From the IMG/VR virus record IMGVR_UViG_3300030103_003585, positions 1 through 22,676 of that record: DNA of 22,676 nucleotides; one strand, written 5' to 3'. The notes below the pieces were generated by a model, which was not told the origin of the DNA, made no database searches, and saw only the letters and a program-made list of their open reading frames with translations. The translations under genes were made by a program, and so were the position numbers. Numbering within the stretch: the stretch's first letter is position 1; the number at the start of each line of letters is the position of its first letter. Below, one piece after another: positions 1 to 22,676 of the stretch. The stretch is from a virus.

Positions 1-1545
1 AATGCATTGGTCAACAATACTACAGCAAGTAATAATACAGCAGTTGGATCTAATGCATTATTAGCAAACACAACTGGAACAAAAAATACTGCTGTAGGCT
101 CTAATTCAGCAGATGCAATAACAACTGGTAACTTTAATGTTGCTCTTGGATCAGATTCATTAACTGCAAATACAACTGGTAGCAGAAATACAGCATTAGG
201 TGTTGAAGCATTAAAAGCAAATACTACTGCAAGTGATAATGTTGCTATCGGAAAAGATGCAATGATAGCAAACACAACTGGAACGGAAAACACAGCTGTT
301 GGTACTATTGCACTAGATGCTAATACTACAGCTAATTCTAATAGTGCTTTTGGTTATGCTGCATTATCAGGTAATACCACAGGAGCAGCAAATACTGGTT
401 TAGGACGTGCAGCTTTATTTTCAAATACAACTGCTGATAATAATACAGCAATAGGTTATAACGCATTGCTAGTAAACACAACTGGAACGCAGAACGTAGC
501 TGTGGGAGCCAATGCGTTAGATGCTAATACAACTGGAAATAATAATATTGGAATCGGTCACAATTCAATGGGAGGTACAACAACTGGTTCTAGTAACACA
601 GCAATAGGAAGTCAATCTTTAAGAGCAAATACCACTGGTGAAGCTAATACAGCCTGTGGTGAACAAGCCTTATTGAACAGTACTACAGGATCTAGTAATA
701 CTGCTGTTGGAAAAGCTGCATTAGAAGCAAACACAACTGGTGCAAATAACACAGCAGTTGGCCGCAGTGCATCGTTATTGAATACCACTGGAAGTAACAA
801 TACTTCATTAGGATATTTTGCGTTAGAAAAAAATCAAACTGGCGTTAATAATGTGGCAATCGGAAAAGAAAGTTTGCTGTCAAATACAACTGGTGATAAT
901 AATACTGTTGTTGGTACAGAGGCACTAAAACAGAATACAACTGGAGGTCAAAATTGTGTTTTTGGAATAGAAGCTGCTAGAGATCTCACAACTGGTAGTG
1001 ATAACACTTGTATAGGAAAATCTGCTGGAGAACCTATGAGTACAGGTTCAAATAATCTTTTATTAGGACACGATGCTGGAAGAGGAAATTCTCCATCAGG
1101 TGAGGTTACTACAGGAAGTAATAATGTAGTTTTAGGAAATAATAATATAAGTAATCTTTTCTGTGCAGATACTTCAATATCAAGTTCAGATTCAAGAGAT
1201 AAAACTGATGTAGAAAGTTTCAATATTGGTTTAGCTTGGATTGAAGCATTAAGACCTGTTACCTACAGATGGGATAGAAGAACTTGGTATGGTACTGAAG
1301 AAGAACCTTATGGTACACCTGATGGTTCTAAAAAAAGAGCTAGATTACATCTTGGATTTTTAGCACAGGAAGCACTTGAAGTAGAGAAAGCAAATGGTTA
1401 TGGAACATCAAATGATGATTCATTAATACTAAATTTGACAGATGATGGCATGAGTTATGGAATGAAGTATGAAAGAATCGTTCCAATACTTGTAAATGCT
1501 ATTAAGGAGTTATCCGCAAAAGTCACAGCCCTCGAAGCAGGGTAA
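1..1545 (+). CDS. Tail fibre / tail spike, C-terminal part, with peptidase S74 chaperone (5' end outside window)
   Basis: The reading frame is open from base 1, so the N-terminus lies upstream of the window. Twenty consecutive repeats of exactly 17 residues (consensus NTAVGxxALxxNTTGxx) run from 34 to 1053, followed by a longer, diverged unit. Such repeats are typical of trimeric beta-structured fibres. The C-terminal ~120 residues match the intramolecular chaperone of the S74 (endosialidase tailspike) family. The motif SDSRDK starts at 1186; by family knowledge its Ser is the self-cleavage site and its Lys, at 1201, completes the dyad. The tail ends in a short heptad-like helix (IKELSAKVTALEAG). 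The mature trimer would bind the host surface after releasing the chaperone. The small genes at 1570-2902 follow on the same strand. Confidence 0.9.
   Translation, partial: NALVNNTTASNNTAVGSNALLANTTGTKNTAVGSNSADAITTGNFNVALGSDSLTANTTGSRNTALGVEALKANTTASDNVAIGKDAMIANTTGTENTAVGTIALDANTTANSNSAFGYAALSGNTTGAANTGLGRAALFSNTTADNNTAIGYNALLVNTTGTQNVAVGANALDANTTGNNNIGIGHNSMGGTTTGSSNTAIGSQSLRANTTGEANTACGEQALLNSTTGSSNTAVGKAALEANTTGANNTAVGRSASLLNTTGSNNTSLGYFALEKNQTGVNNVAIGKESLLSNTTGDNNTVVGTEALKQNTTGGQNCVFGIEAARDLTTGSDNTCIGKSAGEPMSTGSNNLLLGHDAGRGNSPSGEVTTGSNNVVLGNNNISNLFCADTSISSSDSRDKTDVESFNIGLAWIEALRPVTYRWDRRTWYGTEEEPYGTPDGSKKRARLHLGFLAQEALEVEKANGYGTSNDDSLILNLTDDGMSYGMKYERIVPILVNAIKELSAKVTALEAG
34..1053 (+). 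repeat. Twenty tandem 51-bp (17-residue) fibre repeats
   Basis: The coding repeats keep strict 51-nt phase with no indels over 1020 bp. The most conserved codons spell NT-G (aat act ... gga) and AAcACaACTGG. Third positions vary, so the repeats are not recent copies. The same type of unit, in broken form, occurs at 11992-12213. Confidence 0.9.
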
Positions 1546-1569
1546 ACTAAAAGTAACCTAATTTTTATT

Positions 1570-1818
1570 ATGGAAGAAAGAACTGCTGACGAAATCGCTA
1601 AGATTTTCTCTGCTGCTGGTGATAGCGTAACAGTCATCGGTACTGCTCAAGAATCAGGTGAAACTGATGCTGATTTTAAAGACAAGATCAAGCGTAATGT
1701 AGAGCATCTTGAACTTATCAAGGACTACAAAAAACTTGATGGAACTACTTCTATCTGGACATCTGAATCATTCACAGATATAGATGCTGCTATCGTTGCT
1801 GGTAAAAAACTCTACTAA
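1570..1818 (+). CDS. Hypothetical 82-residue protein downstream of the fibre
   Basis: I do not recognise this small acidic protein. It begins with a helical-looking stretch (EERTADEIAKIFSAAG), followed by a Val-rich strand, a charged helix and an aromatic C-terminus ending KKLY. There is no signal peptide or membrane segment. It starts 24 bp after the fibre stop and ends 3 bp before the next start, so it is probably co-transcribed with the fibre. A tail or assembly role is possible only by position. Confidence 0.7.
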   Translation: MEERTADEIAKIFSAAGDSVTVIGTAQESGETDADFKDKIKRNVEHLELIKDYKKLDGTTSIWTSESFTDIDAAIVAGKKLY

Positions 1819-1821
1819 ATT

Positions 1822-2013
1822 ATGAATTTACAGGAAAGACTACAGCAACTTGCTGTTGAAAGGCAAAATCTTACTATTGCCTTACATGAAGTTAACGGTG
1901 CGATGAAGATTCTTGAACAGCAGATTCTTGAGATTCAAGAGACATCCGAAGTAAACCAGCCATCAGATACAGAGGCATCAACCCCACAAGAAGCAACAGC
2001 ACCATCAGAGTAA
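1822..2013 (+). CDS. Hypothetical 63-residue coiled-coil protein
   Basis: The first ~43 residues form an uninterrupted amphipathic helix (NLQERLQQLAVERQNLTIALHE and on to EQQILEIQE) with coiled-coil spacing. The rest is a Ser/Thr/Pro/Glu-rich disordered tail. It starts 3 bp after the previous stop, without a clear Shine-Dalgarno. Its stop codon lies in the loop of the hairpin at 1998-2021. The family is unknown to me; a small coiled coil beside a fibre could be structural or a chaperone. Confidence 0.7.
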   Translation: MNLQERLQQLAVERQNLTIALHEVNGAMKILEQQILEIQETSEVNQPSDTEASTPQEATAPSE

Positions 2014-2031
2014 GTGGTGCTACCATTTTGT
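1998..2031 (+). terminator. Hairpin over the stop codon, terminator-like
   Basis: A perfect 7-bp stem (AGCACCA / TGGTGCT, 1998-2004 with 2015-2021) has a 10-nt loop that contains the TAA stop of the preceding gene. It is followed by a weak T-containing stretch (accattttgtt). It could terminate or attenuate the fibre transcript or protect its 3' end. Confidence 0.5.
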
Positions 2032-2050
2032 TAACTACTTCTTTAATCAT

Positions 2051-2275
2051 ATGTTTCAAAAAATCGCTAATGTTTTGAGTATTGTCTCTTTCATAATGGT
2101 ATCTTCTGTTATCGGTGGAGGATACTTTGGATATAAATATGTAACATCAGAACAGGTAAAGGCAAAATTAATGAATCAAATACTTGGCGAAGTAAAAGGG
2201 CTGTTACCTAATGTGTTAGATAAAGGTTTGCCTAAAACAACTGGCATATCTATACCAACATTACCAAAAAACTAA
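2051..2275 (+). CDS. Small membrane-anchored protein (74 aa), in frame with the next ORF
   Basis: Residues ~9-30 (SIVSFIMVSSVIGGGYFGYKY) form one N-terminal transmembrane segment or uncleaved signal anchor. An amphipathic helix (EQVKAKLMNQILGEVKGLL) and a Pro-rich end (ISIPTLPKN) follow. The reading frame is the same as that of the next gene, and only the TAA at 2273-2275 separates them. The IP-rich pattern continues directly across that stop, so the two could be one protein made by readthrough, a split gene, or a coupled pair. I recall similar small anchors next to Pro-rich proteins in marine cyanophages; the function is unknown. Confidence 0.7.
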   Translation: MFQKIANVLSIVSFIMVSSVIGGGYFGYKYVTSEQVKAKLMNQILGEVKGLLPNVLDKGLPKTTGISIPTLPKN

Positions 2276-2902
2276 TTGGAAATACCAGAGATAAGTATTC
2301 CAGAAATACATATTCCTGAGGTTCATATACCTTATACTTTTTTACCTAACTATGAACATTCAAATGTAGAAGTTATAGGTTGTAATTATTATCATCGTGA
2401 CACAAAAAATACAGGCAATAGAAATTTATTATTAGATGATCCAAATGGTGTGGTAAGTAACTGTCCGTACCCAAGTTTTTACCCATTAAACTATGTACCA
2501 GATCAACTAATTATTGTTGAAGAGGCTGCACCCATAAATAAAGAACCTGATAAATTACCAGAAGGAAAACAACCACAAACACAGATTCCAAAAGAAGAAA
2601 AAAAGCAAGATGATTATAAACCTTGCCCACCAAAAGATGCACCATTTAGGCAGGGGGATTTTAAAAATGAGCTTCGGCTTGAAAGGCTGGTAAAATACGA
2701 ACGAGATATAAATGGTTCTTGCAATGCGGTTTGGGAAGAAGTACCTTTTATCGACCAATATATTCCACAACCTAGCACTATTGTCTCTACTGCTGTTATT
2801 GCTAGTGTGGCTGCGACTACTCCTATTATTTTAAATTTAGTAAAACCTATTGTTAAACAAATAATTAAAAAGCTTACAAAGAAAAAAGATAAGTTAAAAT
2901 AA
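2276..2902 (+). CDS. Pro-rich protein with C-terminal membrane segment; TTG start or stop-codon readthrough product
   Basis: The 208-residue product opens with Ile-Pro repeats (EIPEISIPEIHIPEVHIP). It continues through a Cys-containing central part and a charged Pro/Lys/Gln-rich stretch. Near the end lies one hydrophobic segment (STAVIASVAATTPIILNLV), followed by a strongly basic tail (KQIIKKLTKKKDKLK). No ATG occurs in frame anywhere in it. The only early start is the TTG at 2276, immediately after the TAA of the upstream in-frame ORF. Expression therefore needs reinitiation at TAATTG or readthrough. It is probably a membrane or envelope-associated accessory protein; the family function is unknown to me. 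Confidence 0.65.
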   Translation: MEIPEISIPEIHIPEVHIPYTFLPNYEHSNVEVIGCNYYHRDTKNTGNRNLLLDDPNGVVSNCPYPSFYPLNYVPDQLIIVEEAAPINKEPDKLPEGKQPQTQIPKEEKKQDDYKPCPPKDAPFRQGDFKNELRLERLVKYERDINGSCNAVWEEVPFIDQYIPQPSTIVSTAVIASVAATTPIILNLVKPIVKQIIKKLTKKKDKLK

Positions 2903-2907
2903 AAAAA

Positions 2908-2934
2908 CCCTATTCAAAATGGCGAAGGATAGGG
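2908..2934. terminator. Hairpin between convergent genes
   Basis: CCCTATTC (2908-2915) pairs with GGATAGGG (2927-2934): 8 bp with one T-G wobble. An A-run lies just upstream and would act as a T-run for leftward transcription. It lies where the + genes ending at 2902 meet the - genes ending at 2968, so it may stop leftward readthrough. Confidence 0.5.
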
Positions 2935-2941
2935 CGTCTAG

Positions 2942-2971
2942 GTAGACAAGTTTCAACCAGTGCTTGTCTAC
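2942..2971. terminator. Second hairpin between convergent genes
   Basis: A perfect 9-bp inverted repeat (GTAGACAAG 2942-2950, CTTGTCTAC 2963-2971) with a 12-nt loop. It overlaps the TAG stop of the minus-strand gene and lacks a T-run on either side. A bidirectional terminator or 3'-end stabiliser is likely. Confidence 0.5.
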
Positions 2972-3681
2972 TGCTTTAATTTGTGAGTATGTGGTATAAC
3001 TTGATTTGGTGGTACTGTCACTTTTATCCCTTCACAAATTTGTGCGTATTTGCCTACGAAGGTCACTCCTAGGTTCGCTTGCTCTCCGCAGACTTTTAAA
3101 CGAAACATTGCAAGCTCTAGCATCTGTTTCTGGTATAACAATTCTTGATTTTTTATATTTACCTCTGTAGCTTTTAAACATAAATCAGGAGCTTTACCTA
3201 AAGGAATTGTAATCTGTGCTGAAATTCCATAATTTAAGTTGTAATTATCTTTCTCGAACCTTGGAGTTTCTTGGACGTATTTAATTTGGCCTGTATCTTC
3301 ATCGTAAATGTTTTGTTTAGTCACTGTTTCTATTGGTCTATTAAATGACCAAGCATCTGTCACATAAGGAGTTATCGTGAGACTTGGTGAACTACAAACA
3401 ATTCCCTGTGACATACGAAACTGAGGTGTTGATTGAGGAGCAATCATTGTCGCATTATTGTTAACTGTACCCTGTGCATTTGAGCTAGGACTTGCAACAG
3501 TTGTATTAGCTAAAACTCTTGCAGGGCAAAGGATTACAAGAATTACTGACCAAAGGTAGTTTCTACGGTTGTTGTAGTTGTTGTATTTATGGTGCGATTT
3601 ATTGTTGTTATTGTGTCGATTCCCGGTGTGATCATTGTCTCTACCAACGAAAAAGGTTGACTTGCATTTACTATTTTCCAT
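2968..3681 (-). CDS. Secreted protein, third of a trio; start uncertain
   Basis: From about 3555 downward the frame encodes a signal-peptide-like segment (LWSVILVILCPARVLA, cleavage before NTT). A mature part of ~175 residues with four or five Cys and a beta-rich middle follows, then a helical stretch (KNQELLYQKQMLELAMFRLKVC). I recall this as the third member of a set of secreted proteins in marine cyanophages. The only ATG in frame is at 3681. It adds ~40 odd Asn/His/Lys-rich residues that merely shadow the Thr-rich end of the overlapping upstream gene. No ATG, GTG or TTG lies near the signal peptide, so a non-AUG start (ATT at 3543 overlaps the upstream stop) or a -1 frameshift from the upstream gene is possible. 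Confidence 0.7.
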   Translation of the reverse strand: MENSKCKSTFFVGRDNDHTGNRHNNNNKSHHKYNNYNNRRNYLWSVILVILCPARVLANTTVASPSSNAQGTVNNNATMIAPQSTPQFRMSQGIVCSSPSLTITPYVTDAWSFNRPIETVTKQNIYDEDTGQIKYVQETPRFEKDNYNLNYGISAQITIPLGKAPDLCLKATEVNIKNQELLYQKQMLELAMFRLKVCGEQANLGVTFVGKYAQICEGIKVTVPPNQVIPHTHKLKQ

Positions 3682-3980
3682 CTAGGCACACCTTCCAATG
3701 TAGGACTTGTATATGAAAAGTTAATTCCATTAACTGTTTGTGTGGCTTCTGCTGTTGGTATTGAGTTAATATATCCATTAATATCGCTGCTCTCTATGTT
3801 TGTTCCTGATACACCATAGGAATAACCTGTTCGATATTGATGGCTGGTTATTGATTCTGTTACTACTGATTGGGATGTAGAATTTGTGCTGGAAGATCCT
3901 GTACGAAAGGTTGGTACTACTGGATTTGCAAGGATTTTTACAGGAAATAATATTATTAATAGCAGCCAAAACCTAGTCAA
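3543..3980 (-). CDS. Secreted protein, second of a trio
   Basis: A 145-residue protein with a classic signal peptide (MTRFWLLLIILFPVKILA, cleavage before NPVVP). The mature part is rich in Ser, Thr and Asn and predicted to be beta-structured. It ends in a Thr run (TINTTTTTTVETTFGQ). It overlaps the start of its upstream neighbour's end by 8 bp and the following frame by up to 139 bp. Homologous trios occur, as I recall, near holin-like genes of marine cyanophages, where they are thought to be structural or lysis-related. Evidence for any function is weak. Confidence 0.75.
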   Translation of the reverse strand: MTRFWLLLIILFPVKILANPVVPTFRTGSSSTNSTSQSVVTESITSHQYRTGYSYGVSGTNIESSDINGYINSIPTAEATQTVNGINFSYTSPTLEGVPRWKIVNASQPFSLVETMITPGIDTITTINRTINTTTTTTVETTFGQ

Positions 3981-4494
3981 TTTGGATTGTTACTGTAGTT
4001 GATCCTACGCAACTAGAACCTGATCCAAATGCGCCGCTACAAGTGTGAACACCTGACGATAAAGATGTCATAGAACCAGATCCAAGAGTACCACCACTAC
4101 CTACAGTTGTTTGTCCTGACAAATGAGGCAATGTTGCTATGCCTGATGATGGTGTAATTGCAGAAGGTGTAGCATCGCCTATGTTTATAGCTTCTGTCAA
4201 ACTAAATGCTGAACCTGACGTTGTAACTGATTTATCGGTTTGTATTAAAGCAGGTACGCCATCAGTTAAGCTGCCTAAATTTAATCCACCAATTTGACCA
4301 GCAGTAGTACTGCCACCAGAAGTAACAGAGGGGGTAATATTGTTACCTGATATTGAATAAGTCGTTCCAAGCTTATTTGTAACGCTGTATGGCATATCTA
4401 CAGTGATCTGTGCAGATGTTGTGAACTTTTGAGTTATGTCTGCGTATGAAGCAGGACTAAAAGCCAAAAGTAATATTGGGATTAATTTCTTCAT
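3973..4494 (-). CDS. Secreted Ser/Gly/Thr-rich protein, first of a trio
   Basis: A 173-residue protein with a clear signal peptide (MKKLIPILLLAFSPASYA, cleavage before DITQK). The mature part is beta-rich and low in charge (TTSAQITVDMPYSVTNKLG and similar). The C-terminal third is Gly/Ser-rich with two Cys (HTCSGAFGSGSSC) that could form a disulfide. Its ATG overlaps the stop of the upstream membrane-protein gene (ATGA), showing translational coupling. The likely site is the periplasm or outer surface; the role is unknown. Confidence 0.75.
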   Translation of the reverse strand: MKKLIPILLLAFSPASYADITQKFTTSAQITVDMPYSVTNKLGTTYSISGNNITPSVTSGGSTTAGQIGGLNLGSLTDGVPALIQTDKSVTTSGSAFSLTEAINIGDATPSAITPSSGIATLPHLSGQTTVGSGGTLGSGSMTSLSSGVHTCSGAFGSGSSCVGSTTVTIQID

Positions 4495-4895
4495 TTTTTG
4501 TCCTCTTTTTTGTCTACGACTTCCGCACCAAGAATCTTGATGGGTGTCTCTATTCTAATTGTTTGATAACCTCCTGATTGTGATGCTAGTAACGCTTCTA
4601 CTTCTTTTTTGTTTAATGGTTTATCTTCTGGCTTAAACGTACCATCACCTCTTTTCTTTGCACCCTCTAAACCAAAACTGGCTAATGCACCAGTTAAAAG
4701 CGAAGCCGGAAAGGTTATATCCTTGGGTTCGTTACTATATCCCGGGATTGAAATATAGTTTAGAGAAACTATAAATCCACTCCAAGCAACAACAACAAGC
4801 CTTACTACAACTGAGATAAATGCCAATTGTTCCTCTTTGTCCTCAATAGTCTCTTTGAGCTTTTTGAGTGGATTTTTTTTGACTTCTTCTGCCAT
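4491..4895 (-). CDS. Membrane protein with two hydrophobic segments, possible holin
   Basis: The 134-residue protein has a charged N-terminus (KKNPLKKLKETIEDKEEQ). A first membrane segment (LAFISVVVRLVVVAWSGFIV) and a weaker second one (ITFPASLLTGALASFGLEGA) follow, then a charged cytoplasmic tail ending VVDKKEDKK. Size and layout fit phage holins, and I recall similar proteins next to the secreted trio in marine phages. No endolysin is recognisable in this window, so holin is only a suggestion. It is the first gene of a leftward operon with 4491-2968. Confidence 0.65.
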   Translation of the reverse strand: MAEEVKKNPLKKLKETIEDKEEQLAFISVVVRLVVVAWSGFIVSLNYISIPGYSNEPKDITFPASLLTGALASFGLEGAKKRGDGTFKPEDKPLNKKEVEALLASQSGGYQTIRIETPIKILGAEVVDKKEDKK

Positions 4896-4941
4896 AACTA
4901 GGATTTATTAGTCATACTAGGCATAATTATACTTTAAGGCA
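4896..4941. promoter_or_regulatory. Divergent promoter region
   Basis: This 46-bp gap separates two divergently starting genes. On + there is TATACT at 4928-4933. On - there is a perfect TATAAT (bases 4931-4926), so the two -10 boxes overlap in the near-palindrome ATAATTAT. No good -35 is visible for either, so activator dependence or a phage-modified polymerase is possible. Confidence 0.4.
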
Positions 4942-5103
4942 ATGTCTGAAATTTATCCTGTATTAATTGGCGTTGCAGCAACGGCTTTCGTCATGGTTTT
5001 ATCCAATATAAGTAGTCGAAGAGACAGAGACATTATAGAATTGTTTCGCAGAGTAAATCAGCTTGAAAAAGAGGTCAGTAGGTTAGAAGGACAGAATCGT
5101 TAA
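4942..5103 (+). CDS. Small membrane protein with coiled coil (53 aa)
   Basis: The protein starts at the ATG at 4942 (MSEIYPVLIGVAATAFVMVL). One transmembrane segment (residues ~5-22) is followed by a charged helix with heptad spacing (IIELFRRVNQLEKEVSRLEG). The short N-out or N-in anchor plus coiled coil recalls small lysis or spanin-like accessory proteins, but I cannot assign it. It lies opposite the holin-like gene and starts a three-gene + cluster. Confidence 0.65.
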   Translation: MSEIYPVLIGVAATAFVMVLSNISSRRDRDIIELFRRVNQLEKEVSRLEGQNR

Positions 5104-5137
5104 TTTTTGGTATGTTTGGGAAAGAACATAAAACACT

Positions 5138-5299
5138 ATGTCAAAATTTTTAATTAATCTATTCATTAAATTTGGTAAATCTGAATCTTTGCGTAAAGCT
5201 GCTTTAAGTTTATTAAAGGATCTTGCAGCTAAATCAGATAATGATGTTGATGATGCCATTGTCAAAATGATTGAAGAAAAATTATTTCCAGTAAAATGA
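5138..5299 (+). CDS. Hypothetical 53-residue helical protein
   Basis: ATG at 5138, TGA at 5297-5299, overlapping the next ATG (ATGA at 5296). The product is an amphipathic, lysine-rich helical protein (MSKFLINLFIKFGKSESLRK ...) with an acidic middle (KSDNDVDDAIVKMIEEKL). The stop/start overlap and normal codon use support a real gene. Function unknown. Confidence 0.65.
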   Translation: MSKFLINLFIKFGKSESLRKAALSLLKDLAAKSDNDVDDAIVKMIEEKLFPVK

Positions 5300-5571
5300 A
5301 CGTTAAAAAATTTCTCAACATAGAGATAGAGGAAGCACCACCAGAGTTGCAACTGTCTGTTGAAATGCGTTGTAGAGAAATTATGCAAAGTAAAGATTAT
5401 GACAATATAAAAAGATACTGCACACATTTAGTAAGACATCAAATGCACCAAGATGTTTTTCTTGCATCTTTACTTGGTAGACTGGTTGAACTTGAAGCAG
5501 AAAATGTAGTACAAAAAGTCAGAAACAAACCAGACCTTATCAAAAGATTTAAAAAAAGATTTTTCAAGTAA
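5296..5571 (+). CDS. Hypothetical 91-residue protein
   Basis: A predicted all-helical, charged protein (ELQLSVEMRCREIMQSKDYD) with a basic Arg/Lys/Phe-rich C-terminus (LIKRFKKRFFK). It is coupled to the upstream gene through ATGA. Its 3' end overlaps the convergent minus-strand gene at 5564 by 8 bp. I recall similar proteins in marine phages only as hypotheticals. Confidence 0.7.
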   Translation: MNVKKFLNIEIEEAPPELQLSVEMRCREIMQSKDYDNIKRYCTHLVRHQMHQDVFLASLLGRLVELEAENVVQKVRNKPDLIKRFKKRFFK

Positions 5572-5683
5572 TTTGATAAAGTCTTTGCTTTTCAATCACT
5601 TTTTTCATTGACCAATATCTTATAAGTGTTTCTAGTTCGTTTATACGTTTTTTTGCAGCAATAATTTTTTCTTTTGTATTCAT
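5564..5683 (-). CDS. Hypothetical 39-residue protein, last gene of the leftward cluster
   Basis: The ORF begins MNTKEKIIAAKKRINELE and encodes a basic helix with leucine/isoleucine spacing typical of a short coiled coil. Its ATG lies 3 bp after the upstream stop, which suggests translational coupling. It ends convergently with the + gene at 5571. It is too short for certain assignment, but the spacing supports a real gene. Confidence 0.5.
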   Translation of the reverse strand: MNTKEKIIAAKKRINELETLIRYWSMKKVIEKQRLYQIT

Positions 5684-5686
5684 AAA

Positions 5687-5983
5687 TTATTTTTCATATT
5701 TTTCCATATAGACCTTTTTTTCTTCATCTGTAAAGTCTTTCATCTGCATTTTGTGAACTTTATCAACTTGATAATTATATTTAAGTATTGCTGTTTTTAT
5801 ATGTTCAGCAACCCAACGACCTTGTTCTGTTACAACTTGTGCCTTGCCTCTATCGTTAATAAAAACATAATGGTCATAACCTTTTAAGGTATCGTCGAGC
5901 AACTCTTTTTCCATTTTTTGAAAACGTAATTCTTTAAGTTTATTTAACTTAATTTTGAATTTGTTTTTATTATATTGACTCAT
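5687..5983 (-). CDS. Hypothetical 98-residue protein
   Basis: Lys-rich helical ends (KNKFKIKLNKLKELRFQKME and KMQMKDFTDEEKKVYMEKYEK) flank a small compact middle (YDHYVFINDRGKAQVVTEQG) that may form a beta hairpin. There are no cysteines, signal peptide or membrane segment. It starts 2 bp after the upstream stop, within the leftward early operon. Not recognised. Confidence 0.65.
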   Translation of the reverse strand: MSQYNKNKFKIKLNKLKELRFQKMEKELLDDTLKGYDHYVFINDRGKAQVVTEQGRWVAEHIKTAILKYNYQVDKVHKMQMKDFTDEEKKVYMEKYEK

Positions 5984-5985
5984 AA

Positions 5986-6267
5986 TTAAAAGCTTTTTTT
6001 GTTTCTGTGGGATTTAGATTGTTTTCTTTGTTTTGGACATTCTGTGCTTTTTGGTTTTTGCGAAGTAAGATGCCAACCATTACCTTTAGGACATTGATAA
6101 GCATAACTATGACCTTTGCCAACGTGTCTCATTTCTGATGCTATCACTTTGGCATCACTTTCTGTACGATAACTTACTTTTTGGCATTTCCAACAATGAT
6201 TTTGTATGATAAAACCTTTATCAATAATATATTGTTTTAGGTTTTTTAAATCAATTCTTTTTCCCAT
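5986..6267 (-). CDS. Small zinc-finger-like protein (93 aa)
   Basis: The product carries CWKCQK (residues ~25-30), then YRTESDAKVIASEMR, then CPKGNGWHLTSQ. This layout recalls small phage and bacterial proteins with a pattern like CxxC ... YRC-P--C-GWHLT that bind zinc. Here the second pair is incomplete (one Cys plus His), so metal binding is uncertain. The C-terminus is highly basic (KQRKQSKSHRNKKSF) and may bind nucleic acid. It overlaps the upstream gene by 17 bp. Confidence 0.65.
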   Translation of the reverse strand: MGKRIDLKNLKQYIIDKGFIIQNHCWKCQKVSYRTESDAKVIASEMRHVGKGHSYAYQCPKGNGWHLTSQKPKSTECPKQRKQSKSHRNKKSF

Positions 6268-6634
6268 GCGAACCGTCTTTGAAATCTTTTACAAATACTT
6301 TTTTTATGTGGTTCCAGTTAGCCTTAATTAATTTGTTTGAAAAGTTATTACCAGAGATTGTTTCGCAATCTTTTTCAGTAAATTCATAATTTAAAAAAAA
6401 GTTATCCCAGTTAATAAAAATAGCTTTGTTCGCTACTGCATTGGCATATTCAGTTGCATTATCTATGGTTTCAAAGTCATAACATCGCAAGATGCTTACA
6501 TACAAAACTTCTGTATTCTGTGCATATTGAATAGTTACGCATTTAAACTTCGCACCATCAAAGGTACGTTTTACTGTCTTGCCCATTAGGTCGGCATAGT
6601 CCACCACAAGTTTCCTACGATTTTTCTTGAACAT
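6251..6634 (-). CDS. Hypothetical 127-residue protein
   Basis: A mixed alpha/beta protein with a basic start (FKKNRRKLVVDYADLMGKTV) and several aromatic strands (VLYVSILRCYDF, INWDNFFLNYEF). It contains two Cys, apparently not a metal site. It overlaps its upstream neighbour by 20 bp and the downstream one by 17 bp. I see no motif that identifies it. Confidence 0.65.
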   Translation of the reverse strand: MFKKNRRKLVVDYADLMGKTVKRTFDGAKFKCVTIQYAQNTEVLYVSILRCYDFETIDNATEYANAVANKAIFINWDNFFLNYEFTEKDCETISGNNFSNKLIKANWNHIKKVFVKDFKDGSHGKKN

Positions 6635-6974
6635 CTAACTGTTTTTCGATTTCAAATTTTTCATCAAACAGAGCATGAATCTGTTTTGATATTTTTCTTT
6701 GTATTAGAGGATTATCCTCTTTAAATCTTTGTTGTGTAAGTTCTTTTAATTTTTGATCAATGTTGTAATACCTTAATTCAAGAAACTGTTGTTGATCTGA
6801 TGCAACAAAGTCTGGATTTGGCTTTGTTTTACTTGCTTCAATAGTTACATCTATTGTTACGTGTTTACAAGCTGTAGGCTGTGTTATTGCTTGTTCTACT
6901 GTTATTGGAAAAGGACAAAGTTTTATCCAATCCTCAAGTGCTTTGTTTGTAAAATCTAGTCGCATTCTGGACAT
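6615..6974 (-). CDS. Hypothetical 119-residue protein with helical C-terminus
   Basis: The N-terminal half contains short strands and three Cys-containing turns (WIKLCPFPITVEQ, TACKHVTIDVTIEAS). The C-terminal half is a long charged helix (LKELTQQRFKEDNPLIQRKI to EIEKQLDVQEKS) likely to form a coiled coil. It overlaps the upstream gene by 19 bp and the downstream gene by 20 bp. Not recognised. Confidence 0.65.
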   Translation of the reverse strand: MSRMRLDFTNKALEDWIKLCPFPITVEQAITQPTACKHVTIDVTIEASKTKPNPDFVASDQQQFLELRYYNIDQKLKELTQQRFKEDNPLIQRKISKQIHALFDEKFEIEKQLDVQEKS

Positions 6975-7315
6975 TCAAAATGTAATGGTTGTTCAGTGAC
7001 CATTGCCGATAAAACCAGCAAGGCCATTTTTGTAGGAGGTTGTTCGTTACTAAAAGGTAAGATTTTTTTGTTTGGTAAATGCAAGCCTTCGTTAGAAACA
7101 ATTAAAGAATTTTCGCCAGCACATTCAGCAGAATGTTTTTTGTCTAGTTGAGAAAATAAAAGGCCGTCACCATATTCTTTGTTGTGGCAAGTATGTGGCC
7201 TAAAATCAAACCAATCTAGATCAAAGCACTCAAGACCAAGTGCTAAATGGTCTTGAAATACTGCAACATTTGGTGGCAGCTTAGGCTCTGTTACTTTAGG
7301 TAGTGATTTTTTCAT
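6956..7315 (-). CDS. Hypothetical 119-residue protein with Cys pair
   Basis: The protein has acidic/aromatic stretches (LALGLECFDLDWFDFRPHTC) and ends in FECPECD, a CxxC pair at the very C-terminus. Together with the earlier Cys and His residues it could bind zinc. It starts 2 bp after the upstream stop. No family recognised; its position beside the recombination module suggests a DNA-metabolism accessory. Confidence 0.65.
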   Translation of the reverse strand: MKKSLPKVTEPKLPPNVAVFQDHLALGLECFDLDWFDFRPHTCHNKEYGDGLLFSQLDKKHSAECAGENSLIVSNEGLHLPNKKILPFSNEQPPTKMALLVLSAMVTEQPLHFECPECD

Positions 7316-7317
7316 AG

Positions 7318-7602
7318 TTAAAAAGGTATTTCTTCTTTTTCTGTTTTTGCTACAGAAATTGCACCTGACACAAAAGAAGTGCCATTTTTAGATTCTCTAT
7401 GCCAAGCACTAACTGGTACTTTTACAACTTTTTCGCCAGCATAGTTGTCCTCGCCTTCTTGGCCTGTAATCCATTCTGCCAATGCCATGGCATCTTGCAA
7501 AGTAAATTCTATATTGCCACCTAAGTCTGGTGATTTAGCTGATTTTTTATCAGTATTATTAAAGAGGACAAGACGCCCTGTAAAAAGGTTTTCGTAGGCC
7601 AT
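7318..7602 (-). CDS. Candidate single-stranded DNA-binding protein (94 aa)
   Basis: The small beta-rich protein includes KSPDLGGNIEFTLQDAM and VKVPVSAWHRESKNGTSFVS. This resembles the short OB-like or DUF736-type proteins that phages use on ssDNA. It ends EKEEIPF, an acidic tip followed by Ile-Pro-Phe that closely resembles the C-terminal tip of bacterial SSB (DDDIPF), which recruits partner proteins. It lies in the same operon as the ERF annealing protein and exonuclease, which fits an SSB role. The family assignment is inferred from these features only. Confidence 0.5.
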   Translation of the reverse strand: MAYENLFTGRLVLFNNTDKKSAKSPDLGGNIEFTLQDAMALAEWITGQEGEDNYAGEKVVKVPVSAWHRESKNGTSFVSGAISVAKTEKEEIPF

Positions 7603-7604
7603 AA

Positions 7605-7841
7605 TTAAAAAGATTTAATAGGAATGATTGAGTTTGTTTCTTCCCAAGCAAGTACTTGTGGAAGTGGGTATCTGATAAGGGGAGAACCCAAAGCAGTTGC
7701 CTGTCGTGGTACTGAATACCACTGTGGACCTTCTGCTTTACCTCGCCTTGTACTTGTTCGCCACTTCTTTATGGTTCTTTGAGTTATACCATATCGTTCT
7801 GCGAGGTCTTTGGTTGATAGATAAGGCTGGTCTTGTTCCAT
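7605..7841 (-). CDS. Helix-turn-helix DNA-binding protein, excisionase/MerR-like
   Basis: Residues ~7-30 (YLSTKDLAERYGITQRTIKK) form a helix-turn-helix typical of the small MerR/AlpA/excisionase group. A basic wing (RTSTRRGKAEG) and a C-terminal helix (RYPLPQVLAWEE) follow, matching the layout of that family. The 78-residue length is normal. Its start overlaps the ERF stop by 1 bp. It may regulate the early promoters or act in recombination; no integrase is present in the window to pair with it. Confidence 0.75.
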   Translation of the reverse strand: MEQDQPYLSTKDLAERYGITQRTIKKWRTSTRRGKAEGPQWYSVPRQATALGSPLIRYPLPQVLAWEETNSIIPIKSF

Positions 7842-8524
7842 TACTTAAGTACCTTTATCTTCTTAACAATAAGAGTTTCTAATTGCTCTTTTTGTGTAAT
7901 AGTCAGTTTACCTTGTGCGAATCTAGTTGCAATGTTTTTCTGATGATCTGTTAATTGTTCTTTGCTTTTTGCATTTAGTATTGCATTTTTTGCAAGACCA
8001 AAAGTTTTATCAGTATCAGATGTATTTGATATTTCTTTGACTTGCTCTCGCAAAGTCTCTATAACCTCGCCTTTATTTATATTTTTTTCTTGTACCTTTT
8101 CTTCTTCTTCCATATTAAAGTCCATATCTGTTTCAAGACCTAAGATCAACTTAATGCTGTATCTTCTTTGATATGTAACTGCACCACCCCAGTTATGTGT
8201 TTGGTTTTTCTTAGGGTTGGCCATATCTTTTTCTGATAAAAATATTGGCAGTTCACTTTTTATCATGCCACCACTTTTATGTATAAGTCTTGTGACAATA
8301 AGTGTTTCGCCTGTAGGAGTATAGCCAAAGCCTTGTGAAAGACAAAGACCATGTTTAAGAAGAACAGGTGTAACCAAAGAAAGCATTTGTTCCAGAGGTA
8401 AATAGCTGTAACCAAAAGAACCTACACCAACTTGTTTGGTCTTACCCATAGTTGGAAATTCTGCTTGTGCTTTTTGTAAAGCTGTTGCCACTTCTTGGCA
8501 TGGGTGTTGTGGATAATCTGTCAT
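7841..8524 (-). CDS. erf: ERF-family single-strand annealing protein
   Basis: The 227-residue protein has the ERF core: SFGYSYLPLEQMLSLVTPVL, then HGLCLSQGF, HKSGGMIKSELPI, and the signature GGAVTYQRRYSIKLILGLE. ERF proteins form rings on ssDNA and anneal complementary strands for phage recombination. The C-terminal ~70 residues are a Glu/Lys-rich helical tail. I place the start at the ATG at 8524 (MTDYPQHP), 4 nt after the exonuclease stop. The open frame extends further upstream, but that part overlaps the exonuclease gene and reads as a shadow. With 8529-9335 it forms a RecET/Red-like pair. Confidence 0.85.
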   Translation of the reverse strand: MTDYPQHPCQEVATALQKAQAEFPTMGKTKQVGVGSFGYSYLPLEQMLSLVTPVLLKHGLCLSQGFGYTPTGETLIVTRLIHKSGGMIKSELPIFLSEKDMANPKKNQTHNWGGAVTYQRRYSIKLILGLETDMDFNMEEEEKVQEKNINKGEVIETLREQVKEISNTSDTDKTFGLAKNAILNAKSKEQLTDHQKNIATRFAQGKLTITQKEQLETLIVKKIKVLK

Positions 8525-8528
8525 TGTT

Positions 8529-9335
8529 TTAGTTTGTTTTGTATGCCCAACTTGGTAGGCTAAGTGTTTGGATTTCTTCTGCATAACCATGCCAGTGGGC
8601 ATCTGTATGACATTTAGAAATAAGTTTGAGGGCAGCTTGTCTAAGACGTTTGCCTTCAGCAATTGCATCTTCGTCTAGCTCTGTAATGCTTATGGCATAT
8701 GGGTAGACTTTTTCGACTGCTATAAATACAAATCGCTTTGCACCAATTACTTCTAAGTAATGAGCAGTCTGTAGGTGGTAAAGGTAATTGGCCACTGACT
8801 TTATAAATTTGTCTGGGTGGCTATTACCCTCGCCAGTTGTTTTAAGGTCGATAATTGTATCACCATTTAAAAAGTCGCATCTTGCTTTGCAAGTAAGACC
8901 AGTTTCCTTATCTTCTTTCCAAAAGCTTTGTTCAGCAGAACCAACTGAAAGAAGTTTTTTTGCAATTGGGTGTGACCAAACAGCATTGGCAATACTTGAT
9001 GCAAGATCGTATTCTTGGTTTGTTATAGGTTCTATACCTTTGGCTGCCATTTCTTCTGCTTGCACTTTTCCAGCTTTGGTTGATCTACTAAGGCAAACGC
9101 CATAAGCTTTTTTTGCTCTGTCTGGTTCTAAGGTAAATGCGTGGCAAAGTTCGCCAACTCTAAATGCTTTTTTTAGTGCTGGTTCGTGTTCTAACTTCTT
9201 CTGTTGATACTTGCTTTGATAAAACACTTGCGGACAAGTGCTTGTAATAAGCTTCAGATCGCTGGCAGAATAAGCTGGGTCTGCATGATATACCTCTGCT
9301 GGTATATACTCTGAGTCTGTATTAATCTTTGGCAT
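8529..9335 (-). CDS. PD-(D/E)XK exonuclease, RecE / YqaJ-like
   Basis: The 268-residue protein starts with the usual substrate-entry region (YHADPAYSASDLKLI), then GELCHAFTLEP, whose His lies where the family has a conserved motif. The nuclease core is CKARCDFLNGDTIIDLKTT, with Asp and DLK as the D...(D/E)xK metal site. YHLQTAHYLEVIG is the C-terminal QxxxY-type motif. Such enzymes resect double-stranded ends 5' to 3' and hand 3' tails to an annealing protein, here the ERF gene 4 nt downstream. It overlaps the upstream coiled-coil gene by 14 bp. Confidence 0.85.
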   Translation of the reverse strand: MPKINTDSEYIPAEVYHADPAYSASDLKLITSTCPQVFYQSKYQQKKLEHEPALKKAFRVGELCHAFTLEPDRAKKAYGVCLSRSTKAGKVQAEEMAAKGIEPITNQEYDLASSIANAVWSHPIAKKLLSVGSAEQSFWKEDKETGLTCKARCDFLNGDTIIDLKTTGEGNSHPDKFIKSVANYLYHLQTAHYLEVIGAKRFVFIAVEKVYPYAISITELDEDAIAEGKRLRQAALKLISKCHTDAHWHGYAEEIQTLSLPSWAYKTN

Positions 9336-9585
9336 TTAGTTTGTCCTCTAGGTTTGCAACACGTATTTTAAGTGTTGTAAGTTCTTCGGCTTGTTTAACA
9401 ATAAAGTCTTTTATGACATTTATTTTGCTATCTAAGGCCAGTACAGTTTGACCTGTATTGTGCCCTAGTTCTCTAGTTGTTTGAGAAAGTTTTGTAAGAG
9501 CATCTATAAGTTGAAACCTAGATGTTTTTTGTTCTTCTTCGTTCTTTTGTATTGTCTCAAGAATCTTTTGTATGTCTCTAACCAT
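9322..9585 (-). CDS. Coiled-coil protein (87 aa)
   Basis: Almost the whole protein is predicted helix with heptad spacing (IQKILETIQKNEEEQ, LTTLKIRVANLEDKLN). It has no Cys, signal peptide or membrane segment. It overlaps the exonuclease start by 14 bp and the upstream gene by 8 bp, so it is firmly in the operon. Function unknown; a scaffold or regulator of the recombination genes is possible. Confidence 0.65.
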   Translation of the reverse strand: MVRDIQKILETIQKNEEEQKTSRFQLIDALTKLSQTTRELGHNTGQTVLALDSKINVIKDFIVKQAEELTTLKIRVANLEDKLNAKD

Positions 9586-9751
9586 TTTTTTTGACTTCTC
9601 CTGTTTGTATAAAAGTTTTAATCCATTTGTCTAGTTCTTCTTCTGACATAGAGCTAATGTAATCTTCAACGCACATGGCGGTAAGATATTGGTCATTAAG
9701 AACATTATTCAAGATAGTTTTATGAATATGTCCATCTAAGCGGTCTACCAT
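9578..9751 (-). CDS. Hypothetical 57-residue acidic protein
   Basis: I choose the ATG at 9751 (MVDRLDGHIH) over an upstream TTG-type start. It is preceded by a strong AGAGG Shine-Dalgarno, and its first bases overlap the stop of the upstream gene (ATGGTAG). The product is a small helical protein (CVEDYISSMSEEELDKWIKT). Not recognised. Confidence 0.6.
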   Translation of the reverse strand: MVDRLDGHIHKTILNNVLNDQYLTAMCVEDYISSMSEEELDKWIKTFIQTGEVKKNG

Positions 9752-9879
9752 TTGGCTACCTCTTGGCAAGCCAGTTCTACACCAGCACGACAATCTGCTT
9801 TGGTCATGTCTTGTAGTGTTGAGGTAAGTGCGGTAAATAAGATACCGCCTATTGCTAAGTAAAGGAATAAGTGTTTCAT
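9745..9879 (-). CDS. Small membrane/secreted protein (44 aa)
   Basis: The ORF MKHLFLYLAIGGILFTALTS begins with a basic residue pair and a hydrophobic segment of ~16 residues, so it is a signal anchor or signal peptide. A short tail with two Cys (ADCRAGVELACQEVAKW) follows. Its ATG overlaps the stop of the preceding gene (ATGA), and its stop overlaps the next start. Both junctions support translation. The paired Cys in such a short exported domain suggest a disulfide. Confidence 0.6.
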   Translation of the reverse strand: MKHLFLYLAIGGILFTALTSTLQDMTKADCRAGVELACQEVAKW

Positions 9880-10055
9880 CTCATTGCCCTCTGTCTTAGT
9901 AAGAAAGAAAGTTGCTTTTTGTATTTAGTAACATTTCTTTTGTGCTTGGCTAGCTCGGTAAAATCGCCAGTTGCACAGCAAAAAGCGTAACCGTTTTGTG
10001 CTTCTTGAAACTTGACCTTTACTTGGTCTATCTCTTGTTGTAGTTCGTCTACCAT
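9876..10055 (-). CDS. Hypothetical 59-residue basic protein, first gene after promoter
   Basis: The ORF begins MVDELQQEIDQVKVKFQEAQ, a coiled-coil-like helix. It then contains FCCATGDFTELAKHKR and a basic C-terminal helix (KYKKQLSFLLRQRAMR). It is the first gene downstream of the promoter and GAGA-hairpin leader at 10072-10138. It has no Shine-Dalgarno: the start follows ACAACCCCC and an A-run. It overlaps the next gene by ATGA. Confidence 0.6.
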   Translation of the reverse strand: MVDELQQEIDQVKVKFQEAQNGYAFCCATGDFTELAKHKRNVTKYKKQLSFLLRQRAMR

Positions 10056-10138
10056 TTTTTTTGGGGGTTGTGGGCTCTCGCCCTTACTTCAATTATAGTC
10101 TGGGTTTTCCCTATTGGCTACCCACCTAGTGTTCGGTT
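10056..10138 (-). promoter_or_regulatory. Leftward early promoter with upstream box and GAGA-hairpin leader
   Basis: Read on -, the box AACCGAACA (10138-10130) lies 32 bp upstream of a perfect TATAAT (10097-10092). Eight nt later comes the hairpin GGGC-GAGA-GCCC (10083-10072), so the RNA would start with or just before the stem. The leader continues ACAACCCCC and an A-run up to the ATG at 10055. A GGGAAAACCC inverted repeat lies just upstream of the -10. No consensus -35 is present. Confidence 0.6.
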
Positions 10139-10154
10139 TGTTTTTTGGCAAAAG

Positions 10155-10481
10155 TTAATCTGTACCGTTAGATATTTTTAATAAAAGTTCTTTTTCTTTA
10201 ATAGGGTCAAAGCAGATGTCTCTTTCTACTGGCAACCCAAAAGGACCTCTAAGTTCTTTTATTTCTTTCATATCAAAAGAACCATACTCTTGTTCGTGGC
10301 CTTTTACCAAACCCCAAGCAATTTCTGTCTCTGGGTCGTATTCAGCGATAAACCAAGTCCAGTTGCTATCGGGTGTGAATAGCTTTACATAAAAGACCAT
10401 TTCTTGTGATAGGTCATCATGTGCTGGTTGGCTATAAAGCTTTGGAAGTTTTTTTAGAATTTCTTTTGTTAAAAGTTTCAT
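10155..10481 (-). CDS. DUF2958 family protein
   Basis: The 108-residue sequence follows the DUF2958 pattern closely. It starts MKLLTKEILKKLPKLYSQ, then VKLFTPDSNWTWFIAEYDPE, then WGLVKGHEQEYGSFDMKEIKELRG, and GLPVERDICFDPI. The family is common in phages and plasmids and has no established biochemical role. Length is normal. Its ATG overlaps the upstream stop (ATGA). It is the last gene of the operon starting at 11171. Confidence 0.8.
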   Translation of the reverse strand: MKLLTKEILKKLPKLYSQPAHDDLSQEMVFYVKLFTPDSNWTWFIAEYDPETEIAWGLVKGHEQEYGSFDMKEIKELRGPFGLPVERDICFDPIKEKELLLKISNGTD

Positions 10482-10618
10482 TGTTTTTTGTAAAGTGATT
10501 TTAAATAAGTTGTTTCGATAGCTCTTCTTTGTTTAACGTATTCTTCGTTTTTCATGTTTTCAAACAGATACCTGTCAAACAAATTACCAAGTGCTTCGTA
10601 ATATTCTTTTTTTGTCAT
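10478..10618 (-). CDS. Hypothetical 46-residue protein
   Basis: The ORF reads MTKKEYYEALGNLFDRYLFE and continues to a Lys-rich end (LKSLYKKQ). It is a compact, amphipathic helical protein. Its start overlaps the upstream TAA by 1 bp (TAATG) and its stop overlaps the next start (ATGA), which strongly suggests a translated operon member. Function unknown. Confidence 0.6.
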   Translation of the reverse strand: MTKKEYYEALGNLFDRYLFENMKNEEYVKQRRAIETTYLKSLYKKQ

Positions 10619-10818
10619 TAGAAAGGTTGATCCCAAGTGTCGTATTGTTTACTTGTAATAAGACCATCTTTGCAAAGGGCATCTGTGTAATCGTTCCACT
10701 CGGTACGCTTTGCAACTTCATCTCCTCGTCTGTAGCCGTGTTGTATGGCTTTGATTTTGTAGATGTATCTGAAAAGCTTGATTGCTTCTGCTTTGGTCAT
10801 TGGTTTAGAGGTAGCCAT
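10618..10818 (-). CDS. Hypothetical 66-residue protein
   Basis: A basic helical protein (MTKAEAIKLFRYIYKIKAIQ, then EWNDYTDALCKDGLITSKQYDTW). The layout suggests three helices and could be a small DNA- or protein-binding module. The start may be at M1 or at the internal Met at residue 7. It overlaps both neighbours by a single base. Confidence 0.65.
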   Translation of the reverse strand: MATSKPMTKAEAIKLFRYIYKIKAIQHGYRRGDEVAKRTEWNDYTDALCKDGLITSKQYDTWDQPF

Positions 10819-11171
10819 TAGACTACCTCTTTGATGTCAGAACCAACTTTAATGTGTGCTGCAACAGCTTCATCTAAATAAAGATGTCCACCATAAAGAT
10901 CAAGTGCTGAAAATAAAGCCTTTAGACTACCTTCATGTAAAAGGTTGTATCTAACACCTTTTGCTGGCTTTCTCCAACCAGCTGGTTTAAATACATCTCC
11001 TGTTTCTCTATCAATAAAAGCAAAAGCGCCTTCGTTGTGTGTTAACTTCAAGTACTTGTTACCTTCAGTTATAAGAAAGTCTCTTTCGCCACCTTCTTCA
11101 TAAATAAGTTCGTTTAACTTATCTTGGTAAAGTCTTGCTTGTTCGTAGACTTTAAGTGTTTGGTCAGTCAT
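10818..11171 (-). CDS. Phage hypothetical protein (117 aa), first gene of early operon
   Basis: The core KYLKLTHNEGAFAFIDRETG DVFKPAGWRKPAKG VRYNLL resembles a widespread phage family of unknown function that I remember with the pattern KYIK ... FVD-TGDVYKPA-WK-PAKG-R-N. An N-terminal helix (YEQARLYQDKLNELIYEEGG) precedes it. It is the first gene after the leader hairpin at 11189-11202, and translation starts without a Shine-Dalgarno. Confidence 0.65.
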   Translation of the reverse strand: MTDQTLKVYEQARLYQDKLNELIYEEGGERDFLITEGNKYLKLTHNEGAFAFIDRETGDVFKPAGWRKPAKGVRYNLLHEGSLKALFSALDLYGGHLYLDEAVAAHIKVGSDIKEVV

Positions 11172-11256
11172 TAGTTTTTTGAGGTTGGGAGCATCTCTGC
11201 CCTATGATTCCATATTACCATTCCCTTAAGTGTATGTACAGTAAAAGTGTTCGGTT
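11172..11256 (-). promoter_or_regulatory. Leftward early promoter with upstream box and GAGA-hairpin leader
   Basis: Read on -, AACCGAACA (11256-11248) lies 30 bp upstream of TAATAT (11217-11212), which is preceded by TGG as an extended -10. Nine nt later comes the hairpin GGGCA-GAGA-TGCTC (11202-11189; 5 bp with one G-U). The leader then reads CCAACCTC and an A-rich stretch to the ATG at 11171. It drives the operon 11171-10155. Confidence 0.55.
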
Positions 11257-11299
11257 TATGAACTGGTGCATCTAAGGTAGACTATGGGGAACTATGTGG

Positions 11300-11331
11300 T
11301 ATAATGGTAGTAAGGGCAAGAGATTGTCCTT
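11300..11331 (+). promoter_or_regulatory. Rightward early promoter with GAGA-hairpin leader
   Basis: A perfect extended -10 (TGGTATAAT, with TATAAT at 11300-11305) is followed 6 nt later by the stem AAGGGCAA / TTGTCCTT (11312-11319 with 11324-11331; 8 bp, one G-U) capped by GAGA. There is no AACCGAACA box at the usual distance. The promoter stands back to back with the leftward one at 11212-11256. It drives the gene at 11359. Confidence 0.6.
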
Positions 11332-11358
11332 GTTCACGAACCTCGAAATTTTAATACT

Positions 11359-11691
11359 ATGGAAAATGCTAAACGCATTAAACTTGCCATCTGCGTCTTT
11401 GGGCATGGCGGTTCATATCAAGTCTGGGCATCTGGCTCAGATGAGAATATTGTACTTGCAACCAAAGCAGCAAAAAAAGCAAAAAGGGATTACAAAATTA
11501 AAAAAGGTTTTGTAATGCCAGTGAATCTCTATGACATCACTGATACTGAACACTGGGCGTACGATGGTTACACTATTGTTAACCCAGACAAAGTTGATAA
11601 AGAGTCAGAGAGTTACAAGAATGACATTTACAATGAGTTTAGAGGCGCAAAGCCAATTAAACGAATTGAAGTTCTTGAAGTCGTACTTTAA
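11359..11691 (+). CDS. Hypothetical 110-residue early protein
   Basis: An alpha/beta protein with an N-terminal strand (RIKLAICVFGHGGSYQVWAS), a Lys/Ala-rich helix (ATKAAKKAKRDYKIKKGF) and an aromatic middle (YDITDTEHWAYDGYTIV). It ends in a strand (KRIEVLEVVL). It is the first gene of a short rightward early transcript that begins with a GAGA hairpin and ends at the hairpin 11698-11720. Small, immediate-early position suggests host takeover or regulation, but nothing identifies it. Confidence 0.65.
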   Translation: MENAKRIKLAICVFGHGGSYQVWASGSDENIVLATKAAKKAKRDYKIKKGFVMPVNLYDITDTEHWAYDGYTIVNPDKVDKESESYKNDIYNEFRGAKPIKRIEVLEVVL

Positions 11692-11697
11692 AAATAC

Positions 11698-11726
11698 AAG
11701 CTGCTCTACATGGGCAGCTTTACTTA
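11698..11726 (+). terminator. Terminator-like hairpin A
   Basis: AAGCTGCTC / GGGCAGCTT (11698-11706 with 11712-11720) is a 9-bp stem with one G-U and a TACAT loop, 7 bp after the gene stop. The downstream T-run is weak (tactta), so termination may be partial. It is nearly identical to hairpin B at 11956. Confidence 0.6.
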
Positions 11727-11744
11727 CACTTCGCAAATTTTATT

Positions 11745-11951
11745 ATGTTATCTTTTGACAACTGGCTTGCTACAGACCAATGTAGTTTTTTCTTACACAA
11801 GCATGATGTAAAAAATCAGCTAACTGAAGCTGAACTTCGCAAACTTTATTTTATCTTTAAGAAAAATAAATTTGAAACACCATGCAATGTAAAGATAAAG
11901 GAATGTTGGAATCTTCAAAACGAAGATGGAACAACTGGTATTCCTAGTTAA
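11745..11951 (+). CDS. Hypothetical 68-residue early protein
   Basis: A small helical protein (LSFDNWLATDQCSFFLHKHD, LTEAELRKLYFIFKKNKFE) with three Cys in its 68 residues. It sits between two copies of the same terminator hairpin, so it is probably transcribed by readthrough of hairpin A. No clear promoter of its own is seen. Not recognised. Confidence 0.55.
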   Translation: MLSFDNWLATDQCSFFLHKHDVKNQLTEAELRKLYFIFKKNKFETPCNVKIKECWNLQNEDGTTGIPS

Positions 11952-11955
11952 GTAC

Positions 11956-11988
11956 AAGCTGCTCTTAATCGGGCAGCTTTTCTTTCTA
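11956..11988 (+). terminator. Terminator hairpin B
   Basis: The same 9-bp stem as hairpin A (AAGCTGCTC / GGGCAGCTT, 11956-11964 with 11971-11979) with the loop TTAATC, followed by TTCTTTCT. It is a plausible intrinsic terminator for the rightward early transcript. Confidence 0.7.
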
Positions 11989-11991
11989 CTG

Positions 11992-12213
11992 ACTGCGGTG
12001 TTTTAATACAACCGGTACATATAACACTGCTGTTGGCCAACTGCTGTATTTTAAATACAAATGGTAACCATAATACTGTTATTGGTTAATTTTACATAAG
12101 TCTAGTCATTGCAATGGTTATAAGTTCTACAACTGGTAACCATAATACAGCTATAGGCTTACTGCGGTATTTTAAATACAAGTGGTTACTATAATACTGC
12201 TTTTGGTTATGCA
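11992..12213 (+). repeat. Broken fibre-type repeats in a non-coding region
   Basis: Four units match the fibre repeat code but lie in three reading frames and are interrupted by stops. They read NTTGTYNTAVG from 12005, NTNGNHNTVIG then a stop from 12054, STTGNHNTAIG from 12126, and NTSGYYNTAFGYA from 12175. Unit starts are about 50-51 bp apart except for one 70-bp step. The element ACTGCGGTnTTTTAAATACAA recurs. No intact gene covers the region, so it is probably the remains of a tail-fibre gene segment. Confidence 0.7.
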
Positions 12214-12223
12214 CCAGTAAAGA

Positions 12224-12290
12224 AACCGAACATTTAATGGTACATCTAGGGGAAAGATACCCTATAATAAAAGAGTAAGGCAGAGATGCC
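12224..12290 (+). promoter_or_regulatory. Rightward early promoter with upstream box and GAGA-hairpin leader
   Basis: AACCGAACA (12224-12232) lies 30 bp upstream of a perfect TATAAT (12263-12268). Ten nt later comes GGCA-GAGA-TGCC (12279-12290). The leader continues ACAACCCCGACAAACA to the ATG at 12307, the same order of elements as at 10056-10138. TAGGG / CCCTA flank the spacer just upstream of the -10, which may be an operator. Confidence 0.6.
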
Positions 12291-12306
12291 ACAACCCCGA
12301 CAAACA

Positions 12307-12627
12307 ATGACTAAGACTTACGACCTAACTGAAAAAGAAGCAAAACTAGCCGAATGTGGCGAAATTTGTTTTGATGACTTCCAAGACCCAACTTTAGGTT
12401 ACTGGAATGTAGACGGCGACCCTGCACTTTTATGTTTTACTTTTAAGCAAGCTTTAGAAACAACCAACTTTACAAAACATCAAATAGCCGGTTTAATAAG
12501 TAGTCTAGAAGCTAAAGGCGTTATAGACATAGAGCATAGAGACCCAGTTTGGGAAGGACCAGATTTATTTTGGTTAAACGAAACTTTCGTTAACTATTTA
12601 GCAACTAAAAACCAAAAGGAAGCTTAA
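12307..12627 (+). CDS. Hypothetical 106-residue early protein
   Basis: I start at the ATG at 12307 (MTKTYDLTEKEAKLAECGEI). The in-frame ATG at 12286 lies inside the leader hairpin, and the homologous leader at 10056 places its ATG after the A-rich spacer. The product contains WNVDGDPALLCFTFKQALE and a helix-turn-helix-like stretch (FTKHQIAGLISSLEAKGVI) that resembles a winged-helix recognition unit. A small early regulator is plausible. Two hairpins follow its end. Confidence 0.6.
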   Translation: MTKTYDLTEKEAKLAECGEICFDDFQDPTLGYWNVDGDPALLCFTFKQALETTNFTKHQIAGLISSLEAKGVIDIEHRDPVWEGPDLFWLNETFVNYLATKNQKEA

Positions 12628-12637
12628 AAACTTCCTT
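12616..12637 (+). terminator. Hairpin around the stop codon
   Basis: A perfect 7-bp stem (AAGGAAG / CTTCCTT) has an 8-nt A-rich loop that contains the TAA stop. No T-run follows, so attenuation or 3'-end protection is as likely as termination. Confidence 0.4.
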
Positions 12638-12711
12638 AAGGTTGACTAGGTACTATTGTTATCATTAAAGCGTAAGTAATCTTTCCTTAAAGAACCGCCT
12701 TACCGCCTTTC

Positions 12712-12744
12712 TAAAAAAACCCTGTACAAAGGGTCTTTTTTTTG
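12712..12744 (+). terminator. Intrinsic terminator
   Basis: The stem ACCCT / AGGGT (12719-12723 with 12730-12734) has a GTACAA loop, is preceded by an A-run and is followed by CTTTTTTTT. This is the best rho-independent terminator in the window. It ends the transcript of the gene at 12307-12627. The flanking A- and T-runs also allow leftward termination. Confidence 0.8.
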
Positions 12745-12765
12745 TTTATTGTGTATTATTAAAGT

Positions 12766-12859
12766 AATCAGGGAGCCTGATGCCCATTGCAACACGAGGG
12801 CTGAAAGCTGTAATGGCAGGGCAGTCTCGGCGAGGTTGACTGATCTATCCCCTGATTTT
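12766..12859 (+). ncRNA. Candidate structured small RNA, three-way junction
   Basis: A perfect 8-bp closing stem AATCAGGG / CCCTGATT (12766-12773 with 12850-12857) encloses two further helices. CCATTGCA pairs with TGTAATGG (12784-12791 with 12809-12816; 8 bp, one G-U), and CAGTC with GACTG (12822-12826 with 12838-12842). The segment is clearly richer in G+C than its surroundings. A TATTAT box at 12754-12759 would place the RNA start at 12766, and TTTTATT follows the closing stem like a terminator. I could not match it to tRNA or to a riboswitch or ribozyme class I remember. Confidence 0.45.
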
Positions 12860-13286
12860 ATTCATCAAGTTCAACGACAAGTATATCTGCACCTACCTCT
12901 TCGCCTTCTTCGCAATACCTTTTCTTCGCAGTAAGAATTGTTACCAATGAATCATCTACAAATGTTATTCCGCTTAAAGCATCTAAACTAGACCTTACGA
13001 GTTTATCTAAATCATTTCTTCGGATCGTAACATTTCTAGGTGACCCTGTACGGAGAGTGCCATTGGAGTAATAATGAGCCTTCGGACGCCTAAACCTAAA
13101 AGTGGCCTCCACATAACAAGCACCCTTAATAGGTGGTTGTTTTATTTTACTAGCTTCACTTTTTACCAACTCTCGCCATGGTTTTACTCTTTTACTTACT
13201 TCAATCATACGACCCTTTCCAATATATTTTTTACTGCCTTGCGGTGCTGCTTCAAGACCATTTACAGAAAATTTAAAAGATGTCAT
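12858..13286 (-). CDS. rusA: RusA-family Holliday junction resolvase
   Basis: The 142-residue protein shows the RusA core: FSVNGLEAAPQGSKKYIG at the start, YVEATFRFRRPKAHYY, then RNDLDKLVRSSLDALSGITF VDDSLV. The Asp residues of DLDK and VDDS correspond to the metal-binding catalytic site, and the C-terminal strand is present. RusA cuts four-way junctions and would resolve recombination or replication intermediates before packaging. It is transcribed leftward, alone. Its start overlaps the divergent replication gene by 7 bp, so each gene's expression signals lie inside the other. Confidence 0.85.
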   Translation of the reverse strand: MTSFKFSVNGLEAAPQGSKKYIGKGRMIEVSKRVKPWRELVKSEASKIKQPPIKGACYVEATFRFRRPKAHYYSNGTLRTGSPRNVTIRRNDLDKLVRSSLDALSGITFVDDSLVTILTAKKRYCEEGEEVGADILVVELDE

Positions 13287-14095
13287 TTAATCCACAAGGG
13301 TATCAATTTACCGCACTACCAACAAATCTTAGAGGGAAAATACAACCAAATCAACTTGCGGTGTTATGGGTAATACAGAGCTATGCCAATAAAGATGATC
13401 AACAATGCTGGCCATCATTAAAGACGATAGCTGACAATGCTGGTCTAAGTAAAAGAACAGTACAAGATGTTGTTAACCAATTAGTGTCCCTTGGTTGGTT
13501 ACAAAGAACCCACCAAAAGGGAAACAACGGACAACAGGGTAGCAACTTATATAAAGTAACTGTTTGGCATCTTGCTAATGTACCAGATCCCAGTAATGAT
13601 CGGCGTGGCAAATCCTGCACCCATGCACCAAATGCTACGCCCCCATGGCAAGAGCTGCCATGCCCCATAGCAGCAGATGCCACCAAACTAGATACAATTA
13701 AACTAGATACAAAAGAACTAAATAAAAAAAATACTAAAAAAGATTATTCTGATGACTTTCTTGAATTTTGGTTTTTATATTTAGATATTAAAAAACGAGC
13801 TAGTGGCCAGAACAAACCAAAGGCTTGGGAAGAATGGAAAAAAGCTATAAAGAAAACAACACCAGTAAATATAAAAATATCTTTACTTGCTGCCATAAAG
13901 CAACAAAGAGCAACAGAACGAGATGGTGGCTTTGCTGTCTGTTTCCCTAATTGTTTTAGATGGTTACGAGATGAGTATTATGAGGGCTATGTAAAAGATG
14001 AGAAAGATGCCCTGTACAAGAAAAGAAAAGGTGTTACAAACAAAGAAAGACCTTGGGAAAAAGATAAACCCCAAGATTCAGAATTACCTTTTTAA
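13280..14095 (+). CDS. Replication initiator-like protein with helix-turn-helix (HTH_36)
   Basis: Residues ~20-95 form a winged helix: LAVLWVIQSYANKDDQQCWP, LKTIADNAGLSKRTVQDVVN, LGWLQRT, as in phage O-like or HTH_36 replication proteins. A Lys/Thr/Asp-rich linker follows (encoded by direct repeats at 13685-13712). The C-terminal domain (FWFLYLDIKKRASG, KAWEEWKKA, FPNCFRWLRDEYYEGYV) is typical of helicase-loader-associated initiators. The protein ends DSELPF, an SSB-tip-like acidic end. It probably binds the origin and recruits replication proteins. The first ATG at 13280 lacks a strong Shine-Dalgarno. Confidence 0.75.
   Translation: MSFNPQGYQFTALPTNLRGKIQPNQLAVLWVIQSYANKDDQQCWPSLKTIADNAGLSKRTVQDVVNQLVSLGWLQRTHQKGNNGQQGSNLYKVTVWHLANVPDPSNDRRGKSCTHAPNATPPWQELPCPIAADATKLDTIKLDTKELNKKNTKKDYSDDFLEFWFLYLDIKKRASGQNKPKAWEEWKKAIKKTTPVNIKISLLAAIKQQRATERDGGFAVCFPNCFRWLRDEYYEGYVKDEKDALYKKRKGVTNKERPWEKDKPQDSELPF
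13685..13712 (+). repeat. Two direct repeats inside the initiator gene, possible origin iterons
   Basis: AAACTAGATACAA occurs at 13685-13697 and again at 13700-13712, a 15-bp period, and is followed by a very A-rich stretch to about 13740. Repeats plus an AT-rich tract inside an initiator gene recall the lambda O origin. The repeats also encode KLDT twice, so they may only be protein-linker repeats. Confidence 0.4.
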
Positions 14096-14101
14096 CCTCC
14101 C

Positions 14102-14653
14102 ATGACCGTTAACTACAGAAGAACAGCACTAGATAGAGACACTACGTTTTATATTCCAAAAGTAGAATGTTTTGCTTGCTATGACTCGGGCATTGTTTCT
14201 AATGGCGATAAGCTTGTAAACCAATTCATTCCAGATTATGACCGAGATCAAAAAGGCCGACCAAATGGTGGACAAGATTTAGCCATTATCTGTCATTGTA
14301 AAGCTGCATATGGCGATAGCCAAAGTGATAATGAAAGAGAAAGAGTTGGATTCAGAGATAGTTATGGCAACATAAGAACCGCAGATTCTATAAGAGGAGA
14401 GCCACAACCCCTTGGCTTTTCTCTTGAAAAAGAAAAAATACGACAGATACATACTCAAAGAAAAGATGCTTGGCAAAAAGGTGCTAAAGATATAAACGAA
14501 ATAAGACAAAAAATTGCTAAAGGAGAAAAATACGAAACCCCTTACTACATACAAGTTGTAAAGGAAGAGTTAACCAAAGTAGGCGATATGTTTTCTTTTC
14601 CTTCAGAAAAAGCTATCGTTAAATCAATGAAAAAATCTAATGACCAAAATTAA
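14102..14653 (+). CDS. Hypothetical 183-residue protein with Cys-rich N-terminal half
   Basis: The N-terminal half carries CFACYDSG and later ICHCKAAYG, two CxxC/CxC pairs that could form one zinc site, as in small DnaJ-like or replication-associated fingers. The C-terminal half is charged and helical (LEKEKIRQIHTQRKDAWQKG, IRQKIAKGEKYETPYYIQVV). It starts 7 bp after the initiator and overlaps the ParB-like gene by 14 bp. A replication-complex accessory is suggested by position and fingers; the family is not known to me. Confidence 0.65.
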   Translation: MTVNYRRTALDRDTTFYIPKVECFACYDSGIVSNGDKLVNQFIPDYDRDQKGRPNGGQDLAIICHCKAAYGDSQSDNERERVGFRDSYGNIRTADSIRGEPQPLGFSLEKEKIRQIHTQRKDAWQKGAKDINEIRQKIAKGEKYETPYYIQVVKEELTKVGDMFSFPSEKAIVKSMKKSNDQN

Positions 14654-15143
14654 CGACCTTAAACCAGACCACAAGAACGCAAGAAAAAGAACAGATCGTT
14701 CTGCTTCTTTGATACAAGAATCATTAGAAAGATATGGTGCAGCAAGATCAATAGTAATTGATGAAGATGGTCGTGTACTTGCTGGCAACGGAACTATAGA
14801 AGGTGCGAAAGCTGCTGGTCTAGAGAATGTAAGGGTTATTGAATCAGATGGCAAAGAGATAATTGCAATAAGACGCACTGGCCTTACAGAAGATCAGAAA
14901 GTTGGTCTTGCTTTAGCTGACAACAGATCATCTGACTTGTCTGATTGGGACGCTTCAATGCTTCATCATTTATCAATGGAACATGAGATTGACCCTTGGT
15001 TTGAACCAGAGGACTTAACAGAACTTATGGACGATAGAACAGATGCAGAAGCACCTGAAGATTTTAAAGATGTTGACGAAGATTTAGAAACAGAACATAG
15101 ATGTCCAAGTTGTGGTTATGAATGGAGTGGAAAAGCAAAATAA
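14640..15143 (+). CDS. ParB/Srx-fold protein with C-terminal zinc ribbon
   Basis: Residues 1-~115 match the ParB N-terminal (ParB-like nuclease / sulfiredoxin) fold found in phages: INDLKPDHKNARKRTD, then VIDEDGRVLAGNGTIEGAKA AGL, and TEDQKVGLALADNRSSDLSDWD. An acidic linker (DDRTDAEAPEDFKDVDEDLE) leads to CPSCGYEWSG at the end, half of a zinc ribbon or a rubredoxin-like knuckle. In other phages this domain is often fused to or beside DNA methyltransferases. It is the first gene of the proposed modification cluster and overlaps the next by 32 bp. Confidence 0.8.
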   Translation: MTKINDLKPDHKNARKRTDRSASLIQESLERYGAARSIVIDEDGRVLAGNGTIEGAKAAGLENVRVIESDGKEIIAIRRTGLTEDQKVGLALADNRSSDLSDWDASMLHHLSMEHEIDPWFEPEDLTELMDDRTDAEAPEDFKDVDEDLETEHRCPSCGYEWSGKAK

Positions 15144-15942
15144 ATTAAGAAATATTTTTGAACATTTCTTGCAAAATCTTCCAGATGGTTTTGCTGTAGC
15201 GACATCTGGCGGTATTTCTTCTGCTGCTTTATTAGCATCTGCAGTTGCTGTAAACAAAAAACCAAGGGTTGTATCTTTTACATTTGATGATTTTGAATCA
15301 ACAGATTTTACTTATGCCAAAGCAATGGCACATCATTTCAACGTGTCTTTTTATCCTGTGTATTTACCATCTGATAAAAATAAAATTAATAATTCAGTTT
15401 CTACACTTATTCATAAGTTTAAATTAAAGAAAAAGGCACGCATTGAATGTTCTTTTCCTTTTCTATATGTGGCAGAAACTTGCAAAGCGCTTGGTATCAC
15501 TACACTTGTGACAGGTCTTTGTGATGATGGCCATTTTGGTTTATCTAAAAAAGCAATGATACATTACAAGCATACGCAAGAAAAGTTTGACCAATTTAGA
15601 CATGATTATTTTTCAGACCCAGATGCTGCTGGTCGTAAAGGCATACATAAAATCTGCCAAGATTTTGATGTTGATATTTTTAATCCATATTGCCACCCAA
15701 GTGTATTTAAATTGTTTATCGGCAAATCTTGGGATGAATTAAACAAGCCAAAACAAAAATACGCTATTCGTAAATGTTATCCAGAGCTTGAACAATTTAA
15801 ACTACCAAACCACACTAATTTACAACTTGGCGATAGCAAAATTGCACAAAGAGTAGGAAATGCGGTAATTTCTAAGTATAAACCTAATGCAAAGTCACCA
15901 GTTGGTATCTATAACAGAATCGCAAAAGGCATCTATGCCTAA
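15112..15942 (+). CDS. Stand-alone asparagine-synthetase-like PP-loop ATPase
   Basis: The 276-residue protein resembles the synthetase half of asparagine synthetase B without the N-terminal glutaminase domain. The PP-loop is SGGISSAALL at residues 32-41. The second motif TGLCDDGHFG corresponds to TGxGxDExFxG. The C-terminal KYAIRKCYPELEQF recalls the AsnB/beta-lactam-synthetase end. Such enzymes adenylate a carboxylate and form an amide. The usual Asp of SGGxDS is Ser here, so its chemistry may differ. Possible starts are the ATGs at 15112 and 15118. It lies between the ParB-like gene (32-bp overlap) and the DNA methyltransferase (ATGCCTAA overlap), which points to the DNA-modification cluster. 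Confidence 0.75.
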   Translation: MVMNGVEKQNKLRNIFEHFLQNLPDGFAVATSGGISSAALLASAVAVNKKPRVVSFTFDDFESTDFTYAKAMAHHFNVSFYPVYLPSDKNKINNSVSTLIHKFKLKKKARIECSFPFLYVAETCKALGITTLVTGLCDDGHFGLSKKAMIHYKHTQEKFDQFRHDYFSDPDAAGRKGIHKICQDFDVDIFNPYCHPSVFKLFIGKSWDELNKPKQKYAIRKCYPELEQFKLPNHTNLQLGDSKIAQRVGNAVISKYKPNAKSPVGIYNRIAKGIYA

Positions 15943-16993
15943 ACCACTTTACAAAATACCTTCTATGGTAGAAATAGAAGCAACTCCGTGGAATGGGTTT
16001 AAAGTTGCTTCAACATTCTCTGGCTGTGGTGGCTCTTGTCTTGGTTATCGTATTGCTGGCTATAAAGTTGTATATGCAAACGAATTTATAGAATCTGCAA
16101 GACAAACTTACAAAGCTAACCATCCAAACAGCTTTCTTGACCCTAGGGACATAAGAAAAATAAATGCAGATGATATTTTAGAAAAGATAAACTTAAAAAA
16201 AGGCGAACTTGATTTATTTGATGGCAGCCCTCCTTGCGCTGCTTTTTCCATTGGCGGTAAAAGGGAAGCAGGGTGGGGTAAAGAAAAAAAGTACAGCGAA
16301 ACAACCCAAAGGGTAGATGATTTGTTTTTTGAATATGCTCGGATACTAAATGGTCTACAACCTAAAGTTTTTGTGGCAGAAAATGTATCGGGTCTTGTAC
16401 AAGGTACTGCAAAAGGTTATTTCAAACGCATACTTACAAAATTAAGGGATTGTGGCTACAACGTAAAATGCAAAGTCCTAGATGCTCAATGGCTTGGTGT
16501 GCCTCAGATGAGAAAGAGAACAATTTTTGTAGGTGTAAGAAACGATTTAAACATAGAACCAGCACACCCAAAGCCAATACCATATCAATATTCTGTTGGC
16601 GAAGCACTTATTGATGTAGAGCAGTCAAACGAATATAAGACCATACCAGAACATACAGAAACTTATAAATTATGGAAACTTACAAAACCCGGCGATCAAT
16701 TTTATAAAGCAGCCATAAAACTTACTGGTCAAAACAAATTCTTTTCCCATGTAAAGCAATCTCCTTTTCGTGTGGCCAATACTGTTGTGCAAGGAACTAT
16801 GGATAAATACCATTGGACAGAACCTCGGTTGTTCACAATTCAAGAATTAAAACGAATCAGCAGTTTTCCTGACGATTTTATTTTGCATGGTAACCTATCA
16901 CAAAAGTGGGAAAGAGTCGGTAGAGCTGTACCACCACTAATGATGGCCAAAGTTGCTGAAACTGTAGCCAAAGAAATATTAGAAAAATGTTAA
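15935..16993 (+). CDS. C5-cytosine DNA methyltransferase with Arg in motif X
   Basis: All core motifs of the family are visible (numbering from the ATG at 15935): FSGCGG 28-33 (SAM binding), GSPPC with catalytic Cys101, AENV 148-151, QMRKR 191-195, RLFTIQELKRISSFPDDF near 298-315, and motif X GRAVPP 329-334. The target-recognition region, ~200-295, is short, so the recognition site is probably small. In motif X the near-invariant Asn (GNxVPP) is Arg330 (AGA at 16922). I use the ATG at 15935 because it overlaps the upstream stop; the frame is open to 15887. It flips a cytosine and transfers a group to C5. The Arg suggests a cofactor other than SAM, perhaps carboxy-SAM. Confidence 0.9.
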   Translation: MPKPLYKIPSMVEIEATPWNGFKVASTFSGCGGSCLGYRIAGYKVVYANEFIESARQTYKANHPNSFLDPRDIRKINADDILEKINLKKGELDLFDGSPPCAAFSIGGKREAGWGKEKKYSETTQRVDDLFFEYARILNGLQPKVFVAENVSGLVQGTAKGYFKRILTKLRDCGYNVKCKVLDAQWLGVPQMRKRTIFVGVRNDLNIEPAHPKPIPYQYSVGEALIDVEQSNEYKTIPEHTETYKLWKLTKPGDQFYKAAIKLTGQNKFFSHVKQSPFRVANTVVQGTMDKYHWTEPRLFTIQELKRISSFPDDFILHGNLSQKWERVGRAVPPLMMAKVAETVAKEILEKC

Positions 16994-17145
16994 AAACAAA
17001 ATTTCCTTCAAATCCTTACGTTGGTATGATTTTTTATTGTGTATATAGCAAAAAAACTTATGAATTTTTACAAGACTTTGATGGCTACGATAAATGGTAT
17101 GACATAACTAATGAAAAACTTAATCCACTTTCTGATTTGTTTTAA
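16987..17145 (+). CDS. Hypothetical 52-residue protein inside the modification cluster
   Basis: ATG at 16987 overlaps the methyltransferase stop by 7 bp. The TAA at 17143-17145 abuts the ATG of the CmoA-like gene. The product (MLKTKFPSNPYVGMIFYCVY, then TYEFLQDFDGYDKWYDITNE) is rich in Tyr and Phe. It is compact, without a signal peptide or a clear membrane segment. Precise packing between two genes of one pathway supports translation. It could be a subunit or specificity partner; no homology recognised. Confidence 0.65.
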   Translation: MLKTKFPSNPYVGMIFYCVYSKKTYEFLQDFDGYDKWYDITNEKLNPLSDLF

Positions 17146-17799
17146 ATGGATATACCTACAAACTGGACTTTTGAAACCTCTGGTGTTGCACAAGGTTTTG
17201 ATCGTCATGTTAGAGAACAGTTGCCTTGGTATGACTTAGCAACAAACGCAATACTTCATGTGGCAAGACACTACATTCCAGAAAATGGTCTTGTTTACGA
17301 TTTTGGTGCATCTACTGGCAACATTGGTAGAGCATTAGAACCAATACTGACCAAAAGAAAAGCACACTTAATAGGCATAGAACCTAGTGAAGAAATGATA
17401 AAACTTTATAACGCACCGGGCGAAATCGTATGCAGCAAAGCAGAAACATTTATTGCAAAAGATTTTGATTTGTCTGTTTTATTTTTATGTTTAATGTTTA
17501 TTCCACCAGCCAAAAGATTTAATCTTATGCTAAGACTAAGGGAGAAATGTAAACCCGGAGGGGCAATTATTGTCTTTGACAAGTTAGAACCAATTGGTGG
17601 CTACGCTTCAACTGTTTTCTATCGTCTTACACTTGCTGGCAAAAAAGCATCTGGTACAAATTCAGATGAGATAATTGAAAAAGAATTATCGTTGTCAGGT
17701 GTACAAAGACCTATTACAGAAGATCAACTTGCTGGCGATTTCATAAATTGGTTTAAATTTGGCGATTTCTCAGGATACCTTATAGAAAAACCAACATAA
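17146..17799 (+). CDS. Class I methyltransferase-fold protein related to CmoA (carboxy-SAM synthase)
   Basis: A 217-residue Rossmann protein. It contains NWTFETSGVAQGFDRHV at the start, VYDFGASTGNIG 50-61 (motif I), GIEPSEEMI with Glu79 (motif II), and KPGGAIIVFDK 136-146. KKASGTNSDEIIEKELSL follows at 166-183. The order and spacing follow E. coli CmoA as I remember it (DWTFDERVAEVF, VYDLGCSLG, NPGGALVLSEK, KRANGYSELEISQKR). CmoA converts SAM and prephenate to carboxy-SAM. In my ungapped alignment the CmoA Arg199, which contacts the carboxylate, falls on Glu180, so the product may differ. A plain SAM methyltransferase is the alternative. It sits 1 bp from the terminase and two genes after the DNA methyltransferase. 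Confidence 0.65.
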   Translation: MDIPTNWTFETSGVAQGFDRHVREQLPWYDLATNAILHVARHYIPENGLVYDFGASTGNIGRALEPILTKRKAHLIGIEPSEEMIKLYNAPGEIVCSKAETFIAKDFDLSVLFLCLMFIPPAKRFNLMLRLREKCKPGGAIIVFDKLEPIGGYASTVFYRLTLAGKKASGTNSDEIIEKELSLSGVQRPITEDQLAGDFINWFKFGDFSGYLIEKPT

Positions 17800-18122
17800 T
17801 GGCAGCTTCACAAACAACACAAGCAGAAACAGAAATGCGTATCGCAAGATGTGCAAGGATTATTGCCAATGGTGGTAGAAGGTCTGATTGTATACAATAT
17901 GCTGCAACAAATTGGGGGGTCAGTAAGAGGACTGTTGATAATTATTTAAAAGAAGCAAGGACACAATTAAGGGCAGATTGGGATATAGAAAGACCACAAA
18001 TGATTGCTGATTTACTTAGTCAGTGCAGTACTTTACAAATGGAAGCAAGAAGAAATGGTCAACTTAATATAGCCCTTGGTGCAATAAATACTGCGGCTAA
18101 GTTAGCTGATCTTTGCTCATGA
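17799..18122 (+). CDS. terS: Terminase small subunit-like protein
   Basis: A 107-residue helical protein with a helix-turn-helix at residues ~28-50 (IQYAATNWGVSKRTVDNYLK), followed by a helical oligomerisation region (MIADLLSQCSTLQMEARRNG). It lies directly upstream of the large terminase, with overlaps on both sides (1 bp before; ATGA after). Small terminases bind the packaging site on phage DNA. The call depends on position plus fold. Confidence 0.7.
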   Translation: MAASQTTQAETEMRIARCARIIANGGRRSDCIQYAATNWGVSKRTVDNYLKEARTQLRADWDIERPQMIADLLSQCSTLQMEARRNGQLNIALGAINTAAKLADLCS

Positions 18123-19459
18123 GTATTCTTGAAACAGTTAAAAAAGGTCATGTATTATTTGGCGATGGCCTATTTGATATACCATCTACAAAGACAGTAC
18201 AAGATAGAATTACATCAAATTTATTACCGCATCAAGAAAAGTTTTGCGCAGATACAGAACATAGAAAATTAGCTTTGGTTTGTGGTTTTGGTGCTGGTAA
18301 GACATATGCACTTGTAAGTAAATCAATATTGTTGGCATCTATGAATGTTGGTCATATCTCAGCAATCTTTGAACCTACAGCACCAATGTTAAGAGACATA
18401 TTGATGCGAACTATGAATGACTTGTTAGATGAATGGCAGATACCATATACATTTAGAGCTAGTCCATTGCCAGAATACCAACTGCAATTTAAAGAAGGGA
18501 TACATACTATCTTGTTAAGAACTATATTGACCTACCAAAGATTGCGTGGTCAAAACTTGTGTGCTGTTGGTTTTGATGAAGCAGATACTGTTGCAAAGCG
18601 GGATGCCGAACAAGCAATGAATATGGCACTTGCTAGACTGCGGTCAGGTAATGTACAACAGTTTTACGCTACTACAACACCAGAGGGTCATTCATGGGCG
18701 TTTGATACCTTCGAAAAAAACGCCAAAGAAGATACTCGGTTGATAAAAGCTAAGACATCAGATAATCCCTACCTACCAGACGGATTTATTGATTCGTTAC
18801 TCGAAAACTACCCACCACAACTTATACAGGCTTACCTCAACGGTAACTTCTGCAACTTAACCACAGGGCAAGTCTACGATAAGTTTGATCGTAAAATTCA
18901 TGTTTTACAGAATAATCCATATGTTGATGATAATGAACCTTTACGAATTGGAATTGACTTTAACATTGGCAACATGAATGCAGTAATTGGTGTGGCAGTA
19001 GGTAATAAATTTATGGTTATAGATGAAATCGCAAAAAGTCACGACACAGACAGCATTGCTAAGGAAATCAAAAGCAGATATCCTTTCAACAAAATATATA
19101 TCTATCCTGATGCATCAGGTGGAAACAGAAGTACAAATGCTACAAAGACCGACATCCAAATATTAGAAAGCTATGGTTTTGTAAATCAATCTGCTTTGTC
19201 TAACCCACCAGTACGAGATAGGGTTAACTCTGTTCAAGGTTTGTTGTTAAATGGCAAAGGCGAAACTAGATTAATGATTTCAAAAAAAGCAATAAAGTTG
19301 ATTGAATGTTTAGAATTGCAAAGTTATAACGAAAGAGGTGAACCAGACAAGGATGCAGGGTACGATCATATGAATGATGCCTTAGGTTACATAACTTGGA
19401 GGTTGTTCAATCCCTTACATATGGGGGCTGGTCGCAAAACTGGTATTAGGCTTTATTAA
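18119..19459 (+). CDS. terL: Terminase large subunit
   Basis: I start at the ATG at 18119, which overlaps the TGA of the small-subunit gene; a TTG at 18113 is less likely. The ATPase domain has Walker A VCGFGAGKTY (residues ~54-63), Walker B LCAVGFDEAD, and the coupling motif ATTTPEG. The nuclease domain has GIDFNIG, YPDASG and DHMNDALGY as the RNase-H-like metal-binding acids. The 446-residue length is normal. It cuts concatemers and drives DNA into the prohead through the portal encoded next. Confidence 0.95.
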   Translation: MSILETVKKGHVLFGDGLFDIPSTKTVQDRITSNLLPHQEKFCADTEHRKLALVCGFGAGKTYALVSKSILLASMNVGHISAIFEPTAPMLRDILMRTMNDLLDEWQIPYTFRASPLPEYQLQFKEGIHTILLRTILTYQRLRGQNLCAVGFDEADTVAKRDAEQAMNMALARLRSGNVQQFYATTTPEGHSWAFDTFEKNAKEDTRLIKAKTSDNPYLPDGFIDSLLENYPPQLIQAYLNGNFCNLTTGQVYDKFDRKIHVLQNNPYVDDNEPLRIGIDFNIGNMNAVIGVAVGNKFMVIDEIAKSHDTDSIAKEIKSRYPFNKIYIYPDASGGNRSTNATKTDIQILESYGFVNQSALSNPPVRDRVNSVQGLLLNGKGETRLMISKKAIKLIECLELQSYNERGEPDKDAGYDHMNDALGYITWRLFNPLHMGAGRKTGIRLY

Positions 19460-19499
19460 GATTATTGTCTAAAATAAAAACAAACAATGGAGCAAAACT

Positions 19500-20918
19500 G
19501 TGTATTCTGGATATAGTCATTACAACAGACAGACAGCCGGTAGTAGGGGTACAGAAATAAATGACCCTAACAATACATGGTTTCAGCAAGAACCACATTG
19601 GATATTAATAGAAGATTTACTTGGTGGTACATATCAAATGAGGTCAAGGCATAGAAAATATCTTATGCAAGAACCTAGGGAACTTGATGAAAGTTATGAC
19701 AACAGATTGGCTCGATCTGTTTGTCCACCTTACTTTTTAAGGCTAGAACGAATGTTGGCTGGTATGTTAACTCGTAAACCAGTTAGGCTTTCTGATACAG
19801 GCAATAATTTAAGAGAACAATTATTTGATGTAGATTTACAAGGTAATGATCTTAATGTTTGGACATATGAGACTGCCAGAAAAATGATTCGTTATGGCCA
19901 TATTGGTGTTTTAGTAGATGCACCGGCAAGCGGTAATAATGGTAGACCATATTGGGTTACATATACACCTAGAGATATTCTTGGCTGGCGAACAGAAATG
20001 GTAGATGGCGAAATGCAGTTTACACAATTAAGGCTACAAGAAAAAGTATCTGAACCAGATGGTCTTTATGGCGAAAAGATTGTAGAGCAAGTTCGCTTGT
20101 TAACACCCGGCAACTTTGAAATACACAGAAAAGCAAAGACAGGTAAGTTTGTAAAAGTAGATGAAGGTACAATGCCAGTTAATAAAATACCTTTTTCTGT
20201 TGCTTATTCCAACAGGGTTAACCTTCTTGATTCAAGACCACCAATGGCCGATATAGCAGAACTTAATTTAAAAGCTTACCAAATACAATCTGATCTTGAT
20301 AACCAACTACATATTTCTGCTGTACCTATGTTGGCCTTTTATGGCTTTCCACAAAATGCTGAAGAGGTATCGGCTGGTCCCGGCGAAGCTATTGCGTTTC
20401 CAGCAGATGGTCGTGCTGAATATATTGAACCAGATGGTAAGAGTTATGATGCACAATTTCGTAGATTAGACAGATTAGAAAGTCAAATTAATGAATTAGG
20501 GCTTGCAGCAGTACTTGGTCAAAAGTTATCTGCAGAAACAGCAGAAGCAAAACGAATAGATAGATCGCAAGGAGATTCAACAATGATGGTTGTAGCTCAA
20601 CAGATGCAAGACATGATTGATAACTGTTTAATGTTTCATGGTCAATATATAAATTCTGAAGCTGGAAGTTCTTTTGTAAACAGAGACTTCCTATCACAAA
20701 GACTTGAGCCACAAGAAATACAAGCACTACTTACACTTTACACTTCTGGTTCTATTACACAAAAAACACTTCTTGATCAACTTACTGAGGGTGAGGTTCT
20801 TGGTGATGAGTTTGACGTTGAAGAAGAAATCGAAGCAACACAAACTGGTGGCATGATTGAAATGGCACAGCCAAAACAAAAAGCAGAACCAGACGAACCA
20901 GAGCAAGATGAAGAGTAA
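19500..20918 (+). CDS. Portal protein (DUF4055-like)
   Basis: The GTG at 19500 is preceded by GGAG at the proper distance, which settles the start. The 472-residue product begins YSGYSHYNRQTAGS. It contains HWILIEDLLGGTYQMRSRHR, RSVCPPYFLRLERMLAGML and MIRYGHIGVLVDAPAS, the pattern of DUF4055 proteins that act as portals. A helical stretch (SQINELGLAAVLGQKLSAETA) precedes the acidic Gln/Glu-rich tail. The dodecameric ring would form the packaging channel. Terminase lies before it and the MuF-like gene 4 bp after. Confidence 0.85.
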   Translation: MYSGYSHYNRQTAGSRGTEINDPNNTWFQQEPHWILIEDLLGGTYQMRSRHRKYLMQEPRELDESYDNRLARSVCPPYFLRLERMLAGMLTRKPVRLSDTGNNLREQLFDVDLQGNDLNVWTYETARKMIRYGHIGVLVDAPASGNNGRPYWVTYTPRDILGWRTEMVDGEMQFTQLRLQEKVSEPDGLYGEKIVEQVRLLTPGNFEIHRKAKTGKFVKVDEGTMPVNKIPFSVAYSNRVNLLDSRPPMADIAELNLKAYQIQSDLDNQLHISAVPMLAFYGFPQNAEEVSAGPGEAIAFPADGRAEYIEPDGKSYDAQFRRLDRLESQINELGLAAVLGQKLSAETAEAKRIDRSQGDSTMMVVAQQMQDMIDNCLMFHGQYINSEAGSSFVNRDFLSQRLEPQEIQALLTLYTSGSITQKTLLDQLTEGEVLGDEFDVEEEIEATQTGGMIEMAQPKQKAEPDEPEQDEE

Positions 20919-20921
20919 TCT

Positions 20922-22100
20922 ATGTCAACACCTGAAACTTTTTACAGAGAGGCGATTGACTTAAACCGCTACAGCAATCAAGTTGCTAGACAGATTGTTA
21001 CAAATTACAACAACGTAATTTTAGATTTAACAAATAAATTGGCAACCATAGATGAAGTAACAGCACCAGCTACTGTTGCAAGAATTAGAGCTATGTTGGT
21101 ACAGATGAAAGAAAGTCTTGAAAGTTGGTCTAATGCTAGTGCAGTTTATTTAGCAGACGAATTACAAGGTCTTGCTGTATTTCAAACAGAATTTGTAAAA
21201 GATCAACTTGAAAGGGTATTACCAAAAGGGACTGTTGGAGTTAACTCTGTACAAATATCTCCTGATTTTGCTCGAAGTATTGTTTTTACTGACCCTACAG
21301 AAGTAAACATATTAACATTACCAACTGACTTAGAATCTACTGTCCAGAGAACATTTAACCTTACTGCAGCCAAAGGTTCTGCTATTACTTTACCCAGTGG
21401 TCAAGTTGCAGAAAAAGCTTTTCGTGGCATATCTACAAAGCAAGCAGAACTAATTTCTAGTCAGATTCGTATTGGTATTACAGAAGGTGAATCAATACCA
21501 AAGATTGCAAAAAGACTCAGAGGCAGATTACAGTTTGGCGCAAACCAAGATATGACAGCAAAAGCACAAAGACTCGCTGGTGGAGATGGAATGAAATTAG
21601 CAAACAACCAAGTAATGACTATTGTACGAACTTCTGTTAATCAAGTTCAAAACTCTGTTAATCAAGAAACATACGCAGCAAATCAAGAAGTCACGCAAAG
21701 ATATGAATATGTCGCAACTTTAGATGCAAGAACAAGTGCAATCTGCGGAAGTTTAGATGGCAGAATTTTTAAATATGGAGAAGGTCCTATGCCACCACAA
21801 CATTTTAACTGTAGGTCAACCACTGTTCCAATAATTGATGACGAAGATTTGCGAAAACGATTTCCTGATACTCGCCCAAGTGCTACTGGTAGAGTTCCAC
21901 AAGGTATGAATTATGCGACTTGGTTAAAAGATAATCCATCAATACAAACAGATGCACTTGGCAATAAAAAAAGATTTTTTAATTATCTTATTGATAAAAA
22001 AAGAAAAAGTCCAAGAGAGGCTTTGCGATTAATAATTAAAGATGATGGAACAGAGCTACCATTAAAAGAGTTAATAAAAAAATATCCAAATGCCACTTAA
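20922..22100 (+). CDS. MuF-like head morphogenesis / minor head protein
   Basis: The 392-residue protein has a helical N-terminal half. Its C-terminal MuF-type domain, about residues 230-310, contains [41 protein letters not shown], and [16 protein letters not shown]. These Cys and His residues are the domain's signature. Such proteins help assemble the head and may be injected. The start at 20922 follows GAAGAG. It is tightly linked to the portal, the usual order. Confidence 0.85.
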
Positions 22101-22239
22101 AAAAGGAAGACAACCAAAGACAATTACAGGCAACATAAGACAACTAATACAAGAAGGTTATTCAAGAAGCCAAGCTGTTGCTATTGCTTTGTCAAAAGCT
22201 GGTAAGAAAAAGAAAAAAACAAGACGGAAAACAAAATAA
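22090..22239 (+). CDS. Small basic protein (49 aa)
   Basis: The ATG at 22090 overlaps the MuF stop. The sequence runs [20 protein letters not shown], then [20 protein letters not shown] and a basic end. I remember the same pattern (K-G-S-KTI--NI--L---G---QAVAIAL--A) as a frequent tiny protein beside phage head genes. The function is unknown; it may bind DNA or act in head assembly. Confidence 0.65.
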
Positions 22240-22271
22240 AAGATATTATATTAATAGTTACTTAATAAATT

Positions 22272-22340
22272 ATGCCTAAAGGTATGAATTATGGTTCTAC
22301 AATGAAACCAAAGAAAAAAAAGAAAAAAGGTAAAAAGTAA
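22272..22340 (+). CDS. Tiny Lys-rich protein (22 aa)
   Basis: MPKGMNYGSTMKPKKKKKKG followed by KK and a stop. I recall similar micro-proteins (MPKG-GYG--KKKK) next to phage capsid genes. The upstream AT-rich gap (22240-22271) could hold a weak promoter (TATATT-like). Low complexity makes the call tentative. Confidence 0.4.
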   Translation: MPKGMNYGSTMKPKKKKKKGKK

Positions 22341-22432
22341 TGGCAAAAACACTAGCAGAAAAATTATCTGAAGCAAAAAAAGCAACAGACACAAAACCAA
22401 AAAAAGATGCGAAAGCTAAGAAGGGTTCCTAA
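22340..22432 (+). CDS. Tiny Lys-rich protein (30 aa)
   Basis: MAKTLAEKLSEAKKATDTKP then a Lys-rich tail; it starts on the last base of the previous stop (TAATG). It overlaps the next gene by 26 bp. Placement supports a real gene, but the low complexity limits confidence. Confidence 0.4.
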   Translation: MAKTLAEKLSEAKKATDTKPKKDAKAKKGS

Positions 22433-22637
22433 AGACAAAAAAACTGGCATAGCAAAAAAGTATTTGTCAGGTTCAAAAAACCCTGCTGCAAAAGCTGCTG
22501 AGATTAAAAGAACAGCAAAGCTTTATAAACAAGGTGCTTTTATTGATATAAAAGCGGTACAAAAATCAAGAGTTGCCCAAGATGTCACAAAAAGCAAAAA
22601 GAAAACCACTAAGCGCCGCCGTAAAAAAAGCACTTAA
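22407..22637 (+). CDS. Basic phage protein (76 aa), AAKAAEIKRTAKLYK type
   Basis: The protein includes VPKDKKTGIAKKYLSGSKNP followed by AAEIKRTAKLYKQGAF. This recalls a common small phage family (pattern PK-KTG-KKYLSG---P). The C-terminus is strongly basic (KSKKKTTKRRRKKST). Such proteins lie near capsid genes and may bind packaged DNA. The overlaps on both sides fit compact late genes. Confidence 0.6.
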   Translation: MRKLRRVPKDKKTGIAKKYLSGSKNPAAKAAEIKRTAKLYKQGAFIDIKAVQKSRVAQDVTKSKKKTTKRRRKKST

Positions 22638-22676
22638 GGCAAAAGCTGAAGGTACAAAGTTTAAATATGGCGAACT
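22582..22676 (+). CDS. Small basic protein, 3' end outside the window
   Basis: The ATG at 22582 starts an open frame to the window end (MSQKAKRKPLSAAVKKALKA and on). I remember phage proteins beginning ...PLSPAL-KKLK-KA--...G-L--VYRKG near head genes, and the visible part fits that start. It overlaps the previous gene by 56 bp, which is long, so the call is tentative. Confidence 0.45.
   Translation, partial: MSQKAKRKPLSAAVKKALKAKAEGTKFKYGE

What the first reader, a model, noticed from the sequence alone, without database searches (positions are those of the whole stretch)
10056..12306. Four early transcripts start with a GAGA-loop hairpin and lack a Shine-Dalgarno
Leaders at 10072-10083 (-), 11189-11202 (-), 11312-11331 (+) and 12279-12290 (+) have different stem sequences, but all are capped by GAGA and start 6-10 nt after a -10 box. 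Compensating stem changes (GGGC/GCCC, GGCA/TGCC, AAGGGCAA/TTGTCCTT) indicate RNA structure. Three then continue with CAACC-type, C-rich and A-rich segments to the ATG. This looks like a shared 5' cap-like stabiliser or a translation signal recognised by a protein.
Basis: seen in the sequence. Interest (0 to 1): 0.78.

Follow-up and report, generated by a model that had tools for sequence, protein, structure and literature searches.

The report
Phage leaders matched to structured RNA
All four early messages of this marine cyanobacterial virus start with the same kind of RNA hairpin, followed by a short stretch that matches the loop of a separate, previously uncatalogued structured RNA nearby; the same matched pair recurs in many related viruses and in some host bacteria, which suggests an RNA-to-RNA switch for gene expression.

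Summary
Four GAGA-loop hairpins sit directly after -10 boxes and just before start codons. Relatives keep the loop while the stem sequence turns over by compensating changes; the loop is invariant in the nearest relatives, with GA-N-GA or other G-purine-purine loops further out. The interpretation changes: the leader looks like one half of an RNA-RNA pair. A conserved four-helix RNA (window 12766-12857, + strand, strong covariation, no Rfam match) has a P4 loop complementary to the segment between each hairpin and its ATG. Clades that change the loop change the leader to match: GCGAGG/CCUCGC, GCGAAG/CUUCGC, GCAAGG/CCUUGC, GCGGGG/CCCCGC. In held-out sequences, 54% of ORF starts with a GAGA/GANGA hairpin pair with their own loop against 11% without; swapped loops give 16% and 12%. 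The same RNA is multi-copy in some Synechococcus genomes, sitting 3' of genes whose own leaders carry the hairpin and a matching segment. I infer control of translation or mRNA stability by loop-leader pairing. Repression is my best guess for the sign. No transcript was mapped and nothing was tested experimentally; the partner of the GAGA loop is unknown.

The parts
10072..10083 (-). Leader 1 hairpin GGGC-GAGA-GCCC
   Evidence: MFE -8.2 kcal/mol; CM hit 30.6 bits
10092..10097 (-). -10 box TATAAT of leader 1
10063..10071 (-). Leader 1 pairing segment ACAACCCCC (5 contiguous bp CAACC with the P4 loop, duplex -9.3 kcal/mol), ATG at 10055
11189..11202 (-). Leader 2 hairpin GGGCA-GAGA-UGCUC
11212..11217 (-). 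-10-like TAATAT of leader 2
11181..11187 (-). Leader 2 pairing segment CAACCUC (7 bp with P4 loop GAGGUUG), ATG at 11171
11300..11305 (+). -10 box TATAAT of leader 3
11312..11331 (+). Leader 3 hairpin AAGGGCAA-GAGA-UUGUCCUU
11339..11345 (+). Leader 3 pairing segment AACCUCG (7 bp with P4 loop CGAGGUU), ATG at 11359
11728..11734 (+). Possible further pairing site ACUUCGC 10 nt before the ATG at 11745, without its own promoter or GAGA hairpin
   Evidence: 7 bp with one G-U
12263..12268 (+). -10 box TATAAT of leader 4
12279..12290 (+). Leader 4 hairpin GGCA-GAGA-UGCC
12292..12299 (+). Leader 4 pairing segment CAACCCCG (5 contiguous bp plus further pairs, duplex -10.6 kcal/mol), ATG at 12307
12225..12232 (+). 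Shared upstream element ACCGAACA of promoter 4 (also 10130-10137 - and 11248-11255 -)
12719..12734 (+). Intrinsic terminator-like hairpin with U tract after the leader-4 gene
12754..12759 (+). -10-like TATTAT upstream of the four-helix RNA
   Evidence: comparable TATTAT/TATAAT in many relatives
12766..12857 (+). Conserved four-helix RNA (P1 12766-12773/12850-12857)
   Evidence: homologues; covariation; CM R2
12822..12842 (+). P4 hairpin CAGUC-UCGGCGAGGUU-GACUG; loop 12827-12837 pairs with the leaders

Best explanation
Each leader is the receiving half of a two-part RNA recognition module. A conserved four-helix RNA (12766-12857) presents a P4 loop (UCGGCGAGGUU) that base-pairs with the C-rich segment between the 5' GAGA hairpin and the start codon of each early mRNA. 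Because the segment lies roughly 7-25 nt upstream of ATG, inside the region a 30S subunit covers, pairing most likely lowers translation initiation (and possibly mRNA lifetime), giving coordinated dosage control or shut-off of all early genes as the RNA builds up. The GAGA hairpin marks the 5' end of the target and is probably read by a partner, either the four-helix RNA itself or a host factor, because host genes carry the same pair. In host genomes the four-helix RNA sits 3' of the gene whose leader it matches, so there it can act within one mRNA. Supported by comparative sequence evidence: the hairpin, the four-helix RNA and the loop-leader covariation. Inferred: that the RNA is expressed, that pairing occurs in the cell, the sign of the effect, and the role of GAGA.
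For: Compensating stem changes with invariant GAGA. The four-helix RNA has 20 predicted pairs, 15 with both-side changes. In 45 loci with 81 distinct leader tails, mean pairing with own loop 15.9 against 11.7 with other clades' loops and 10.2 +/- 0.25 with shuffled tails; the true assignment of loops to seven clades ranks 1 of 5040 permutations. The P4 loop is the best-pairing 11-nt window of the RNA in 10 of 11 genomes. Held-out phages and hosts: own 13.9 vs other 10.0, Wilcoxon P 1.7e-12, n=79. Held-out ORF starts: 49/91 with a GAGA/GANGA hairpin pair with own loop vs 434/3881 without; swapped loops 15/91 vs 469/3881. Phages L212 and L228 each have five leaders with different stems, nearly all carrying CACCUC, the complement of their loop. 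Host genes carry leader and 3' RNA together, e.g. AACCACAC with loop GUGUGGUU.
Against: No transcript, 5' end or duplex has been observed. Window leaders 1 and 4 pair over only 5 contiguous bp. L093/L094 keep GAGA leaders but pair poorly. Related sequences are not independent, so the P values overstate the strength. P4 loops in the held-out set were extracted by a heuristic. In a looser cis test with ambiguous start codons many host genes did not beat other loops. A strong terminator-like hairpin separates the RNA from the leader-4 gene here, so it would need its own promoter. The GAGA loop itself is unexplained by pairing.
Confidence: 0.66

Rival explanations
1. The GAGA hairpin is a binding site for a protein (host or phage) that controls translation or stability of early mRNAs; the complementarity to the four-helix RNA is a secondary or competing layer.
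For: Loop kept as GAGA or GA-N-GA while stems and even the strand order of the stem change; a loop-reading factor would explain this directly.
Against: Does not explain why the adjacent segment changes together with a distant RNA loop. No candidate protein was identified.
Confidence: 0.2
2. The hairpin is a plain 5'-end stabiliser against 5'-end-dependent decay.
For: The hairpin starts within a few nt of the predicted transcript start; distance from the -10 box to the loop is about 11-16 nt in the leaders inspected.
Against: A stabiliser needs any stable hairpin; of 57 distinct hairpins at this position 27 have GAGA and no other loop exceeds three. Does not explain the matched segment.
Confidence: 0.08
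3. The leaders are nut/boxB-like or put-like antitermination sites for early operons.
For: GNRA-type loop near the 5' end of every early transcript; one group of relatives has GAAGA loops; the gene at 11745 follows a terminator-like hairpin without room for a promoter.
Against: The scan lists no minus-strand terminator-like site in 5000-10050 on the leftward operon; no boxA-like element recognised by eye; no N-like protein identified; presence at single host genes with their own terminator argues against it.
Confidence: 0.05
4. Shared ancestry or composition bias makes leaders and loops look complementary without function.
For: Relatives are not independent; loops are often G-rich and leaders C-rich.
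Against: Swapped loops and shuffled tails lose the signal; loops such as UUGAUGA, AAAGCGG and GAUUGUGG have equally specific matches; permutation at clade level ranks the true assignment first.
Confidence: 0.06

Closest known systems
icaR mRNA 5'-3' UTR pairing, Staphylococcus aureus (PMC3868564)
   Same: A 3' UTR motif base-pairs with the 5' leader of an mRNA and controls its translation; host copies here have the same layout.
   Different: Single gene there; here a widespread two-part module with a conserved four-helix RNA, a GAGA-type leader hairpin and an exchangeable loop, used across several operons by phages.
Phage small RNAs and antisense RNAs (OOP, sar, PreS; review PMC12197685)
   Same: Phage-encoded RNA thought to act by pairing with mRNAs.
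   Different: The review describes them with one or few targets; here the early leaders of a phage share one matched segment and the same RNA family is also in hosts.
Cyanophage RNAs CfrI, wcaG, manA, glnA, abiF (listed in PMC12197685)
   Same: Structured or antisense RNAs of cyanophages.
   Different: No Rfam family matches the four-helix RNA; CfrI is an antisense RNA linked to psbA.
Lambda boxB / nut sites
   Same: Small hairpin with GNRA-type loop on early transcripts (my own knowledge of lambda).
   Different: No boxA or N protein found; the adjacent segment matches an RNA loop.
LoaP leader hairpin (PMC12691694)
   Same: 5' leader hairpin read by a factor.
   Different: UNCG-type tetraloop, and an antitermination role.

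Membership tests
5'-3' UTR / trans RNA pairing regulators | Specific complementarity between leader and a second RNA, maintained by covariation | tested here: met
5'-3' UTR / trans RNA pairing regulators | Partner RNA has an independently conserved structure | tested here: met
5'-3' UTR / trans RNA pairing regulators | Expression changes when pairing is broken and is restored by compensating mutation | not testable with these tools
   needs experiment
lambda nut/boxB antitermination | GNRA-type hairpin on early transcripts | tested here: met
lambda nut/boxB antitermination | boxA element next to the hairpin | tested here: inconclusive
   none recognised by eye in the leaders; no formal scan
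lambda nut/boxB antitermination | N-like arginine-rich protein | not tested
   PHROGs and Pfam searches of early ORFs name none, but no dedicated search was made
LoaP antitermination leader | UNCG-type tetraloop | tested here: not met
   loop is GAGA or GA-N-GA; LoaP loop from PMC12691694
Known Rfam families | Match to any of 4227 covariance models | tested here: not met
Hammerhead ribozyme (suggested by CUGAUGA...GAAA) | Unpaired invariant A of CUGAUGA | tested here: not met
   that column pairs and covaries A-U to C-G (pair 21/54)

The most novel reading that the evidence does not exclude
The GAGA tetraloop docks into a receptor in the conserved core of the four-helix RNA while the P4 loop pairs with the adjacent segment, forming a two-point RNA-RNA lock with an exchangeable address. 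Some Synechococcus genomes use it gene by gene through 3' UTRs, and their phages use one copy in trans to control all early mRNAs, each genome keeping its own address so that circuits do not cross-talk.
Probability: 0.28. Interest if true: 0.93.

Novelty: new variant of a known kind. Interest (0 to 1): 0.85.

Why it matters
If right, it is a modular RNA regulatory system shared by abundant marine cyanobacteria and their viruses, with a conserved scaffold, a changeable address loop and a matching leader mark. It would explain how phages with few recognised regulators coordinate early genes, give a sequence-readable map of targets in each genome, and offer a designable RNA switch. It also makes a clear, testable prediction in the cultured phage P-HS2/MED4-184 on Prochlorococcus MED4.

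Tried and rejected
Plain stabiliser: rejected as the main account because the loop is far more uniform than stability needs. Antitermination (boxB, put): kept as a minor rival; the scan lists no leftward terminator-like site in 5000-10050. LoaP: wrong loop class. DNA operator: disfavoured because stems turn over by compensation and GAGA is on the mRNA strand in every leader found. Hairpin promoter of N4 type: disfavoured because a good -10 box lies at a constrained distance upstream. Hammerhead ribozyme reading of the four-helix RNA: rejected. Shine-Dalgarno mimic by the P4 loop: rejected because many loops are not SD-like. Genome-wide pairing sites: not found; sites concentrate at particular starts. 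Insertion-sequence guide RNA: the host copies inspected lie just 3' of ordinary genes and most have a terminator after them. Literature searches found no prior description; Yfr103 (290-328 nt, multi-copy; PMC5069720) differs in length and distribution but its sequence was not compared. A hand-registered alignment of loops and leaders was dropped because the aligner shifted some rows and the register was chosen by eye. (Pfam of host genes) failed on wrong coordinates and was not repeated.

Full report
What was checked. The window belongs to a 38.2-kb virus record. Its closest annotated relatives are Synechococcus phages S-H1 and KBS-S-2A and Prochlorococcus phages MED4-184/P-HS2 and MED4-117, with terminase identity 53-57%. 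Seven GAGA hairpins with a stem of four or more exist in the window; only these four sit next to a -10-like box and an ORF start.

The leaders in relatives. Close relatives from IMG/VR carry the same leaders. To avoid selecting for GAGA, a profile of the promoter alone, ending at the -10 box, was searched: 51 distinct hits at E<0.01, all followed by a GAGA hairpin (the profile was trained on promoters that have such leaders). In 33 distinct leaders the four inner pairs are always standard pairs; three of the four change on both sides and the fourth on one side. Examples are GGGC/GCCC, GGCA/UGCC, GGGA/UCCC, GGAG/CUCC and GGGUAA/UUACCC. Near-complete genomes have three or four leaders, all in the divergent early region. 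Downstream genes differ between relatives while the leader stays.

More distant phages. With rep and exonuclease profiles, relatives at about 60%, 50% and 37% identity were added. They keep the hairpin with unrelated stems, such as AGCCC/GGGCU, GAAGC/GCUUC, GAGGA/UCCUC, AGUCA/UGACU, GGUCGA/UCGGCU, and show pentaloops GAAGA and GAUGA, that is GA-N-GA. Across all loci, of 57 distinct hairpins just after a -10 box and before an ORF, 27 have GAGA and no other loop exceeds three. In P-HS2-like phages the loop can be GAAG, GAGG or GGAG, so the loop is not invariant everywhere.

The partner RNA. Between the leader-4 gene and rusA lies a conserved element on the + strand, 12766-12857, found in all clades including MED4-184 and MED4-117. 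It folds into four helices; 15 of 20 predicted pairs show compensating changes. The many G-U and almost no A-C pairs indicate the + strand as the functional one. A -10-like sequence precedes it in many relatives. No Rfam family matches. Its P4 stem covaries (CAGUC/GACUG, CGGUC/GACCG, CGGAC/GUCCG, CGGAA/UUCCG) around a loop that differs between clades.

The match between loop and leader. The segment between each GAGA hairpin and its ATG is complementary to the P4 loop of the same genome: CGAGGUU with AACCUCG, GCAAGG with CCUUGC-type, UUAAGCGAGG with UCUUCGCUUAA, GCGAAG with CUUCGC, GCGGGG with CCCCGC. Own-loop pairing averages 15.9 against 11.7 for other clades and 10.2 for shuffled tails; among 5040 assignments of loops to seven clades the true one ranks first. 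Of all 11-nt windows of the RNA, the P4 loop pairs best in 10 of 11 genomes. In MED4-184 both divergent early genes have CUCGC just before the start, matching its loop UACGCGAGGU. In the window, leaders 2 and 3 have 7 bp, leaders 1 and 4 only 5 contiguous bp. L093/L094 are exceptions.

Held-out test. Most of these sequences played no part in forming the hypothesis, but some contigs overlap the first set (for example L240, L251, L263). Their GAGA/GANGA leaders pair with their own loop at 13.9 against 10.0 for others, n=79, Wilcoxon P 1.7e-12. Over 3972 ORF starts near an RNA, 54% of those with a GAGA/GANGA hairpin pair with the own loop against 11% without; with swapped loops 16% and 12%. Relatedness was not corrected for, so the P values overstate the evidence.

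Host genes. In Synechococcus the RNA often starts 4-45 nt after a stop codon and most copies inspected are followed by an intrinsic terminator; the upstream gene's leader can have the hairpin and a matched segment: GGGG-GAGA-CCCC with AACCACAC against loop GUGUGGUU (L338), GGGA-GAGA-UCCC with UCAUCAA against UUGAUGA (L337), GAGGG-GAGA-CCCUC with CCGCUUU against AAAGCGG (L352). In a looser cis test where start codons were ambiguous, many host genes did not beat other loops.

Mechanism. Supported by sequence comparison: two structured RNA elements and their covarying match. Inferred: that both are transcribed, that they pair, and what follows. The segment is within the ribosome's initiation footprint, so lowered translation is the default expectation; 5'-3' UTR pairing of this kind controls icaR in S. 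aureus (PMC3868564). Activation or stabilisation cannot be excluded. The GAGA loop is not complementary to anything conserved in the RNA; docking or a host protein are open.

Novelty. The regulatory principle is known; the combination of a conserved four-helix RNA, an exchangeable loop and a GAGA leader mark shared by hosts and phages was not found in Rfam or in the literature searched, which covers open-access papers only.

Noticed in passing
window 12766-12857 (+): Conserved four-helix structured RNA with no Rfam match, also in MED4-184 (L004:13797-13915) and multi-copy in some Synechococcus genomes; became central to the explanation.
   Followed up: yes
window 10130-10137 (-), 11248-11255 (-), 12225-12232 (+): Shared upstream promoter block ACCGAACA ... 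GGTRCATCTAGGGGAAA upstream of the -10 box; possibly an activator or repressor site.
   Followed up: partly
window 11698-11720 and 11956-11979 (+): Two near-identical terminator-like hairpins AAGCTGC...GCAGCTT flank the small gene 11745-11951, which has no room for its own promoter.
   Followed up: partly
window 12000-12215: Degenerate repeats (ACTGGTAACCATAATACTGCTATTGG-like) that resemble the NTTGxxNTAVG repeats coded by the ORF at window 7-1545; possibly decayed copies.
   Followed up: no
L212, L228 (high-GC viral contigs): Five leaders each with unrelated GAGA/GANGA hairpins, nearly all containing CACCUC, matching their RNA loop; useful test genomes.
   Followed up: partly
L339, L342, L346, L349 (Synechococcus UW140): Four identical RNA copies at contig ends, suggesting a repeated gene family that breaks the assembly.
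   Followed up: no
L347 (Synechococcus genome G013): Three copies of the RNA within about 2.2 kb with different loops.
   Followed up: no

Follow-up and report, generated by a model that had tools for sequence, protein, structure and literature searches.

A viral gene cassette with a predicted carboxy-SAM-dependent cytosine C5-carboxymethyltransferase, marked by a motif X arginine, outside the cyanophages

The closest described counterpart of the locus analysed here is the CmoA-CmoX-CmoY system of Synechococcus phage S-B43, which was published in December 2025 (Nat Commun 2025; PMC12783734). In this system, SpCmoA makes carboxy-SAM (Cx-SAM) from SAM and prephenate, 5-carboxymethylcytosine (5cxmC) is the CmoA-dependent product of SpCmoX in vitro as well as in E. 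coli, and 5-glycylcarboxymethylcytosine is the end product of the three enzymes (PMC12783734). Wild-type SpCmoX accepts Cx-SAM and refuses SAM. In its complex with Cx-SAM (PDB entry 8YF3), Arg350, which occupies the position of Asn304 in HhaI, touches the carboxymethyl group and its carboxylate, and the R350N variant uses neither SAM nor Cx-SAM (PMC12783734). Similarly, the engineered enzyme M.MpeI N374K gains the use of carboxy-SAM from one basic residue in place of the motif X Asn (PMC12783734). Thus, the idea of an arginine that reads the carboxylate of the cofactor is already published and not new. Carboxymethylation of the wobble uridine in bacterial tRNA by CmoA and CmoB likewise employs CmoA-made carboxy-SAM and basic residues that read its carboxylate; however, CmoB acts on 5-hydroxyuridine in tRNA and is no homolog of the C5-cytosine methyltransferases.

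Here, we analysed a stretch of 22,676 nucleotides, in the following referred to as the window, which originates from a 38,218-base virus record in IMG/VR. The record encodes a terminase, a Mu F-like protein and a DUF4055-domain protein, which we take to be the portal, and is therefore assigned to a tailed phage. The window carries a cassette in the order parB-cmoY-cmoX-cmoA, in which the published three-enzyme set is complete. Its features are as follows:

14640 to 15143, plus strand: ParB-like (ParBc) gene, first of the cassette (phrog_620 ParB-like, E=2.7e-29)
15112 to 15942, plus strand: cmoY-like gene, encoding a predicted amide ligase that is ATP-dependent and belongs to the asparagine-synthase type (PF00733, E=6e-6; homology to S-B43 CmoY)
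15205 to 15222, plus strand: ATP loop of the CmoY homolog, SGGISS where SGGxDS is usual, with Ser in place of Asp (26 representative CmoY homologs aligned)
15935 to 16993, plus strand: cmoX, 352 aa, C5-cytosine methyltransferase homolog and predicted DNA cytosine C5-carboxymethyltransferase
16229 to 16237, plus strand: catalytic motif PPC, CmoX residues 99-101, with Cys101 corresponding to SpCmoX Cys98 (alignment)
16379 to 16387, plus strand: ENV motif, CmoX residues 149-151 (invariant in the homolog alignment)
16505 to 16519, plus strand: QxRxR motif, here QMRKR, CmoX residues 191-195 (homolog alignment)
16919 to 16936, plus strand: motif X segment GRAVPP, CmoX residues 329-334 (sequence; aligns with VGR350MVPP of SpCmoX)
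16987 to 17145, plus strand: open frame of 52 aa between cmoX and cmoA (sequence)
17146 to 17799, plus strand: cmoA-like gene, 217 aa, predicted phage carboxy-SAM synthase (TIGR00740, PDB and fold matches)

As in the S-B43 system, CmoA, CmoX and CmoY are all present and adjacent, the Arg at the carboxylate position and the Cx-SAM contacts are conserved, and the ligase is devoid of a glutaminase domain. The ParB-like gene is of the kind reported for many contigs carrying CmoX (PMC12783734), and almost all relatives with sufficient flanking sequence have it upstream of cmoX; its product in the window has no Pfam match. The two systems differ in gene order, which is cmoA-cmoY-cmoX in S-B43, in the SGGISS loop of the ligase, and in sequence: CmoX is ~40% identical to SpCmoX, the CmoY homolog shares 34% identity with S-B43 CmoY over 224 aa, and the CmoA proteins are only distantly alike. 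As compared to M.MpeI N374K, which is engineered, carries Lys, is CG-specific and has no CmoA of its own, the enzyme in the window is natural, carries Arg and is accompanied by a dedicated CmoA. When the 38,218-base record was searched for further C5-methyltransferases, none besides cmoX was found, and no RNA features were detected in the window at Rfam thresholds. The 52-aa frame overlaps the stop of cmoX and varies among close relatives, being present in L004 and missing in L002.

The gene cmoX is numbered here from the ATG at 15935; a longer alternative start lies in frame at 15887. Its product matches the whole PF00145 domain (E=7.4e-62). In textbook C5-cytosine methyltransferases, motif X reads GNxVPP, with Asn. 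The original prediction, made from the sequence of the window, held that GRAVPP at residues 329-334 takes its place in an otherwise intact enzyme, and translation of positions 16919-16936 on the plus strand (GGT AGA GCT GTA CCA CCA) indeed yields G329, R330, A331, V332, P333 and P334, with the AGA codon of Arg330 at 16922-16924. The remaining catalytic motifs were likewise found intact: SPPC lies at residues 98-101, the ENV motif follows at 149-151, and in the QxRxR motif R193 and R195 are invariant and Q191 nearly so.

Searches with CmoX led to the S-B43 enzyme by sequence as well as by fold. The best PDB match by sequence is 8YF3 (E=3.4e-75), which is also the top Foldseek match (E=1.8e-32) of an AlphaFold model with a mean pLDDT of 91. 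In the alignment, R330 coincides with SpCmoX Arg350, and the further residues compared, that is the named cofactor contacts and the nucleophile, are identical as well (SpCmoX/window: F25/F28, E47/E50, F48/F51, D69/D72, C98/C101), whereas a Met-type Flavobacterium enzyme used as control departs from SpCmoX at F48, D69 and R350. Arg330 was placed relative to the cofactor by homology to 8YF3. On this basis, the proposal that a basic residue in motif X neutralises a carboxylate on the cofactor gains support, as R330 corresponds to the residue that SpCmoX positions at the Cx-SAM carboxylate; the presence of a CmoA-like gene 152 bases downstream and the co-occurrence of Arg with CmoA among relatives, described below, add to it. 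Equal use of SAM by relatives with Arg, which had been named as an outcome speaking against the proposal, is contradicted by SpCmoX, which uses only Cx-SAM.

For the analysis of this co-occurrence, relatives of CmoX were fetched by similarity to the methyltransferase protein of the window alone. Arg occupies the motif X position in 111 of 111 sequences covering this column, the window included, and CmoA adjoins cmoX in the fetched relatives whenever the contig reaches that far. The nearest relatives lacking Arg, which were fetched with the Flavobacterium phage enzyme and have Met at this position, served as a control. When sequences were clustered at 90% identity, CmoA was found alongside in all 46 Arg clusters as compared to none of the 41 evaluable Met clusters, which form one clade in the tree and are therefore not independent events. 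The cmoX gene is under purifying selection, with dN/dS values of 0.03-0.12 relative to its relatives. A neutral change within a decayed gene was considered and rejected, as Arg is invariant and the gene under such selection; together with the confident model, these data bear out that Arg330 is a clean codon outside any decayed region. The notion that Arg replaces Asn holds up in part: the Arg is real, but the nearest sister group without it has Met (GMSVPP) rather than the textbook Asn. With Met in this sister clade, Asn is at most a candidate for the ancestral state, and by the tree Arg may have arisen once or more than once.

In principle, the enzyme could be an ordinary SAM-dependent C5-methyltransferase that merely tolerates Arg, since its fold and all of its motifs are common to methylating enzymes and the Met-type sister group illustrates that the motif X position varies in the absence of CmoA. 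However, Arg never varies among the relatives and goes along with CmoA, the Arg-bearing homolog SpCmoX refuses SAM (PMC12783734), and the window enzyme shares further Cx-SAM contact residues with SpCmoX, which together make this explanation extremely unlikely. We are thus highly confident that the gene encodes a phage CmoX, that is a predicted Cx-SAM-dependent DNA cytosine C5-carboxymethyltransferase, whose catalytic steps we infer from the S-B43 enzymes. Most likely, the gene set modifies cytosines of the virus DNA with carboxymethyl, an acidic group, instead of methyl.

The presumed source of the cofactor is the CmoA-like protein. It matches the CmoA family TIGR00740 (E=1.5e-14) at 54.3 bits as compared to a curated cut-off of 193.3, and is therefore not filed as an equivalog of bacterial CmoA. 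Its best PDB matches by sequence are YecO and E. coli CmoA, and the predicted fold (mean pLDDT 85) is closest in Foldseek to Haemophilus YecO and E. coli CmoA, with TM scores of ~0.84-0.87; in addition, it matches phrog_4752 (tRNA methyltransferase; E=1.5e-44). The SAM-pocket residues Y39, D62 and G64 are conserved. Arg199 of E. coli CmoA binds the carboxylate of Cx-SAM (PMC3663124), and the alignment reveals Glu at this position in the window as well as in S-B43 CmoA. Taken on its own, the missing Arg199, along with the missed equivalog cut-off, would be compatible with a protein whose product is a derivative of SAM different from carboxy-SAM, in which case Arg330 would read a different acidic group. 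Against this stands that SpCmoA also has Glu there and yet yields Cx-SAM from SAM and prephenate (PMC12783734), that the fold of the window protein is closest to CmoA, and that the cofactor contacts of CmoX match those of SpCmoX; we therefore regard another derivative as very unlikely. As the active S-B43 enzyme also carries Glu in place of Arg199, phage CmoA must hold the carboxylate in a different way.

The CmoY homolog comprises 276 aa from its likely start (ATG at 15118), lacks a glutaminase domain and overlaps cmoX. We refer to it as a homolog because its SGGxDS ATP loop is not intact. Among the aligned homologs, Asp is also lost in L029 (SSGISS) and in Staphylococcus phage F1 (SGGNGS), and the remaining ones carry SGGxDS or a near variant with Asp. 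The L029 ligase is 77% identical to the window allele, and both have Ser at this position, which may indicate that a true CmoX is accompanied here by a CmoY homolog that is inactive or unused, leaving free 5-carboxymethylcytosine as the final base. Lineages without the ligase fit this explanation: in the close relatives L022-L027 it is absent between parB and cmoX, and in Moraxella phage Mcat8, of which 17 kb were examined, CmoX and CmoA are encoded but no ligase was detected. However, the window allele evolves under purifying selection (dN/dS 0.12-0.15), which is unexpected for a dead gene, and many lineages keep the ligase; we consider an idle ligase unlikely, albeit worth keeping in mind. 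Purifying selection was likewise observed for cmoA.

Comparison of the cassette with those of the close relatives L017, L015, L010 and L004 revealed that the middle of the ligase gene shares 52-72% nucleotide identity, whereas the flanks are mostly 80-97% identical. A ligase that is mosaic, or missing as in L022-L027, among otherwise near-identical cassettes suggests exchange of the amine-joining step. It is conceivable, and we put this forward tentatively, that the ligase is a specificity cassette exchanged within a single phage lineage: the window allele, whose ATP loop and active-site region are altered, might join an amine other than glycine and would therefore generate an undescribed DNA base.

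The following pathway may be envisaged, in which the catalytic steps are modelled on the S-B43 enzymes and the support at this locus comes from sequence, homology, conservation of contact residues, fold match and genomic linkage. The CmoA-like enzyme would convert SAM and prephenate to carboxy-SAM. CmoX would flip out the target cytosine, Cys101 would attack C6, and the carboxymethyl group would be moved onto C5, with Arg330 forming a salt bridge to the carboxylate of Cx-SAM and thereby disfavouring SAM. The CmoY homolog might then activate the new carboxylate with ATP and join an amine to it. The resulting amide-modified cytosine could shield the phage DNA against host nucleases.

Taken together, the cassette is a new example of the recently described system in a non-cyanophage lineage. 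From a single residue in the raw sequence, both the change of cofactor and an entire DNA-modification pathway are predicted correctly; what is gained is a further member with good support and a clean association of Arg with CmoA. The possible novelty lies in the final base made by the ligase of the window. Swapping or loss of the ligase step, with the carboxymethylation step kept, suggests an origin for the chemical diversity of phage DNA.

Several relatives extend this picture. In the IMG/VR contigs L232 (L232:1716-4053), L233, L235 and L251 (L251:3417-5631), two tandem CmoX-type enzymes follow CmoY, both carrying the motif X Arg; they possibly represent two recognition specificities, and the main text of PMC12783734 makes no mention of tandem CmoX genes. 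In the Staphylococcus phages vB-SscS-F1 (L121:6497-7504) and SPbeta-like (L122:4690-5688), HhaI-like methyltransferases adjoin a CmoA homolog and lack the motif X Arg (VVGGVIN), the former phage also encoding a ligase. These enzymes either bind the carboxylate in another way or have a different role, and a search requiring Arg would miss enzymes of this type. Convenient culturable test systems for the cassette are provided by two isolated phages, Pseudomonas phage PaBG (L117:5192-9155; parB-like gene, cmoX, cmoA and ligase) and Mcat8 (L114:7499-9699; parB-like gene, cmoX and cmoA). Finally, positions 7-1545 of the window encode a long protein of ~20-residue repeats (NTTGxxNTAxGxxAL) with an end domain resembling a tail-fibre chaperone, and a similar repeat stretch is located towards the opposite end of the record (L261 14352-14963).
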